Part shown: piece by piece, positions 1 through 64,000 of the stretch
Position numbering within the stretch: the first letter of the stretch is position 1
Layout: every line of letters starts with the position of its first letter
From: Robiginitalea aestuariiviva
Lineage (GTDB): Bacteria > Bacteroidota > Bacteroidia > Flavobacteriales > Flavobacteriaceae
NCBI RefSeq assembly: GCF_029537735.1
Contig: NZ_JARPUQ010000001.1
Location: forward strand, 14,510 to 78,509
DNA length: 64,000 nucleotides
Direction of reading: 5' to 3'
Notes under the pieces: model-generated
Seen by the model: the letters and a program-made list of their open reading frames with translations, nothing else
Databases searched by the model: none
What the model was told of the DNA's origin: nothing
Program-made: the position numbers and the translations under genes

Positions 1-1295
1 TCATCCGTGTCGTCGTTGGTCGGGTCCCCGTCATTGTCCGGGTCTTCCTCTTCGGTGGGCGTACCGTCTCCGTCATCGTCCGCATCGCGGTAGTTTACAT
101 CTTCGGTCCCGTCCGTATCGGGCAGGTCATTAGCCGGGTCGTCAATCTCGTCGTTAACGTCGTAGCCGTCGTTTACATCCGAGCCTTCATACCCGTCGTC
201 CAGGCCGTCCCCGTCGGTATCGGTGCCCGTGTAGGTCCAGTCCGGCTCCCCGTCGAAGTTAAAGTCGTTCCCTTCGTTGTTGTCCGGTACGGTGTCGTTG
301 TCCGAGTCCTGATCCAGGTAGTCCGGGGTGCCGTCGCCGTCCGTGTCCTCAGGGGTAACCCCGTCCGGCTCATAGGCGTCGTCCAGGCCATCGCCGTCCG
401 TGTCTGTACCGCTGGGCGGGATGTACCCGTCCGTGGGCTGGCCCTCTACGTTGTCCGGGATGCCGTCGTTATCCGAGTCGATGTCCCGGAAGTCCGGCAG
501 CCCATCCCCGTCCGTATCTATAGGGTCCAGGCCATTGGGGTCGTAATGGTCGTCCAGGCCATTGCCATTATTGTCAATGCCGCAGGGCTCCTGGTAACTG
601 CCGGAATCCTGGGCTTCCACATTGTCGGTAATACCATCATTATCGGAATCGATATCCCGGAAGTCCGGGTGGCCGTCCCCGTCCGTATCCATGGGGTCCA
701 GGCCGTTGGGGTCGTAATGGTCGTCCAGGCCGTTGCCATTATTGTCAATGCCGCAAGGCTCCTGGTAACTCCCGGAAGACTGGGCTTCCACATTATCGGT
801 AATGCCGTCATTATCGGAATCGATATCCCGGTAATCCGGGATGCCGTCCCCATCGGTATCCACTGGGACCAGTCCCCCGCATGCACCCGGGCTGGGCTCA
901 TAGGCATCGTCCAGGCCATTTCCATCGGAATCCACGCCGGAAGGCGGGATATAGCTGCCAGATGCCTGTGCCTCCAGGTTGTCCGTAATGCCGTCGTTAT
1001 CGGAGTCGATATCCAGGTAATCCGGTACGCCGTCCCCATCGGTATCCGTAGGGTTGGTGGCCGGGTTGTTATCCCCGTCGGTGTTGGCATCCTCCCGGCT
1101 GTCGATTATCCCGTCATCGTCATCGTCGATGTCGTTCGGAACCGGCAGGGTCCGGAGCACGCCATGGGGTTGGGGTGTTCCTTCAAATTCAGGGCTGGCC
1201 AGCACCAGGACGGGCAACCAGAACAAGCCCAAAAGCAGGGCGAGTCCCCGAACCGGAAAAGGTTTGGAAAAAAGACGGAAGTAAAGGTTTTCCAT
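1..1295 (-). CDS. Secreted TSP3 (calcium-binding) repeat protein, C-terminal part outside window
   Basis: An open frame on the minus strand runs from an ATG at 1295 off the left edge (about 430 residues visible). It starts with a likely signal peptide (hydrophobic segment about residues 17-33, ending VLVLA). The rest is Asp/Asn-rich thrombospondin type 3-like repeats of the form [19 protein letters not shown], which normally bind Ca2+ and act as stalks in large flavobacterial surface or adhesion proteins. At least five units of about 57 residues are visible, and two are nearly identical. An in-frame ATG at 1325 is an alternative start. Ligand or enzymatic domains would lie downstream, outside the window. 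Confidence 0.85.
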
Positions 1296-1325
1296 GCGTG
1301 ATCGTTTAGGCTTAACGGTCACCAT

Positions 1326-1637
1326 GGCATTTTCAGGTCAGGTTCTCTCGTAAAGACTTGGGGAGTCTTTGGTTCCCGCAATATAATCGGAATACATGGT
1401 CCGGCCAATCAATTTTAACAGGAATCCGGCGGGCCTTCCTTCAACGGCCGCAATAATCGACAAACGGCCTGAAGGGCAAGGCTTAAGCCTGGGGACAAAT
1501 GGCCCTCAGCCCCTGGCCGAGGCCCCGGCTTACCACCGGTTTTTCGACCATCTCCTCAATTCTTCGATAAGCGGAGCGGCGCTTCCCTCCACTCCTGCCC
1601 TTCAAATCCGCTTCAAACCGCCGATGGAAGCGCTCGG
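1326..1637. other. Intergenic region with a short hairpin
   Basis: This is the space between the divergent TSP3 gene and prfC. The only structure I see is a perfect 7-bp inverted repeat at 1352-1370 (AAAGACT, 5-nt loop, AGTCTTT), which has no T-run. A frame continuous with prfC extends through it from 1396, but the residues do not resemble the start of an RF3 protein, so I treat it as non-coding. Confidence 0.5.
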
Positions 1638-1654
1638 TATTTTTGGTATTTTTG
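1638..1654 (+). promoter_or_regulatory. Tandem Bacteroidota -7 elements before prfC
   Basis: Two copies of TATTTTTG, each matching the TAnnTTTG -7 consensus, lie at 1638-1645 and 1647-1654 as a 9-bp tandem repeat. Initiation about 7 nt downstream would give a 5' leader of 10-20 nt for a TTG start at 1675. No good -33 TTTG element is visible at 17-20 bp upstream. Confidence 0.5.
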
Positions 1655-1674
1655 CACCAAATTTCAGCAAGGCC

Positions 1675-3267
1675 TTGAGTTTTACCCAGGAAATCAGACA
1701 ACGACGCACCTTCGGCATCATCTCTCACCCGGATGCCGGAAAAACCACCCTTACCGAAAAGCTGCTGCTCTTTGGCGGGGCCATACAGGAAGCCGGTGCG
1801 GTAAAGAGCAACAAAATCAAAAAAGGCGCCACCAGCGACTTTATGGAAATTGAACGGCAGCGTGGGATTTCCGTAGCTACTTCGGTCTTGGCTTTCCGGT
1901 ATAAAGACCGGAAAATCAATATCCTGGATACCCCGGGCCACAAGGATTTTGCTGAGGATACGTTCCGGACCCTTACGGCCGTAGACAGTGTTATCGTGGT
2001 CATAGACGTGGCTAAGGGGGTGGAAGAACAGACCGAAAAACTGGTCTCTGTCTGCCGCATGCGCAACATCCCCATGATCGTTTTCATCAACAAACTGGAC
2101 CGGGAGGGGAAAGACGCCTTCGACCTGCTGGACGAGGTGGAGCAGAAACTGGGCTTGCACGTATGCCCCTTGAGTTTCCCCATCGGGATGGGCTATGATT
2201 TCCAGGGCATCTACAACATTTATGAAGGCAATGTTAAACTCTTTAGCGGGGGCAGTAAGAAGAAGCTCGAAGAAACCCTGGAATTCGAGGACCTGCAGGA
2301 CCCTGAGCTGGAAAATCGCATTGGCTCCCCAGCCCTGAACAGCCTGAAGGAGAACCTGGAACTGGTTACCGGGGTGTACCCCCAGTTCAGCCGGGAAGCC
2401 TACCTGAGCGGGGAACTGCAACCCGTGTTTTTCGGATCGGCCCTGAACAATTTCGGGGTGCAGGAACTGCTGGATTGTTTTGTGCAGATTGCCCCGGACC
2501 CGAGGCCCAAAAAGGCCGAGGAGCGGCTGGTAAAGCCGGAGGAAGAACAGATGAGCGGCTTCGTGTTTAAGATCCACGCCAACATGGACCCCAAACACCG
2601 GGACCGCCTGGCTTTTGTCAAAATCGTTTCCGGCACCTTTGAGCGCAACAAGCCCTACCTGCACGTGCGCCTGGGCAAGAACCTGAAGTTTTCGAGCCCC
2701 AATGCCTTTTTTGCCGAGAAAAAGGAAATTGTAGACCGCTCCTATCCCGGCGATATCGTTGGCCTGCACGACACGGGGCACTTTAAAATCGGGGATACGC
2801 TAACCGAAGGGGAAGAACTGCACTACAAGGGCATCCCTTCCTTTTCGCCCGAACACTTCCGCTACATCAACAATGCGGACCCCATGAAATCCAAGCAATT
2901 GGCCAAGGGCATTGACCAACTGATGGACGAAGGGGTGGCCCAGCTCTTTACCCTGGAACTAAACGGCCGGAAGGTGATCGGTACCGTGGGGGCCCTGCAA
3001 TACGAGGTGATTCAGTACCGCCTGGAACATGAGTACGGCGCCAAATGCACCTACGAAAACTTCCCGGTTCACAAGGCCTGCTGGGTCGAACCCCAGGACC
3101 CGAACAACGAGGAATATCAGGAATTCCTGAGGGTCAAACAGAAATTCCTGGCCCGGGACAAACGGGGCCAGCTGGTCTTTCTGGCGGATTCCGCCTTCTC
3201 CCTGCAGATGACCCAGGACAAATACCCCAGCGTTAAACTGCATTTTACCTCCGAGTTCGATACCTGA
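1675..3267 (+). CDS. prfC: Peptide chain release factor 3
   Basis: This is a translational GTPase that recycles RF1/RF2 from the ribosome after peptide release. It shows the P-loop SHPDAGKTT, the switch motif DTPGHKDF, NKLD, and an RF3-type C-terminal half. I chose the TTG at 1675 as start: it gives 530 residues, against about 529 for E. coli RF3, and begins SFTQEIRQRRTFGIISHPDAGK as expected. It also leaves the tandem -7 motifs upstream instead of inside the coding sequence. In-frame ATGs at 1624 and 1396 would add an unrelated N-terminal extension. The gene stands alone, with no operon partner on this strand. Confidence 0.93.
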   Translation: MSFTQEIRQRRTFGIISHPDAGKTTLTEKLLLFGGAIQEAGAVKSNKIKKGATSDFMEIERQRGISVATSVLAFRYKDRKINILDTPGHKDFAEDTFRTLTAVDSVIVVIDVAKGVEEQTEKLVSVCRMRNIPMIVFINKLDREGKDAFDLLDEVEQKLGLHVCPLSFPIGMGYDFQGIYNIYEGNVKLFSGGSKKKLEETLEFEDLQDPELENRIGSPALNSLKENLELVTGVYPQFSREAYLSGELQPVFFGSALNNFGVQELLDCFVQIAPDPRPKKAEERLVKPEEEQMSGFVFKIHANMDPKHRDRLAFVKIVSGTFERNKPYLHVRLGKNLKFSSPNAFFAEKKEIVDRSYPGDIVGLHDTGHFKIGDTLTEGEELHYKGIPSFSPEHFRYINNADPMKSKQLAKGIDQLMDEGVAQLFTLELNGRKVIGTVGALQYEVIQYRLEHEYGAKCTYENFPVHKACWVEPQDPNNEEYQEFLRVKQKFLARDKRGQLVFLADSAFSLQMTQDKYPSVKLHFTSEFDT

Positions 3268-3369
3268 CACCGGCAGCACCTGAAAGCGGTGGCCTGCGCA
3301 AAATTGTTGCGGGGGCTGCGGTTATTTTTGGATTGGGCGGGGGTGGGGAATGCACATCCCGGATCCCTG

Positions 3370-4050
3370 TTAAAAGCGAAGCCCCATGGTGAGTTGCAGG
3401 GCCCCATACCCATAGGAAACCGTAGGAGCCTCCAAATCGGCAGGCCAACTCCCGGATGATGTATAAGACCCCAAAGCCGTACCATAGGAAAGTACATAGA
3501 AGCCCCCAAGGGTACCGTAACTGCCCGGGCGTTGCCATAAATGAATTCCCAGTCGCATCTTCAAACCCACCGTAACGGAATGGTCTTCAGGGGCATCCCC
3601 TTCTGGGGCGTAAGCGGTATTAAACATCAGTTGCGGCCCTGCCTGCAGTAACCAGGGAGTAGCGGTTATGCCGTAATAAGCCCCAAGCCCCACGGAATTA
3701 AACCCCACCTCTGCCGCGCTGCCCGAGCGGACACCTGTTACCTGGCCCAGTTGAGCATAAGTGGCTTCCAGGCCTGCACTATGGCCACTGCCCAGATTCC
3801 GGCGATATCCCAGGGCAAAATAACCCCGGGGGCCCCGTTTTACCGGGTAGCCCACATTTCCAAAAAAACCACTGACATTTTCGTCGTAACCCTGTTCCCT
3901 GAAATACCGGGCCATCGCATTGGCCGGCCCTATGACGGGGAATCCCACCTGGAATTCAAATCCCGAAGTTTTTGCGGATTCCTGCTGGGCATTTACCGGA
4001 TAGGTGACCAGGGCAGAGCCAACCCATAAAAGTGAAATAATTTTCCTCAT
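3370..4050 (-). CDS. Outer-membrane beta-barrel protein, unknown role
   Basis: A 226-residue protein with a signal peptide (MRKIISLLWVGSALVTYPVNAQ, cleavage after NAQ). The mature part alternates polar and aromatic/glycine residues in short strands, such as GYFALGYRRNLGSGHSAGLE, and ends in a C-terminal phenylalanine (MGLRF), typical of outer-membrane barrels. I recognise no specific family. It sits alone between convergent prfC and a small membrane protein gene of the same orientation. A porin-like or structural role is only a guess. Confidence 0.75.
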   Translation of the reverse strand: MRKIISLLWVGSALVTYPVNAQQESAKTSGFEFQVGFPVIGPANAMARYFREQGYDENVSGFFGNVGYPVKRGPRGYFALGYRRNLGSGHSAGLEATYAQLGQVTGVRSGSAAEVGFNSVGLGAYYGITATPWLLQAGPQLMFNTAYAPEGDAPEDHSVTVGLKMRLGIHLWQRPGSYGTLGGFYVLSYGTALGSYTSSGSWPADLEAPTVSYGYGALQLTMGLRF

Positions 4051-4157
4051 GATTTCCGTTATTAGGGGATTTCAGGCACAAGGAAAACCTAATAAACGGT
4101 AAGGCTGTCCGAAAATGGCATTGGGGCAGGATTCCGGACACCTTGCCTGCAGCAGGG

Positions 4158-4427
4158 CTATCCCCCAAATAACCAAAGCAATCCCAAGGTAGTCAGCACG
4201 ACCAGGACGCCCCACAAAAGCCATTCCCTTCGGCGTTCCCGGGCCGCCCGGGAACGAATCCCGGCTTTGATCCGAGCCAGTTCCTCCGGGGATACCTCCT
4301 TAAAAGATAAGGGAGTAGCTCCATCCCCGATATAATCGGAGCGGTTCCCTTTCCGCCGCTTTTTCAGCAGCGCCCGATTTTGCTTCATGCTCTTGATGGC
4401 ATGCAGCATGCTTCCTTCTCCTCCCAT
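4158..4427 (-). CDS. Small conserved membrane-anchored protein
   Basis: This encodes 89 residues or fewer: a basic N-terminal half (HAIKSMKQNRALLKKRRK), a linker (SFKEVSPEELARIKAGIR) and one C-terminal membrane helix (WLLWGVLVVLTTLGLLWLF). The pattern matches small uncharacterised flavobacterial proteins beginning MLHAIKS, so the internal ATG at 4409 is probably the true start. A GGAGGAGAAGG purine tract lies just upstream of it. No function is assigned. Confidence 0.7.
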   Translation of the reverse strand: MGGEGSMLHAIKSMKQNRALLKKRRKGNRSDYIGDGATPLSFKEVSPEELARIKAGIRSRAARERRREWLLWGVLVVLTTLGLLWLFGG

Positions 4428-4472
4428 GGCCTAGCGTTTCTATATGCGTCGCAAGAAAAGACAAAATGTTAC

Positions 4473-4495
4473 ATATGACACTTAATGTATCATAT
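4473..4495. promoter_or_regulatory. Imperfect palindrome upstream of the small membrane protein gene
   Basis: ATATGA at 4473-4478 and TCATAT at 4490-4495 form an inverted repeat, and the 11 bases between are partly symmetric. It sits in the AT-rich stretch upstream of the gene starting at 4409/4427, where a repressor site or promoter would be expected. This is pattern only; no regulator is known. Confidence 0.3.
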
Positions 4496-4658
4496 AAAAC
4501 ATTTATTTCCCGGAAATTGCCCTGCTTTCTTTTTTCAGCCCGGGGTCATAGCTTTACCCAAGGGGGGGTAGGGAGATACCACTCCTCCTCCCCGCCAAGG
4601 AAACACTAAATACCGGGGCTCAACTTGGAAAATCTTAACGCTCTTAAGAAAAGGCGCC

Positions 4659-5480
4659 TTACAAATAGTCTGATTTCAGCAGTACAATAAGTTCTTCCCC
4701 CTGCCGGATGAGCCGCGGTAATTCGGCATTGCCGCGGATATTGAGGAAGAATCGCAGCCGTAAATACCCATTGACCATTTTGCGCACTTCGTTTATATCG
4801 TGCGTGAGCAGGCTCAGGCCATCGCTTTGGGCGCGGGCATAATCGTCGGTCTGGTTGAAATGGTATTCCAGGATATGCTTATTGTGATTGGCATAGTTCG
4901 GCGCCAGGTGGCCAAAATCGGAATAGTTCAGGTTCAGGATCCCATCCGAGAGTACAGAAACCTGCTCCCGGGCCCGTAAATCGTAGTAATAATCCTCTTC
5001 CAGGTGGCGGGTAAAGGCCTCGTATTCGGCCAGTTTACGCGAAAGGATTTCATTTTCGGGCATCCTCAGGATACCGGACTGCTTCAGGTCTTCCAGGGTA
5101 ATGCGGTTAAAGGAATAGGGACGATAGGGGTTATCCCCCATCGCCAGGGGGAAAAGGTCCAGGTTGTCCAGTTGGTCAATGCTCCTGTGGCGGGTATAAT
5201 TTGCCAGGCTGTCGATGCGGCGAATGGATTCCCGCATGTGCCCCATGATGTCCCGGAGTTCTAGCAAATCATCCTCAAGGTCCGAGATTAAAGAGCGGGC
5301 ATAGGATTGCATCAGGGCGTCCCGTTGTGATCGGTTATAGGCGTTGTCGAGTGAAAAAGCGATCAGGATACCCAGGATGACCACCAGGGTGTCGAAAAAA
5401 TAGGTGTAGCCGGTGGCCCTCAGGTGGCAGGCAAGTCGCTGCAGGAAAGATGACCTTTGGGGTTTTGCTTTTTCATCCAT
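4659..5480 (-). CDS. DUF6090-like membrane-anchored protein
   Basis: The 273 residues include one membrane helix near residues 27-45 (TLVVILGILIAFSLDNAYN), followed by a long, charged, predominantly helical domain with clustered Arg/Glu/Asp. The arrangement, with a short cytoplasmic start, a VVILGILIAF-type helix and a helical tail, is that of the DUF6090 proteins abundant in Flavobacteriia. Their function is unknown. The gene is separated by about 120 nt from the divergent-looking but co-directional regulator pair at 5600-6191. Confidence 0.7.
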   Translation of the reverse strand: MDEKAKPQRSSFLQRLACHLRATGYTYFFDTLVVILGILIAFSLDNAYNRSQRDALMQSYARSLISDLEDDLLELRDIMGHMRESIRRIDSLANYTRHRSIDQLDNLDLFPLAMGDNPYRPYSFNRITLEDLKQSGILRMPENEILSRKLAEYEAFTRHLEEDYYYDLRAREQVSVLSDGILNLNYSDFGHLAPNYANHNKHILEYHFNQTDDYARAQSDGLSLLTHDINEVRKMVNGYLRLRFFLNIRGNAELPRLIRQGEELIVLLKSDYL

Positions 5481-5599
5481 GATGCCAAGAGCCCGGAATC
5501 AGCCCGAACCGCACCCAAGGTACTTTTTGCCAGGGCAAAGACCTATGACATGGATCAGGTGCATACATTCGTAGCTAAGGCCAGTCCTGAATTTCCAGG

Positions 5600-5794
5600 C
5601 TACGCATCCAACAGGAAAACCTCTTCTATGGGCAGGTCAAAAACCCGGGCTACGGCATGGGCCAACTGCAGGGAAGGGTTGTATTTGCCCTTTTCCAAAA
5701 AAACAATGGTCTCTCGACGCACCTGTACCTTCCGCGCCAGGTCTTCCTGCGTTAAGCCGTCCCTGGCACGGAGTTCTTTAATCCGGGTTTGCAT
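5600..5794 (-). CDS. Small XRE (Cro/CI) family transcriptional regulator
   Basis: Only 64 residues long, consisting of a single helix-turn-helix domain ([22 protein letters not shown]) and the family signature [26 protein letters not shown] chose the ATG at 5794 because the motif begins there and the longer frame adds nothing conserved. It overlaps the end of the upstream membrane-protein gene by 17 nt, so the two are translationally coupled. Such pairs (membrane protein plus YgzD/Xre-like regulator) are usually autoregulated; the direct repeat at 6207-6238 is a candidate operator. Confidence 0.88.
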
Positions 5795-6191
5795 GGGTGG
5801 AGCCCGTTTTGGAGTAATAGATCCAGAACCCCACAAAAAGCAGGGCCATGCCCAACAAGCCTATTTCCAGGGGGATTTCCGGACGCAGGCCTGAATCCAT
5901 CACAAATACCGCAATGGCCGTCCAAAGGTAAAAGGAACCGGCAAATGCGCTGGCAGCAGCCCGTTGTTTTATACCCCGGCTGAGTTCGTCCTCTGCCGGC
6001 AAGCCTTTTTTCTCATCCTTCATGCGGCGCAGGGCTACCACCACACTAAATCCGGTCACAACAAATACCAAGGCCGCCACTGAAATTTCAAAGATGCCGA
6101 GGGGGCTTTGCTGGGCATACAACCAAAGGCCTGCGGAAAAGGTAACGGTTCCCGCCAGGATCAGCACCAATAGGGTTTGGGTCTTTTTCAT
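5778..6191 (-). CDS. Four-helix membrane protein paired with XRE regulator
   Basis: Starting at the ATG at 6191 this is 137 residues with four hydrophobic segments ([73 protein letters not shown]). It has a charged cytoplasmic loop ([22 protein letters not shown]). It resembles membrane proteins that are co-transcribed with a small XRE regulator. No catalytic motif is visible and its function is unknown. Confidence 0.75.
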
Positions 6192-6206
6192 GATTATATT
6201 GTTATT

Positions 6207-6238
6207 TATTTCTAACACTAAGTTATGTATTTCTAACA
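6207..6238. promoter_or_regulatory. 21-bp-spaced direct repeat, candidate operator
   Basis: TATTTCTAACA occurs at 6207-6217 and again at 6228-6238, exactly 21 bp apart (two helical turns), within 50 bp upstream of the ATG at 6191. The position and phasing suit binding of the small XRE protein encoded in the same operon. Confidence 0.45.
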
Positions 6239-6467
6239 ACATATACCATACCCAATGGCAAAATTATGCGTGCCCTTCTTACACGCGGGGTCTGAAGCCC
6301 TTTGTGATGAACGTTCATGACAGGCATGAGAAATCAGCATTAACCCATTCGTTAACTGCCCTTTACAACTTTGATCCCCTACCCTTCCCCTTGCCCCGTA
6401 ATGAGATTTTTTCTATCTTCTCCCTCCGGTACCGGAAATGCCTGCTATCCTTTCCGGCGCTGCTGTT
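6239..6467. other. Intergenic region with a 12-bp perfect palindrome
   Basis: This lies between divergent transcription units. ATGAACGTTCAT at 6307-6318 is a perfect 12-bp palindrome, about 150 bp before the lipoprotein start. No clear TAnnTTTG promoter is visible on the plus strand. Confidence 0.35.
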
Positions 6468-7628
6468 ATGAAAAAGACCCTAATCCTCCTGTTTTGGCTG
6501 TTGGCCTCCCTGGGCTGCAGCAAATCTGAGGCACCTGATCCCATTCAGGAACCCGACACCAATCTGGTACCCCGTCCTGGCAGTCCGGGCAGTACCACGC
6601 CAGACCCCCCTACGGACGAAGGCACTTCAAGCCTTAGTGATATTACACAGGACTTTGAATTCCTACTGCGAAACCTGGGATTCCCAGGAGCCCAGGTAGC
6701 CATTGTTTGGGAAGAAGAACTGGTATACCTGAAAGCATTTGGCAAGGCAGACCTGGATACCGGGCAGGAGGTCACGGATTTCTCCCGTTTCCGCATAGGC
6801 GCCATTTCCAAACCGATTACCCTCCTGGCCCTGTCCAGGCTTATTGTGCAGGGACGTGTACAACCCAATGACCTGGTATTCGGGCCCGACGGCCTGCTGG
6901 GGACCCAATACGGCACCCCGCCTTATGAAGAGGCAGTGATGCGCATCACAGTAGACGATCTGATAGAGCACCGGGCGGGATTTGCGGATATCCCCAACGA
7001 TATCATGTTCGAAGACCCGGCCTTAAGCCAGGCAGATTTGATCGGGCAGGTCCTGGACCAGCGCAGCCTGGCCTATGAACCAGGGACCACCTATACCTAT
7101 TCCAATTTCGGATACTGTTTATTGGGGCGCATTATAGAAGCCGTTTCGGGCCAGAGCTACTCGGAATATGTTCAGAATGAGGTCCTGGGCCCTATGGGCA
7201 TTACGGGAATGCAGGTTAGTTCAGACGCCCAGGGCGTTCCCGTGCAGCACGAAGTTTCCTATTATACCCGCTGGCAGGTGCCCTACCCCTTAAACGTTAC
7301 GCGAATGGATGCCCACGGGGGATGGCTGGCCCGGGCATACGATCTGGCCCTATTGGCCGCGCAAACGGATGGGAGTCCCAACTTCCCGGATTTCCTGGAC
7401 CGCGGGGAAGGAGTATCTTATCTGAGTCGCAGCAGTTGGGGGCATAATGGGGCCCTGCCGGGGACCACGGCCGTTTTAAAGGTAGGTTACCCCCTTTCCT
7501 ATGTAGTATTGTTCAATGCCGGCAACAGCAATTTCCATGAAACCCTGCAGGCGGTTATCGACTTTATGGAAGAAAAAACCCGCGATCGCACCAGCTGGCC
7601 CCAGGATAACTTTTTTGAGTTCCAGTAG
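6468..7628 (+). CDS. Beta-lactamase/serine-hydrolase-family lipoprotein with Ser to Ala at the nucleophile
   Basis: This encodes 386 residues from the ATG at 6468. The lipoprotein signal ends LLASLGC, followed by a Pro/Thr/Ser-rich linker and then a class C beta-lactamase-like (PF00144) domain from about residue 60. The Tyr motif YSNFGY and the third motif WGHNGALPGT are present. The first motif, normally SxxK (FRIGSISKPIT), reads FRIGAISKPIT: codon 112 (6801-6803) is GCC, Ala, where the catalytic Ser is expected. The Lys is kept. It may be a non-catalytic binding protein, or the ISK serine might play a different role. It ends at a strong terminator. Confidence 0.85.
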   Translation: MKKTLILLFWLLASLGCSKSEAPDPIQEPDTNLVPRPGSPGSTTPDPPTDEGTSSLSDITQDFEFLLRNLGFPGAQVAIVWEEELVYLKAFGKADLDTGQEVTDFSRFRIGAISKPITLLALSRLIVQGRVQPNDLVFGPDGLLGTQYGTPPYEEAVMRITVDDLIEHRAGFADIPNDIMFEDPALSQADLIGQVLDQRSLAYEPGTTYTYSNFGYCLLGRIIEAVSGQSYSEYVQNEVLGPMGITGMQVSSDAQGVPVQHEVSYYTRWQVPYPLNVTRMDAHGGWLARAYDLALLAAQTDGSPNFPDFLDRGEGVSYLSRSSWGHNGALPGTTAVLKVGYPLSYVVLFNAGNSNFHETLQAVIDFMEEKTRDRTSWPQDNFFEFQ

Positions 7629-7647
7629 TGCATGGTTATGGCATAAT

Positions 7648-7678
7648 AAAAAAACCGCGCTGCTGGCGCGGTTTTTTT
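7648..7678. terminator. Bidirectional intrinsic terminator
   Basis: CCGCGC (7655-7660) and GCGCGG (7666-7671) form a GC stem with a 5-nt loop. It is flanked by an A-run on the left and a T-run on the right, so it can stop both the lipoprotein gene on the plus strand and the DUF3467 gene on the minus strand. Confidence 0.9.
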
Positions 7679-7682
7679 ATTC

Positions 7683-7997
7683 TCATGCTTCGCCCGTAGG
7701 CCCGAAGTTTAACGGGATGGGCGGGTGGTCGTGTTCCTGTATGGTGCCGTGTGCCTGTTCAAAGCGCTGTATGTTTTCACCCAGGGCCTTTAAGAACTTC
7801 TTGGCGTGCTGGGGCGTGAGGATAATCCGGCTCTTCACCTTGGCCTTGGGCCGGCCGGGCATGATGCTGATAAAATCCACCACGAATTCGGAAACGGAGT
7901 GGTTAATGATCGCCAGGTTGGAATAGATACCTTCGGCGGTCTTTTCGTCCAGCTCTATATTGATCTGTTTTTGCTGCGATGCATCCTTTTCTGCCAT
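7683..7997 (-). CDS. DUF3467 family protein
   Basis: A 104-residue soluble protein with the DUF3467 features: an N-terminal INIELDEKTAEGIYSNLAII segment, SEFVVDFISIMPG, and a basic KAKVKSRIILTPQHAKKF stretch. Function is unknown. It lies immediately downstream of rpoC in the same orientation, a neighbourhood shared by many Bacteroidota. The rpoC terminator hairpin ends only about 13 nt before its ATG, so expression would need read-through or a promoter I cannot identify. Confidence 0.9.
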   Translation of the reverse strand: MAEKDASQQKQINIELDEKTAEGIYSNLAIINHSVSEFVVDFISIMPGRPKAKVKSRIILTPQHAKKFLKALGENIQRFEQAHGTIQEHDHPPIPLNFGPTGEA

Positions 7998-8009
7998 AAT
8001 CGATACCTT

Positions 8010-8036
8010 AAAAAAACCCCCGGCCTGGGCCGGGGG
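8010..8036 (-). terminator. rpoC intrinsic terminator
   Basis: On the minus strand CCCCCGGCC pairs with GGCCGGGGG (8017-8036) and is followed by seven Ts (8016-8010). It sits 20 nt after the rpoC stop and just before the DUF3467 start. Confidence 0.88.
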
Positions 8037-8055
8037 TCTGTTTGCAAATGTCTGC

Positions 8056-11000
8056 TTAGAATTTCAATTCCTCCTTGCGGGCCATGATCTCGTCGTATTC
8101 CTCCTTGGAGCCCACAATGATGTGGTCGTAATCCCGCATACCGGTACCGGCAGGGATTTTGTGACCTACAATCACGTTTTCCTTGAGGCCATCGAGCTGA
8201 TCTACCTTGCCGTTTACCGCAGCCTCGTTCAGTACCTTGGTGGTTTCCTGGAAGGAAGCCGCCGAGATAAAGGATTTGGTCTGCAGGGAGGCACGGGTAA
8301 TCCCCTGCAACACCGGAGTAGCGGTGGCCGCTACGGCATCGCGTGCCTGAACCAGGGCTTTGTCTGCCCGCTTCAGGATGGAGTTTTCGTCCCGCAATTC
8401 GCGAACGGTCAGGATCTGTCCGCGCTTGAGGTTCTCGGAATCCCCGGCATCGATAACTACCTTCTTGCCAAAGATCTCGTCGTTCTCGTTGATGAAGTCG
8501 TCCTTGTGCACCAACTGGTTTTCCAGGAAGATGGTGTCGCCCGGATCCTGAATCTGGACCTTGCGCATCATCTGGCGGACCACCACCTCAAAGTGCTTGT
8601 CGTTGATCTTCACCCCCTGGAGGCGGTACACTTCCTGTACCTCATTCACCAGGTATTGCTGTACGGCGGACGGGCCTTTGATGGTCAGGATGTCTTCCGG
8701 GGTAATGGAACCGTCGGAAAGCGGCATCCCCGCCCGTACGTAATCGTTCTCCTGAACCAGGATCTGGTTGCTGAGTTTCACCAGGTATTTCTTCACCTCG
8801 CCCGTCTTGGACTCGATGATGATCTCCCGGTTCCCCCGCTTGATCTTGCCAAAGGACACTACCCCGTCAATTTCGGTAACCACTGCCGGGTTAGAGGGGT
8901 TACGCGCTTCGAAGAGCTCGGTAACCCGCGGCAGACCTCCGGTAATATCCCCCGCCTTGGCGGATTTTCTCGGGATTTTCACCAGGATCTTGCCTTCCTC
9001 GATCTTCTCGCCGTTGTCTACCATCAGGTGGGAGCCCACCGGCAGGTTGTAGGAACGCAGCACCTCGCCTTTCTTGTCCTTGATATGCAGGGTGGGGATC
9101 AGCTTCTTGTTCCGGGATTCGGAAATCACCTTCTCCTGGAAGCCGGTCTGTTCGTCGATCTCTACCTGGTAGGTAACCCCCTGTTCGATGTTCTCGTAGG
9201 AGATTTCACCCGGGAATTCGGAGACGATTACCCCGTTGTAGGGATCCCATTGGCAGATCAGATCGCCCTTCTTCACCTTGCCCCCGTCTTTTATGAAAAG
9301 CTGGGAACCATAAGGAATGTTATTGGTGCTGAGGGTGATACCGGTTTTGGCATCTACAATCTTGATTTCGGATGTCCTTGAAATCACGATCTGAACGGCT
9401 TTGCCTTCGGCATCCTTGCCCTTTACGGTGCGCAGGTCCTCGATCTCGGCAATACCGTCGAACTTGGCCTCCAGTTTGCTCTCCTCGGAGATGTTACCGG
9501 CAATACCTCCCACGTGGAAGGTCCGCAGGGTAAGCTGGGTACCCGGTTCCCCGATGGACTGCGCGGCCACAACGCCCACGGCCTCGCCCCGCTGAACCAT
9601 CTTATTGGTTGCCAGGTTGCGGCCATAACATTTGGCACAGATCCCGTGGGTAGCCTCACAGGTAAGCGGAGACCGCACCTCGATACGCTCGACCGGGGAT
9701 TCCTCGATACGGGCCAGGTCCGACTCCATGATTTCCTGCCCGGCCTCGAGCAGCAGCTCTTCGGTGATCGGGTGGTATACATCGTGGAGGGAAACCCGCC
9801 CAAGGATACGCTCCCCGAGAGTTTCCACCACTTCTTCATTCTTACGCAGGGCCTCGACTTCAATGCCGCGCAGGGTACCGCAATCCTCACTGTTGATGAT
9901 TACGTCCTGGGACACATCCACCAGGCGGCGGGTCAGGTATCCGGCATCCGCCGTCTTCAGGGCCGTATCCGCCAGACCCTTACGGGCACCGTGGGTGGAG
10001 ATGAAGTACTCCAGGATGGACAGCCCTTCCTTAAAGTTGGAGAGGATGGGGTTTTCGATGATTTCCCCGCCCCCGGCCGTGGACTTTTTGGGCTTGGCCA
10101 TCAGGCCGCGCATCCCGGTAAGCTGACGGATCTGCTCCTTGGAACCCCGTGCCCCGGAATCCAGCATCATGTACACGGAATTGAAGCCTTGTTGGTCTTC
10201 GCGAATCCGCTTCATAGCCAGTTCGGTCAGCATCGCGTTGGTAGAGGTCCAGACGTCAATCACCTGGTTGTAACGCTCGTTGTTGGTGATCAGACCCATG
10301 TTGTAGTTCATCATGATGCCGTCCACCTGCTCGTTTGCATCGCCAATCATGTCGTGCTTTTCTGCCGGGATGATGATATCCCCCAGGCTGAAGGAAAGCC
10401 CGCCTTTAAAGGCGAATTCGTACCCCATGGTCTTGATCTTGTCCAGGAAGTCTGCCGTGGTGGGCACGTTGGTGACCGCCAAAATCTGGCCAATGATGTC
10501 CCGCAGGGATTTCTTGTTCAGTACGGTGTTGATGTAACCGGCCTGTTCGGGCACCACGGAGTTAAACAGCACACGCCCTACCGTGGTTTCGATCAGTTTG
10601 GTTACCAGTTCCCCAGACTCGTTCAGGTCTTTAACCCGCACCTTAATGCCGGCGTTCAGGTTTACACGGCCCTCGTTGTAGGCAATCTCCACCTCTTCCG
10701 GGCTGTAAAAAGTCAACCCTTCGCCGATAACCGGCACTTCCTTGGTAGACTTGCGCTCTTTAGTCATGTAGTACAGCCCCAGTACCATATCCTGAGAAGG
10801 TACGGTGATGGGAGAACCGTTAGCCGGGTTCAGAATGTTGTGGGAAGCCAGCATCAGCAGCTGGGCCTCCAGGATAGCCTCGGGCCCAAGCGGGAGGTGT
10901 ACGGCCATCTGGTCCCCGTCAAAGTCCGCGTTAAAGGCGGTACATACCAGAGGGTGCAGGCGGATGGCTTTCCCCTCGATCAGGCGGGGTTGGAACGCTT

Positions 11001-12354
11001 GTATCCCAAGGCGGTGCAGGGTGGGGGCCCGGTTCAGCAGTACCGGGTGCCCTTTCAGCACGTTCTCCAGGATATCCCAGACCACGGGCTCCTTCTTATC
11101 GATAATTTTCTTGGCGGACTTCACCGTTTTCACGATGCCGCGCTCAATGAGTTTACGGATTACAAAAGGCTTGTAGAGCTCCGCGGCCATATCCTTGGGC
11201 AGACCACACTCGTACAACTTCATTTCCGGGCCAACCACAATAACGGAACGGGCGGAGTAATCTACCCGTTTTCCGAGCAGGTTCTGGCGGAAGCGACCCT
11301 GCTTGCCCTTCAGGGAATCCGAAAGGGATTTCAGCGGGCGGTTGGATTCGGTCTTCACGGCAGAAGCCTTGCGGGTGTTGTCGAAGAGGGAATCCACAGC
11401 TTCCTGCAACATCCGCTTTTCGTTCCGCAGGATTACCTCGGGGGCCTTGATTTCCATAAGGCGCTTCAGGCGGTTGTTACGGATAATCACCCGGCGGTAC
11501 AGGTCGTTCAGGTCGGAGGTGGCAAAACGCCCCCCGTCCAGCGGCACCAGCGGGCGCAGTTCCGGCGGGATCACAGGAATCACCTTCATGATCATCCACT
11601 CCGGGTTGTTTTCGCGGTTTTCCTGGGATTCGCGGAAGGCCTCAACCACCTGCAGCCGTTTCAGGGCCTCGGTTTTCCGTTGCTTGGAAGTCTCGGTGTG
11701 CGCCTTGTCCCGCAGCTGGTAGGAGAGCTCCTTCAGATTGATGCGGGAGAGCAGGTCAATCAGACACTCGGCCCCCATCTTCGCGATGAATTTATTGGGG
11801 TCGGAATCTTCCAGGTACTGGTTCTCCGGCGGGATGGTTTCCAGGATGTTCAGGTATTCCTCCTCGGTCAGGAAGTCCATCGCCTGGATTTCTTCCCCGT
11901 CCGGGCCCTTGGCAATACCGGGCTGAATGACCACATACCGCTCGTAGTAGATGATCATGTCCAGTTTCTTGGAGGGCAGCCCCAGCAGGTAACCGATTTT
12001 GTTCGGCAGGGAACGGAAATACCAGATGTGGGCCACGGGCACCACCAGGTTAATATGCCCCACGCGGTCGCGGCGAACCTTCTTTTCGGTCACCTCAACC
12101 CCGCAGCGGTCGCAAACAATACCGCGGTAGCGGATGCGCTTGTACTTGCCGCAGGCACATTCGTAATCCTTAACCGGGCCAAAGATGCGTTCGCAGAACA
12201 ATCCGTCGCGCTCCGGCTTATGGGTACGGTAGTTTATGGTTTCAGGCTTCAAGACCTCCCCCCGGGATTCCGCCAGGATAGCCTCCGGTGAGGCGAGTCC
12301 GATGGAAATCTTGTTAAACCTCTTGACTTGTGTATTATCCTTGAGTCGAGCCAT
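8056..12354 (-). CDS. rpoC: DNA-directed RNA polymerase subunit beta'
   Basis: The 1432-residue catalytic subunit. It shows the N-terminal zinc finger ([10 protein letters not shown] and VCDRCGVEV, about residues 64-85), the active-site loop [12 protein letters not shown] (about residue 475) that holds the catalytic Mg2+, and the second zinc site ([13 protein letters not shown]). Length fits Bacteroidota beta'. The start codon follows rpoB by 39 nt in the same operon, and a strong terminator follows the stop. Confidence 0.98.
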
Positions 12355-12393
12355 TATAATATGGTACTAGATTTAATGTGTTGTGAACTACGC

Positions 12394-15300
12394 TTATTCC
12401 TCCAGGCGGATGTCCAAACCTAATCCCTTAAGTTCGTGCATCAATACGTTGAAGGATTCCGGCAAACCGGGTTCGGGCATGCTTTCGCCTTTTACGATGG
12501 ACTCGTAAGTCTTGGCCCGGCCGATCACGTCGTCGGACTTCACCGTGAGGATCTCGCGCAGGGTTGCAGAAGCGCCATAGGCTTCCAGGGCCCACACTTC
12601 CATCTCCCCGAAACGCTGGCCTCCGAACTGCGCCTTACCACCCAGCGGTTGCTGCGTGATGAGGGAGTACGGGCCAATGGAACGGGCGTGCATCTTGTCG
12701 TCCACCATGTGGCCGAGCTTTAGCATGTAGATCACCCCTACCGTGGCCGCCTGGTGGAACCGTTCTCCGGTGCCTCCGTCGTACAGGTAGGTATGGCCGT
12801 ACTGCGGAATGCCCGCCTCTTCGGTCAGGGCTTCGATCTGGTCCAGGGTAGCCCCGTCGAAAATCGGGGTGGCGTATTTCTGGCCCAGCTTCAGGCCGGC
12901 CCAGCCCAGAACGGTTTCGTAGATCTGCCCGATGTTCATCCGGGAAGGTACCCCAAGCGGGTTCAGGACAATATCCACCGGCGTGCCGTCTTCCAGGAAA
13001 GGCATATCTTCCTGACGGACGATACGGGCCACAATACCCTTGTTTCCGTGGCGTCCGGCCATCTTGTCCCCTACCTTGAGCTTGCGCTTCTTGGCGATGT
13101 ACACCTTGGCCAGCTTCATGATCCCGGCGGGCAGTTCATCCCCTACGGAGATGGTGAACTTGTCCCGGCGCAGATTCCCCTGCAGGTCGTTCAGCTTAAT
13201 CTTGTAGTTGTGCAACAGGTCTGCAATCAGGCTGTTGGTCTTCTCGTCCGTAGTCCAGCTGCCGCCCACCAGGTGTGCGAAGTCGTCTACGGCGTTCAGC
13301 ATCTTCAGGGTGTATTTCTTGCCCTTGGGCAGGACTTCCTCGCCCAGGTCGTTCATAACCCCCTGGGAGGTTTTGCCGTTCACCAACTGGAAGAGTTTCT
13401 CTACCAGCACGTCTTTGAGCTGCTGGAATTTCACTTCGTATTCCAGTTCCAGCTTGGCAATGGCCTCCTTATCCTCGGACCGCTTGCGCTTGTCCTTGAT
13501 GGAACGGGAGAAGAGTTTTTTATCGATCACTACCCCGTTCAGGGAGGGCGGTGCCTTCAGAGAGGCATCCTTCACATCCCCGGCCTTATCGCCAAAGATG
13601 GCGCGCAGCAGTTTTTCTTCGGGGGTGGGGTCGGATTCCCCTTTCGGGGTAATCTTACCGATCAGGATATCGCCCGGTTTCACCTCGGCCCCGATACGGA
13701 TCATACCGTATTCGTCCAGGTCCTTGGTGGCTTCTTCGGAAACGTTCGGGATGTCGTTGGTAAGCTCTTCAGCTCCCAGTTTGGTATCCCGCACTTCCAG
13801 GGCGTATTCATCGATGTGGATGGAAGTGAAGATGTCTTCGCGAACCACCTTTTCGGAGATCACGATCGCATCCTCAAAGTTGTATCCCTTCCAGGGCATA
13901 AAGGCCACCTTCAGGTTCCGGCCCAGTGCCAGTTCCCCGCTTTCGGTTGCATAGCCTTCGCAGAGAACCTGCCCCTTCTTCACCTTGTCGCCCTTGCGGA
14001 CAATGGGTTTCAGGTTAATGCTGGTCCCCTGGTTGGTCTTGCGGAACTTCACCAGGTCGTAGGTCTTGGCATCCTCGTCAAAGCTCACCAGGCGCTCCTC
14101 GTCGGAACGGTCGTATTTGATGGTAATATTCTTGGAATCCACACGTTCCACTACCCCGTCTCCCTCGGCGTTGATCAGGACGCGGGAATCGGTAGCTACC
14201 TGCCGCTCCAGCCCGGTACCCACAATGGGGGATTCCGGCTTCAGCAGCGGTACGGCCTGCCGCATCATGTTGGAGCCCATCAGGGCGCGGTTCGCATCGT
14301 CGTGCTCCAGGAACGGAATCAGGGAAGCCGAAATAGAGGCAATCTGGTTCGGGGCCACATCCGTGTAATTCACATCCTTGGGGTCGGTTACGGGGAAGTC
14401 GCCTTCCTCGCGCGCAATGACCTTGTCGGTATCGATGCTGCCGTCTTTCTTGAGCGGGATGTTGGCTTGTGCAATCTTCATCCCTTCTTCCTCCTCGGCG
14501 CTCAGGAAGCTGTAGCCACTCAGGTCTACCTTCCCGTTATCCACCTTGCGGTATGGGGTTTCCAAAAAGCCCATGTTGTTCACCTTGGCAAACACGGACA
14601 GGGAAGAGATCAGACCGATGTTCGGCCCTTCCGGGGTTTCGATCGGACACAAACGGCCATAGTGGGTATAGTGTACGTCACGCACCTCGAAACCGGCGCG
14701 CTCCCGTGAAAGACCGCCCGGCCCCAGGGCGGAGAGACGACGCTTGTGCGTAATCTCGGCCAGGGGGTTGGTCTGGTCCATGAACTGGGAGAGCTGGTTG
14801 GTTCCGAAGAAGGAGTTGATTACCGAAGACAGGGTCTTGGCATTGATCAGGTCAATAGGGGTAAATACCTCATTGTCCCGGACGTTCATCCGCTCGCGGA
14901 TGGTACGGGCCATACGGGCCAGCCCCACGCCAAACTGGGCGGACAATTGCTCGCCCACGGTACGCACCCTCCGGTTGGAAAGGTGGTCGATGTCGTCGAT
15001 CTCGGCCTTGGAGTTGATCAGCTCGATCAGGTACTTGATGATGGTGATGATATCTTCCTTGGTCAGCACCTGCTTGTCCATCCCGATATCCAGACCCAGT
15101 TTTTTATTCATCCGGTAGCGGCCCACTTCGCCCAGGTTGTAGCGCTGGTCGGAGAAGAAGAGCTTGTCGATGATGCCTCGAGCCGTTTCCTCATCCGGCG
15201 GTTCTGCATTACGCAGCTGGCGGTAGATATGCTCTACGGCTTCCTTCTCGGAGTTGGTCGGGTCCTTCTGCAGGGTGTTGTGGATAATGGCGTAGTCGCT

Positions 15301-16203
15301 CTGCGCATTGTTTTCCTTGTGCAGCAGGATGGTCTTCACGTCCGCATCCAGGATCAGGTCCAGGTGCTCTTTTTCCAGCACGGTATCCCGGTCCAGAACA
15401 ATTTCGTTCCGCTCGATGGAAACCACCTCGCCGGTATCCTCGTCCACAAAATCCTCGTGCCAGGTATTCAGTACCCGGGCGGCCAGTTTGCGGCCCAGGA
15501 CCTTTTTAAGCCCGGTTTTGGTCACCTTCACTTCCTCGGAGAGGTCGAAGATCTCCAGGATGTCCTTGTCGCGCTCAAACCCGATGGCGCGGAACAGGGT
15601 GGTGACGGGCAATTTCTTTTTACGGTCGATGTAGGCGTACATCACACTGTTGATGTCCGTGGCAAATTCAATCCAGGACCCCTTAAACGGGATCACACGG
15701 GCTGAATACAGTTTGGTCCCGTTGGCGTGGAAGGACTGGCCAAAGAATACGCCCGGGGAACGGTGCAGCTGGGATACGACCACCCGCTCGGCTCCGTTGA
15801 TCACGAAAGTCCCGCTGGGGGTCATGTAAGGGATGGTACCCAGGTATACATCCTGCACGATGGTTTCAAAATCTTCGTGCTCCGGGTCGGTACAGTACAG
15901 TTTCAGACGGGCCTTCAGCGGCACGCTGTAGGTAAGGCCGCGCTCAATGCATTCCTGAATGCTGTAACGGGGCGGGTCGATGAAGTAATCCAGGAACTCC
16001 AGTACAAACTGGTTCCGGGTATCAGTTATCGGGAAATTCTCCATGAAGGTGTTGTACAGCCCTTCATTGGCCCGCTGGTCGGTTTTGGTCTCTAGCTGGA
16101 AAAAATCCTGGAAGGATTTGATCTGGATGTCCAAGAAATCCGGATATTCCGGTATGTTCTTAGCGGATGCAAAGCTTTTTCTTTCAGTCAGTTTAGTGAA
16201 CAT
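12394..16203 (-). CDS. rpoB: DNA-directed RNA polymerase subunit beta
   Basis: The 1269-residue beta subunit. Conserved segments include the rifampicin-binding region ([39 protein letters not shown]), [11 protein letters not shown], and the C-terminal [17 protein letters not shown]. The wild-type rifampicin-pocket residues appear intact. It lies between rplL (130 nt upstream, with a long hairpin in the gap) and rpoC, as in nearly all bacteria. Confidence 0.98.
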
Positions 16204-16271
16204 CTATGGACAAGAATTACGTGTGATTTCAAGGATGGGCCGTATATGCCTTCATATACTGGCTATAAAAG

Positions 16272-16311
16272 GGTTTAGGTCTAGCCGCCAAAAAGGCGGA
16301 AGACCTAAACC
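16272..16311 (-). promoter_or_regulatory. Long hairpin in the rplL-rpoB spacer
   Basis: An 11-bp perfect outer stem (GGTTTAGGTCT 16272-16282 with AGACCTAAACC 16301-16311) encloses an inner 5-bp stem (CCGCC/GGCGG) with an A5/T5 loop. It falls between rplL and rpoB, where other bacteria place an attenuator or RNase III site. There is no long U-tract directly after it on the transcript, so partial termination or processing is an inference. Confidence 0.6.
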
Positions 16312-16332
16312 TAAACCGTATGGTTGAAGCGA

Positions 16333-16713
16333 TTATTTAAGCTCAACTTCTGCTCCTGCTTCTTCCAGTGATTTCTTGATACCTTCGGCTTCGTCTTTGG
16401 ACACGCCTTCCTTAACTGCTTTGGGGGCGCTGTCCACAATCTCCTTGGCTTCTTTCAGGCCAAGACCGGTCAGTTCCTTAACGAGTTTTACAACCGCCAG
16501 CTTGGAACCACCTGCGGCTGTCAGGACTACGTCGAACTCGGATTTCTCCTCGGCGGCCTCACCAGCGTCACCACCGGCAGCACCACCGGCAACAGCAACA
16601 GCTGCAGCAGCGGGCTCGATCCCGTACTCCTCCTTAAGGATATCAGCCAACTCGTTTACTTCCTTTACGGTAAGGTTGACCAACTGTTCTGCGAATTCTT
16701 TCAAATCTGCCAT
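16333..16713 (-). CDS. rplL: 50S ribosomal protein L7/L12
   Basis: A 126-residue stalk protein that recruits translational GTPases. The N-terminal dimerisation helices ([23 protein letters not shown]) are followed by an Ala/Gly-rich hinge at about residues 35-55. The conserved C-terminal domain has the pattern [20 protein letters not shown] and [20 protein letters not shown]. It is directly downstream of rplJ, as expected for L10(L12)4 stalk assembly. Confidence 0.97.
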
Positions 16714-16766
16714 TTTTCTATCGTTTAAAATCTGTTAGAAATTTATACTTAGTTATTAGTGCGTAC

Positions 16767-17285
16767 TTATTCTTTTTCGGAAAGGGTTTTCAGGATACCC
16801 GCCAGCTTGCCGCCACCAGATTTCAGGCCGGAAATCACATTCTTGGCCGGAGATTGGAGCAGTGCCACGATATCCGCGATCACCTCTTCCTTGGACTTGA
16901 TGCTTACCAGCGCGTCCAGTTTATCGTCCCCGATGTATACGGCTTCCTCGATATAGGCTCCCTTGAGCAAAGGCCGGTTAGACTTCTTGCGGAAAGTCTT
17001 GATCAGCTTTGCGGGGCCGTTACCGGTTTCGCTAAACATCAGGGAAGTATTTCCTTTCAGGACCTCGGGCAAATCCCCGAACTCCCGGTCGGAAGCTTCC
17101 ATAGCCTTGGCCAGCAGTGTGTTTTTCACTACGGCCAGCTTTACATTTGCTTTAAAGCAAGCTCTTCTCAGATCTGAAGTGGCCCCTGCATCCAGGCCGG
17201 AAATATCGGCCAGGTAAATTGCCGGGCTGCCGGCAAGCTGTGCCGTCAGGTCCTTAATTACTGTTGCTTTTTCTTCTCTGGTCAT
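16767..17285 (-). CDS. rplJ: 50S ribosomal protein L10
   Basis: A 172-residue ribosomal stalk base protein. The N-terminal rRNA-binding region includes TREEKATVIKDLTAQLAG and a VVKNTLLAKAM segment. The C-terminal helix that docks L7/L12 dimers is at the end (NVISGLKSGGGKLAGILKTL). It starts 12 nt after rplA, so no separate L10 leader fits between them; autoregulation would have to act elsewhere in the operon. Confidence 0.97.
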   Translation of the reverse strand: MTREEKATVIKDLTAQLAGSPAIYLADISGLDAGATSDLRRACFKANVKLAVVKNTLLAKAMEASDREFGDLPEVLKGNTSLMFSETGNGPAKLIKTFRKKSNRPLLKGAYIEEAVYIGDDKLDALVSIKSKEEVIADIVALLQSPAKNVISGLKSGGGKLAGILKTLSEKE

Positions 17286-17297
17286 CTTTAGATGCTT

Positions 17298-17993
17298 TTA
17301 GGGTTGAACCGCCTTAGGATCCAGTTGAACGCTGGGGCTCATAGTGCTGGACATGTAGATACTCTTCATGTACACACCTTTAGCCGCAGCCGGCTTCATC
17401 TTGATCAGGGTTTCGATGAGTTCCTTCGCATTGCCGGCAATTTTATCCGGCGAGAAGGATACCTTCCCAATGGCTGCGTGCACGATCCCCGTCTTGTCGA
17501 CTTTGAAGTCGATCTTACCGGCCTTCACCTCGGCTACGGCCTTGGCCACATCCATAGTAACGGTTCCGGTTTTGGGGTTCGGCATCAGGCCGCGCGGTCC
17601 GAGGATTCGGCCGAGCGGGCCGAGTTTCCCCATCACGCTGGGCATGGTGATGATTACATCCACATCGGTCCAACCTCCTTTGATTTTCTCGAGATATTCG
17701 TCCAGGCCTGCGTAGTCCGCACCGGCTTCCTTTGCTTCCGCCTCTTTGTCCGGGGTCACCAGGGCCAATACCTTCACGTCCTTTCCGGTTCCATGGGGAA
17801 GGGTTACCACCCCGCGTACCATCTGGTTCGCTTTACGGGGGTCCACACCCAGGCGCACGGCCAGGTCTACGGAGGCATCGAATTTTACGTTGGTGATCTC
17901 CTTGATGAGCTCGGAGGCTTCCTGCAGGGAATACAGTTTATTGCGGTCCACTTTGGTCCGGGCCTCTTTTTGCTTCTTGGTAAGTTTTGCCAT
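17298..17993 (-). CDS. rplA: 50S ribosomal protein L1
   Basis: A 231-residue L1-stalk protein. The signature [18 protein letters not shown] is present, together with [24 protein letters not shown]1 also acts as translational repressor of its own operon in enterobacteria. It lies 20 nt downstream of rplK. Confidence 0.98.
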
Positions 17994-18013
17994 CTTAAAA
18001 AGTGCTTTTCAGA

Positions 18014-18451
18014 TTAAAAGGGACGTTTCCCGGCCACCTTCAGCCCCATGGAACGGGCAGTACCCGCAACCATGCTCATGGCCGATTCGGTGGTAAAGGC
18101 GTTCAAATCCGCCATCTTGTCTTCCGCGATGGTGCGAATCTGATCCCAGGTTACACTCCCCGCTTTCGCGCGGTTCGGTTCGCCGGAACCCTTTTTAACC
18201 TTAGCCGCTTCCAATAGCTGTACTGCCGCCGGAGGTGTCTTGACGACAAAGTCAAAGGACTTGTCGGCATAAACGGTGATAACAACAGGCAGGACTTTGC
18301 CCTGTTTGTCCTGCGTACGCGCATTGAACTGCTTGCAGAACTCCATGATGTTAACGCCGGCAGCACCTAAAGCGGGTCCAACCGGTGGCGACGGGTTCGC
18401 AGCACCTCCCCTAACTTGTAGTTTTACTACTTTACTTACTTCTTTTGCCAT
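18014..18451 (-). CDS. rplK: 50S ribosomal protein L11
   Basis: The 145-residue GTPase-centre protein. It shows the N-terminal proline-rich element ([19 protein letters not shown]), which is the thiostrepton/RelA-related region, and the C-terminal rRNA-binding part ([24 protein letters not shown]). A 129-nt gap with two GC hairpins separates it from nusG, a likely leader for control of the rplKAJL part of the operon. Confidence 0.98.
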
Positions 18452-18474
18452 TGTTATAATTAATTTACAACTCC

Positions 18475-18523
18475 CGGCCGTTTCACCCCGGCCGTCTGTG
18501 CCTTCCGGGATTCAGCCCCGGAA
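18475..18523 (-). promoter_or_regulatory. rplK: Two GC hairpins in the rplK leader
   Basis: TTCCGGG/CCCGGAA (18503-18523, 7-nt loop) and CGGCCG/CGGCCG (18475-18494, 8-nt loop) lie in the 129-nt nusG-rplK gap. This is the usual position of an L1 or L11 autoregulatory leader. I cannot show L1 binding from sequence alone. Confidence 0.45.
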
Positions 18524-18580
18524 AAGTAAAAGTGCGTCTAATTTGGAAGCGACATCACTTTTAAGCGTAACAGATATTTT

Positions 18581-19132
18581 TCAGACTTTTTCGACTTGCA
18601 TATAGCTGAGCTCCAGTGGCGTTTTCCGTCCGAAAATCTTCACCATCACTTCCAGCTTGCGCTTCTCTTCGTTGATCTTCTCTACGGTACCGTTGAAGCC
18701 GTTGAACGGCCCGTCGATCACCTTTACAGTTTCCCCGAGTACAAAGGGGATAGCGACCGTATCAGTGCTCACAGCCAGTTCATCTACCTTGCCGAGCATA
18801 CGGTTTACTTCGGACTTGCGAAGCGGCACCGGATCCCCGCCTTTGGTTTCTCCCAGGAAGCCAATCACATTGGTGATGGAGCGGATCACGTGGATCATCT
18901 CCCCCACCAGATGGGCCTTCACCATGATATATCCCGGGAAGTAAACGCGTTCTTTGTTGATTTTTTTTCCATTGCGGATCTGGACCACCTTCTCAGTAGG
19001 GACCAGGACCTCTTCCAGGTACTCCCCGAAACCGTGGCGCTCTACCTCGCTTTCAATGTACCCTTTGATTTTATTCTCCTGGCCGCTTACCGCGCGAACC
19101 ACATACCACTTTTTCTCCAGCACTTCAGACAT
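18581..19132 (-). CDS. nusG: Transcription termination/antitermination factor NusG
   Basis: 183 residues. The NGN domain begins KKWYVVRAVSGQENKIKGYI and contains FPGYIMVKAHL. The C-terminal KOW motif is VKVIDGPFNGFNGTVEKI. It couples RNA polymerase to the ribosome or Rho. It starts 10 nt after secE, the standard secE-nusG pair. Confidence 0.97.
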   Translation of the reverse strand: MSEVLEKKWYVVRAVSGQENKIKGYIESEVERHGFGEYLEEVLVPTEKVVQIRNGKKINKERVYFPGYIMVKAHLVGEMIHVIRSITNVIGFLGETKGGDPVPLRKSEVNRMLGKVDELAVSTDTVAIPFVLGETVKVIDGPFNGFNGTVEKINEEKRKLEVMVKIFGRKTPLELSYMQVEKV

Positions 19133-19142
19133 TCTCCTTCTC

Positions 19143-19331
19143 TTATCCGATTAACGCATTGAAATACACCTGGATAACCTCGGAAAACAGGGAATCTACC
19201 GCCCAGGTCGCCAAGGCGAACAGGATGGAGAAAACCGCCACAATAACCATGAGGTTAGAAGCTTCGGACCGCGTAGGGAGCGAAACCTGGTGTTTGAGTT
19301 CGTCGTAGGATTCCTTGATGTATGTTAACAT
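19143..19331 (-). CDS. secE: Preprotein translocase subunit SecE
   Basis: A short single-helix SecE of 62 residues starting at the ATG at 19331 (MLTYIKESYDELKHQVSLP). It has the amphipathic cytoplasmic helix, the SLPTRSEA turn, and one membrane segment (LMVIVAVFSILFALATWAVDSLF). A longer frame to 19478 runs back through the tRNA spacer and is not conserved. It encodes the clamp subunit of SecYEG, next to nusG and tRNA-Trp as in most bacteria. Confidence 0.95.
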   Translation of the reverse strand: MLTYIKESYDELKHQVSLPTRSEASNLMVIVAVFSILFALATWAVDSLFSEVIQVYFNALIG

Positions 19332-19399
19332 GTCCTGCTGTTCTTTATTTGGCCCGGAACCATCCGGGACTTGCGGCCGCCGCGCGGCCTTCGTGACAA

Positions 19400-19420
19400 A
19401 TTGCGCGGGAGGAGAGACTC
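19400..19420 (-). repeat. Degenerate copy of the tRNA-Trp 3' end
   Basis: 21 bp here match 19482-19502 with one mismatch. The source segment covers the 3' acceptor strand, discriminator and part of the T arm of tRNA-Trp, plus a few bases downstream. The copy lies 82 bp downstream in the direction of transcription and lacks the rest of a tRNA. Confidence 0.7.
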
Positions 19421-19485
19421 CCTGAAGGACTCCGTCTTCAGGATAAACTTCTCGCCTCACACATACTGTGTTTAGCACTTCATTG

Positions 19486-19558
19486 CACGGGAGGAGAGAC
19501 TCGAACTCCCGACACCCGGTTTTGGAGACCGGTGCTCTACCAACTGAGCTACACCCGT
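19486..19558 (-). tRNA. tRNA-Trp (anticodon CCA)
   Basis: A 73-nt cloverleaf on the minus strand with acceptor ACGGGTG, D arm GCTCAGTTGGTAGAGC and anticodon stem-loop CCGGT-CTCCAAA-ACCGG (anticodon CCA). The T arm is GGGAGTTCGAGTCTCTC. CCA is not encoded. It lies between tuf and secE, the classic position. Confidence 0.96.
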
Positions 19559-19634
19559 ATACACAGTGAAAGGGTACCTTCCCGATACGATCAGGACGGG
19601 ACCCCTCACTGCGTGCCAGTTAAACCCTTAGGGT

Positions 19635-20822
19635 TTAATCCAGAATCTTGGTTACCTGTCCGGCACCAACGGTACGGCCACCTTCGCGGATCGCGAAGCG
19701 CAGTCCCACGTTCAGGGCGATGGGCTGGAGCAGGTCAACAGTAATGGTCAGGTTGTCCCCGGGCATTACCATTTCTACACCGTCAGGCAGTACGATAGTT
19801 CCGGTAACGTCGGTAGTACGTACGTAGAACTGAGGACGGTAGTTATTGTGGAAGGGAGTGTGACGACCACCTTCTTCTTTCTTCAGGATATACACCTCAG
19901 CCTCGAATTTGGCGTGCGGCTTCACAGAGCCCGGCTTGCAGATTACCATTCCGCGCTTGATATCTTTTTTCTCGATACCACGCAGCAGGATACCTACGTT
20001 GTCTCCGGCTTCTCCGCGGTCCAGAATCTTGCGGAACATCTCTACACCAGTAATAGTGGAGGTCAGTTTCTCTGCACCCATACCGATGATCTCAACAGGG
20101 TCACCCGTTTTGGCAACACCAGTCTCAATACGGCCGGTAGCAACAGTTCCACGACCGGTAATGGTGAATACGTCTTCAACAGGCATCAGGAAGTCTTTAT
20201 CCACATCCCGCTGAGGCAGTTCGATCCAGTTGTCTACGGCTTCCATCAGCTCCATAACGGTGTTCACCCATTTTTCCTCCCCGTTCAGGGCACCCAGGGC
20301 AGAACCAGCAATTACCGGGCTGTTGTCTCCGTCGTACTCGTAGAAAGACAGCAGTTCGCGAACTTCCATCTCTACCAGCTCCAGCAGTTCCTCATCGTCC
20401 ACCATGTCTACCTTGTTCAGGAAAACAACGATACGCGGGATACCAACCTGACGGCCGAGCAGGATGTGCTCACGGGTTTGGGGCATAGGACCATCGGTAG
20501 CAGCAACCACCAGGATCGCACCATCCATCTGAGCCGCACCAGTTACCATGTTCTTTACGTAGTCGGCGTGACCCGGACAGTCTACGTGTGCATAGTGACG
20601 GTTAGCCGTCTGGTACTCCACGTGAGAGGTGTTGATGGTGATTCCACGTTCTTTCTCCTCCGGCGCGTTGTCGATAGAATCGAAGCTGCGCAGTTCGGAC
20701 AAACCTGCTTTCGCCAAAACAGTGGTGATGGCGGCTGTCAGCGTAGTTTTACCGTGATCGACGTGTCCAATCGTACCGATGTTCAAGTGCGGTTTGGAAC
20801 GATCAAAAGTTTCCTTAGCCAT
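19635..20822 (-). CDS. tuf: Elongation factor Tu
   Basis: The 395-residue GTPase that delivers aminoacyl-tRNA. It shows G1 [11 protein letters not shown]3 DCPGHADY, G4 NKVD and conserved domain 2/3 segments ([19 protein letters not shown]). The only tuf in the window, it lies between tRNA-Thr(GGU) and tRNA-Trp on the same strand. No promoter of its own is obvious in the 262-nt upstream gap, so transcription probably starts at the tRNA promoter near 21850. Confidence 0.98.
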
Positions 20823-20971
20823 TGTTAGTGATTTTAATCTTAGTTTATATTAGTGTATCTGCGTTAAAAGCCCCCGAACACCCTGGAATTTCCTCTGGAA
20901 AAACCCGACTGCCGGCGGTGTACTCTCGTCCCTGGGGACTTTTATTCTTAAAGCCCGAGCGGGGTATTAGG

Positions 20972-21041
20972 CCCACTTGACTTTAATTCATTCGAGCCAA
21001 CGACGGGCCCCGATAACTATCGGGGAAACCCGTGACCTCTT
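20972..21041 (-). pseudogene. tRNA-Thr(GGU) 3' fragment with a palindromic insert
   Basis: 20972-21007 repeats 21062-21097 with one mismatch in 36 bp, and 21029-21041 repeats 21105-21117 exactly. Together they copy the 3' acceptor strand and both sides of the T stem of tRNA-Thr(GGU). In place of the 7-nt T loop there is a 21-nt segment containing the palindrome CCCCGAT-AACT-ATCGGGG. Similarity stops at the variable region, so it cannot fold as a tRNA. Confidence 0.75.
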
Positions 21042-21084
21042 CAGGAGGCTGGGGTTACAATCCCACTTGACTTCAATTCATTCG

Positions 21085-21156
21085 AGCCAACGACGGGAAT
21101 TGAACCCGTGACCTCTTCCTTACCAAGGAAACGCTCTACCCCTGAGCTACGTCGGC
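21085..21156 (-). tRNA. tRNA-Thr (anticodon GGT)
   Basis: A 72-nt cloverleaf with acceptor GCCGACG/CGTTGGC, an anticodon loop reading TTGGTAA (GGT) and T arm CGGGTTCAATTCCCG. It is located immediately upstream of tuf in the operon. Confidence 0.95.
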
Positions 21157-21303
21157 TTTTTGGCGCAAGGTTCGCAAGACCGACGGAAGGCTCCGTATCC
21201 GGCAACACTACGCTTGCCCAAGGTTTGGAAGCGCACCTTCGGGGAAAACCCCGGGCGGCTCGGGATGTACCGTGCCGCCCGGGAAGGGCGGCAGGACATC
21301 TCT

Positions 21304-21379
21304 TGGAGCGGGAGACCGGGTTCGAACCGGCGACATTCAGCTTGGAAGGCTGACGCTCTACCAACTGAGCTACTCCCGC
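21304..21379 (-). tRNA. tRNA-Gly (anticodon TCC), CCA encoded
   Basis: Acceptor GCGGGAG/CTCCCGC, anticodon loop CTTCCAA (TCC) and T arm GCCGGTTCGAACCCGGT. The genomic sequence continues with CCA at 21304-21306, unlike the other tRNAs here. Confidence 0.95.
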
Positions 21380-21451
21380 ATTACTTTACTTTCAATATGT
21401 CATTCAAGGTCTGGCCTTGAAATCGGCTTCAACGAACATCCGGACTCAGGA

Positions 21452-21544
21452 GGATTACCTCACTTCGTTCGGTGATCCTGGTTCGGGGAACCAGGACGGA
21501 TTACCTCGCTTTCGCTCGGTGATCCTGGACCGGGGGTCCAGGAC
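21452..21544 (-). repeat. Tandem 46/47-bp repeat with covarying hairpins in the tRNA spacer
   Basis: Two adjacent copies (21452-21497 and 21498-21544) share GGATTACCTC...CGGTGATCCTGG. Each ends in an 8-bp hairpin with the same 5-nt loop: TCCTGGTT/AACCAGGA and TCCTGGAC/GTCCAGGA. The two loop-closing pairs differ but stay paired. They lie between tRNA-Tyr and tRNA-Gly in the primary transcript. Confidence 0.75.
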
Positions 21545-21545
21545 C

Positions 21546-21608
21546 AAAGAAAATTTCTCCGTGGCTTTACGAAAGCGAGCTTTCGACACCCACTCTGAAA
21601 TTTTCTTT
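21546..21608 (-). repeat. 12-bp inverted repeat next to tRNA-Tyr
   Basis: AAAGAAAATTTC (21546-21557) and GAAATTTTCTTT (21597-21608) are perfect inverse complements. They enclose 39 nt that contain a second hairpin, GAAAG-CGAG-CTTTC. The element ends 1 nt from the 3' end of tRNA-Tyr, a natural place for a processing structure. Confidence 0.7.
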
Positions 21609-21609
21609 G

Positions 21610-21693
21610 TGGGGAGAGCAGGATTCGAACCTGCGAAGGTGAAAACCAACAGATTTACAGTCTGTCCTCGTTGGCCGCTTGAGTATCTCCCCC
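21610..21693 (-). tRNA. tRNA-Tyr (anticodon GTA)
   Basis: An 84-nt class II tRNA with a long variable arm, acceptor GGGGGAG, anticodon loop CTGTAAA (GTA) and T arm GCAGGTTCGAATCCTGC. Confidence 0.95.
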
Positions 21694-21719
21694 AATGTGT
21701 TTATTTCTAAGAACTTACG

Positions 21720-21793
21720 AGCCGATGGAGGGACTCGAACCCACGACCCCGAGATTACAAATCACGTGCTCTAGCCAGCTGAGCTACATCGGC
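21720..21793 (-). tRNA. tRNA-Thr (anticodon TGT)
   Basis: A 74-nt cloverleaf with acceptor GCCGATG/CATCGGC, an anticodon loop TTTGTAA (TGT) and T arm GTGGGTTCGAGTCCCTC. It is the first gene downstream of the tRNA-tuf promoter. Confidence 0.95.
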
Positions 21794-21815
21794 TTTATGG
21801 GCCTTTTTACCACAT

Positions 21816-21842
21816 AAAAAAGTCCGCTATTTCTAACGGACT
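21816..21842 (-). terminator. raiA-end terminator overlapping the tRNA promoter region
   Basis: On the minus strand AGTCCG (21842-21837), a 10-nt loop and CGGACT (21826-21821) are followed by Ts (to 21816). It lies 38 nt after the raiA stop, so it can end the rpsU-xerC-raiA transcript. It overlaps the expected start site of the tRNA promoter. Confidence 0.75.
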
Positions 21843-21843
21843 G

Positions 21844-21874
21844 CAAATGTAGATAATTATTTATTTAATCAAAA
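21844..21874 (-). promoter_or_regulatory. Promoter of the tRNA-tuf-secE-rpoBC operon
   Basis: Read on the minus strand, TTTTG (21874-21870), an 18-bp spacer and TACATTTG (21851-21844) match the Bacteroidota TTTG-N17-20-TAnnTTTG promoter. It sits 50 bp before tRNA-Thr(UGU). Confidence 0.75.
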
Positions 21875-21879
21875 CTATT

Positions 21880-22197
21880 TCAGAAAAATTTTAGGGAGGC
21901 ATATGCCTTCGGTTTCATTTTCTTTTTGACCAGTTTTCGCTCCAGTGAACTGCACGCGGTATCGACTGCTTCCTCGAAGGTTTTACACTGTTTTTTGACG
22001 ATAAATGTCTCCTTGGGAACATGCAGTTTAACCTCCGCAATCTTATTCTCCTTACCACTGATATTTTCCACTTTCAGGAAGACTTCTGTCCGGATAATGC
22101 GGTCGTAAAAAAGATCCAGTTTATCCAGTCGTTTTTGGGTAAAATCCAGAAGCTTGCCGTCTGCCGTGAAGTTCACGGATTGCATGGTTACATTCAT
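21880..22197 (-). CDS. raiA: Ribosome hibernation factor, short HPF/RaiA family
   Basis: 105 residues from the ATG at 22197. The beta-alpha-beta-beta-beta-alpha fold pattern is visible (MNVTMQSVNFTADGKLLDF, VFLKVENISGKENKIAEVKL, TFEEAVDTACSSLERKLVKKK). There is no C-terminal dimerisation domain, so this is the short RaiA/HPF type that binds the decoding centre of idle 30S subunits. It follows xerC by about 24 nt and ends before the terminator at 21816-21842. An upstream TTG at 22206 is a less likely start. Confidence 0.9.
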   Translation of the reverse strand: MNVTMQSVNFTADGKLLDFTQKRLDKLDLFYDRIIRTEVFLKVENISGKENKIAEVKLHVPKETFIVKKQCKTFEEAVDTACSSLERKLVKKKMKPKAYASLKFF

Positions 22198-22221
22198 AAA
22201 GGCCAATATTAGGGTTTACAC

Positions 22222-23112
22222 TCAGTTCTTGTTCCTGGGGTGGGCACTGCCGTGCACTTTTTTAAGGGTAGCTATGCTGTTGTGCGTGTATACCTGGGTG
22301 GACGCCAGGGATGCATGGCCCAGCAATTCCTTTACGGCATTCATATCCGCCCCCTTATTGAGCATGTGCGTGGCGAAGGTATGCCGCAGCATATGCGGAC
22401 TCTTCTTAACCTTGGCCGACACTAATCCAAGATACTTATTTATAATCCTATAAACAAGATTGGGGTACATTTTATTGCCGTGTACGGTAAGGAAAATATA
22501 GGGGGCTTCAGGATCCGGGAATTCCGCTTCGCGCAGGGCCAGGTAACGGCCCAACTGAGGCTTGAGCCCGGCCAGTAGCGGAATAATGCGTTCCTTGTTG
22601 CGTTTGCCCAGTACGCGCAGGGTGCCTTGCTGCAAATCCAGGTCCTTCAGCTGCAGCCCAATCAGCTCTGCGCGCCGCATGCCCGTGGCGTATAACAACT
22701 CCACCACGAGTTTGTCCCGCAACCCTTCAAAATGGTCCGGGTCCGGCCACTGCGAAAGCAGGGTCCGCATTTCGGCCTCTGAAAAGGGCAGCTCCACCTT
22801 TTTATCGACCCGCAGAGGCCGGTGCCCGGTCAGGGGGTTGGAGGGCAATGCGCCCTGGCGCACCATATATTTGTAATAGGCTTTAAGGGAGGCCACCTTC
22901 CGGTTAATGGTGCGATTGGCCAGGCCGGATTCCATAAGGTGGATAATCCAGCTGCGGATTACACTATAGGGCATGGCCACCAGGGATTCGCCCGGGTGGT
23001 TCTCTTCACAATACACAGCAAAGGCCTGCAGGTCCCTGAGGTAGGCCTGTACGGTATGGGCGGCGTATTTCCGCTCCAGGGCCAGGTATTTCCGAAATGC
23101 TTCCAGCGCCAT
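22222..23112 (-). CDS. xerC: Tyrosine recombinase, XerC/XerD type
   Basis: 296 residues. The N-terminal SAM-like core-binding domain spans about residues 1-85 (FRKYLALERKYAAHTVQAYLRDL). The catalytic domain has Arg in ATGMRRAEL, Lys in the LGKRNKERI beta-hairpin, HMLRHTFATHML, LGHASL, and the nucleophile Tyr in STQVYTH. It is probably the chromosome-dimer resolvase. It lies in the conserved rpsU-xerC-raiA order, with no sign of a mobile element around it. Confidence 0.93.
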   Translation of the reverse strand: MALEAFRKYLALERKYAAHTVQAYLRDLQAFAVYCEENHPGESLVAMPYSVIRSWIIHLMESGLANRTINRKVASLKAYYKYMVRQGALPSNPLTGHRPLRVDKKVELPFSEAEMRTLLSQWPDPDHFEGLRDKLVVELLYATGMRRAELIGLQLKDLDLQQGTLRVLGKRNKERIIPLLAGLKPQLGRYLALREAEFPDPEAPYIFLTVHGNKMYPNLVYRIINKYLGLVSAKVKKSPHMLRHTFATHMLNKGADMNAVKELLGHASLASTQVYTHNSIATLKKVHGSAHPRNKN

Positions 23113-23138
23113 AGCCTAAAGGTACAAAAGGCAGGGGC

Positions 23139-23166
23139 AAAAAAAACCCCGGCCGAAGGGCCGGGG
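23139..23166 (-). terminator. rpsU intrinsic terminator
   Basis: CCCCGGCC/GGCCGGGG (23147-23166, loop GAAG on the plus strand) is followed on the minus strand by eight Ts. It lies 26 nt after rpsU and overlaps the region just upstream of xerC, so xerC-raiA needs read-through or its own promoter. Confidence 0.88.
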
Positions 23167-23192
23167 GTATATTGCATCGCAAGCTGCAGGGA

Positions 23193-23387
23193 CTAGATGT
23201 CTTCCTGGTCCCGCAGGTGCTGGATGTATCTCGCTTTTTGCACTTGCTGGCGGCGCTCGATAGAAGGCTTGGTGAACTGCTGGCGTTTCCGCAGCTGGCG
23301 CATGGTACCGGTACGGTCAAACTTCCGCTTGAAACGCTTCAGCGCGCGATCTATATTCTCTCCTTCTTTAACAGGTATAATCAACAT
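23193..23387 (-). CDS. rpsU: 30S ribosomal protein S21
   Basis: 64 residues, basic, with the S21 pattern IIPVKEGENIDRALKRFKRKF followed by the TMRQLRKRQQFTKPS segment. In Bacteroidota bS21 sits near the 3' end of 16S rRNA and helps hide the anti-Shine-Dalgarno. Its own mRNA carries an unusually complete SD (23393-23406), consistent with autogenous control. It has its own promoter (TATATTTG at 23431-23424) and a strong terminator, so it can be made as a short monocistronic mRNA. Confidence 0.97.
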   Translation of the reverse strand: MLIIPVKEGENIDRALKRFKRKFDRTGTMRQLRKRQQFTKPSIERRQQVQKARYIQHLRDQEDI

Positions 23388-23392
23388 AGGCT

Positions 23393-23406
23393 ACCACCTC
23401 CTTTCT
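23393..23406 (-). promoter_or_regulatory. rpsU: Extended Shine-Dalgarno of rpsU
   Basis: On the minus strand AGAAAGGAGGTGGT matches the perfect complement of the 16S 3' tail (AGAAAGGAGGTGAT) at 13 of 14 positions. The GGAGG core is 9 nt from the ATG. Other genes in the window lack comparable SDs. Confidence 0.85.
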
Positions 23407-23423
23407 TTTGGGATTTGAGGCTG

Positions 23424-23431
23424 CAAATATA
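23424..23431 (-). promoter_or_regulatory. rpsU: rpsU -7 promoter element
   Basis: TATATTTG on the minus strand is an exact TAnnTTTG match, 36 bp before the rpsU ATG. No convincing -33 element is seen at the right spacing. Confidence 0.6.
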
Positions 23432-23456
23432 CGCCTCTCTTCGAAAATCCCCGTGT

Positions 23457-24620
23457 TTATTTCAAAATATTTTTGGCGATCACCACTTTCTGGATCTCGG
23501 TTGTCCCTTCCCCAATGGTGCAGAGCTTGGAATCCCGGTAGAACTTCTCCACGGGGAATTCCTTGGTGTACCCATAACCGCCATGGATCTGTACGGCTTC
23601 GTTAGATACCCGCACACAGACTTCGGAAGCGTACATCTTGGCCATGGCGCTCAACTGGGTAACCGGCCGGCCCTGGTTCTTCAGGAAGGCCGCCTTGTGC
23701 ACCATGAGCTCAGACGCCTCAATCTCGGTAGCCATTTCGGCCAACTTAAAGGATATCCCCTGGAACTGGCTGATCGGCTTGCCGAACTGCACCCGTTCCT
23801 TAGAGTACTTCAGGGCGGCGGCATAGGCCCCTTTGGCAATCCCGAGGGAGAGGGCAGCAATGGAGATCCGCCCACCATCCAGTACCTTCATGGATTGGAT
23901 AAACCCTTCTCCTACCGGCCCCAGCCGATGGGAATCCGGGATGCGGCAGTTATCGAAGATCAGCTCGGCCGTTTCGCTGGCGCGCATGCCCAGTTTATCC
24001 TCTTTCTTGCCGCTGCTGAAACCCGGCGTGCCCTTTTCAATGACGAAGGCGGTCATTCCCCGGCTGTCACCCTTTTCGCCCGTACGGGCAATGACTACGG
24101 CCACGTCCCCGCTAATGCCGTGGGTGATAAAGTTCTTGGCACCGTTCAAAACCCAGTGGTCCCCATCCTGCCGTGCGGTGGTATTCATGCCGCCGGCGTC
24201 GGACCCGGTGTTGTGCTCGGTAAGCCCCCAGGCACCAATCCACTCCCCTTTGGCGAGTTTCGGAATCCAACGGGCCTTCTGCTCCTGGTCACCAAATTCC
24301 AGAATGTGGTTGGTACATAGAGAATTGTGGGCAGCTACGGACAACCCTATGGAAGGGTCAACCTTGGAGATTTCTTCAATAATGGCGATGTATTCATGGT
24401 ACCCCAGGCCGGACCCCCCAAGGGATTCGGGCACCAGCACGCCCATAAAGCCGAGTTCGCCCGCTTTGCGGAAAACCTCGATGGGAAAGTGCTGGGATTC
24501 GTCCCATTCCATAATGTGGGGGCGCAGGTGCTGCTCGGCAAAGGCACGGGCAGATTCGGCTACCAGCCGCTGGGTTTCAGAGTATTCAAAGTTTAATGCG
24601 GTCACCGTTTCGGGGGTCAT
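23457..24620 (-). CDS. Acyl-CoA dehydrogenase
   Basis: 387 residues from the ATG at 24620 (MTPETVTALNFEYSE). The FAD-dependent alpha,beta-dehydrogenase fold shows WGLTEHNTGSDAGG (substrate/FAD loop), GMRASETAEL, RVQFGKPISQFQ, QIHGGYGYTKEFPVE and the C-terminal IGEGTTEIQ. The Glu in the last motif is the catalytic base of short- and medium-chain enzymes. It catalyses the first step of fatty acid or branched-chain acyl-CoA oxidation; chain length cannot be read here. The upstream HhH gene ends 13 nt before this start, which supports choosing 24620 over 24665. Confidence 0.94.
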   Translation of the reverse strand: MTPETVTALNFEYSETQRLVAESARAFAEQHLRPHIMEWDESQHFPIEVFRKAGELGFMGVLVPESLGGSGLGYHEYIAIIEEISKVDPSIGLSVAAHNSLCTNHILEFGDQEQKARWIPKLAKGEWIGAWGLTEHNTGSDAGGMNTTARQDGDHWVLNGAKNFITHGISGDVAVVIARTGEKGDSRGMTAFVIEKGTPGFSSGKKEDKLGMRASETAELIFDNCRIPDSHRLGPVGEGFIQSMKVLDGGRISIAALSLGIAKGAYAAALKYSKERVQFGKPISQFQGISFKLAEMATEIEASELMVHKAAFLKNQGRPVTQLSAMAKMYASEVCVRVSNEAVQIHGGYGYTKEFPVEKFYRDSKLCTIGEGTTEIQKVVIAKNILK

Positions 24621-24633
24621 AGCACGCTTTTTT

Positions 24634-25470
24634 TTAAAGTGCCAAATATAACCCAATTCTCTCAATTTTATCGGCAGGGATACCGGGCACCTCCTGCAAT
24701 TGGGAAAGTTTTAAGAAGGGGCCGTGGCGTTCGCGGTAGCGCACAATTTCCCGCGCCATCTCCCACGACAGGTACGGCAGACGCGCCAATTCGGCCACCG
24801 GGGCTGTATTCAGGCTGGGCTTGTGGACCTCGGGCGGCTTCCCTACGCGGAAGCGTTTTATAGCGCGGGCGGCCACCTGCGGATCCAGGCCGTAAACATC
24901 GTAGAGCTGGCTGGCATCCATAAAGCCGCCCAGAGCTTCCCGGAACTTCAGGATGCGCCGGGCTAACACCGGCCCGATACCCCGTACCTCCATAAGTTGC
25001 ACCTCCGTAGCGGTATTCAGCTCCAGCACAGGAAGTCTCTTTTTAGGCGGTCGCGCCCTGTTGCGGGGCGGGTATGGGTAGTACAATTGCTCCTGTAATA
25101 AGGCATAGGCGGAATCCGATATGCCGGTAACCTGCCGGAAGGTTGCCGAGGTATAGATGCGGCCGCCGCCACGGCGGTAAGCCTGCAACCGGTCCATGGC
25201 CCCGGGGCTTAACCCCAGGCGATAGCCCTGGTAATCGGACAGGTAGTTGGGGTTTACCCGTCTTACGGGCGAACGGGAAACCTGTTGCTGCTTCAGGCTG
25301 TCCAGCAGGTTTTGCCGCAGGGAATCCAGGGCCACCTGAACCCCGGGAGGCGGCACCCATTGCGGCAGTTGTCTGCGGCCCCACTCCAGCCCCCAGAGCA
25401 GGCAACAAAAAATAAAAATCCCACTCCGGAGCCGCAAGGGATATCCGGAGTGGGATCTGGGCTGCCGCAT
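24634..25470 (-). CDS. ComEA-like helix-hairpin-helix protein
   Basis: 278 residues. An N-terminal hydrophobic segment (about residues 16-27, IFIFCCLLWGLEW) anchors or exports the protein. Helix-hairpin-helix units follow: YLSDYQGYRLGLSPGAMDRL, LNTATEVQLMEVRGIGPVLA and LNTAPVAELARLPYLSWEMA, ending in VPGIPADKIERIG. HhH proteins of this type bind DNA non-specifically; ComEA acts in DNA uptake, but that role is not proven here. It probably forms an operon with the acyl-CoA dehydrogenase gene. Confidence 0.85.
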   Translation of the reverse strand: MRQPRSHSGYPLRLRSGIFIFCCLLWGLEWGRRQLPQWVPPPGVQVALDSLRQNLLDSLKQQQVSRSPVRRVNPNYLSDYQGYRLGLSPGAMDRLQAYRRGGGRIYTSATFRQVTGISDSAYALLQEQLYYPYPPRNRARPPKKRLPVLELNTATEVQLMEVRGIGPVLARRILKFREALGGFMDASQLYDVYGLDPQVAARAIKRFRVGKPPEVHKPSLNTAPVAELARLPYLSWEMAREIVRYRERHGPFLKLSQLQEVPGIPADKIERIGLYLAL

Positions 25471-25498
25471 CCGGTAAAGGTACCGGGGCGGCGCGCAA

Positions 25499-27562
25499 TT
25501 ATTTTGCAGCCTTCTTGAACAACAGGTTGGCTTTCAGTTTTTGAAGGTAATTATCCAGGTCTTCACGCACCTCGCCGGACATGATATACAAGCCGATGAT
25601 GTTCGGGAAGGACATGGCCAGGATCATCATATCCGAAAAGTCCAGTACCGCTCCCAGGGAAACAGAGGCGCCTATGACCACAAAAACCAGGAACAGCAAC
25701 TTATAAGCCATTTCAGTTTTGCGGCTCTTGCCAAACAGGTAGGTCCAGGCACGCATGCCGTAATAAGACCAGGAGATCATGGTCGAAAAAGCAAAGAGGA
25801 ATACGGCAATGCCGAGTACATACGGGAACCAGCTGAAGACACTGCCAAAGGCGTCAGAGGTGAGCTGGGCGCCGGCCATACCTTCCACTTCGTGCATCCC
25901 GGTAAAGATCAGCACCAGGGCGGTCAGGGTACACACCACAACCGTGTCGATAAAGGGCTCCAGCAGGGCCACAAAGCCTTCCGAAGGCGGGTGGTTGGTC
26001 TTGGCCGTACTGTGGGCGATGGCCGCGGAACCTACCCCGGCCTCATTGGAAAAGGCCGCCCGCTGGAAGCCGACCACCAGGACACCGATAACCCCACCCT
26101 TAAGGGCGGAGGGGCTGAAGGCGCCTTCAATGATGGCCGAAAAAGCCGGGCCAATGTTTTGGATATTTAAAATGATGACAGCCAGGGCAGCAATCACATA
26201 AATGGAAGCCATGAGCGGCACTACCCGCCCGGTTACCTTGGCAATACTCTTGATCCCGCCAATAATCACCACCCCTACCAGGATGGAGGTTACCACGCCA
26301 AACCAGAATCCGTTGCCCTGCAGGACCGTGAATTGTCCTGCCAATTGCTCAAAGGACTGGTTGGCCTGGAACATATTCCCTCCCCCGAAGGAGGCGCCTA
26401 CCGCCAGGATGGCGAAGAGGATGGACAATACCCGGCCCAGGCCCTTCATATTGCGTTTTTCCAGGCCGTAGCGCAGGTAGTTCATCGGGCCGCCAAATAC
26501 GCGTCCGTCCGGCAGAATGTTCCGGTATTTCACCCCCAGGGTACATTCCACAAATTTGGAAGACATCCCCAGCAAGCCGCAGACAATCATCCAGAAGGTG
26601 GCTCCGGCCCCGCCCAGGGATACAGCAACAGCCACTCCGGCAATATTCCCGAGGCCCACGGTTCCGGATACGGCAGTAGCCAGCGCCTGGAAGTGGGTAA
26701 CCTGCCCCGGGGCGTCCGGGTCGTCGTATTTGCCTTTGGCCAGGTCAATGGAGTGGCGAAAGCCGCGGATGTTGATAAAGCCCATACGCAGGGTAAAGAA
26801 GGTAGCCCCAAGCACCAGCCAGATCACGATAAAGGGAATCCCGTTGGAAATAGGGTCGCCGTTCGGGTGGGTCATCACCACGGGTTGATCGTAATGCACT
26901 TCGGCCAGGTAATGGGCCCCTTGCTCAATTACGTGTTCCGGGTTATTGGGGTCGTAGATCACGCCTCCCTCGGCTACCAGGTGGTTCAGGGTCCCGCCGG
27001 CCTCGGCGCGTACGCTTACGTCGTTCCCATCGCCCCGGGTAATCACGGCCACAGGGTCGCCTTTCTTCACCTTTTGTCCATCGGCCACAATCCAGCGTTT
27101 AAGTACAAAGCGCTCAGTCACTTCAGGGCTCCATCCCGGCACCGGGATACGTTTCATCTCGGCGTAGACTACCGGGTCGTATAACCCGAAGGAGGCAAAG
27201 GGATCCCAGAACAGCACGCTGCCCAGGGCATTTACCGCCGGGGTCATGGTCCCGTTAAACACCTCGGTAATAGCCTCTGTGGGCACCGTATACACCCGGG
27301 TTACGGTGTTGCCCCGGGAGTCCGTGATAACCACGGAATAGGGCACTCCTTCGGTCAGGCCGGTAGCCTGGTCCGAGCTCAGGGGGGTACTCTGGTTGCT
27401 CCACTTATAGGTATAGGGCGGCACCCCGCCGGAAACATTCAGGTGGACCACCCCGTCGTTGATGTTGCTCGACGGGTTATTTATGGATTCCTTCACCTGC
27501 AGGTCCTGTGCACTGAGGTTCAGAAAAAGACCGCTAAGGATGAGGGTATAGAAAAACTTCAT
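25499..27562 (-). CDS. AGCS sodium:amino-acid symporter with SprB-like and lipoyl-like N-terminal domains
   Basis: 687 residues, about 200 more than a normal alanine/glycine:cation symporter. There is a signal peptide ([19 protein letters not shown]), then a SprB/PKD-like repeat (about residues 35-95, [12 protein letters not shown]). A barrel-sandwich segment resembling biotinyl/lipoyl domains follows at about 150-205 ([33 protein letters not shown]), without the lipoyl Lys motif. The AGCS core starts at about residue 250 and includes [26 protein letters not shown] and [19 protein letters not shown]. Substrate is probably alanine or glycine with Na+. Confidence 0.92.
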
Positions 27563-27666
27563 AGGTTTTGCGTACGTTTTTAGTGGGTTTCGTTTTTGCG
27601 TTCGGCCAATATCCTAAAAATATTTAACCCGGTCAAATCCGGACGGGCATCAGGGGCCCTTCGGGA

Positions 27667-28674
27667 TCAGCCAATATGGAACATTTGGTTGAGTTTGCGG
27701 ATCTGCTCCGGCCGGCCCAGCACAATGACCTTGCTCTTGGGTTCCAGGGGCAGGTCTGCCTCGGGGTTGATGATGTATTTGCCATCCGGGGCAATATACC
27801 CGATTATGGTACAGCCCGTCTTGCGCCTCAGGTCCAGGTCCCTTAAGGTGTTGCAGTCTACCTGGTCCCGGAAGTCCTCAATCTCCACTTCCTCCAGGTT
27901 GGTGGTGGTCCCGCCTTCCATGGAAAGCTTATCCATAAAGGTGATCAGGTCCGGCAACACCACCAGGGAAGCCATGTGGTCGCCCCCGATCTTGTCCGGC
28001 ATAATGACCTTGTCCGCCCCGGCCAGCTGCAGCTTCTTTACCGAAGAGATCTGGGAAGCCCGGCTGATGATAAACAGCTTCTTGTTCAGCTGGCGGGCCG
28101 TGAGCACCACAAAGAGGTTGGCCGCATCTTCCGGCAGGGTGGCAATCAGGTAATTTGCCCGGTCCACCCCGGCCTCGAGCAAAACCTCGTCCTCGTTGGC
28201 ATCCCCCTCCACAAACAGGTACTCCTCCTCGAACTTCTCGATCACCTCCCGGTTTTTTTCGATAATAACGAAGGGGCGGTTGTACATCTCCAGGCGTTGG
28301 GCGGCCTGGGAACCGTTGCGGCCAAAACCGCAGACAATAACGTGCTGGTCCAGTTGGTCGATGCGCTGTTTCACTTTCTTTTGCTTTAGGGTTTGGAGGG
28401 TGTTGCGGCTCAGGATGTATTCGGTAATCACGGAAATGGCGAAGGCGAAGATAAAGACGCTGCAGATAATCAGCACCACCGTAAAGAGGCGGGTTTCGGT
28501 GTCCAGGGGCCTGACCTCCTGGAAGCCCACCGTAGTTACCGTAATGATGGTCATGTACAGCGCTTCGCTCCAGGTGTAGTCCGCCAGGATCCGGTACCCC
28601 AGAACGCCCATGGAAAGCATGGCGAACATCAGGGTCAGGGCCAGGTAGAATTTAGAGCGGAAGAGCTTCAGCAT
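27667..28674 (-). CDS. Potassium channel protein with RCK (TrkA-N/TrkA-C) domains
   Basis: 335 residues. Two membrane helices flank a pore loop (YMTIITVTTVGFQEV). A Rossmann-type RCK domain follows (VIVCGFGRNGSQAAQRLE), with a C-terminal TrkA-C domain (about residues 245-330). The filter reads TVGFQ, where classic K+ channels have TVGYG. F for Y is common in bacterial relatives, but Q in place of the second Gly is unusual. It is in an apparent operon with PspC-like and rhodanese genes (3- and 12-nt gaps). Confidence 0.88.
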   Translation of the reverse strand: MLKLFRSKFYLALTLMFAMLSMGVLGYRILADYTWSEALYMTIITVTTVGFQEVRPLDTETRLFTVVLIICSVFIFAFAISVITEYILSRNTLQTLKQKKVKQRIDQLDQHVIVCGFGRNGSQAAQRLEMYNRPFVIIEKNREVIEKFEEEYLFVEGDANEDEVLLEAGVDRANYLIATLPEDAANLFVVLTARQLNKKLFIISRASQISSVKKLQLAGADKVIMPDKIGGDHMASLVVLPDLITFMDKLSMEGGTTTNLEEVEIEDFRDQVDCNTLRDLDLRRKTGCTIIGYIAPDGKYIINPEADLPLEPKSKVIVLGRPEQIRKLNQMFHIG

Positions 28675-28677
28675 GGG

Positions 28678-28941
28678 CTACAGGTCAAAGACGGAGGTGC
28701 GTTTGGTATAGATAAGATCCTTGATCTTCAGCCAGAAGGCCAGAAAAAGGTAGAGGGCGAAACCAAAGCCCAGGGTAACGAAGGTAAGGTAGATGAAGGA
28801 GGTGCGCACCACCCGGGTACGAATACCCAGGCGTTCTGCGATCCTGCGGCACACCTCAAAGCCGCGCTTCTGGAAATAATAGAGCAGCCGGTAAAAGACA
28901 TTTCCCTCCACTTCGTTCATATAGGGTGCTTTGGCATCCAT
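28678..28941 (-). CDS. PspC-domain-like small membrane protein
   Basis: 87 residues. A predicted cytoplasmic helix-rich region (GFEVCRRIAERLGIRTRVVRTSFIY) resembles the start of PspC domains, and one membrane segment follows (LTFVTLGFGFALYLFLAFWL). PspC proteins sense or stabilise the envelope, but a true link to phage-shock response is not shown. It lies directly upstream of the K+ channel gene. Confidence 0.7.
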   Translation of the reverse strand: MDAKAPYMNEVEGNVFYRLLYYFQKRGFEVCRRIAERLGIRTRVVRTSFIYLTFVTLGFGFALYLFLAFWLKIKDLIYTKRTSVFDL

Positions 28942-28953
28942 TCCCGTTCCGGA

Positions 28954-29265
28954 TCAGGTAATGACATCCCCTTCCCATTCCATCATGCCACCCATCAGGT
29001 TGTAGGTGCGGCCAAAGCCACGGCTTTGCATGAGGGCACAGGCCTGCCCGCTCCGGTTTCCGGAACGGCAGTATACGTAATAGCTCTTGGCTTTATCCAG
29101 CTTATCGATTTCCTCCAGGAATCCGGCTCCCTGGTAAAAATCGAGGTGGATGGCACCGGGGATAATCCCCTCCTCCACTTCCTGGTCGGTGCGGACATCC
29201 AGGATCACCGCTTCGGGATCTGCCTGGGCCTTGGCTGCCCATTGCTCTTGAGTCAAATCTGACAT
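28954..29265 (-). CDS. Single-domain rhodanese-like protein
   Basis: 103 residues from the ATG at 29265. The rhodanese fold is marked by VILDVRTDQEVEEGIIPGA and the active-site loop CRSGNRSGQA, with the catalytic Cys present, then NLMGGMMEW. It is likely a cytoplasmic sulfurtransferase handling persulfide sulfur; the acceptor is unknown. It is first in the rhodanese-PspC-K+ channel cluster. Confidence 0.9.
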   Translation of the reverse strand: MSDLTQEQWAAKAQADPEAVILDVRTDQEVEEGIIPGAIHLDFYQGAGFLEEIDKLDKAKSYYVYCRSGNRSGQACALMQSRGFGRTYNLMGGMMEWEGDVIT

Positions 29266-29409
29266 ATAGGATACGTTTTTTACCCCGTAAAGGTACAATT
29301 TATAGCGGAACCCTTATGCAGAAAGAAGTACGGCAGGCCCTGCACAACCCAGTCCGGCGGCGCGGGTAAATGCCTTAAGGTTTTTAACAAAAGTTTAGTG
29401 CAGCAGGCC

Positions 29410-29440
29410 TTGCGGGAACCAGAACACCATCTTACATTTG
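29410..29440 (+). promoter_or_regulatory. Promoter of the MarR-nitroreductase-YceI operon
   Basis: TTG at 29410-29412 and TACATTTG at 29433-29440 are separated by 20 bp, a good -33/-7 pair. The predicted start site is about 17 nt before the MarR ATG. Confidence 0.7.
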
Positions 29441-29452
29441 TCATCACAACAT

Positions 29453-29464
29453 TTGTATATACAA
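29453..29464. promoter_or_regulatory. Palindromic candidate MarR operator
   Basis: TTGTATATACAA is a perfect 12-bp palindrome between the predicted start site and the MarR start codon, ending on the A of the ATG. A direct repeat ACATTTGT (29434-29441, 29449-29456) overlaps it. The position fits autorepression. Confidence 0.55.
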
Positions 29465-29910
29465 TGAATGTGGAGGCCCTTTTAAAAACCGAACGCCCCA
29501 TGCCGCTGGAGCAGCGGTCCATCATACACCTGATCCTGGTGCACAACCATATATATGACGCCCTGACCCAGGTGCTGAAGGCGTATGAGGTTTCCATCCC
29601 CCAATTCAATGTGCTGCGCATTTTGCGGGGCCAGAAAGGAGCCCCGGCCAACCTGGGCACCATTAACGAACGTATGATTAATAAGATGAGTAACACCACC
29701 CGTCTGGTAGACAAACTCATCGTCAAAGGCCTGGTGCGCCGCAATATCTGCCCCAACAATCGCAGGAAAGTGGAAATCTTCCTGACCGATGCCGGGGAAG
29801 AGGCCCTCCGCGAAATGGATGTGGCCGTAGCGACCCGCGAGCAGGAATTGCTGGCCGGGCTGTCCGAACAGGACCTCAAGACTTTAAACAACCTGCTTGA
29901 CCAAATCTAA
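29464..29910 (+). CDS. MarR family transcriptional regulator
   Basis: 148 residues from the ATG at 29464. A winged-helix domain shows LTQVLKAYEVSIPQFNVLRIL, the recognition segment NERMINKMSNTTRLVDKLIVKGLV, and the wing RRNICPNNRRKVEIFLTDAG. In Flavobacteriia such regulators precede nitroreductase and YceI genes, as here (13- and 40-nt gaps), and probably repress them until a redox or phenolic signal. The palindrome at its start codon is the likely binding site. Confidence 0.93.
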   Translation: MNVEALLKTERPMPLEQRSIIHLILVHNHIYDALTQVLKAYEVSIPQFNVLRILRGQKGAPANLGTINERMINKMSNTTRLVDKLIVKGLVRRNICPNNRRKVEIFLTDAGEEALREMDVAVATREQELLAGLSEQDLKTLNNLLDQI

Positions 29911-29923
29911 TCCCTAAAATCCT

Positions 29924-30580
29924 ATGTCGACCCAAGTAGAAAATCTTCAGATCCCTTCCCTTGAAGCCCTGCAATGGCGGTATGCCACCAAGCGCTTTGA
30001 CGCGGATCGTAAAATCGATGCCGAAACCCTGACCCAACTGCTGGCGGCCATTCGCCTGGCCCCTTCCTCCTACGGGCTGCAACCCTACCGCGTACTGGTG
30101 GTGGAATCTCCGGAAATCCGGGAAAAACTGCGGGCAGCCAGCTGGAACCAACCCCAGCTTACCGAAGCCTCACATGTGCTGGTCTTTGCCCACCGGACCG
30201 CGTTTGGGGACGAACTTATCGATTCTTACCTGCGGCGTGTAGCCCATGTACGTGACACCGATATGGACAACCTGAAAGGCTATGGCGACTTCATGAAATC
30301 GAAGCTGCTGGACCTTCCGGATGCTGCAAAAAATGAATGGACGGCGCGCCAGGCCTACATTGCCCTGGGCAACCTGATGTACGCCGCGGCCGAGGCCCGG
30401 GTAGATACCTGCCCCATGGAAGGGTTTGAGCTGGAAACCGTAAACGAAATCCTGGACCTGCCGGCCCAGGGGTACAGCGCTGCCGTAATAGCTACCATTG
30501 GCTACCGCAGCGAGGAAGACGTGACCCAGCACTACCAGAAAGTACGCCGCACCGAAGAAGAACTTTTTGAATACCTCTGA
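29924..30580 (+). CDS. NAD(P)H-dependent nitroreductase-family oxidoreductase
   Basis: 218 residues. Flavin nitroreductase (NfsB-like) features are RYATKRFDADRKI at the start, RLAPSSYGLQPYRVLVVE (FMN binding), and MYAAAEARVDTCPMEGFE followed by AVIATIGYRSEED. It reduces nitroaromatics, quinones or similar electrophiles with FMN. It is the middle gene of the MarR operon, so it is likely the main target of that regulator. Confidence 0.92.
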   Translation: MSTQVENLQIPSLEALQWRYATKRFDADRKIDAETLTQLLAAIRLAPSSYGLQPYRVLVVESPEIREKLRAASWNQPQLTEASHVLVFAHRTAFGDELIDSYLRRVAHVRDTDMDNLKGYGDFMKSKLLDLPDAAKNEWTARQAYIALGNLMYAAAEARVDTCPMEGFELETVNEILDLPAQGYSAAVIATIGYRSEEDVTQHYQKVRRTEEELFEYL

Positions 30581-30620
30581 TTACGCATATTACTCTAACG
30601 CTTTAAACAAAAACAACAAC

Positions 30621-31208
30621 ATGAAAAAGCAAATCATTACCCTGGCCCTGGCCCTGATGGCAGGAGGCGCCGCCCTGGCCACAGAACCGGCCGTTGAGAA
30701 AAAGGAAGTGAACACCGAAAAGAGCACCGTAACCTGGAAGGCCTACAAGGTGACTGGTTCCCACACCGGGACCGTAGCCCTGAAATCCGGATCCCTGATG
30801 TTCGAGGACGGACAATTGAGCGGAGGCGAGTTTGCCGTAGACATGACCTCCCTGACCGCTACCGACCTGGAAGGCGAATGGCGCGACAAGCTGGTAGGCC
30901 ACCTGAAGTCCGACGATTTCTTCTCCACGGCCAGCCACCCGGAATCCACCCTGGTATTCACCAGCATCAAGGCCAACGGGAAGAACTCCTACGAAGTAAC
31001 CGGCGACCTCACCATCAAGGGGATCACCAAGCCTGTGACCTTTGACCTGTCCGTATACGGCAGCAAGGCAACCGCCACCATGAAGATCGACCGGGCCGAG
31101 TACGACGTACGCTATGGCTCAGGCAGCTTCTTTGACGACCTGGGAGACAAAACCATCTACGATGAGTTTGACCTGGTAGTAGACCTGGAATGGGATACCG
31201 CCAGCTAA
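30621..31208 (+). CDS. Secreted YceI-family protein
   Basis: 195 residues from the ATG at 30621, with a signal peptide (KKQIITLALALMAGGAALA, cleavage near ALA-TEP). The YceI/lipocalin-like barrel shows STVTWKAYKVTGSHTGTVAL, GEFAVDMTSLTATDLEG, LKSDDFFSTASHPESTLVF and TIKGITKPVTFDLSV. These periplasmic proteins bind isoprenoid-like lipids such as quinone precursors, which fits the co-transcribed flavin reductase. A terminator follows directly. Confidence 0.93.
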   Translation: MKKQIITLALALMAGGAALATEPAVEKKEVNTEKSTVTWKAYKVTGSHTGTVALKSGSLMFEDGQLSGGEFAVDMTSLTATDLEGEWRDKLVGHLKSDDFFSTASHPESTLVFTSIKANGKNSYEVTGDLTIKGITKPVTFDLSVYGSKATATMKIDRAEYDVRYGSGSFFDDLGDKTIYDEFDLVVDLEWDTAS

Positions 31209-31223
31209 ACGGTACCACGGAAA

Positions 31224-31254
31224 GACCGGTCCTTGATGGGCCGGTTTTTTTTTT
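31224..31254 (+). terminator. Intrinsic terminator after the YceI gene
   Basis: ACCGG-T-CC, a 5-nt loop and GG-G-CCGGT form a stem followed by ten Ts ending at 31254. Confidence 0.88.
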
Positions 31255-31266
31255 GGCCTGAAATGA

Positions 31267-31297
31267 TTGGGAAAAATAAGATTTCGTTCTATCTTTG
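31267..31297 (+). promoter_or_regulatory. trp operon promoter
   Basis: TTG at 31267-31269 and TATCTTTG at 31290-31297 are 20 bp apart, matching the Bacteroidota promoter. The predicted start is only 0-5 nt before the leader peptide ATG at 31305. Confidence 0.75.
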
Positions 31298-31304
31298 AAA
31301 TCTC

Positions 31305-31361
31305 ATGAAACCGAATTTCCATACAATCTGGTGGTGGCTGCAACTTCACGAAACCCCGTGA
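31305..31361 (+). CDS. trpL: trp operon leader peptide with three consecutive Trp codons
   Basis: An 18-codon reading frame, MKPNFHTIWWWLQLHETP, whose codons 9-11 (31329-31337) are TGG TGG TGG. It lies between a good promoter and an intrinsic terminator, 84 nt before trpE. Ribosome stalling at the Trp codons when charged tRNA-Trp is scarce would control formation of the terminator. If transcription starts where predicted, the mRNA is nearly leaderless. Confidence 0.85.
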   Translation: MKPNFHTIWWWLQLHETP

Positions 31362-31420
31362 CCTGAGCCCCTATGGTTGTATTTCGAATAAAGGCTTGTC
31401 TGTCACGACAGGCCTTTTTT
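31360..31420 (+). promoter_or_regulatory. trp attenuator (antiterminator and terminator)
   Basis: AGGCTTGTC (31392-31400), a 6-nt loop and GACAGGCCT (31407-31415) form the terminator, followed by Ts to 31420. A competing pairing uses GAC...AGCC at 31360-31369, which overlaps the leader stop codon, with GGCT.GTC at 31393-31400. A ribosome at the stop codon would cover this region and allow termination, while one stalled at the Trp codons would leave it free. A further 8-bp pairing (31321-31328 with 31375-31382) joins the codons before the Trp run to the spacer. Confidence 0.8.
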
Positions 31421-31445
31421 CGTGGAAAACATTAAGCCAAAATAC

Positions 31446-32843
31446 ATGTCTTACCCTCTGAAGACGTTTTACAAGAAGATCCTGGCAGATACCATTACGC
31501 CGGTGAGCGTATACCTGAAAATCAGGGACCGCTTTCCCGGCAGCATCCTGCTGGAGAGTAGCGACTACCACGCCAACGATAACTCCTTTTCCTATATCTG
31601 CTGCAATCCCATTGCCAGCTTCCGGGTGCAGGACAATACCCTGTATCGCCAGTACCCGGATGGTAAAAAGGAGCAACAGGCCATAGGCCCGGACACGGAT
31701 GTCGCCCTGGAAATCCATGCCTTTGCCCGGCAGTTCAAGGTTGCGGATAACGATTTCAAGTTCATCCACAGTGGGTTATTTGGCTATATGGCTTACGATG
31801 CGGTCCGGTATTTCGAAGATGTGGAGATCGGGCGCAAGCCGGATTCTGCAGACATCCCCGACATCTATTACGCCGTATACCAGAACATCATTGCCATAAA
31901 CCACTTTAAGAACGAGGCTTACCTCTTTGCCCACAGTTATGAGGGGGACAACAACCTCTCCCAGCTGGAGCAGCTGCTGAGCGTACAGACCTTTGCCTCC
32001 TACCGCTTTACCCGGGAAGGGGATCGGGCCTCCAACCTGGAGGATACAGAATTCCTGGAGCAGGTGGAACTGGCCAAAAAACACTGCGCCCGGGGCGATG
32101 TATTCCAGCTGGTCCTCTCCCGCAGGTTTGCCCAGGGATTTAAAGGAGATGAATTCAACGTATACCGGGCCCTGAGGTCCATTAACCCCTCCCCCTACCT
32201 CTTCTACTTCGACTACGGGGATTTCAAGATCTTCGGCAGCTCTCCCGAAGCCCAGCTGGTGGTCAAGGACGGTAAGGCCGAAATCCACCCCATTGCAGGC
32301 ACCTTCAGGCGCACCGGGAACGACGAGGAAGACGCCCAGCTGGCCAAGGCCCTGGCTGCGGACGAAAAAGAAAATGCGGAACACGTGATGCTGGTAGACC
32401 TGGCCCGCAACGACCTGAGCCGCAACGGGAATACGGTGCAGGTGGAAACCTACCGGGAGGTGCAGTATTTCTCGCATGTGATTCACCTGGTTTCCAAGGT
32501 TACCGGCCTGAAGAAAAAGGACATCCCTACCATGAAGGTGGTGGCGGACACCTTCCCTGCCGGCACCCTGAGCGGGGCACCCAAACACATGGCCATGCAG
32601 CTCATTGAGCGCTACGAGAAAACCAGCCGGTCATACTACGGGGGAGCCATCGGGTTTATGGCCTTCGATGGGGATTTTAACCACGCCATTATGATCCGGA
32701 CCTTCCTGAGCCGGAACCACAACCTCTACTACCAGGCAGGGGCAGGCCTGGTGGCCGCCTCCGACCCCGAGGCCGAACTGCAGGAAACCTACAACAAGCT
32801 CGGGGCGCTGAACCAGGCCCTGGAAATCGCTGAAACGCTGTAG
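31446..32843 (+). CDS. trpE: Anthranilate synthase component I
   Basis: 465 residues from the ATG at 31446. It converts chorismate plus ammonia to anthranilate. The N-terminal LLESSDY segment is the tryptophan feedback site of the family. The chorismate-binding core has INPSPYLFYFDYGDFKIFGSSPE, PIAGTFRRTG, DLARNDLSRN, PAGTLSGAPK and a C-terminal GAGLVAASDPEAELQET. The gene opens the trpEGDCFBA operon and ends 1 nt before trpG. Confidence 0.97.
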   Translation: MSYPLKTFYKKILADTITPVSVYLKIRDRFPGSILLESSDYHANDNSFSYICCNPIASFRVQDNTLYRQYPDGKKEQQAIGPDTDVALEIHAFARQFKVADNDFKFIHSGLFGYMAYDAVRYFEDVEIGRKPDSADIPDIYYAVYQNIIAINHFKNEAYLFAHSYEGDNNLSQLEQLLSVQTFASYRFTREGDRASNLEDTEFLEQVELAKKHCARGDVFQLVLSRRFAQGFKGDEFNVYRALRSINPSPYLFYFDYGDFKIFGSSPEAQLVVKDGKAEIHPIAGTFRRTGNDEEDAQLAKALAADEKENAEHVMLVDLARNDLSRNGNTVQVETYREVQYFSHVIHLVSKVTGLKKKDIPTMKVVADTFPAGTLSGAPKHMAMQLIERYEKTSRSYYGGAIGFMAFDGDFNHAIMIRTFLSRNHNLYYQAGAGLVAASDPEAELQETYNKLGALNQALEIAETL

Positions 32844-32844
32844 T

Positions 32845-33414
32845 ATGAAAGAGGTACTGGTAATTGACAACTACGATAGTTTTACCTACAACCTGGTCCA
32901 TTACCTGGAGGAACTGGGGTGCCGGGTAACGGTGCGTCGGAACGACAAGCTGAGCCTGGAAGAACCTGAAGCCTTTGCGCATATCGTGCTTTCCCCCGGG
33001 CCCGGCATCCCGGAGGAAGCCGGTTTGCTGAAGGCGATCATTGAAAAATACGCCCCCACCAAACGGATCTTTGGCGTTTGCCTGGGGCAACAAGCCATAG
33101 GGGAAGTCTTTGGCGGCAGGCTCATCAACCTGGACCAGGTGTACCACGGGGTGGCTACCGGCATCCGCGTAACCCGGGAAGATATCCTCTTTAGCGGGCT
33201 GCCACGGGAACTGCAGGTAGGCCGCTACCATTCCTGGGTGGTAGACCCGGACCTGCCCGAGGCCCTGGAGGCCACTTCGGTGGACGCTTCGGGCCAGGTC
33301 ATGTCCCTGAGGCACCGCACCTACGATGTACGGGCCGTACAATTCCACCCGGAATCCGTCCTTACCCCCGAAGGCAAACAAATGCTTGCGAACTGGCTAA
33401 ACGAAGACGCATGA
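32845..33414 (+). CDS. trpG: Anthranilate synthase component II (glutamine amidotransferase)
   Basis: 189 residues, a class I glutamine amidotransferase. It shows DNYDSFTYNLVHYL, LSPGPGIPEEAG, the nucleophile Cys in FGVCLGQQAIGE, and the His-Glu pair in VQFHPESVLT. It supplies ammonia to TrpE. It overlaps trpD by 4 nt (ATGA). It could also serve p-aminobenzoate synthesis as PabA, as is common for this family. Confidence 0.96.
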   Translation: MKEVLVIDNYDSFTYNLVHYLEELGCRVTVRRNDKLSLEEPEAFAHIVLSPGPGIPEEAGLLKAIIEKYAPTKRIFGVCLGQQAIGEVFGGRLINLDQVYHGVATGIRVTREDILFSGLPRELQVGRYHSWVVDPDLPEALEATSVDASGQVMSLRHRTYDVRAVQFHPESVLTPEGKQMLANWLNEDA

Positions 33415-34406
33415 AAGCAACTCTGAACAAACTAATTGAACACCAGCTCCTGACCCGGCTGGAGGCCCGGCAGGTCCTGGTCGATATTGCTTCCGGTACC
33501 TATAACACCAGCCAGGTGGCGGCCTTCCTGACCGTGTTTATGATGCGCAGCATCAGCACCGAAGAGCTGGAAGGCTTCCGGGACGCCCTGCTGGAGCTTT
33601 GCAAAGCCGTAGACCTGGGCGATTACGAGCCCATAGACCTGTGCGGCACGGGCGGGGACGGCAAAAACACCTTCAACATCTCCACCCTGGCCTCCTTTGT
33701 GACGGCCGGGGCCGGGGTGCCCGTGGCCAAGCACGGGAACTACGGGGTTTCCTCTAAATGCGGTAGCAGTAACGTGATGGAGTTCCTGGGCATCCGCTTC
33801 ACGGACGATTCCGATTTCCTGAGGCGGTGTATGGACCAGGCGGGGATATGCATCCTGCACGCCCCCCTCTTTCACCCGGCCATGAAACAGGTGGCGCCCA
33901 TCCGGCGGGAACTGGGCGTAAAGACCTTTTTCAACATGCTGGGGCCCATGGTAAACCCGGCCTTCCCGAAATACCAGATGGTAGGGGTCTTTAACCTGGA
34001 ACTGGCCCGGATGTACGGCTATCTCTACCAGAACACAGACAAGACCTACAGCATCCTTCACGCCCTGGACGGGTATGACGAAATCTCCCTGACCGGGCCG
34101 GCCAAGTGGATCGGATCGGCCGGCGAGGGCATCCTGCAACCGGAGGACTTCGGGTTACAGGCCCTGAGCCCAGCCGATATTGCCGGGGGGGACCAAATTG
34201 AAGATGCTGCCCGTATTTTTCTGGAAGTGCTCCAGGGCAAGGCCACCGATGCCCAAAACCAGGTGGTATGCGCCAATGCCGGGCTGGCCATTGCCACAGT
34301 ACAAGGCTGCAGCCCGCTGGAGGGCTACCAACGGGCCCAGGAATCCCTGGCTTCCGGTAAGGCCCTGCAAGCGTTCCGCACCCTTCAAAAACTGAGCGAA
34401 CCATGA
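33411..34406 (+). CDS. trpD: Anthranilate phosphoribosyltransferase
   Basis: 331 residues. It transfers phosphoribose from PRPP to anthranilate. Key motifs are LCGTGGDGKNTFNISTL (PRPP binding), VAKHGNYGVSSKCGSSNVME, and FNMLGPMVNPA. It is stand-alone, not fused to TrpG. It overlaps trpG at its start and trpC at its end by 4 nt each, so translation is coupled. Confidence 0.97.
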   Translation: MKATLNKLIEHQLLTRLEARQVLVDIASGTYNTSQVAAFLTVFMMRSISTEELEGFRDALLELCKAVDLGDYEPIDLCGTGGDGKNTFNISTLASFVTAGAGVPVAKHGNYGVSSKCGSSNVMEFLGIRFTDDSDFLRRCMDQAGICILHAPLFHPAMKQVAPIRRELGVKTFFNMLGPMVNPAFPKYQMVGVFNLELARMYGYLYQNTDKTYSILHALDGYDEISLTGPAKWIGSAGEGILQPEDFGLQALSPADIAGGDQIEDAARIFLEVLQGKATDAQNQVVCANAGLAIATVQGCSPLEGYQRAQESLASGKALQAFRTLQKLSEP

Positions 34407-35188
34407 ATATCCTACAGCAAATAGCAGCCGACAAAAGGCGGGAAATTACCCTGAAAAAAACCTGTGTGCCGGAAGCCCAGCTTCGCGGGAGCGCGCTTTT
34501 TTCCATGCCCACCCGCTCCTTGAAAGCCTCTCTTGAAGCCCGCCCCTTCGGGATCATTGCCGAACACAAAAGGCGGTCTCCTTCCCGGGAAGTCATTAAC
34601 CAGAGTGTCCCCCTGCCCGCCGTGGTGGGCGGGTACGACGCAGCCGGGGCCGGGGGTGTTTCCGTCCTGACCGATGGCACCTACTTTGGCGGCTCCCTGG
34701 AAGACCTGCTGCTGGCCCGGGCCACAACTGATTTGCCGCTGCTTCGCAAGGAATTTATCCTGGACCCCTACCAGCTGCTGGAGGCACGGGCCTACGGGGC
34801 TGATGCCATATTGCTGATCGCGGCCCTGCTTCCTGCGGAACGGGTTACCGCCCTGACCCACGAGGCCCATGAGCTGGGGCTGGAGGTGCTCCTGGAGGTA
34901 CATGACCAGGAAGAACTGGACGACAACCTGGAGTGCGGTGCAGACCTTTTCGGGGTGAACAACCGCAACCTGAAAACCTTCGAGGTGAGCCTGAAGACCA
35001 GCCGGCAACTGGCCCCCCATATCCCGGAAGGGGCCCTGAAGGTATCGGAGAGCGGGCTGGACAGGCCCGAAGAACTCCGGGAATTACACGCCCTGGGCTA
35101 CCGCGGCTTTTTGATGGGCGAACGTTTTATGAAGCACGAGGACCCGGGGCGCGCCCTGGAGTTATTCCTCCAAACCCTGACTCCGTGA
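34403..35188 (+). CDS. trpC: Indole-3-glycerol phosphate synthase
   Basis: 261 residues in a TIM barrel. It shows IIAEHKRRSPSREVIN (catalytic Lys), VSVLTDGTYFGGS, LRKEFILDPYQ, LEVHDQEELD, GVNNRNLKTFEV and SESGLDRPEEL. Converts CdRP to indole-3-glycerol phosphate. It overlaps trpD by 4 nt and trpF by 4 nt. Confidence 0.97.
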   Translation: MNILQQIAADKRREITLKKTCVPEAQLRGSALFSMPTRSLKASLEARPFGIIAEHKRRSPSREVINQSVPLPAVVGGYDAAGAGGVSVLTDGTYFGGSLEDLLLARATTDLPLLRKEFILDPYQLLEARAYGADAILLIAALLPAERVTALTHEAHELGLEVLLEVHDQEELDDNLECGADLFGVNNRNLKTFEVSLKTSRQLAPHIPEGALKVSESGLDRPEELRELHALGYRGFLMGERFMKHEDPGRALELFLQTLTP

Positions 35189-35859
35189 AACTGAAAGTCT
35201 GCGGCATGAAACACAACCCGGGTGCCATTGCCCGGTTGCACCCGGATTACCTGGGCTTTATTTTCTGGGAACCCAGCCCCCGCAACTTTGGCGGGCCGCC
35301 CCCGGAAGGCCTTTCCAAGGGCCCGGTGCCCGCCGGGGTTTTTGTGGATGCCACGGCCGATGCCATCCTGGAAAAATGCCGGGACTTTGGCCTGGGTATG
35401 GTGCAGTTACACGGGAAAGAAAGTGCAGCCTTTTGCGGCCACCTGAAAAACCGCCTGGAAGACCTGGGCCTGGATGTACTCCTGGTTAAGGCCTTCGCCG
35501 TGGGGCCGGGTTTTGATTTTGAAGCCCTACAGCCCTATCTGCAGGCCTGCGACGCTTTCCTCTTCGACAGCAGGGGCCCTATGCCCGGCGGGAATGGCAA
35601 GGCATTCGACTGGACCCTCCTGGCTGCCTACCCCTTTGACCTCCCGTATTTCCTGAGTGGGGGGATTGGTCCGGAGTCAGTGCCGGAACTGGAGGCCTTT
35701 TTCCAACAACCTGCCGCCCGCAGGTGCATGGCCATCGACATCAATAGCGGGTTTGAGACCCGGCCGGGCGAGAAAGACCCCGCCCGCATTAAAACCTTTA
35801 TGAACCAGGCCTTCTGGACTACCAAACGCGGCCTGAAAAGCACGGAAAAAAATGAGTAA
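35185..35859 (+). CDS. trpF: Phosphoribosylanthranilate isomerase
   Basis: 224 residues starting with GTG at 35185, where the stop of trpC and this start share GTGA. This matches the family N-terminus ([23 protein letters not shown]). A longer frame reaching back into trpC has no homology-like sequence. Catalytic Cys is in KVCGMK and the C-terminal phosphate-binding loop is [10 protein letters not shown]. The end overlaps trpB by 8 nt. Confidence 0.95.
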
Positions 35860-37039
35860 ATACCATGTAGACGAACACGGGTTTTACGGGGAATTCGGGG
35901 GGGCGTTTATCCCCGAGATGCTCTATCCGAATGTAGAAGAGCTGCGGCAGCATTACCTGGAAATCATGGCCTCCGAAAGCTTCCAGCAGGAATTCCGAAA
36001 GTTGCTGCGCGATTACGTGGGCCGGCCCACCCCCCTCTATTACGCCGAGCGCCTGTCCGAGAAATACGGCAGCCGGATCTACCTGAAACGGGAAGACCTC
36101 TGCCACACCGGGGCACACAAGGTAAACAACACCATTGGCCAGATCCTGATGGCCAAGCGCCTGGGTAAAAAGCGCATCATCGCCGAAACCGGTGCCGGGC
36201 AGCACGGGGTGGCCACGGCCACGGTCTGTGCCCTGATGGGCCTGCCCTGCGTGGTCTATATGGGAGAGGTGGACATTGCCCGCCAGGCGCCCAATGTGGC
36301 CCGCATGAAGTTGCTGGGCGCGGAAGTGCGCCCCGCCCGTTCTGGGAGCCGAACCCTGAAGGACGCCACCAATGAAGCCATCCGGGACTGGATCAACAAC
36401 CCGGAAGACACCCACTACATTATAGGCTCCGTGGTGGGCCCCCACCCCTACCCGGACATGGTGGCCCGCTTTCAGGCGGTAATCTCGGAGGAGATTCGCC
36501 ACCAGCTCCTGGAAGCCGAAGGCCGCACGGACCCGGATTACCTGATTGCCTGCGTGGGGGGCGGCAGCAACGCCGCCGGTACGTACTACCACTATCTGGA
36601 CCAGGAAGAAGTTCAGATTATTGCTGCAGAGGCTGCCGGCAAAGGCGTGGATACAGGCGAGAGCGCGGCCACCTCGGCCCTGGGCCGGGTGGGCATCATT
36701 CACGCCAGCAAGACCCTGCTCATGCAAACCGCGGACGGCCAAATCACCGAACCCTACTCTATTTCGGCCGGGCTGGACTACCCCGGGGTGGGGCCCATGC
36801 ACGCCCACCTCTTCCAAACCGGGCGGGCGCAATTTATTCCGGTTACCGATGCCCAGGCCATGGCGGGCGGGCGGGAACTGGCCCGCCTGGAAGGGATCAT
36901 CCCCGCCATCGAATCTTCCCACGCCTTTGCCGTACTGGAAATGGGGGCCGTGCCCCCGGACAGCCTGGTGGTGATCAACCTCTCCGGGCGGGGGGACAAA
37001 GACCTGCAAACCTATATCGATTACTTTGATTTAACCTGA
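35852..37039 (+). CDS. trpB: Tryptophan synthase beta subunit
   Basis: 395 residues, PLP-dependent, joins indole and serine. It shows [16 protein letters not shown], the PLP Lys in [27 protein letters not shown], the phosphate loop [10 protein letters not shown] and HAFAVLEMG. It is a TrpB1-type partner for TrpA. trpA starts 4 nt after its stop. Confidence 0.98.
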
Positions 37040-37043
37040 AGCC

Positions 37044-37826
37044 ATGGCTGAAACCCAATCCCAAAACCGCATACACCAGGCCCTGGAAAAACCCGGGAAA
37101 CTGCTCTCCATCTATTACACTGCCGGCTTCCCCAACCTGGAGGACACCGTACCCATTTTGGAGGAATTACAGGCGGCCGGGGCCGATATGGTGGAAATCG
37201 GGCTGCCATTTAGCGACCCCCTGGCCGATGGCCCCACCATTCAGGAAAGCTCCACCCGGGCCCTGCGTAACGGCATGCATACGGAACTCCTTTTTGAACA
37301 GCTGAAAGATGTCCGCAAAACCGTAGACCTCCCCCTGATCCTGATGGGGTATTTTAACCCCGTGCTGCAATACGGGGTAGAGGCCTTCTGCCGCAAATGC
37401 AAGGAAGTGGGGATAGACGGGCTTATCCTGCCAGACCTGCCCCTGGAGATCTACCAGCGGGACTACCAGCACCTGATGGCCCCCTACGGCCTAAGCATGG
37501 TTTTTCTGATCAGCCCCCAAACCGGGGAGGCGCGCATCCGGCAGATCGATGCGGCTTCGGATAGCTTTATCTACATGGTGAGCTCTGCCAGCACCACCGG
37601 GGTCCAGGACCAGTTCGGCCAGGGTCAGGATGCCTATTTTGACCGCATCCATGCTATGGAACTCAAGCACCCTCAGGTGGTGGGCTTCGGGATTTCGGAT
37701 GCCCAGAGTTTCCAAAAAGCCACCCGCACGGCCAAAGGGGCCATTATCGGGTCCGCCTTTATCCGCCTGCTGGAACGGGAAGGCCTGGGCGGTATCCGCA
37801 ACTTTATCGAAAACATACGCCCATGA
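37044..37826 (+). CDS. trpA: Tryptophan synthase alpha subunit
   Basis: 260 residues in a TIM barrel. The catalytic Glu is in MVEIGLPFSDPLADGP (VEIG), and the second acid in GLILPDLPLE. VSSASTTGVQ and the FGISDAQ/GAIIGSAFIRL phosphate site follow. It cleaves indole-3-glycerol phosphate and channels indole to TrpB. Its stop overlaps the start of the next small gene by 4 nt. Confidence 0.97.
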   Translation: MAETQSQNRIHQALEKPGKLLSIYYTAGFPNLEDTVPILEELQAAGADMVEIGLPFSDPLADGPTIQESSTRALRNGMHTELLFEQLKDVRKTVDLPLILMGYFNPVLQYGVEAFCRKCKEVGIDGLILPDLPLEIYQRDYQHLMAPYGLSMVFLISPQTGEARIRQIDAASDSFIYMVSSASTTGVQDQFGQGQDAYFDRIHAMELKHPQVVGFGISDAQSFQKATRTAKGAIIGSAFIRLLEREGLGGIRNFIENIRP

Positions 37827-38050
37827 AAGCCTGGCTGGAAGACTGGCGCATCCTGATGGTCCTCTGCCTCACCCTGGGGATGGCCCCATATTTCCCGGAA
37901 CCCCACCTGCTGGGCAAACTGCGGTGGCTGGCCGGAGGGGGCCGCGGGATGGAACCTATCGATTATTTCGACACCGTGCTGCACGGCTTCCCCTGGATCC
38001 TTTTACTGCGACGGCTTGCGCTGGCCGTTTACCGCCGCGTCCGGAAATAA
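37823..38050 (+). CDS. Small conserved membrane protein coupled to trpA
   Basis: 75 residues with two hydrophobic stretches (ILMVLCLTLGMAPYFPEP and FPWILLLRRLALAVY) and a basic C-terminus (YRRVRK). The ATG overlaps the trpA stop (ATGA), so it is the last cistron of the trp operon. Similar short proteins in flavobacteria are sometimes labelled RND transporter, with no evidence I know of. A role linked to tryptophan is unproven. Confidence 0.75.
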   Translation: MKAWLEDWRILMVLCLTLGMAPYFPEPHLLGKLRWLAGGGRGMEPIDYFDTVLHGFPWILLLRRLALAVYRRVRK

Positions 38051-38061
38051 GCCATCCCGTA

Positions 38062-38092
38062 TTGCCTAGCCCCTGAAAATAGGGTAACTTGA
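38062..38092 (+). promoter_or_regulatory. Candidate promoter of the M20 peptidase gene
   Basis: TTG at 38062-38064 and TAACTTGA at 38085-38092 are 20 bp apart. The -7 element matches TAnnTTTG at five of six fixed positions or fewer, so this is a weak candidate. Confidence 0.35.
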
Positions 38093-38116
38093 GACGCCGA
38101 ACCCAAAACCGAATCT

Positions 38117-39631
38117 ATGAGAAGTTTTAGCCTTCTAAGCCTGCTGGTTACAGCCCTGCTTTCCACTGCTACAACCTGGTCGCAGGAAGATGCCACCCTG
38201 AAGGCCCAGGTACGCCACAGTATTGACGAACTCGTCTCCTTTGTGGCTATCCCCAACGATGCCCTGAACCATGCAGACATCAACCGGAACCTCACCTGGC
38301 TAACCGATAAGTTTACGGCCCGCGGGTTTAACACCTCCATCTTGCCTACCTCGGAGGAATCCCTGTTTTTTGCGGCCCTGCCCATGGTGGAAGGGAAGCC
38401 CACCCTGCTCATGTACATGCACTTTGACGGGCAGTCTGTAGACCCCGCCCGCTGGTCGCAACCGGACCCCTATAAAGTGGTTTTAAAAGCCCCGGGGGAA
38501 GACGGGCAATGGGAAACGCATCCTTTTTCGGACCTCTCCGAAGACATTCCTTACGACTGGAGGCTCTTTGGGCGATCTACCTCGGACGACAAAGGGCCCA
38601 TTGTGATGCTGCTGAACACTATTGACCTGCTCCGGAAAGAAGGCAAGGAACTGGCCTATAACCTGAAAGTAATCCTGGACGGGCAGGAAGAACGCAGCAG
38701 CCGACCCCTGCCCCAGGCCGTGGTGGATTACCGGGAATTGCTGGAAGCGGATTACCTGCTGATTGCCGACGGCCCCACCCACTACAGCGGGAAACCCACC
38801 CTGGTATACGGCTGCCGGGGCATTACTACCCTGCGCCTGACTACTTATGGCCCTATCCGGCCCCAACACAGCGGGCATTACGGCAACTACGCCCCCAACC
38901 CGGGGCAACAACTGACCCAAATCCTGGCCAGCATGAAAGATACCGAAGGACGGGTACGGATTGCAGGTTACTACGACGGCATCTCCCTGACACCGGATGA
39001 AAAGAATATCCTGAAATCCGTGCCGGACGACGCCGGCCGCATCAATGGCGACCTGCTGGTGGGACGGCCGGAACAGGTGGGCGCCTTTTACCAGGAAGCC
39101 CTGCAGTACCCCTCCCTGAACATCCGCGGGCTCTCATCCGGGTGGACGGGAGACCAGGCCCGCACTATTGTTCCGGCAACGGCTACGGCCGAACTGGACC
39201 TGCGCCTGGTACCGGAATCGGACGGGCACCGGCTCAAAGGCCTGATCAAATCCCATATTGAATCTTTGGGCTATACCCTTACCGACAAAGAACCCGATGC
39301 CGAAATGCGGATGCAGGATAAGCGCTGGGTACGGGTAGAGGAGAGCGAAGTTACCGAGCCCTTCCGCACCCCCCTGGACCACCCCTTTGGTAAGCATGTG
39401 GTAGATCTGCTTGGAAGCACCTTCGGGGAAGACGTGGTGCAGATCCGCATTGCCGGGGGCACGGTGCCGATCGCGCCTTTTGTAAACGCCCTGGATATCC
39501 CGGCATTTTTACTCCCCCTGGTAAACCCGGACAACAACCAGCACAGCCCGGACGAAAACCTGAAACTGGGCCAGATTGCCTATGGCCTGAAGGCCCTGGA
39601 CGCCATCCTGACTACCCCGCTTGCCCCCTAG
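38117..39631 (+). CDS. Secreted M20-family metallopeptidase
   Basis: 504 residues with a signal peptide (FSLLSLLVTALLSTATTWSQ). The di-zinc M20 ligands can be placed: His in MHFDGQSVDP, Asp in GRSTSDDKGP, the Glu-Glu pair in DGQEERSS, Asp in IADGPTHY, and His in NNQHSPDENL near the C-terminus. The insertion between them matches the lid domain. It is probably a periplasmic dipeptidase or carboxypeptidase. The convergent ppc gene ends 3 nt away. Confidence 0.9.
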   Translation: MRSFSLLSLLVTALLSTATTWSQEDATLKAQVRHSIDELVSFVAIPNDALNHADINRNLTWLTDKFTARGFNTSILPTSEESLFFAALPMVEGKPTLLMYMHFDGQSVDPARWSQPDPYKVVLKAPGEDGQWETHPFSDLSEDIPYDWRLFGRSTSDDKGPIVMLLNTIDLLRKEGKELAYNLKVILDGQEERSSRPLPQAVVDYRELLEADYLLIADGPTHYSGKPTLVYGCRGITTLRLTTYGPIRPQHSGHYGNYAPNPGQQLTQILASMKDTEGRVRIAGYYDGISLTPDEKNILKSVPDDAGRINGDLLVGRPEQVGAFYQEALQYPSLNIRGLSSGWTGDQARTIVPATATAELDLRLVPESDGHRLKGLIKSHIESLGYTLTDKEPDAEMRMQDKRWVRVEESEVTEPFRTPLDHPFGKHVVDLLGSTFGEDVVQIRIAGGTVPIAPFVNALDIPAFLLPLVNPDNNQHSPDENLKLGQIAYGLKALDAILTTPLAP

Positions 39632-39634
39632 GGA

Positions 39635-42181
39635 TCAGGCGGAATTCCGGCTGGCGTTGATGTTGCCGTACAGGGAACGGGTCACGATCTTTTCGTAGAG
39701 CTCCTTGAAGGAACTGTCCTGACCAATCCGCTGCAGGGCGCATTGCTGAATCACCAGCAACGGCAGGACGATATCTTCCCGGATCTTAACGGATTCACGG
39801 GAGACGGTCTCCCCTTCCATCAGCACCTTGGAACTGGAAATCTGCAGCAGCATCCGCTTGGAGAGCTGATACTCCTCATAAAGGATGTTCCAGAATTCGC
39901 TGAATTCCGGGTCGTCGTTCATATAGCGGGTCAGTTCAAAATAGCACTTGGTCAGAGACATCATACTGTTGCGCATCAGGGCCTGGAAAAAGGGCACTTC
40001 CTTATAGAGTTTCTTCAGGTCCGACAACCGGCCCTGTTCCTTGAGCGCCTTCAGGGCCGTCCCGATCCCGAAATACCCCGGCACATTCTGCTTGAGCTGG
40101 CTCCAGGACCCCACAAAGGAAATAGCCCGCAAGTCGGAGAGTTCCAGTTTGGCCTTGTTGCCCCGTTTCCCCGGGCGGCTGCCGATATTAGCCTTCTGGT
40201 AGTACTTAAGCGTACTGCGGTGCTCCAGGTACGGGATAAACTTCTCGTGTTGCTTCAGGGCGTCGTATTTGTCAAAACTCAGGTCCGAAAGGGTTTCGAT
40301 CAGGTCGCGCTGGGCAGGGGTAATGATATTCTCCCGGCCAAAGATGGTATTGGACAACCCGGCCGTAAGCAATTGTTCACTGTTGTGGATGAACTGCTCC
40401 GGCGTCCCAAAGGTGCTGGTAATGGTCTGCCCCTGTACCGTAAGCTGGATCTCGTGGTTGGCTATCGCCTTGGTCTGGGCGGCATAGAACCGGTGCGTTT
40501 TCCCGCCACCCCTTGCGGGCGGCCCCCCACGACCATCAAAAAAGATCGCCTTGATTTTGTGTTTGCGGCAGGTTTTCGACAGGGTTTCCTTGGTTTTAAA
40601 GATGGACCAGTTGGCCTTCAGGTAGCCTCCGTCCTTGGTGCCGTCTGAAAAGCCGAGCATGATGGTCTGTATATCGCGCCGCTGCTGCACATGGGCGCGG
40701 TATTGCGGCAAATCAAAAAGGGTATTCATAATAGCTTCGGACTCCTGCATCCCGTTCATGGTTTCGAACAGGGGGACGATGTCGAAGGAAATGGCCCCAT
40801 CCTGCCAGCCACACCAGCGGAACAGCCCGTAAACAAACAACACGGAGAAGATGTCTTCCGAGTTGCTGATAATGTACCGGTTGCAACCCGCCTCGCCGTT
40901 TTTGGCCTGTATATCCGGCAACTGGGTAATATTCTGAAGGGTGTCCTGTACCAGCGGGTCGTCAAAATCCGAGGCAGTGACGGGCAGGCGTTCCTCCACC
41001 AGCAGGCGGATCAGGGCGGCCTCCGAAAGTTCGTCCAGGTTTTCCCGGATTTTCCCGTGTTTCAGCAATACGGCTTCCACCACCCGCTTATGTACCCGGT
41101 GGTCCTGGCGGATGTCCAGGGTGGCAAAATGGGTGCGGAACAGCCGCACCTTGTCAATAAAGTGATCCAGCTCCTTCACGAACAACCCGTAATAGGTGTC
41201 CACCAGGGTAGCCCTAACTTCCAGCAGGGGTGCCATGATTTCCGAATACGGCAGGTTCTTTTCCTTGTCGAACATGGCCACATACACCTTGCTTCGCAAT
41301 TCCTGCAGGGCTTCCTGCACCCCTCGGAAGGAGATGCGTTTGGCCAATTCCTTCAGGTCGTTGTAATAGCACTTCATCAGGGTGGTGCGCAGTTCGTCCG
41401 CCACATCGCGGGTGATATCTGCCCGGACGTAGGGGTTCCCGTCCCGGTCGCCCCCGGGCCAGAAGCCCAGCTTGATGATGTCCGGGTTGTTGTACTGGTC
41501 GTTCCCAATACTGGTTTTGATGTACTGGTAGAGTTCCCCCACCGCCTGGTAATACACATGGCGGAGGGTATAGATGATATTTTTAGCCTCGTCCAGGGGG
41601 GTGGGTTTCTTGCGGTTGATCAGGGAGGTGAGCCCCAGCTGCTGCAGGGTTACATCGATCTCGTCGATTTTGTTTTCCAGGATCAGGGTGCGTAATTCGG
41701 TAATGATATCCAGTACCGCAGGGGTATAAAACTGGGTGGGGTGGGCCGTAAGTACAATCCGGGCACTGAAGGTGTCCAGCTTTCTGGCCACCTTGTCCCA
41801 GCGTTTGTTTTTCTTGGCCAGCTGGAAATAATCCCGGATCGAAAGGGAATCCGTGTGTTCGTGCAGCTTGGGAAAAGCCGCATCCTCCACACTGTCGTAA
41901 AGCACCACCTGCCGCTCTACAAACTGTATGATGTGGAACATCAGGTCGATCTGTTCCCGTTCCGTAGTGGCTTTGGTAAAATCCCGGAAAAATCCGTCCA
42001 GGATTTCCGTGGGGTTTTTACCCTCTTCCAGCCCCTTATGGCATTGCTGGAAGAGCAAGGGGATATAAATCCCTACGTTTTCCCCTTCCGTATAGGGAAG
42101 GTTAAGGAAAAGGCTGTTGTAAACATTGAACTTATTGCGCACCGAGCGCTTGAATTCCTTGAGGCGTTCCACCTGACTCAT
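39635..42181 (-). CDS. ppc: Phosphoenolpyruvate carboxylase
   Basis: 848 residues. It makes oxaloacetate from PEP and bicarbonate. Motifs include the catalytic His in VLTAHPTQF (about residue 145), FWPGGDRDGNPYV, FFDGRGGPPARGGGKTH and FVGSWSQLKQNVPGYFG. The glycine-rich loop and the SFVGSW segment differ from enterobacterial PEPC but fit the flavobacterial branch. It ends NASRNSA, not the QNTG terminus of classic enzymes. It is monocistronic, convergent with the M20 peptidase gene. Confidence 0.95.
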   Translation of the reverse strand: MSQVERLKEFKRSVRNKFNVYNSLFLNLPYTEGENVGIYIPLLFQQCHKGLEEGKNPTEILDGFFRDFTKATTEREQIDLMFHIIQFVERQVVLYDSVEDAAFPKLHEHTDSLSIRDYFQLAKKNKRWDKVARKLDTFSARIVLTAHPTQFYTPAVLDIITELRTLILENKIDEIDVTLQQLGLTSLINRKKPTPLDEAKNIIYTLRHVYYQAVGELYQYIKTSIGNDQYNNPDIIKLGFWPGGDRDGNPYVRADITRDVADELRTTLMKCYYNDLKELAKRISFRGVQEALQELRSKVYVAMFDKEKNLPYSEIMAPLLEVRATLVDTYYGLFVKELDHFIDKVRLFRTHFATLDIRQDHRVHKRVVEAVLLKHGKIRENLDELSEAALIRLLVEERLPVTASDFDDPLVQDTLQNITQLPDIQAKNGEAGCNRYIISNSEDIFSVLFVYGLFRWCGWQDGAISFDIVPLFETMNGMQESEAIMNTLFDLPQYRAHVQQRRDIQTIMLGFSDGTKDGGYLKANWSIFKTKETLSKTCRKHKIKAIFFDGRGGPPARGGGKTHRFYAAQTKAIANHEIQLTVQGQTITSTFGTPEQFIHNSEQLLTAGLSNTIFGRENIITPAQRDLIETLSDLSFDKYDALKQHEKFIPYLEHRSTLKYYQKANIGSRPGKRGNKAKLELSDLRAISFVGSWSQLKQNVPGYFGIGTALKALKEQGRLSDLKKLYKEVPFFQALMRNSMMSLTKCYFELTRYMNDDPEFSEFWNILYEEYQLSKRMLLQISSSKVLMEGETVSRESVKIREDIVLPLLVIQQCALQRIGQDSSFKELYEKIVTRSLYGNINASRNSA

Positions 42182-42329
42182 AGTATGCGTTGTTGACTGT
42201 TACCCCGGGGTACGGCAAATTGCAGCAGCCCGGCCCATGCAAATTACGCCTATCCCGGAAAAGCCAAAACTTTTGGGAAGGCTCTTTTAACAAAATAGGC
42301 CTCACCTGGTAGAAAATCAACAAAAACGG

Positions 42330-42986
42330 CTAAAAAAACCGGCGGTACTGCTCCACGCGAAAATCCAAGACGGTATATGCAGGGTCATTGGCCTTACGCG
42401 CCTTGTACTCCGCAAGGCTGCCCACAGCACGGTTGGCCGAACCCGAAGGCGCCGTCAGGGATACGGTGCGCAACTGCCGCCCCCCGGGGAGTTCCACCGT
42501 ATTGATGCGGGGCACCTGGACGGTAACCGGTTGCAGGGTTAAGCCGGCCTGCTTCAACAGCTTCCGGAAGAGGTATTCCGGGCCATTTTTGCTGTTGCCC
42601 CCGGTAAACAGTAAGGTTTCTACCCTGGGATACTGCGAAAGGAGCCCCAGCAGGTCGCGCAGTCGGATGTGCTGCATCCCCAGGTCCGAGGCATCGATGC
42701 GCTGCCGTTGGGCCTCTGCCACAATATCGCAAATCCCAATACCCCGGCGCCGCAGGAAAGCCTGGCGTTCGGCCACCGCCTCCGGGGTGGTTTCATAGGT
42801 AAGGCCCAGCTGAAAGATGCGGTCCAGGATGGGCCAGAGCTGCCCGTCCCGGCTGCCGTAACAGAAATCCACATCCCCGGGCCGTAAATGTCCGGTGGTA
42901 AATCGCGGCGGGGGCAACGTACCTACAATCCACTTGGTCGCGGTGTCAAAAAGGAAGGGGGGATACGGGTGGCGGTGGAGAAACAT
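42330..42986 (-). CDS. Uracil-DNA glycosylase superfamily protein
   Basis: 218 residues. The pattern KWIVGTLPPPRF near the N-terminus, FCYGSRDGQLWPIL, and the later SLTAPSGSANRA resemble motifs 1 and 2 of Mug/hypoxanthine-DNA glycosylase-type members of the UDG superfamily. It may excise deaminated bases; substrate and activity are unknown. It is alone, with ppc 148 nt away on the same strand. Confidence 0.65.
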   Translation of the reverse strand: MFLHRHPYPPFLFDTATKWIVGTLPPPRFTTGHLRPGDVDFCYGSRDGQLWPILDRIFQLGLTYETTPEAVAERQAFLRRRGIGICDIVAEAQRQRIDASDLGMQHIRLRDLLGLLSQYPRVETLLFTGGNSKNGPEYLFRKLLKQAGLTLQPVTVQVPRINTVELPGGRQLRTVSLTAPSGSANRAVGSLAEYKARKANDPAYTVLDFRVEQYRRFF

Positions 42987-43401
42987 GTGAAAGGATACTG
43001 CCCGTAAAAATACAGGATTCGGACCAGGCCGGAAATTCGTCCTGGAGCTTCATACTTCAGGGGTTTGGCCTTTGTGGCATTTTAGTGGGGACAGGGCGGG
43101 GCGGACTCCCCCACCCCCCTGACCAAAATAAGTACGGAACGTGAAAGGGTTTTTCATGATTGCCGGCCCCGGGAAAGGGGAAATGCCCCAAAGCCCCGGT
43201 GAAAAATACAGTTTGACCCTGCAAAACCCAAGCAGTTAGTCTACAGGTCTACAAGGGGAAACCACCCCAAAGCCCCGGGTTCAAATTACCGATCCAACCC
43301 GCATATAAATTGCAGTCCTTTGCCCAAGGGGAAACCACCCCAAAGCCCCGCTTCGAATATAGCGACCGAATCTGCAATCCCCTGTCCGCCCTTCCCCTTT
43401 A
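42987..43401. other. Intergenic region holding a degenerate tandem-repeat array
   Basis: A roughly 460-bp region without a gene between the UDG-like gene and THX. The left half shows only G- and C-runs. The right half carries the repeats at 43175-43350. A frame running into THX from 43320 goes through the repeats and is not credible. Confidence 0.6.
43175..43350. repeat. Three-unit tandem repeat, 73-78 bp period
   Basis: A 25-bp core, AAGGGGAAACCACCCCAAAG plus CCCCG, is identical at 43253-43277 and 43326-43350. A 24-bp variant lies at 43175-43198. The inter-core segments also look alike (pattern GAATATAGCGACCGA-like after each core). Each core can fold as GGGG-AAACCA-CCCC. Confidence 0.7.
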
Positions 43402-43431
43402 TTGGGAAGTCATGCCTATTTCGTATCTTAA
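43402..43431 (+). promoter_or_regulatory. Candidate promoter of the THX gene
   Basis: TTG at 43402-43404, a 19-bp spacer and TATCTTAA at 43424-43431. The -33 fits and the -7 matches partly. It lies about 20 bp upstream of the ATG. Confidence 0.45.
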
Positions 43432-43451
43432 AGGATCTAATGTTACGAGAT

Positions 43452-43580
43452 ATGGGAAAAGGAGATAAAAAGACCAAACGCGGCAAAATCGCAAACAAGA
43501 GTTACGGGGCAAGGCGCCCCAGGAAAATCCGCAAGCGGACACCGATAGAGGAAAAGGTAGGCGTAAAGGGTAAATCCTGA
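43452..43580 (+). CDS. 30S ribosomal protein THX family
   Basis: 42 residues, highly basic, beginning MGKGDKKTKRGKIANKSYG and continuing RRPRKIRKR. This is the pattern of the small bTHX protein that sits in the head of the 30S subunit. The ATG at 43452 is chosen because the family starts MGKGDKK. It is convergent with yaaA, whose stop lies 9 nt beyond. Confidence 0.88.
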   Translation: MGKGDKKTKRGKIANKSYGARRPRKIRKRTPIEEKVGVKGKS

Positions 43581-43589
43581 CCCCCGCCG

Positions 43590-44351
43590 TTACCGAATGA
43601 AAACAGGTTCGTTTGCCTTAAGGGTATGTTCCGGGCTAAACTGATAGCCATCCGCATCAAAGCCCTTCAGGTCTTCTGCACTGGCAGCACCGGATTCAAT
43701 AATATACCGCACCATGGCGCCCCGCGCTTTTTTGGCGTAAAAACTAATCACCCGAAGTTTGTCCTTGCTCCAGTCCTTGAAAACCGGCGTAATGACCTCC
43801 GCCTTTAGTTTTTTGGCATCCAGGGCGGAGAAATACTCCTTGCTGGCCAGGTTCACCAGCATCTCCCCCGCCTCCATTTCCGAATTCAGTTTTTTGGTAA
43901 GCGTTTCTTTCCAGAAGGCATACAGGTTGGCCTTCCGACCCACTTTGAGAGAGGTTCCCATTTCCAGGCGGTACGGCTGTATCAAATCCAGCGGGCGCAG
44001 CAGGCCATAAAGCCCCGAAAGGATTCGCAACTGCTCCTGCATGCGGTCAAAATGTTTGGCATCCAGGGAATAGGCATCCAATCCCTGATAAACATCGCCA
44101 TTAAAGGCAAAAACGGCAGGACGGGCATTTTCCGGCCCGAATGGCAGTGAAAATTCCTGGTTGCGTTTCCAGTTGAGTTCCGCCAGGTCCGTAGAAATAT
44201 CCATCAACTCAGACAGGGCCTTGGGCTTCTTGCGGGCCAGCACCTGGTTGAGCTTCTGGGCAGCTTCCAGAAATTCCGGTTGGGAATATTCCGTAGTGGG
44301 AAGGGTACGTTCAAAATCCAGCGACTTGGCCGGGGAAATCACAATCTTCAT
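43590..44351 (-). CDS. yaaA: Peroxide stress protein YaaA (DUF328)
   Basis: 253 residues. It carries the YaaA signatures: KIVISPAKSLDFE at the start, AVFAFNGDVYQGLDA, LRILSGLYGLLRPLDLIQPYRLEMGT, LVNLASKEYF, and VISFYAKKARGAMVRYII. YaaA lowers free iron under peroxide stress in E. coli and has a DNA-binding fold. An exact -7 element (44371-44378) lies 20 bp upstream. Confidence 0.95.
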   Translation of the reverse strand: MKIVISPAKSLDFERTLPTTEYSQPEFLEAAQKLNQVLARKKPKALSELMDISTDLAELNWKRNQEFSLPFGPENARPAVFAFNGDVYQGLDAYSLDAKHFDRMQEQLRILSGLYGLLRPLDLIQPYRLEMGTSLKVGRKANLYAFWKETLTKKLNSEMEAGEMLVNLASKEYFSALDAKKLKAEVITPVFKDWSKDKLRVISFYAKKARGAMVRYIIESGAASAEDLKGFDADGYQFSPEHTLKANEPVFIR

Positions 44352-44370
44352 CTCCTGAGTTTTTGCCTTT

Positions 44371-44378
44371 CAAAAATA
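44371..44378 (-). promoter_or_regulatory. yaaA: yaaA -7 promoter element
   Basis: TATTTTTG on the minus strand matches TAnnTTTG exactly, 20 nt before the yaaA ATG. Confidence 0.5.
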
Positions 44379-44442
44379 CAACGCTCCCGGGGTTCTGCCC
44401 AGCGGGGTCGAAAAGAGTTCCTTATGGTTCTATTGAGCGCCC

Positions 44443-45480
44443 CTATTCTGCGGAAAGGTGACGGGCATAGCCCCGCCATTTTTCGATACAGGCAGCCATG
44501 TCTTGCGGGATGGGCGCCTCAAAAAACAAATGCTCCCCGCTTTCCGGATGCACAAAGCCCAGGGTCCTTGCATGCAGGGCCTGCCGGGGCAGCAGTTGGA
44601 AGGCATTTTCCACAAACTGCTTGTATTTGGTAAAGGTGGTACCCTTCAGGATGCGGTCGCCCCCGTAACGGGCATCGTTAAACAGGGTATGTCCGATATA
44701 TTTCATGTGTACCCGGATTTGGTGGGTACGGCCCGTTTCCAGGCGGCAACGGACCAGGGTCACATACCCCAGGCGCTCCAGCACCTCGTAATGGGTTACG
44801 GCCTCCTTGCCCTGATCGGCCTCAGGGAAGACCTGCATCTGCAGGCGGTTCTTGGGGTTACGGCCAATGTGGCCTTCAATCCGCCCGGCATCGTCTGCCA
44901 CATTGCCCCAGACCAGGGCCACGTATTCGCGTTGGGTGGTTTTGTCGAAAAATTGCTGGGCCAGGTGAGCCATGGCATGGTCGGTCTTGGCAATGACCAG
45001 CAGCCCGGAGGTATCCTTATCGATACGGTGAACCAATCCGGGACGGTTACTGGAATTCATGGGCATATCCCCAAGGTGGTGGGCCAGGGCATTGACCAGG
45101 GTCCCGGAGTAGTTGCCGTGGCCCGGGTGCACCACCATCCCGGCCGCTTTGTTGACCACTAAAAGAGAGGCGTCCTCGTAAATAATATCCAGGGGGATGG
45201 GTTCCGGGGTGAGCAGGTACTCGTATGGCGGGTGTTCAAACAGGACCCGGACCGTATCTCCGGCCTTAACCCGGTAGTTCTGTTTAACCGTCTGCTCGTT
45301 TACCCGGATATTGCCTGCCTTGGCCGCCTGCTGGATCTTGTTACGCGTGGCATTGCGGATCAGGTTCATCAGGAATTTATCCACCCGCAAAGGGTCCTGC
45401 CCCCCGCCGGCGGTAAAGCTGTAATGCTCAAAAAGTTCTTCGGAGTCGGATTCTTCGGGTTCCGCGTCAAATGCCGCCAT
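44443..45480 (-). CDS. rluD: Ribosomal large subunit pseudouridine synthase, RluD type
   Basis: 345 residues. The N-terminal S4 RNA-binding domain (about residues 30-90, RVDKFLMNLIRNATRNKIQQ, RVKAGDTVRV) precedes the RluA/C/D catalytic domain with the active Asp in GLVHRIDKDTSGLLVIAK. TGRTHQIRVHMKYIGHTLFND follows. It likely modifies helix 69 of 23S rRNA. The upstream PASTA gene ends 1 nt before its ATG, so the two are coupled. Confidence 0.93.
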   Translation of the reverse strand: MAAFDAEPEESDSEELFEHYSFTAGGGQDPLRVDKFLMNLIRNATRNKIQQAAKAGNIRVNEQTVKQNYRVKAGDTVRVLFEHPPYEYLLTPEPIPLDIIYEDASLLVVNKAAGMVVHPGHGNYSGTLVNALAHHLGDMPMNSSNRPGLVHRIDKDTSGLLVIAKTDHAMAHLAQQFFDKTTQREYVALVWGNVADDAGRIEGHIGRNPKNRLQMQVFPEADQGKEAVTHYEVLERLGYVTLVRCRLETGRTHQIRVHMKYIGHTLFNDARYGGDRILKGTTFTKYKQFVENAFQLLPRQALHARTLGFVHPESGEHLFFEAPIPQDMAACIEKWRGYARHLSAE

Positions 45481-45481
45481 G

Positions 45482-46069
45482 CTAGTTGGATTCCGCTTTT
45501 ACCCGGGCCTGATCCGGGATGGTACCATTCCCGCAAATCAATTCTATGCGGGAGGTTTTCGGCAATTTATCCCCTGGGTTAACATATTTACCCTGGTGGC
45601 GGATGCGGTACACCATATCCTTGCCCAGTTCGTCTATATAACTCACTTTATCCACCTCCAGGCCCACGGCCCGCAGCATGGATTCGGCATTGCGCTGGGT
45701 TACCTGGATGATATCCGGAACGGTTACCTTTTTATAACCGGAGGGGTTAACCGTAACGTAGATTTTACGGTTCTCCTTAACGCGGGAACCGGCCGGAGGG
45801 TCCTGGTCCTTAATGGAAAAACGCGGGTATTCCGGGTCGTAGTTGGCAGAATCGACCACCTCGTACCGCAGGCCGGCCTCTTCGATGACCTCCCGCATTT
45901 CCGGTACGGACAGCCGGGCCAGTTCGGGCACCTCCACAAACTCCCCGTGCCGGGTAGAGCTTTTGAGCCACTGCAGGGCGAACCATACCAAGAGGATGGT
46001 GGCCGCCAGCGCCAGCCCCAGCTGGATCAGGAAGGTTTTGGATCGCAAGAAATTCAGGAAGTTTCGCAT
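45482..46069 (-). CDS. Membrane-anchored PASTA domain protein
   Basis: 195 residues from the ATG at 46069. A short cytoplasmic tail, one membrane helix (FLIQLGLALAATILLVWFALQW) and two to three PASTA repeats (VEVPELARLSVPEMREVIEE, VTVPDIIQVTQRNAESMLRA, and a degenerate third) face the periplasm. PASTA domains usually bind peptidoglycan or muropeptides. The diverging gene is ddl, so a cell-wall role is plausible. No kinase domain is fused. Confidence 0.88.
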   Translation of the reverse strand: MRNFLNFLRSKTFLIQLGLALAATILLVWFALQWLKSSTRHGEFVEVPELARLSVPEMREVIEEAGLRYEVVDSANYDPEYPRFSIKDQDPPAGSRVKENRKIYVTVNPSGYKKVTVPDIIQVTQRNAESMLRAVGLEVDKVSYIDELGKDMVYRIRHQGKYVNPGDKLPKTSRIELICGNGTIPDQARVKAESN

Positions 46070-46158
46070 GGGCACCGAATTACCTTACAAATATAGAAAA
46101 CCCGCCGCTTTTTAATTACTTTGGCTGGGTCGAAAAGCCAAATTACCAGTATCCTGCT

Positions 46159-47145
46159 ATGGGAACTCCGAAAAATATTGCCGTCATTATGGGCGGGTAT
46201 TCCAGCGAATACAACATCTCCCTGAAAAGCGGGGCAGTGGTCTGTAAATGGCTGGATCCAGAAGCCTACCGGGCCTATCCGGTTGTCATCAGGCCGGAAG
46301 CCTGGGAATTGAAAACTGAAGATGGGCAGCTGCACCCGGTGAACCGTCACGATTTTACCGTAGACCTGCCCGAGGGCATCCTGCGGTTTGACTGCGTCTT
46401 TAACGCCATTCACGGCACCCCCGGCGAAGATGGGCTGCTGCAGGCCTATTTTGAATTGATCGGCCTGCCGCTCACCGGCTGCGATTTCTACGCCTCGGCC
46501 CTCACCTTCAACAAAAGGGATTTGCTGAGTGTGCTGAAAGTACACCAGGTGCCCTGTGCCCGCTCCTACCACCTCGATAAGGGACAACCCATACACGCCG
46601 GCACCATTCTGGAACGAGTAGGGCTGCCCTGTTTTGTAAAAGCCAACCGCTCCGGCAGCAGTTTCGGGGTGAGCCTGGTCAAAAAGGCCGAAGAATTAGA
46701 TGCGGCCCTCGAGGTCGCCTTCAAGGAAGACAATCAGGTCCTCATTGAACAGGCCCTGCAGGGGCGGGAAGTTTCCGTGGGGGTCATCCGGTACCGGGGG
46801 AAAATACAGGTGCTGCCCATTACCGAAATCTGCCCGGACAACGAATTTTTCGACTACGAGGCCAAGTACGAGGGCAAATCCCGGGAAATCACCCCGGCCC
46901 CGATCCCGGAGCACGAGACCGAGGCCGTCCGCAAACTGGCCGCGCACATATACGAAACCCTGGGCCTTCAGGGGTACAGCCGGAGCGAATTTATCCTGGT
47001 GGACGGTATTCCCCACCTGTTGGAAGTGAACACCACCCCGGGGCTGACCGAAGCCAGCCTGCTGCCGCAACAGGCTGCAGCCGCCGGCATTCCGCTGCCC
47101 GAGCTTTTCGGCAGCGCCATTGAGGAAGCCTTGGGTAAAAAATAA
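46159..47145 (+). CDS. ddl: D-alanine--D-alanine ligase
   Basis: 328 residues, ATP-grasp enzyme making D-Ala-D-Ala for peptidoglycan. It shows IMGGYSSEYNISLKSG at the start, FNAIHGTPGEDGLLQAYFE, CFVKANRSGSSFGVSLV, the QGREVSVGVI segment and the Mg-binding LVDGIPHLLEVNTTPGLTEAS. It is followed by coaD 28 nt downstream and diverges from a PASTA protein gene. Confidence 0.97.
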   Translation: MGTPKNIAVIMGGYSSEYNISLKSGAVVCKWLDPEAYRAYPVVIRPEAWELKTEDGQLHPVNRHDFTVDLPEGILRFDCVFNAIHGTPGEDGLLQAYFELIGLPLTGCDFYASALTFNKRDLLSVLKVHQVPCARSYHLDKGQPIHAGTILERVGLPCFVKANRSGSSFGVSLVKKAEELDAALEVAFKEDNQVLIEQALQGREVSVGVIRYRGKIQVLPITEICPDNEFFDYEAKYEGKSREITPAPIPEHETEAVRKLAAHIYETLGLQGYSRSEFILVDGIPHLLEVNTTPGLTEASLLPQQAAAAGIPLPELFGSAIEEALGKK

Positions 47146-47173
47146 GTACCTTAGTCCCGGTTAATGACTAAAC

Positions 47174-47635
47174 ATGAAACGCGCCATCTTTCCCGGATCC
47201 TTCGACCCTATTACCCTGGGGCATTATGACATCATCCAGCGGGGCCTCTCCCTGTTTGATGAACTGGTGATTGCCATTGGGGAGAATGCGGAAAAGCGGT
47301 ATATGTTTAGCCTGGAAGAACGTATTCGGTTTATCTCCGAGGCCTTTGCCGGGGAACCCCGCATCCGGGTAATGAGCTACACCGGCCTCACCGTGGATTT
47401 CTGCAAAAAGGTGGAAGCCGGTTTTATCCTCAGGGGCCTGCGCAACCCCGGTGATTTTGAATTTGAAAAGGCCATTGCCCATACCAACCGGAAACTTTCC
47501 GAGATCGAAACGGTCTTTTTGCTCACCGCTTCCGGCAAGTCTTACATCAGTTCCTCCATTGTGCGGGACGTGATCCGAAACGGGGGGGATTTCACCGGGC
47601 TGGTCCCGGATACCGTCAGGGTTTCCAAATCATAA
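47174..47635 (+). CDS. coaD: Phosphopantetheine adenylyltransferase
   Basis: 153 residues, penultimate step of coenzyme A synthesis. It shows the nucleotidyltransferase motif FPGSFDPITLGHYDII, RGLRNPGDFEFEKAIAHTNR and the C-terminal YISSSIVRDVIRNGGD. Length and order match bacterial CoaD. It is probably co-transcribed with ddl. Confidence 0.97.
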   Translation: MKRAIFPGSFDPITLGHYDIIQRGLSLFDELVIAIGENAEKRYMFSLEERIRFISEAFAGEPRIRVMSYTGLTVDFCKKVEAGFILRGLRNPGDFEFEKAIAHTNRKLSEIETVFLLTASGKSYISSSIVRDVIRNGGDFTGLVPDTVRVSKS

Positions 47636-47759
47636 CCCAGCCCCCTTCAGGGCTTCGCACCGCGTCAATCCCACCCCTCACAACAGCCAGAAGGGCATTC
47701 ACAACATTCCTTCATCTATTGTAGGTGAACTACATACTTTAGTAGGAAATATCTTATAG

Positions 47760-49610
47760 GTGCTCAAAAGGCTAAATCACGATATCCAGAATTACCTGAT
47801 CAAACAGCTGCCCAACCCGACAGCTTTTTTGAACGACAGGCTGGAAGTGGTATATGCCTCCGATTCCTGGATCGAGGCCCTGATGCTGCAAAAGGATGGA
47901 GTCATCGGCCGGGGGATCTGGGAGCTGATACCCCAGGCGCCGGAACACTGGCACGAAATCCTGGAGAATTGCCTGAAAGGAATTTCCGGTCAAAAAGGAG
48001 TAGAACGCGTGGTTAGCCCGAACCGGGAAGAAAAATGGTTCGAGTACGAAAATAACCCCTGGTACGACGAACAGGAAAACGTGATTGGAGTCCTCATACA
48101 GATTACCGACGTAACGGGGCGCATCAAAAGCGAAATCCGGCACGAAAAGACCGAAATCCTTATGCGGGCCCAATCTGAACTGGCCCGGATTGGCAGCTGG
48201 GAATACGATGTGGTGAAAGACCAGCTGCATTGGTGCAACATGACCAAGGAAATCCACGAGGTACCCCTGGAATTCCAACCGGACCTGGAAAGCGCTATAG
48301 AATTTTACAAAGAGGGTTATTCCCGCAATACCATTTCCATGGTGGTATACCGGTCCATAGAAACCGGGCAGCCCTGGAGCGAGAAACTGCAACTGGTGAC
48401 CGCAAACGGTCGTGAAATCTGGGTCATCGCTTCCGGAAAACCCCTCTACCAAAACGGCAAATACATTGGTTTGGTAGGCACTTTTCAGGATGTAACCCAT
48501 ACCACCCAGTTTGAGCAGCGGATCATCGAAAGCGAAAAGCTGTTGCGGACCGTGGTGGACAACCTGCCCCTGAACCTCTATATCAAGGACCTGGAATCCC
48601 GTAAAACCCTGGTGAACAAGTCCGAATGTGAATACCTGGGGGTGTCCGACCCCTCCGAATTGCTGGGCAAAACGGACTTTGACCTCTTGCCCAAAAAGAT
48701 GGCCCAGATCTCCCGGGACGAAGACCTGTATGTGATGAGCAACGGCAAGTCTATTATAGGGAAGGAAACCCTCTTAGAACTTCATGATGGTTCCACCACG
48801 CATTTCCTTTCCTCCAAAATCCCGCTTTTTGATGCGGAAAACCAGATTTACGGCCTAATGGGCATTAGCCTGGATATTACCGACCTGAAACAGAAACAGG
48901 AAGAATTGAGGGAGCTGATCAACGTAACCTCCCAGCAGAACAAAAAACTGATCAACTTCACCCACATCGTTTCCCATAACCTGCGGTCGCATTCCGCTAA
49001 TTTCTCCATGCTGCTGGAACTGCTTGGGGTGGAAGAAGATCCGCACGAAGCCCAGCGCATTGTCGGGATGCTCACCAAGGCCTCCAACAACCTGATGGAA
49101 ACCCTGGAAAACCTTAACGAGGTGGTAGCCATCAATACCAACACCAATATCCAAACCAGCCGGGTGGACCTCCACCATATGGCCGAAGAAGCCGAAAACA
49201 ACCTGGCGGCCTACCTGGGCGCCAACCTGGCCAAAGTGGTAAATGAAATCCCCAAAGCCACCATGGTCCAGGCCGTACCTTCCTACATGGAAAATATAAT
49301 TTCCAGCCTGATTACCAATGCCGTACGCTATCGCCATCCGGACCGGCTGCCGGTGATTCGCCTGTATATGGAGAAAACCAACAACCGGACGGTCCTGTGT
49401 GTGGAAGACAATGGCCTGGGCATTGACCTTGACAAGTACGGCGACAAGCTGTTTGGGATGTACAAAACCTTCCACAACCACCCGGATGCCCGCGGTATCG
49501 GGCTTTATATCACCAAAAACCAGATCGAGGCCATGCAGGCCAGCATCCTGACGTGCAGTGAGGTCGATCAGGGAACCACCTTTAAAATATTCTTCAATGA
49601 CCCCCATTGA
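47760..49610 (+). CDS. PAS-domain sensor histidine kinase
   Basis: 616 residues starting at a GTG. There is no signal peptide or membrane helix, so it is cytoplasmic. Three PAS/PAC-like domains occupy about residues 15-120, 130-255 and 265-380. The phosphoacceptor His lies in FTHIVSHNLRSHSANF (about residue 406). The ATPase domain has SLITNAVRYRHPD (N box), VEDNGLGIDLDKYGDKLFGMYKTF and ARGIGLYITK (G boxes). It overlaps the following receiver gene by 14 nt, so they form a two-component pair. The stimulus is unknown. Confidence 0.9.
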   Translation: MLKRLNHDIQNYLIKQLPNPTAFLNDRLEVVYASDSWIEALMLQKDGVIGRGIWELIPQAPEHWHEILENCLKGISGQKGVERVVSPNREEKWFEYENNPWYDEQENVIGVLIQITDVTGRIKSEIRHEKTEILMRAQSELARIGSWEYDVVKDQLHWCNMTKEIHEVPLEFQPDLESAIEFYKEGYSRNTISMVVYRSIETGQPWSEKLQLVTANGREIWVIASGKPLYQNGKYIGLVGTFQDVTHTTQFEQRIIESEKLLRTVVDNLPLNLYIKDLESRKTLVNKSECEYLGVSDPSELLGKTDFDLLPKKMAQISRDEDLYVMSNGKSIIGKETLLELHDGSTTHFLSSKIPLFDAENQIYGLMGISLDITDLKQKQEELRELINVTSQQNKKLINFTHIVSHNLRSHSANFSMLLELLGVEEDPHEAQRIVGMLTKASNNLMETLENLNEVVAINTNTNIQTSRVDLHHMAEEAENNLAAYLGANLAKVVNEIPKATMVQAVPSYMENIISSLITNAVRYRHPDRLPVIRLYMEKTNNRTVLCVEDNGLGIDLDKYGDKLFGMYKTFHNHPDARGIGLYITKNQIEAMQASILTCSEVDQGTTFKIFFNDPH

Positions 49611-50001
49611 TTCCATTTGCGTGATTGATGACGACCCCATTGTGGTCTTCGGCATCCGAAAGATGCTGCAGAATGCACTGCCCGAAACCTCTTTAATCGC
49701 CTTCGAAAATGGCCGGCATGCCCTGGATTACATGCAGGCGGCCCTGGACCAGGGGATACCCCTTCCGCGGCATATTCTGCTGGATATCAATATGCCCATT
49801 ATGGACGGGTGGCAATTCCTGGAAGCCTTTATTGGCCTTCCCATTCCGATGCCCATGGACATTACCATCATTACTTCGTCCATAGACCCTTCCGATTACG
49901 GGCGTTGGGAAACCTTCCGGGCCATAACCCACCACCGCCTGGAATACAAGAATAAACCCATCCGCAAAGACGACCTTATCGCCATCGTAAGCGCGGCCTG
50001 A
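49597..50001 (+). CDS. Single-domain response regulator (receiver only)
   Basis: 134 residues from the ATG at 49597. Acidic pocket IDDDP, phospho-Asp in LLDINMPIMDG (about residue 65), the Thr/Ser position in IITSSID, and Lys in NKPIRKDD. There is no output domain, so it likely acts through protein contacts or a phosphorelay. It overlaps the kinase gene by 14 nt. Such partner receivers often follow PAS kinases in Flavobacteriia. Confidence 0.9.
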   Translation: MTPIDSICVIDDDPIVVFGIRKMLQNALPETSLIAFENGRHALDYMQAALDQGIPLPRHILLDINMPIMDGWQFLEAFIGLPIPMPMDITIITSSIDPSDYGRWETFRAITHHRLEYKNKPIRKDDLIAIVSAA

Positions 50002-50017
50002 CCTTCAGTTTTTTAGG

Positions 50018-50025
50018 TACCTTTG
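50018..50025 (+). promoter_or_regulatory. -7 promoter element of the M14 peptidase gene
   Basis: TACCTTTG is an exact TAnnTTTG match, 24 nt before the lipoprotein ATG at 50050 and just past the receiver stop. Confidence 0.55.
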
Positions 50026-50049
50026 CGAAAAATCCGCAAGGCGTACGCT

Positions 50050-51795
50050 ATGAAATGGTTACCCGGCTTACTGCTGCTGACAGCCCTCTTGCTTACCAGT
50101 TGTGAACAACGGGTCGAAAGCGAGAAAGAAGAATATCCCACCCCCTTCGAAACCGGCAACGGGAATACCAGTGCCACCTACCAGGAAGTACTGGATTTTT
50201 ATATCCACCTGGCACGGGAATTCCCCCAGGTGAACCTCCAGACCCTGGGAATGACGGACAGCCAGCACCCGCTGCACCTGGTCACCTTTAATCCCGAAGG
50301 CAACTTCAATTTTCAGCGGCTCGGGCCGGAAAAGACCGTCTTGCTGGTACTAAACGGCATCCACCCCGGGGAACCGGACGGGATTGACGCCAGTATGATG
50401 CTGATGCGGGACCTGGCAACTGGCGCCCTGGAGGCCCCGGAAAATATAGTGGTAGCCATGGTCCCGGTCTATAATGTAGGCGGAGCCCTGCAGCGCAACA
50501 GCGCCACCCGCGCCAACCAGAATGGCCCGGAGCAATATGGCTTCCGGGGCAATGCCCGCAACTATGACCTGAACCGGGATTTCATCAAGATGGATACGCA
50601 CAATGCCCGGAGCTTTGCGGAGATCTTTCACATGGTGCAACCGGATTTTTTCCTGGATACCCACGTGAGTAACGGGGCGGATTACACCTATGCCCTTACC
50701 CACCTTTTTACGCAATACCAAAAGCTGGGCGGGCCACTGGGGGCCTATCAGGAAGAAGTATTGCGTCCGGCCCTGGAAGCAGCCCTGAAGGAGCGGGACT
50801 GGGATATCACCCCCTATGTAAATGTCTTTAACCGCCCTCCGGAATCGGGGTTTTCCCAGTTCATGGATTCCCCCCGTTACTCCACCGGGTATACCACCCT
50901 GTGGAACGTGCCCGGAATGATGCTGGAAACCCACATGCTGAAACCCTATTCCACCCGTGTGGAGGGGACTTATGCCGTGCTGGAAACCACGTTGCAGCTG
51001 ATGGCCGAACACGGGCCCCGCCTGTCCAAACTCCGGGAAGCCTCGGCAGCCTACTGGGAAGGGGCTGCCTATTACCCCCTGGCCTGGGCCGTAGACAGCC
51101 TGCATTATCAGGAACTCCCCTTTAAAGGTTACAAAGCGCGATGGATACCCAGCAGGGTTACCGGGCAGGAGCGGCTGCAGTACGACCGGGAGCAGCCTGT
51201 AGATACCGTCCTTGCCTATTACAATAATTTCCGGGCCACGGATTCGGTTCGTATCCCCAGGGCCTACCTGATGCCCCTGCAGTGGGAAGGGATCCGGGAA
51301 CGATTGGATTGGAACCACATCCAGTACAGCACCCTGGAGGCCGATACCGTTATGCAGGTTACCGCCTATCGGATTGCTAATTACCAAACCTATAACCGGC
51401 CCTACGAAGGCCATTATCCCCATTACGCGACGGCGGTATCCCCGGACACCCTGGAGGTGGCCTTTCGGGAAGGCGACCTGTATATCCCCACGGCACAACC
51501 CGGGCTCAGGTACCTGCTGGAAACCCTGGAGCCCCAGGGGGTGGATTCCTTTTTCAACTGGAATTTCTTCGACCCCATACTGCAGCGGAAGGAGGGGTAT
51601 TCGCCTTATGTGTTTGAGGATGAAGCGGCATCCCTCCTGGCAGCGGACAGCACCCTGCGCAAGGCTTTTGAGGCCCGGAAGGCTTCAGATGCGGCCTTTG
51701 CAGGCAGTGCCGGGGCTCAGTTGAACTGGATCTATATGCACAGCCCGCACTACGAGCCGGCGCATAACCGTTACCCGGTATACCGCCTGGAGTAA
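50050..51795 (+). CDS. M14-family zinc carboxypeptidase lipoprotein
   Basis: 581 residues from the ATG at 50050. Lipobox LLLTSC puts it in the envelope. The M14 zinc ligands are in NGIHPGEPDGIDA (HxxE) and DTHVSNGADY (His), with substrate-binding NYDLNRDFIK. MMLETHMLKPY holds a candidate catalytic Glu. It extends well past the roughly 300-residue peptidase domain, with a C-terminal half of unknown role. It probably trims peptides or cell-wall peptides. Confidence 0.88.
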   Translation: MKWLPGLLLLTALLLTSCEQRVESEKEEYPTPFETGNGNTSATYQEVLDFYIHLAREFPQVNLQTLGMTDSQHPLHLVTFNPEGNFNFQRLGPEKTVLLVLNGIHPGEPDGIDASMMLMRDLATGALEAPENIVVAMVPVYNVGGALQRNSATRANQNGPEQYGFRGNARNYDLNRDFIKMDTHNARSFAEIFHMVQPDFFLDTHVSNGADYTYALTHLFTQYQKLGGPLGAYQEEVLRPALEAALKERDWDITPYVNVFNRPPESGFSQFMDSPRYSTGYTTLWNVPGMMLETHMLKPYSTRVEGTYAVLETTLQLMAEHGPRLSKLREASAAYWEGAAYYPLAWAVDSLHYQELPFKGYKARWIPSRVTGQERLQYDREQPVDTVLAYYNNFRATDSVRIPRAYLMPLQWEGIRERLDWNHIQYSTLEADTVMQVTAYRIANYQTYNRPYEGHYPHYATAVSPDTLEVAFREGDLYIPTAQPGLRYLLETLEPQGVDSFFNWNFFDPILQRKEGYSPYVFEDEAASLLAADSTLRKAFEARKASDAAFAGSAGAQLNWIYMHSPHYEPAHNRYPVYRLE

Positions 51796-51798
51796 GCC

Positions 51799-52395
51799 CT
51801 AAAGGGCAGGCGGTTCAAAGAGGATGCGGATGTTGATGTAAGACTGCTCCAGGGCGGCCTGGATTTTTTTGGGGCCCTTCCACTTTACCTTTTCAATGCC
51901 TTCACTCTTCTGGCCTTTCAGGGGGCCGTCGTAGGTGGTGCGCATGGCGTACCAGTGCACCTCTTTAAGGCGGTATTTCCCGCCCCGCTTCAGTACGTGG
52001 TAGGTGGTACGGAGGAAATTTTCGATTTCAAGGCCCTGCACCCCGGTTTCTTCCTCTACCTCGCGCAAGGCGCAGTCCTCCAGCTTTTCCTTTTTCTTGC
52101 AAACTCCTTTAGGGAGGTCCCATTTGTCGTTGCGGTAGATAAAGAGCACCTTCCCGCTGGCGTTGGTTACCACCCCTCCCGCAGCGACTATCATAGGGAT
52201 TTCGGCGGTAAACTTATTGAGGATTTCCTCCAGGTTGGGGTGGTAGATATAGGCCCGCTCCAATTTCTTTTTAAAGAGGGCATCTACCGCGGATTTCACC
52301 GCCTTGCCGTTCATCTTGAAGTATTCACCTTCGCCGGCGTCCATGATTTTATCCGTTAAAATCAGCGGACGCTCATTCACAAAAACTTTATACAT
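51799..52395 (-). CDS. Nudix hydrolase
   Basis: 198 residues. The Nudix box is complete: GVCKKKEKLEDCALREVEEETGV matches GX5EX7REUXEEXGU. An N-terminal extension of about 70 residues precedes the Nudix core. It hydrolyses a nucleoside diphosphate linked compound; the substrate is unknown. It is divergent from pyrE with only 7 bp between the two start codons, an arrangement that hints at a link to nucleotide metabolism. Confidence 0.92.
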   Translation of the reverse strand: MYKVFVNERPLILTDKIMDAGEGEYFKMNGKAVKSAVDALFKKKLERAYIYHPNLEEILNKFTAEIPMIVAAGGVVTNASGKVLFIYRNDKWDLPKGVCKKKEKLEDCALREVEEETGVQGLEIENFLRTTYHVLKRGGKYRLKEVHWYAMRTTYDGPLKGQKSEGIEKVKWKGPKKIQAALEQSYINIRILFEPPAL

Positions 52396-52402
52396 TTACG
52401 GC

Positions 52403-53044
52403 ATGGTTTTAAACGATGAAACAGCCCGTAAAACGGCGGAGCTTCTGCTACAAATAAATGCAATAAAATTAAAACCAGAAAATCCCTTTACCTGGGCTTC
52501 CGGTTGGAAATCTCCTATTTATTGCGATAACCGGATTGTACTGTCCTACCCCCAGATCCGAAACTACATCCGCGAGCAGCTCGCCTACCAGGTAGAAGAG
52601 CTCTACGGCAAGCCGGACCTGATTGTGGGCGTGGCCACCGGAGCCATCGGCATCGGGATGCTGGTAGCTGAAAAGCTGGGGCTCCCCTTTGCCTATGTGC
52701 GGCCGGAACCCAAATCCCATGGCCGGCAAAACCAGATTGAAGGGCATGCAGAACCCGGGCAAACGGCAGTGGTAATTGAAGATCTGATCAGTACCGGAAA
52801 AAGCAGCCTGAATGCCATAGACGCCCTGGAAGCCTTCGGGTTGAAAGTTAAGGGCATGCTCGGTATCTTTTCCTACGGTTTCCCCCTGGCAGAATCCCGA
52901 TTCCTGGAGCGGGAACTGCAGGTTCACACCCTGAGCAATTACAACCATCTGATCGAACTGGCCTCCGAAACCGGATACGTACGAGAGGCCCAACTGGAAA
53001 CCCTGCGGGAATGGCGTGCCAATCCCCAAGACTGGAACCCCTGA
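52403..53044 (+). CDS. pyrE: Orotate phosphoribosyltransferase
   Basis: 213 residues from the ATG at 52403. It attaches PRPP phosphoribose to orotate in UMP synthesis. It shows FTWASGWKSPIYCDNRI, GVATGAIGIGMLVAEKL, RPEPKSHGRQNQIEG (catalytic Lys loop) and the PRPP motif VVIEDLISTGKSS. It ends 1 nt before the SRPBCC gene. Confidence 0.97.
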   Translation: MVLNDETARKTAELLLQINAIKLKPENPFTWASGWKSPIYCDNRIVLSYPQIRNYIREQLAYQVEELYGKPDLIVGVATGAIGIGMLVAEKLGLPFAYVRPEPKSHGRQNQIEGHAEPGQTAVVIEDLISTGKSSLNAIDALEAFGLKVKGMLGIFSYGFPLAESRFLERELQVHTLSNYNHLIELASETGYVREAQLETLREWRANPQDWNP

Positions 53045-53045
53045 T

Positions 53046-53438
53046 ATGCACCTTGAAGCCCCAACCGCCCGGATCGAAAAATCCCGAAAAGAGGTTTATG
53101 CCTTTTTAAGCGACCTCAAAAATTTTGAACAGCTGATGCCGGAGAACATCCAGACCTTTGAGGTGCTGGATGAGGATACCTTCCGCTTTGCCCTGAAGGG
53201 CATGCCCGAAATTGTCCTGAAGCGCAAGACCCAGCAGCCGGAGTCCCAGATTGTACTGGGGGCGGCCAGCGATAAACTGCCTTTCTCCCTAACGGCAGAC
53301 ATACAGGAGGCTGGCCCCCAGGCCAGTGAAGTACGCCTGAGTTTTGCCGGGGATTTTAACCCCATGATGGCCATGATGATCAAAGGGCCCATTACCAACT
53401 TTATCGGGACCCTGAGCCAGAAGCTTTCCCAGGTCTAG
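53046..53438 (+). CDS. SRPBCC-family protein
   Basis: 130 residues from the ATG at 53046. It has a START/Bet v1-like pattern: EKSRKEVYAFLSDLKNFEQLMPENIQTF in the first third, and a C-terminal helix GPITNFIGTLSQKLSQV. Members bind hydrophobic ligands; no specific ligand is evident. It is coupled to pyrE and convergent with birA, 6 nt apart. Confidence 0.85.
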   Translation: MHLEAPTARIEKSRKEVYAFLSDLKNFEQLMPENIQTFEVLDEDTFRFALKGMPEIVLKRKTQQPESQIVLGAASDKLPFSLTADIQEAGPQASEVRLSFAGDFNPMMAMMIKGPITNFIGTLSQKLSQV

Positions 53439-53444
53439 CCCTTT

Positions 53445-54185
53445 TCAATAGAGCATTTCCACTTCCTTCGGGCCAAAAATTTGCAAATCCCCACCCGCGT
53501 CCTGCAATTGTAGTAATCCGTCCTGGGTTACCCCTTGAATAACGCCACGAAAAGCTTTGCCTCCGGGTAATCGGTAGCGGTGGGATTTGCCCAGCCCGAA
53601 CAGGCGTTCCCGGTATCGTTTCTCCAGGGTTTCCGTACGCCGTACCCCCAGGGCCGCTATTTCCTGCTCGATCCCGGCCACGACGGCCCGTAACAGGGGT
53701 TCCCGATCGAAGGTCCTGCCGGTGGCCAGCAGTAGGGACCCGGCCCTGGGCAGGGCCTCAAATTCGGTTTGGTTTACGTTTAAGCCAACCCCGATTACCG
53801 TGGTAGTGATGCGGCCGCCCTGGAGCAGGTTTTCGATCAGGATGCCACAAATCTTATGACGGCCTGACAAGATGTCGTTTGGCCATTTGATGGAAAGTTG
53901 CGGGATTCCAAAGGCTTCCAGGGCCTGGCAGATGCCCAGGGAAACCGCCATATTCAATTGAAAATGCGCCTGGGCATCCCAATTTAAACCCGATTTCAAC
54001 AGGCTGAAGGTTAGGTTTTTACCTGCCTCAGATACCCAGGTTGCCCCCCGCTGCCCGCGGCCGGCTGTCTGCAGCTCCGCCCAGAGCAGGGTGCCGTTTA
54101 TAACCGGCCCTTCGGCCAACAGCCGTTTTAAATGGGCATTGGTGGAATCCGTGGCACTTATTTTGATCAGTGAGAGCGGGCGCAT
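53445..54185 (-). CDS. birA: Biotin--[acetyl-CoA-carboxylase] ligase
   Basis: 246 residues, monofunctional (no N-terminal DNA-binding domain). It shows SATDSTNAHLKRLL, AELQTAGRGQRGATW (biotinyl-AMP loop), SIKWPNDILSGRHKICGILIE, and GVGLNVNQTEF. It biotinylates BCCP of acetyl-CoA carboxylase. It diverges from rsfS. Confidence 0.96.
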   Translation of the reverse strand: MRPLSLIKISATDSTNAHLKRLLAEGPVINGTLLWAELQTAGRGQRGATWVSEAGKNLTFSLLKSGLNWDAQAHFQLNMAVSLGICQALEAFGIPQLSIKWPNDILSGRHKICGILIENLLQGGRITTTVIGVGLNVNQTEFEALPRAGSLLLATGRTFDREPLLRAVVAGIEQEIAALGVRRTETLEKRYRERLFGLGKSHRYRLPGGKAFRGVIQGVTQDGLLQLQDAGGDLQIFGPKEVEMLY

Positions 54186-54238
54186 TTCCGGTGATAAAGG
54201 GAATATTAAAGGTACTGCCTAAAAAAACAAAAAAATGG

Positions 54239-54246
54239 TAACTTTG
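54239..54246 (+). promoter_or_regulatory. -7 promoter element of the rsfS-ftsH operon
   Basis: TAACTTTG is an exact TAnnTTTG match, 19 nt before the rsfS ATG. Confidence 0.6.
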
Positions 54247-54265
54247 TATAAACTAAATCTTTTGG

Positions 54266-54640
54266 ATGCAGAAAAGGAAAGCTAGCGCAGATGAACTGAT
54301 TGCCACCATTTTACAAGGGATAGAAGAAGTCAAAGGATTAGACATCAACTTGCTGGACTTAAGGGCTATAGACAATACGGTTTGCGACTACTTTGTGATT
54401 TGCAGCGGTACTTCCAACACCCACGTTAACGCCATCGTCAATTCCATACAAAAGACGGTCAGTAAAACCCTCCAGGACAAGCCCTGGCATGTGGAGGGTA
54501 CGGACAATTCCGAATGGGTACTGATCGACTATGTGAACGTAGTGGTTCACGTCTTCCAGAAACACACCCGGGAGTACTACGACATTGAGGGCCTTTGGGG
54601 CGATGCCAAGGTCACCATGGTCGAAAGCAGTTATAATTAA
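54266..54640 (+). CDS. rsfS: Ribosomal silencing factor RsfS
   Basis: 124 residues (RsfS/Iojap family), which binds L14 and blocks subunit joining under starvation. It shows DINLLDLRAIDNTVCDYFVICSG, SNTHVNAIVNSIQ, WVLIDYVNVVVHVF and YDIEGLWGDAK. First gene of the rsfS-ftsH-LUD-cdsA-psd run, with 8 nt to ftsH. Confidence 0.96.
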   Translation: MQKRKASADELIATILQGIEEVKGLDINLLDLRAIDNTVCDYFVICSGTSNTHVNAIVNSIQKTVSKTLQDKPWHVEGTDNSEWVLIDYVNVVVHVFQKHTREYYDIEGLWGDAKVTMVESSYN

Positions 54641-54648
54641 AATACACC

Positions 54649-56682
54649 ATGTCAAACGATAACAAAACCCCCCAAAAAAAGCCAAGGTTCAGTTCCTGGT
54701 GGATATATGGCCTGATCATTGTTTTCCTGATCGGGTTCCAGTTTTTCGGGAGCGATACGCTTTCGCCTTCCCGTAAAACCACCACTTCCGAACTGCAGGA
54801 ATTCCTGCGCAATGGCGATATCGAAAAAATTCTGATCATCACCAACACGCGGCAGGCCAAGGTTTTCCTGACCGATGAGGCCCTGGCCAAGGATGTGCAC
54901 AAGGATGTGGCCCAACAGCCCTTTTCGCTGACCTCGGCCACGGCTCCCCATTATATCCTGGATTACGGGGACCTGCAGAATTTCGAGAACGACATCAAGA
55001 AAATTAAACAGGAGAACAACCTGGACACGGTGGTGGATTACACCACGGAATCGAACGTGTTTATGGAATTGCTCTTCACCATTCTCCCCTTTGTGCTGAT
55101 TATCGGGATCTGGATCTACCTGATGCGACGCATGTCCGGCGGGGCCGGGGGCGGTGCCGGGGGGCAGATCTTCAACATCGGCAAATCCAAGGCCAAACTC
55201 TTTGACGAGAAAACGGACACCCGCACCTCCTTTAAGGATGTGGCCGGCCTGGAAGGCGCCAAGGAAGAGGTGGAGGAAATAGTGGAATTCCTGAAAAACC
55301 CGGACAAGTATACCTCCCTTGGGGGTAAAATCCCAAAGGGCGCCCTTCTGGTAGGGCCTCCCGGTACGGGGAAAACCCTGCTGGCCAAAGCCGTGGCCGG
55401 GGAAGCCAAGGTCCCCTTCTTTTCCCTATCCGGCTCGGATTTTGTGGAAATGTTTGTAGGGGTTGGCGCCTCCCGGGTTCGCGACCTGTTTAAGCAGGCT
55501 AAAGACAAGGCACCCTCCATTATTTTTATCGACGAAATCGACGCCATCGGCCGGGCCCGGGGCAAGAATAACTTTACCGGTTCCAACGACGAGCGGGAAA
55601 ACACCCTGAACCAGCTGCTGACCGAAATGGATGGTTTTGGCACCAACACCAACGTGATTGTGCTGGCGGCCACTAACCGGGCAGATGTGCTGGACAAGGC
55701 CCTGATGCGGGCCGGGCGCTTTGACCGCCAGATCTATGTGGACTTGCCGGACATCCGCGAACGAAAAGAGATCTTTGAGGTGCACCTGCGGCCTATTAAG
55801 ACGGCCGAGACCCTGGACCTGGATTTCCTGGCCCGCCAGACCCCTGGCTTCTCCGGGGCGGATATTGCCAATGTGTGTAACGAGGCGGCCCTGATTGCGG
55901 CCCGGAAAGAGAAAAAGGCCGTGACCAAACAGGATTTCCTGGATGCAGTAGACCGTATTGTGGGTGGCCTGGAGAAGAAAAACAAGATCATTACCCCGGA
56001 AGAAAAACGCACCATTGCCTACCACGAGGCCGGCCACGCCACCGTGAGCTGGATGCTGGAACATGCCGCCCCCCTGGTGAAGGTGACCATTGTGCCCCGC
56101 GGCCAGTCCCTGGGTGCGGCCTGGTACCTGCCGGAAGAGCGGCTGCTGGTACGCCCGGAACAGATGAAGGACGAAATGTGCGCCACCCTTGGGGGGCGGG
56201 CAGCCGAAAAAGTGATCTTCGACAAGATTTCCACAGGGGCCCTGAGCGACCTGGAAAAGGTGACCAAACAGGCCCGGGCTATGGTAACCATCTACGGCCT
56301 GAATGACGAGATCGGGAACGTGACCTATTACGATTCCAGCGGGCAGAACGAATACGGTTTTACCAAACCGTACAGCGAGGAGACCGCCCAGAAAATCGAT
56401 CACGAAATTTCCCGTATCATCGAGGAGCAATATGTCCGCGCTATAGAGGTGTTGCAGGACAACAAAGACAAGCTTAGCGAGCTGGCGGAACTGCTACTCG
56501 AAAAAGAAGTTATCTTTAAGGAGGATCTGGAACGCATTTTCGGCCAGCGGCCCTTCGAGGACAATTTTGACCGCCTGGGACAGGAACGGGCCATTACCCC
56601 GGAGGAGAAGTCAAATGACGGTGCGAAAGGCGACAAGGGGTCCCAGACGGAAGAAACCGAAACCGCCGTAGAGGAAAAATAA
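54649..56682 (+). CDS. ftsH: ATP-dependent zinc metalloprotease FtsH
   Basis: 677 residues. Membrane helices lie at about residues 14-28 and 145-165, with a periplasmic domain between. The AAA+ module has Walker [10 protein letters not shown] (about 235), Walker [12 protein letters not shown], and the second region of homology [20 protein letters not shown]. The zinc site HEAGH is at about residue 458. It degrades membrane and regulatory proteins. The C-terminus is a charged tail. It is 28 nt upstream of the LUD gene. Confidence 0.98.
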
Positions 56683-56710
56683 ACCGGTGGTGTAAACCCA
56701 AAACCCGATT

Positions 56711-57322
56711 ATGGGCATACTGGACAAACTTTTCGGGGGAGGAAAGAAAAAACCCTCCCGGGACACGGTGCAAACCCGCGGCAAGCATATGCCGGACCTG
56801 AAGCTGCCCGTGGACGAAAAGTTTACCATCCACTTCAAGAAAAACGGCGGGAAATTCCTGTATTGCGATACCTTCGAGGAAGCTTCGGCTGCCCTGAAGG
56901 ACATCGTAACCGAAAACCACTGGGAGGCCATGCCCTTTTTCTGCATGAATGCCAACCTGGAGGGCCGGTTCAAGGGAGAGGGTATCCAATTTACGGCTCG
57001 GGCTGGCGAGAGTGAGGTATTTTTCACCACCTGTGAACACCTGGTGGCCCAGGATGGCTCCATCCTGGTTTCCTCCCACCAGTTGCTGGAGAAAAAACTG
57101 CACGAAATTCCCGAAAATGTGATTGTCTTTGCCACCACCAGCCAGCTGGTGGAATCCATTGGCGAAGGGCTCAAAGCGATCAAGAAACAGTACCGGGACC
57201 GTATCCCCACCAACATCACTACCCTGAAGCACTTCGAACCCACGGATGAGAATGCGCAGGACTTCCTTACCTACGGGAGCAGTTCCAAACACCTATACCT
57301 GATCCTGCTGGAAGACCTGTAG
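56711..57322 (+). CDS. LUD-domain protein (LutC/YkgG-like)
   Basis: 203 residues. A basic N-terminus (GKKKPSRDTVQTRGKH) precedes a LUD-like fold with GESEVFFTTCEHLVAQDGSI and ILVSSHQLLEKKLHEIPENVIVF. In LutABC such domains act in lactate oxidation, but lutA/lutB are absent here. This version sits between ftsH and cdsA, an arrangement I associate with Flavobacteriia. Function is uncertain. Confidence 0.8.
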   Translation: MGILDKLFGGGKKKPSRDTVQTRGKHMPDLKLPVDEKFTIHFKKNGGKFLYCDTFEEASAALKDIVTENHWEAMPFFCMNANLEGRFKGEGIQFTARAGESEVFFTTCEHLVAQDGSILVSSHQLLEKKLHEIPENVIVFATTSQLVESIGEGLKAIKKQYRDRIPTNITTLKHFEPTDENAQDFLTYGSSSKHLYLILLEDL

Positions 57323-57324
57323 CC

Positions 57325-58128
57325 ATGAAAGAAGTCTTCCGACGCCTGATTACCGGTGGCCTATACGTGCTGATCCTACTATCCGCAGTCTTCCTGAGTT
57401 CGGATGCCTTCGATTTTCTCTTTATGGTTTTTGGGCTGGCCTGTCTGTATGAATACAAACGACTGGTCCGCCTGAAGGGTTATTATATTTTTATCGCCTA
57501 CCTGGCCCTTTGGTGGGTTTTCATATACCTGAACCGCAGCCAGCTGCTCATCCATTTGCTGCTGGTGCTCACCCTGATGGTAGATCTGGTACTGATCGCG
57601 CGCCTGTTTAACCCCGGAGCGCGTGCCTTTACGGAAGTACAGAAATTCATTATCGGGCTGTTTTACCTGGGGGGCGGGTGTATATTCCTGACCATGATCC
57701 CCTACCAGGACCAGAGTTTTGCAAAATTCCTGATCATGGGGGTCTTTGTCATGATTTGGGTAAACGATTCCTTCGCTTACCTGGTTGGAAAAACCCTGGG
57801 GCGCAACAAACTTTTCCCATCCGTATCACCCAAGAAAACGGTAGAGGGTACTGTGGGAGGCTTCCTCTTTACCCTGGGGGCTGCAGTGGCGCTCGGGTAT
57901 TGCACCCCTGTGCTGCGGGTCCCGCACTGGCTGGCCCTGGCCGTGGTGCTTACCGGGATGGGAACCCTGGGCGACCTGATCGAATCCAAACTCAAGCGCA
58001 ACGCCGGCCTGAAGGACTCCGGCGCCATCCTGCCCGGGCACGGGGGGATGCTGGACCGCCTGGACAGTTTGGTATTTGCCGCGCCTTTTGCATATTTGAC
58101 ATTAATTATCCTGCGCTATGTTTCATAA
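57325..58128 (+). CDS. cdsA: Phosphatidate cytidylyltransferase
   Basis: 267 residues, multi-pass membrane enzyme making CDP-diacylglycerol. About seven hydrophobic segments are visible. The CdsA signature is SPKKTVEGTVGG followed by LGDLIESKLKRNAGLKDSG and LPGHGGMLDRLDSL. It overlaps psd by 11 nt, coupling two consecutive phospholipid steps. Confidence 0.96.
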   Translation: MKEVFRRLITGGLYVLILLSAVFLSSDAFDFLFMVFGLACLYEYKRLVRLKGYYIFIAYLALWWVFIYLNRSQLLIHLLLVLTLMVDLVLIARLFNPGARAFTEVQKFIIGLFYLGGGCIFLTMIPYQDQSFAKFLIMGVFVMIWVNDSFAYLVGKTLGRNKLFPSVSPKKTVEGTVGGFLFTLGAAVALGYCTPVLRVPHWLALAVVLTGMGTLGDLIESKLKRNAGLKDSGAILPGHGGMLDRLDSLVFAAPFAYLTLIILRYVS

Positions 58129-58789
58129 GGAAGGCCAACGCATCATTTTAATTACGTTTTTCGCCACCGCGGCCCTGGCCCTGGGGGCAGAGTACTATGT
58201 GGGCACGCCCTGGCTGCGCATCGGCCTGCAGGTTCTGGCACTGGTGGTATTGGTGCTGATCCTGCAATTCTTCCGCAACCCCAAGCGCCCCGTGGTACCC
58301 AGTTTCGATGAGATCCTGGCTCCGGTGGACGGGAAGGTGGTGGTCATTGAGCAAACGGAGGAATCCGAGTACTTCAAAGGACTGCGCCTGCAGATTTCCA
58401 TCTTTATGTCGCCTGTTAATGTACACGTAACCCGCTACCCGGCCTCCGGGGTGGTTACCTACTCCAAATACCATCCCGGGAAATACCTGGTGGCCTGGCA
58501 CCCCAAGTCCAGCACCGAAAACGAACGCACCACCGTAGTAGTGCGCACCCCCAAATTTGGCGAAATCCTCTTCCGGCAGATTGCCGGCGCCATGGCCCGG
58601 CGTATCGTGAACTATGCCGAAAAAGGAGACAGCGTGCAGCAGGGGGAAGATTCCGGGTTTATTAAATTCGGTTCCCGGGTAGATGTGCTGCTGCCCGTGG
58701 ATTGCATCCCAACCGTAAAACTGAACCAAAAAGTAAAGGGGGCCGTAACCTGCATTGCCACCCTGCCCCACCCCAGCGATGGAGAATGA
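58118..58789 (+). CDS. psd: Phosphatidylserine decarboxylase proenzyme, short type
   Basis: 223 residues. An N-terminal membrane hairpin is followed by ILAPVDGKVVVIEQ and RLQISIFMSPVNVHVTRYPASG. The self-cleavage site is probably Gly-Ser in KFGSRVDVLLP (pyruvoyl formation on Ser). It produces phosphatidylethanolamine. It is coupled to cdsA and overlaps the acyl-CoA-binding protein gene by 11 nt. No pssA lies in this window. Confidence 0.95.
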   Translation: MFHKEGQRIILITFFATAALALGAEYYVGTPWLRIGLQVLALVVLVLILQFFRNPKRPVVPSFDEILAPVDGKVVVIEQTEESEYFKGLRLQISIFMSPVNVHVTRYPASGVVTYSKYHPGKYLVAWHPKSSTENERTTVVVRTPKFGEILFRQIAGAMARRIVNYAEKGDSVQQGEDSGFIKFGSRVDVLLPVDCIPTVKLNQKVKGAVTCIATLPHPSDGE

Positions 58790-59045
58790 AGCCCTGCGCA
58801 AGGAATTTGAAGCGGCGGTGGAGCAAATCAACAACTACACCGACCTGATCCCGGCAGACCTGCTGCTCAAGCTTTACGCGTACTACAAGATCGCAAACAA
58901 CAACTTCAGCCACCCCGGCAGCAAGACCCCGCTGATTAACGCCTTTAAGGCCAATGCCCTGATCCAGGCCCGCCGTATGGAGCCCGAAGAAGCCATGCAG
59001 GCCTATGTGGATTTGGTGAGACGGGAAATCCCCAAGCTTAAGTAG
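58779..59045 (+). CDS. Acyl-CoA-binding protein
   Basis: 88 residues from the ATG at 58779. The four-helix ACBP pattern is visible: LRKEFEAAVEQINNYTDLIP, LLKLYAYYKIANNNF, FKANALIQARRMEPEEAMQAYVDL. Residues that contact the CoA in eukaryotic ACBP (Tyr, Lys in LYAYYK) are present. Bacterial copies are sporadic; in flavobacteria it sits after psd. Its 3' end overlaps the convergent creatininase-family gene by 8 nt. Confidence 0.88.
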   Translation: MENEALRKEFEAAVEQINNYTDLIPADLLLKLYAYYKIANNNFSHPGSKTPLINAFKANALIQARRMEPEEAMQAYVDLVRREIPKLK

Positions 59046-59814
59046 CTTCGGCCTCGTATAAATCCTCCGGATTCGCCCGGCAGAGTTCCAGAAAAAATTC
59101 CCCTAGCTTTTTGGTAAGTAACCCCGTAATTTCCTGCCCTTTTTCGGCAGATGCCCCACTGGGGTCCCCTACCCCTGTATCCAGGGTGGCCCTGGACCAT
59201 TGGCGCTCTGCCCAGGCCCAGCCTTCGCCCAGGGCCTTCATCTTAAAGGGCCTGGATTTGCCCTCACCCCATTCGGTCCTGGGTAGCACCAGGCCGGGCT
59301 GCAGGTGCAGCAACAGGCTGGTTTCCACCTCGTCCGCGTGGTCGCCAGGGGCTACCCCAAGGGCCTCACGGTCCAGGGCCCGGAACCATTCGGTCATACA
59401 AATAAACATTTCCGGGTACCTGAGGCCCAGCTCCCGCAACAGGGGTTTAAAATTATTGCCCCCGTGGCTGTTAAACACCAGGAATTTCCGGATACCATGC
59501 CGCTGCAGCGTATGGGCCATATCGTCCAGGATGGCCAGTTGGGTACTCGGGTTCAGGTTCATATCCAGGTAGATATCGGCCTGCCCCGTATTTACCCCGT
59601 AGGGCAGCGTAGGCAGTACCACCACCTTGCCGCCCCGCTCCCAGGCGTGGGCTGCAGCACCGGCAGCCAGGGCATCCGCCTCGTAATTGTCCGTGCCGTA
59701 GGGCAGGTGGTAATTATGGGCTTCCGTGGCGCCCCAGGGGAGTACCGCCAGCTCCATCCGGGCATCTTTCAGGGCCTTCCAGTTGGTCTCGGCCAGGATA
59801 TAGGGTCGTATCAT
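59038..59814 (-). CDS. Creatininase-family (amidohydrolase) protein
   Basis: 258 residues from the ATG at 59814. Metal-ligand motifs are WGATEAHNYHLPYGTDNYEA, VFNSHGGNNF and GDHADEVETSLLLHLQPG. It belongs with creatininase/FAPy deformylase/mycofactocin MftE relatives. The substrate is not known. Next to it lies a fatty-acid-hydroxylase-family gene on the same strand, 10 nt upstream. Confidence 0.88.
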   Translation of the reverse strand: MIRPYILAETNWKALKDARMELAVLPWGATEAHNYHLPYGTDNYEADALAAGAAAHAWERGGKVVVLPTLPYGVNTGQADIYLDMNLNPSTQLAILDDMAHTLQRHGIRKFLVFNSHGGNNFKPLLRELGLRYPEMFICMTEWFRALDREALGVAPGDHADEVETSLLLHLQPGLVLPRTEWGEGKSRPFKMKALGEGWAWAERQWSRATLDTGVGDPSGASAEKGQEITGLLTKKLGEFFLELCRANPEDLYEAEAT

Positions 59815-59824
59815 CTGTAGTTCT

Positions 59825-61090
59825 TTAAGCAATTTCTGGGTGCTGGCGTTTCAGGTCCTGTCCGCCCAAAAGGACCCCGCCCGCCAGGGTTAGGATTAGG
59901 TATGCTCCCATGGCTAAACCGCCGTAGGCCCACCAGGTTTCCAGGCCAAACCACCCGCCGCTGGCCAGCAGCCACCACAACCCTACCAGGGCGCGGCCGC
60001 TTTCCACCCAAATGGCATAGGGTTTGCGGTCCATCAGCGCGGTATACCCGAAGATGCCCACAAAAATAAAAGCCCCGAACCAGAGCAGGCCCTGGGTGCC
60101 GATTTGCGCGAAATTCCCGAACATAAAAAGCAAAAGCGCCAGGGTTGCCGCCATCTGCACTACCGCATAGGCCTTGCGCCAGGGGCCGGCCGGGGTCTGG
60201 TAGCGTTTAAAGCCATACACATCGGTGATGCCTTCCCTGGGGTAACGGGCCACCACATCGGCCGGGCGCCAGCCGGTGGGCATAAACCAGATGCGCAGCT
60301 TGTCCTGCCACCGCTGTGCCCTCCAGGCGTCCTGCATCAGGCGCCAGAGGTGCTGAAAATTGATCAGGATAGGGTTCCAGGTAGCCGCCGGTTTCAGCAC
60401 CCCGTACTGGGGTGGCACCGTATCCAGCTCTTCCTGGAAGGTCCCGAACATACGGTCCCAGATACAGAGGATCTGCCCCAGGTTCTTGTCGATATACTCC
60501 GGGTTGATGGCGTGGTGCACCCGGTGCTGGGAAGGGGTAACCAGGACGTACTCCAACCATCCGAGCCTGCCAATGTGCTGGGTGTGGTACCAGAACTGCG
60601 CAAAAAGGTGAATAGGAGCCAGGACGGCAATCACCTGTTCCGGCACCCCGAGAAGGGCTGCGGGAATCAACAACAGGGAGAAATACCCCACCAGGTTGGA
60701 GATGGGCTGCCGCAGGGCACAGGCCAGGTTAAATTCCTCGCTGCTGTGGTGAATCACATGCTGGTTCCAGAAAACATTAACCCGGTGGCTCAGGCGGTGG
60801 TTCCAATACCCCGCAAAGTCTATGGCCAGAAAAGCCGCCAACCAGACCGCCCACCCGGCTTCCAGGTGTACCAGGGCCAGGTGGTCTACCAGTACCGGAT
60901 AAGATACCAGCACCAGCACCAGCCCCAGGGAATCCTTTACCACATTGGTCAGGCCGGAACTCAGGCTGCTTACGGTGTCCATCAGCTTGTATTTCTGTTT
61001 TCCGGTAACATGGCCATAGGCCATTTCTACCCCCATCAGGAGCATAAAGAAGGGGATGGCGATCAGTAGGGCGTTGGCGTAGGCTTCCAC
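59825..61090 (-). CDS. Sterol desaturase / fatty acid hydroxylase superfamily membrane protein
   Basis: 421 residues from a GTG at 61090 (VEAYANALLIAIPFF). Longer ATG starts add a poorly conserved tail; one is at 61177. Three His clusters bind the di-iron centre: HRLSH, HVIHH and HRVHH. Multiple membrane helices are visible. It is close in layout to alkylglycerol monooxygenase-type proteins. The oxidised substrate (sterol, hopanoid, carotenoid or ether lipid) is unknown. Confidence 0.88.
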   Translation of the reverse strand: MEAYANALLIAIPFFMLLMGVEMAYGHVTGKQKYKLMDTVSSLSSGLTNVVKDSLGLVLVLVSYPVLVDHLALVHLEAGWAVWLAAFLAIDFAGYWNHRLSHRVNVFWNQHVIHHSSEEFNLACALRQPISNLVGYFSLLLIPAALLGVPEQVIAVLAPIHLFAQFWYHTQHIGRLGWLEYVLVTPSQHRVHHAINPEYIDKNLGQILCIWDRMFGTFQEELDTVPPQYGVLKPAATWNPILINFQHLWRLMQDAWRAQRWQDKLRIWFMPTGWRPADVVARYPREGITDVYGFKRYQTPAGPWRKAYAVVQMAATLALLLFMFGNFAQIGTQGLLWFGAFIFVGIFGYTALMDRKPYAIWVESGRALVGLWWLLASGGWFGLETWWAYGGLAMGAYLILTLAGGVLLGGQDLKRQHPEIA

Positions 61091-61262
61091 AGTTGCGGCT
61101 TTCCCCAAAAATAAGAAAACCCGGAATACGGTACGGCCTGAAACCAGTGTGCCCCTCCCCTCTGTGCCATGGGCCATTTTCGGTTTTGGCCAGGGCTTTG
61201 TACTTTTAAGGCAGTACTCCGGCCGCGTGCCGGATGCCGCCTTGACCCAAAAACTTCGCTAC

Positions 61263-63380
61263 ATGAAACGCCTTTTATACCTGTTGCCCGCTTGGGCCCT
61301 GATCCTTAGCTCCTGCAATCCCAATCCCCAATCCGAACCCTTGTCTTCCCCCGGGGGGAACAACACCATAGACTTTTTCCTGAGCCCGGAGGGCCAGCCC
61401 ATGTACCGGATTACCCATGGGGGGAAAGTGGTGATCGATACCTCGTCCATGGGGTTTGAATTCGAGGACCAGGCCCCATTATCTACCGGCCTGGAATGGA
61501 TAGCCACCGAGCGCACGAGCATGGACGAAACCTGGGAAATGCCCTGGGGTGAGCAACGGGAAGTGCGCAACCACTACAACGAAATGACCGTTACCCTGCA
61601 GGAAGCAGCCGCCCCCAACCGCAGCCTGGATATACGCTTCCGGGCCTATGACGACGGGATCGGTTTCCGGTACGAATTCCATGCCCAGCCCGGGCAGGAC
61701 AGCCTGCGCATCACAGACGAGCACACGGCCTTCCAGCTTACCGGAGACCATACGGCCTTCTGGATTCCGGGAGACTGGGACATTTATGAACATAAGTACA
61801 ATACCACCCCGGTTTCCGGGATCGATGCGATTTCCAAGCGGGACAATGAAGACCTGGCTGCCACCTACATCCCGGAAAACGCCGTAAACACCCCGGTAAC
61901 GCTGCGGGCAGCAAATGGGGTGCACCTGGCCTTCCACGAGGCGGACCTGACGGATTATGCCGGCATGACCCTGAAGGTAGACACCGCGGCCCTGAGGTTT
62001 GATAGCGAACTGGTGGGCTCAGAGCGCACCGGATATAAGGTAAAGCGGGCCCTGCCTTTCCATACCCCCTGGCGCACCGTACAGATTGCCGACCGTGCAG
62101 GGGACCTCATAGAATCCCGACTGATCGAAAACCTGAACGAACCCAACAAACTGGGGGATGTCTCCTGGTTCCAGCCCATGAAATATGTGGGTATCTGGTG
62201 GGAAATGCACCTGGGGGTTTCTACCTGGGATATGGAAGCCACCCAGGACATGAATACCTTTTCCACCCTGGGTAAGGATCAGACCAGCAGCAAACACGGG
62301 GCTACCACAGCCAACACCAAACGCTATATCGACTTTGCCGCAGCCAATGGTTTCGGAGGGGTGCTGGTAGAGGGATGGAATACCGGCTGGGACCACTGGA
62401 TCGGGTTCGAGGACCGGGAAGGGGTTTTTGACTTTGTCACCCCCTATGCAGACTACGACCTGGAGGAAATCAACCGCTATGCCCGCGAGAAAGGGGTAGA
62501 AATGATCATGCACCACGAAACCAGTGCCGCACCCCGCACCTACGAGCAACAAATGGATACGGCCTATGCGCTCATGCAGCACTACGGCATGCACGCCGTT
62601 AAGACGGGATATGTGGGTAAAATCATCCCCAAAGGCGAATACCACCACGGGCAATGGATGGTGAACCATTACCGGAAATCCCTGGAAACGGCAGCGAAGT
62701 ACCAGGTGGCCGTTAATGCCCACGAGCCCATTAAAGCCACTGGCCTGAGGCGAACCTATCCCAATGCCATTGCGCGGGAAGGCTTGCGCGGACAGGAATT
62801 CAATGCGTGGGCCACGGACGGGGGCAACCCGCCGGAGCACCTGCCCATAGTTGCCTTTACCCGCATGCTGGCCGGACCCATCGATTTTACCCCCGGGGTG
62901 TTCGAAATTTCCCTCCCGACCAAACCAGACAACCAGATCAATACCACCCTGGCACAGCAACTGGCCCTTTATGTGGTGATTTACGGCCCGGTACAAATGG
63001 CCTGCGACCTCCCCCAGAACTACGAGGGACAGCCGGCCTTTCAGTTTATCCGGGATGTTGGGGTAGATTGGGAACAAAGCCGGGTCCTGAATGGGGAGGT
63101 GGGCGAATACCTCACCATAGCCCGGGAAGAACGGGAGACCGGCAACTGGTTTGTGGGCGGCATCACGGACGAAAACGCCCGGGAACTGGAGGTGGATTTC
63201 TCCTTTCTGGAAGACGGGGTAACGTATAAGGCCCGGATTTATCGGGACACGGAAGCCTCCCATTACCAGAACAACCCTACGGACATTGCCATTGAAGAAA
63301 CGGAAATTGCCAAAGGAGATACCCGCACCTTTGCCCTGGCCCCGGGCGGTGGATTTGCCATTAGCCTACTCCGGGAATAA
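61263..63380 (+). CDS. GH97 family alpha-glucosidase lipoprotein
   Basis: 705 residues from the ATG at 61263; lipobox LILSSC. The N-terminal beta-sandwich and (beta/alpha)8 barrel have the SusB-like layout. Three Glu residues, in MHHETSAAP (about 419), NAHEPIKATG (about 488) and RGQEFNAW (about 512), have the same spacing as E439/E508/E532 of SusB. This predicts the inverting type that cleaves alpha-glucosides in the periplasm. No susC/susD pair is next to it. Confidence 0.94.
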   Translation: MKRLLYLLPAWALILSSCNPNPQSEPLSSPGGNNTIDFFLSPEGQPMYRITHGGKVVIDTSSMGFEFEDQAPLSTGLEWIATERTSMDETWEMPWGEQREVRNHYNEMTVTLQEAAAPNRSLDIRFRAYDDGIGFRYEFHAQPGQDSLRITDEHTAFQLTGDHTAFWIPGDWDIYEHKYNTTPVSGIDAISKRDNEDLAATYIPENAVNTPVTLRAANGVHLAFHEADLTDYAGMTLKVDTAALRFDSELVGSERTGYKVKRALPFHTPWRTVQIADRAGDLIESRLIENLNEPNKLGDVSWFQPMKYVGIWWEMHLGVSTWDMEATQDMNTFSTLGKDQTSSKHGATTANTKRYIDFAAANGFGGVLVEGWNTGWDHWIGFEDREGVFDFVTPYADYDLEEINRYAREKGVEMIMHHETSAAPRTYEQQMDTAYALMQHYGMHAVKTGYVGKIIPKGEYHHGQWMVNHYRKSLETAAKYQVAVNAHEPIKATGLRRTYPNAIAREGLRGQEFNAWATDGGNPPEHLPIVAFTRMLAGPIDFTPGVFEISLPTKPDNQINTTLAQQLALYVVIYGPVQMACDLPQNYEGQPAFQFIRDVGVDWEQSRVLNGEVGEYLTIAREERETGNWFVGGITDENARELEVDFSFLEDGVTYKARIYRDTEASHYQNNPTDIAIEETEIAKGDTRTFALAPGGGFAISLLRE

Positions 63381-63386
63381 TCCGGG

Positions 63387-64000
63387 TTAAGGCATCCGGA
63401 AGATAAAGCCCTGGCCGTGGATGTTTTCGATCTTCAGGTCGGGGTCGTCGGTCAGGTGTTTCCGCAGGCGGGTAATAAAGACATTCAGGCTTTTGCGGTT
63501 AAAATAATCGTTACGCCCCCACAGCTTCTTGAGGATATCCGCGTGGCTGCACAGGCGGTTGGGGTGCTGGGCCAGGTAGGCCAGCAATTCGGCTTCCCGG
63601 TGCGTTAACGCCCGGGTGTCCCCTTCCAGTTCCAATTCCTGTTTTCCGGGGTCGAAGCGGAACCTGCCCAAAACCAGGGGGGCATCGGCCGTTTCGGGTT
63701 TGCGGGGTTCCAAGCGAGCCAGCAGGGCTTCGATGCGTACTACCAGTTCCTCTTCGTCAATCGGTTTTTTAAGGTAATCCACTGCCCCTACCGAAAACCC
63801 CTTCAGCACATCGATCTTCATGGACCGGGCCGTGAGGAAGATAAAGGGGAGTTCCGGGTATTTTTCGTGGATCTGCTGCCCCAGGGTAAAACCATCGGTT
63901 TCGGGCATCATCACATCCAGGATCAGCAGGTCAAACGCCCGCCGTTCCAGCATGGGCATGACCTCCTCGGCCCGCTGGGCCCATCGCATGCGGAATCCCT
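63387..64000 (-). CDS. OmpR-family response regulator, N-terminus outside window
   Basis: About 204 residues are visible, with the frame open to the right edge. The receiver domain contains the phospho-Asp in LLILDVMMPETDG and the Lys in DYLKKPIDEEEL; the conserved first acidic residues are cut off. The C-terminal winged helix shows LTHREAELLAYLAQHPNRLCSHADIL and SLNVFITRLRKHL. It is convergent with GH97 by 6 nt. Its partner kinase is presumably outside the window. Confidence 0.9.
   Translation of the reverse strand, partial: GFRMRWAQRAEEVMPMLERRAFDLLILDVMMPETDGFTLGQQIHEKYPELPFIFLTARSMKIDVLKGFSVGAVDYLKKPIDEEELVVRIEALLARLEPRKPETADAPLVLGRFRFDPGKQELELEGDTRALTHREAELLAYLAQHPNRLCSHADILKKLWGRNDYFNRKSLNVFITRLRKHLTDDPDLKIENIHGQGFIFRMP

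Follow-up and report, generated by a model that had tools for sequence, protein, structure and literature searches.

A very probable ribosome-mediated attenuator with a candidate two-part antiterminator upstream of the trp operon of Robiginitalea aestuariiviva

How might a flavobacterium, a member of the large phylum Bacteroidota in which both transcription and translation start in ways unlike those of E. coli, match expression of its tryptophan genes to the supply of tryptophan? The question is raised by a short leader in Robiginitalea aestuariiviva, carried in the window (the whole stretch of 64,000 nucleotides analysed here). Pfam matches downstream of it fit trpE, G, D, C, F, B and A, in that order, i.e. 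trpE (31446-32843; PF00425, PF04715), trpG (32845-33414; PF00117), trpD (33411-34406; PF00591, PF02885), trpC (34403-35188; PF00218), trpF (35185-35859; PF00697, start codon uncertain), trpB (35852-37039; PF00291 and its position before trpA) and trpA (37044-37826; PF00290), all on the + strand like every feature of the leader, upstream of which a YceI-like protein is encoded (Pfam). The GTG at 31422 was set aside as the trpE start, for which ATG 31446, at a position common to most relatives, is most likely. A preliminary description had read, in order, a promoter, a short ORF with Trp codons, a possible antiterminator, a terminator and trpEGDCFBA, and this order is borne out by the sequence, by Pfam and by all 89 usable relative loci. 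Computation shows which elements the leader has, how far relatives keep them and that their pairings exclude one another, whereas start site, stalling, timing and tryptophan response are inferred; we conclude that the leader very probably controls the trp operon by ribosome-mediated attenuation of transcription.

The leader RNA is predicted to begin almost at its first codon. The sequence TATCTTTG (31290-31297), recognisable also in relatives, agrees with the Bacteroidota sigma-A −7 box (TAnnTTTG), which according to excerpts of PMC9723704 sits at −12 to −5, and a TTG at 31267-31269, separated from it by a 20-nt spacer, is a candidate −33 element; by raw count such a TTG lies 17-24 nt upstream of the box in 81/89 loci. 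As the box in the window is 7 nt from the leader ATG, this placement predicts a transcription start near 31302 and a 5′ UTR of about 3 nt (31302-31304), leaving no room for a Shine-Dalgarno sequence. The nearest box (TAnnTTT, then G or A) ends 4-8 nt upstream of the leader ATG in 68/89 loci, for which the same placement gives a predicted 5′ UTR of 0-4 nt, and in the other 21 it is longer (14-22 nt in 19, 30 and 40 nt in one each). Excerpts of two transcript studies put leaderless mRNAs at 5.5% in F. psychrophilum (PMC9723704) and 5′ UTRs shorter than 10 nt at about 3.7% in B. thetaiotaomicron (PMC7366714). Scanning for generic sigma-70 promoters gave none where one would be needed, as expected for Bacteroidota. 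The near-leaderless start of the ORF is possibly new.

The leader ORF (31305-31361; ATG 31305, UGA 31359-31361) has 18 codons, encodes MKPNFHTIWWWLQLHETP and contains three tandem Trp codons, TGGTGGTGG (31329-31337), as the putative control codons. Taken by frequency alone neither motif says much, TGGTGGTGG occurring four times in the window against 0.75 expected and TANNTTTG 24 times against 26 expected, the latter uninformative by itself, so that position and conservation must carry the case; genome-wide, TGGTGGTGG has GGCTTGTC 45-75 nt downstream of it at one place only, the trp leader. Conservation was assessed in 10 congeneric genomes (the source genome included; TrpE in 10/10) together with the best 80 of 581 TrpE loci. 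Omitting L071, in which the contig ends inside trpE, and the paralogue L002, 89 usable loci with 87 distinct sequences remain, close kin by construction (TrpE identity 71% or more) that include Robiginitalea marina, Flagellimonas, Maribacter, Arenibacter, Zobellia, Cellulophaga, Kordia, Aquimarina and Flavobacterium; the leader of one congener (L008) is identical to that of R. marina (L012). The leader layout is present in 89/89, L056 and L076 having it beyond the 500 nt upstream that were scanned initially and both being recovered farther out. The Trp run is WWW in 87/89 loci, LWW in one and SWW in one. A chance Trp triplet was set aside given this presence in 89/89 loci, and the conserved Trp run and terminator, whose absence from close relatives had been named beforehand as telling against the reading, were found in every one. 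The ATG precedes the Trp run by 24 nt (8 codons) in 83/89 loci and by 21 nt (7 codons) in 6/89, a spacing tighter than reading alone would seem to need.

The leader ends in an intrinsic terminator, evident in sequence, fold and relatives, with a 28-base hairpin, AAAGGCUUGUC-UGUCAC-GACAGGCCUUU (31390-31417), and a T6 tract (31415-31420). A run of at least four T follows the hairpin in 88/89 loci, and the terminator bases UCAC ahead of the 3′ arm are identical in 85/87 distinct sequences, one base being changed in L039 and one in L090. The leader as a whole folds with a minimum free energy of −40.7 kcal/mol compared with −25.1 ± 3.3 for 200 shuffles, none of which is as low (z −4.7). In this minimum free energy fold an outer protector helix joins AUACAAUC (31321-31328) to GGUUGUAU (31375-31382), reading by eye ACAAAC/GUUUGU in several congeners, and an inner protector (1:2) joins UCACG (31346-31350) to CGUGA (31357-31361), the inner helix being CUUACG/CGUGAG in many relatives, with ambiguous pair counts. 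The protector columns are 72.1% paired, highest among the slides, and slid partners score higher on several other measures. Folding supports a protector that would sequester the antiterminator strand when the leader is not translated, on which the pair counts are ambiguous.

The candidate antiterminator, defined by alignment and folding, is in two parts. Strand b, CGUGAC (31357-31362), holds the leader UGA and pairs with GUCACG (31402-31407), which is the terminator loop plus the first base of the 3′ arm, while strand a, UGAGCC (31364-31369), pairs with GGCUUG (31393-31398) in the 5′ arm. In the alignment the leader stop region is mostly UCGUGA and the loop running into the 3′ arm is its exact complement, UCACGA, and the second stretch complements GGCUU of the 5′ arm, as UGAGCC in the window and as AAGC or AAGUC in many other sequences. 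All six pairs of helix b form in 79/87 sequences and five in the remaining 8, the window among these. YGUGA stands 28 nt after the first Trp codon in 80/89 loci, 29 nt in eight and 26 nt in one, and it stays even in the 11/87 sequences in which the leader stop is 21, 33 or 36 nt after that codon instead of 30, so the motif is maintained for its RNA sequence as well as for the stop codon, and the reading that UCGUGA is conserved purely as a stop was set aside. The displaced stops, at 21-36 nt, are still near enough for the footprint of a terminating ribosome to cover YGUGA.

Comparison among relatives, by which the preliminary description had proposed to check the antiterminator for covariation, gave a divided answer. 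Cells of the antiterminator are paired in 84.8% of cases across the 87 sequences, against 20.7-46.7% for partners slid by 1-3 columns, and 12 cells show two-sided change against 2.7 ± 1.2 in shuffles (0/500); counted by pairs, two-sided change is seen in 2/12 in the family alignment, no more than shuffles give (225/500). Formal covariation is thin within the family because the strands barely vary. The clearest varying pair is the base after UGA, which is C-G in 10 sequences (congeners), A-U in 10, G-U in two, U-A in one and unpaired in 64. The leader stretch pairs with its own terminator better than its own shuffles do (p ≤ 0.05) in 73/87 sequences, these being related to one another, with a median z of −2.87.

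We analysed the dependence of these pairings on ribosome position by folding transcripts cut off where the terminator 3′ arm begins, with the bases under the ribosome barred from pairing and its leading edge placed 12 nt downstream of the first A-site base. With no ribosome helix b has a mean probability of 0.19 (above 0.5 in 16/87 sequences), with a ribosome stalled at Trp codon 1, 2 or 3 it has 0.92, 0.96 or 0.97 (above 0.5 in 85/87 each), and with a ribosome at the stop codon 0.00 (0/87); the corresponding window values are 0.00 free, 0.99 stalled and 0.00 at stop. The zero at the stop codon follows largely from the mask, i.e. from the proposed mechanism itself, but the value without a ribosome is independent of the mask and reflects the predicted protector hairpin. 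The two failures in the stalled state are L079 (0.09-0.13) and L090 (0.00), the latter, with one loop base different, forming a longer pairing shifted by a few bases. When the 87 sequences are folded as full-length RNA, the mean terminator probability is 0.90-1.00 in every ribosome state, single values falling below 0.5 in 1, 4 and 7 of 87 at the three stalled positions. Since the finished terminator is on average strong in all states the switch must be kinetic, set by the order of folding.

A mechanism consistent with these foldings can be proposed. Transcription would begin a few bases 5′ of the leader AUG. Where charged Trp-tRNA is plentiful the ribosome would reach the stop codon and cover CGUGAC, and with this strand covered the terminator (31390-31420) would form and trpEGDCFBA would not be transcribed. 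Where Trp-tRNA is scarce the ribosome would stall on the three UGG codons, its leading edge opening the protector hairpin and leaving CGUGACCUGAGCC free, which could pair in two helices with GGCUUG and GUCACG before the terminator is complete, such that polymerase reads on. If the leader were not translated, the protector hairpin would hold the antiterminator strand and the terminator would win.

Near-invariance makes the pair counts within the family weak, and we therefore used a test across the class Bacteroidia in which leaders are matched with their own terminators or swapped. TrpE was searched for in 149 Bacteroidia genomes, of which 51 had matches at E ≤ 1e-60 (52 places), and upstream regions were taken for 40/52 (one of only 190 nt; L170 belongs to the window's own family). 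Under a permissive rule, which asks for WW or WxW in a short ORF and for a terminator after it, 31/40 regions qualify, against 0/40 on the reverse strand and 1/200 shuffles; under a strict rule (ATG, WW) 25/40 do so, against 0/40 and 0/200. The permissive rule did not recover L140, L147, L149, L152, L158, L159, L162, L167 and L175, although L162, outside the count, still has a WWW ORF and hairpin. By eye, a Trp leader stands before trpB, not trpE, in L133 and L173, loci of family f11. At L130 (G319:C26, 1-480) two complete Trp leaders, each a WWW ORF with a terminator, stand in tandem before a trpE-like gene, the second with a clear antiterminator (UGCGG.GACAA with UUGUC..CCGCA) and the first with a weak one only.

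In 43 leader-terminator pairs (the 31 fetched loci, the window and 11 hand-picked other stretches) the matched duplex averages −14.7 kcal/mol compared with −10.1 (sd 0.46) when swapped, no permutation of 20,000 being as low, and with one representative per terminator type (26) the values are −16.2 and −11.0 (again 0/20,000). Dinucleotide-shuffled leaders give a mean of −9.6 (sd 0.36), and the stretch just 5′ of the Trp codons averages −5.1. Duplexes include GGGAAA/UUUCCC (L153), UGAAUCGG/CCGAUUCA (L154), GCCGGGU/ACCCGGC (L171), UGAACAGC/GCUGUUCA (L176) and, before trpB, GUCGUAAGG/CUUUACGGC (L173). Taken singly, only 25/43 pairings reach p ≤ 0.05 against leader shuffles, the own partner is best for the leader in 4/43 and for the terminator in 6/43, and in L119, L130a, L146, L160 and L170 the matched duplex is not or hardly better than the swapped. 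Occlusion folding of the 31 fetched loci gives 1.8 expected antiterminator pairs free, 10.0-10.9 stalled and 1.6 at the stop, with at least four expected pairs in 4/31, 29/31 and 2/31, respectively; L154 and L173 stay below four pairs in the stalled state, and in L139 and L148 the antiterminator persists with the ribosome at the stop, contrary to the scheme. These comparisons of sequence are evidence that the antiterminator changes together with the terminator across the class, while single loci vary. The antiterminator first drawn over the leader stop codon thus gains support from comparison, from occlusion folding and from the matched-versus-swapped test.

Other accounts of the leader must be set against attenuation by ribosome position. 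The operon might be controlled at its promoter or by another regulator, with the leader translated and the attenuator giving constant basal read-through only, as could be argued from the terminator that is on average strong in full-length folds wherever the ribosome stands. However, the spacing between Trp codons and pairing strand is fixed in 89/89 loci and the strand is kept without the stop in 11/87 sequences, which together ask for ribosome position as the explanation, and we consider such control improbable. A T-box or TRAP-type attenuator, either of which controls trp genes in Firmicutes, would need no translation of the leader, yet the leader ORF is conserved in frame and by eye there is no array of GAG/UAG triplets, of which a TRAP-regulated leader has about 11 ((G/U)AG). 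Moreover, cmscan of the whole window gives only five tRNAs at gathering score, with no T-box among its matches up to E 5 in 31200-31500, so that this account merits next to no credence.

The leader ORF could also act on translation of trpE through reinitiation or coupling, making the hairpin a by-product, and according to excerpts of PMC4833913 gene-proximal leader ORFs probably promote reinitiation in a number of phyla, among them the Bacteroidetes. Against this, the leader stop is 84 nt upstream of the trpE start in the window, the gap between terminator and trpE widens to 377-463 nt in 7 loci, often with a GIY-YIG ORF, and the hairpin keeps its T run of at least four in 88/89, making a role in reinitiation very unlikely. 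We accordingly retain ribosome-mediated transcription attenuation as the preferred reading.

In L017, L019, L030, L035, L056 and L076 a small ORF (about 1630-1970) lies between attenuator and trpE; that of L056 is GIY-YIG (PF01541, E 3.7e-16) and by eye the others resemble it, that of L030 less closely. The small ORF is accompanied by imperfect palindromes, ATTTCCGCGAAGGCGGAAAT being one, and in L068 gap and palindromes are present, the small ORF not being recovered by the rule used. ORF and palindromes together have the look of a small mobile element that inserted on the far side of the terminator from the leader. Elsewhere in the source genome, both on the reverse strand, L134 (G000:C2, near 1207-1330) has the ORF MKNMVSHHHSVVHAQAR with a hairpin and T tract before hisG, likely by its sequence a His attenuator, and L138 (G000:C1, near 1326-1460) has the ORF MRPTFFYSGLYFYFFFKRGTGPL with a GGGUCCCGUUUCAAACGGGAC-type hairpin and T tract before pheA, likewise a likely Phe attenuator. 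His-rich and Phe-rich leader ORFs with terminators in the same genome suggest a wider set.

It is an evenly balanced proposition, in our judgement, that Bacteroidia share a distinct design, in which the antiterminator strand starts just ahead of the Trp-paused ribosome, in many cases takes in the leader stop codon and pairs with both sides of the terminator (5′ arm; loop and 3′ arm), with sequences that change together between families, and in which the flavobacterial sensing ORF is mostly almost at the RNA 5′ end, so that a phylum with low Shine-Dalgarno use would load the sensing ribosome on a near-leaderless message. The exact bases given here allow coupled transcription and translation to be tested in Bacteroidota.

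The geometry of E. coli trpL serves as the standard of comparison. The tandem Trp codons, the predicted mutually exclusive hairpins (antiterminator, terminator and a putative protector) and the position upstream of trpE are shared with it; here, however, the stop codon is inside the antiterminator strand, which pairs also with the terminator loop and 3′ arm, there are three Trp codons, the promoter is of the Bacteroidota kind and the predicted 5′ UTR is about 3 nt. Of the E. coli-type attenuation first proposed, ribosome-mediated attenuation thus stands as the best reading, while the geometry departs in the placing of the stop codon and in the pairing with loop and 3′ arm. Actinobacterial and rhizobial trp leaders are likewise ribosome-mediated outside the enterobacteria, in other phyla, and Sinorhizobium has a leaderless trpL. 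Experimental support for trp attenuation in Corynebacterium and Streptomyces is cited in excerpts of PMC4833913. In the open-licence literature we found no experiment on a Bacteroidota trp attenuator or its tryptophan response, the experimental papers found for this phylum being transcript maps.

The closest described element is the Rfam family RF01692 (Bacteroid-trp, 'Bacteroidete tryptophan peptide leader RNA'), for which excerpts of Weinberg et al. 2010 (PMC2864571) enter 'y' for RNA, 'y' for cis-regulation and 'n' for switch. In the window cmscan places it on 31285-31400 with 26.3 bits (E 0.6), below the gathering score of 49, the alignment keeping register (AUG, UGG run, GGCUUGUC) through the full model (positions 1-131 of 131), and in genome-scale searches the scan of the source genome gave no match to RF01692. 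Of 40 relatives, 23 have a match at E ≤ 0.1 and 11 score above the cut-off, including one congener (G004, 52.8 bits), and among 296 Bacteroidota genomes searched with stricter filters 29 match at E ≤ 0.001 and 27 pass. By position and register the window leader is homologous to leaders above this cut-off. Model and leader have AUG, tandem UGG and hairpin in the same order, ending on the terminator-opening AAAGGCUUGUC, but the model breaks off within the terminator 5′ arm, having one hairpin, no antiterminator and no complete terminator. The present analysis names the functional elements of an RNA switch of which the Rfam model describes a part, and the two-part antiterminator, absent from that model, is possibly new.

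F. psychrophilum belongs to the same family as the source organism, Flavobacteriaceae. Excerpts of PMC9723704 report 'strong clues' for leader-peptide attenuation upstream of its amino-acid operons and, at pheA and hisG, elements that no Rfam family matches ('trp' is absent from the main text), and excerpts of PMC6414381 describe Bacteroid-trp as conserved upstream of its trp operon and liken it to the E. coli leader; the antiterminator is not given, nor a tryptophan response shown, in the excerpts of either account. The leader is thus a known kind of regulator at an expected place, to which RF01692 and the two F. psychrophilum papers already point, and what is added here is the exact two-part antiterminator, evidence that it and the terminator change in concert throughout the class, and the predicted near-leaderless start.
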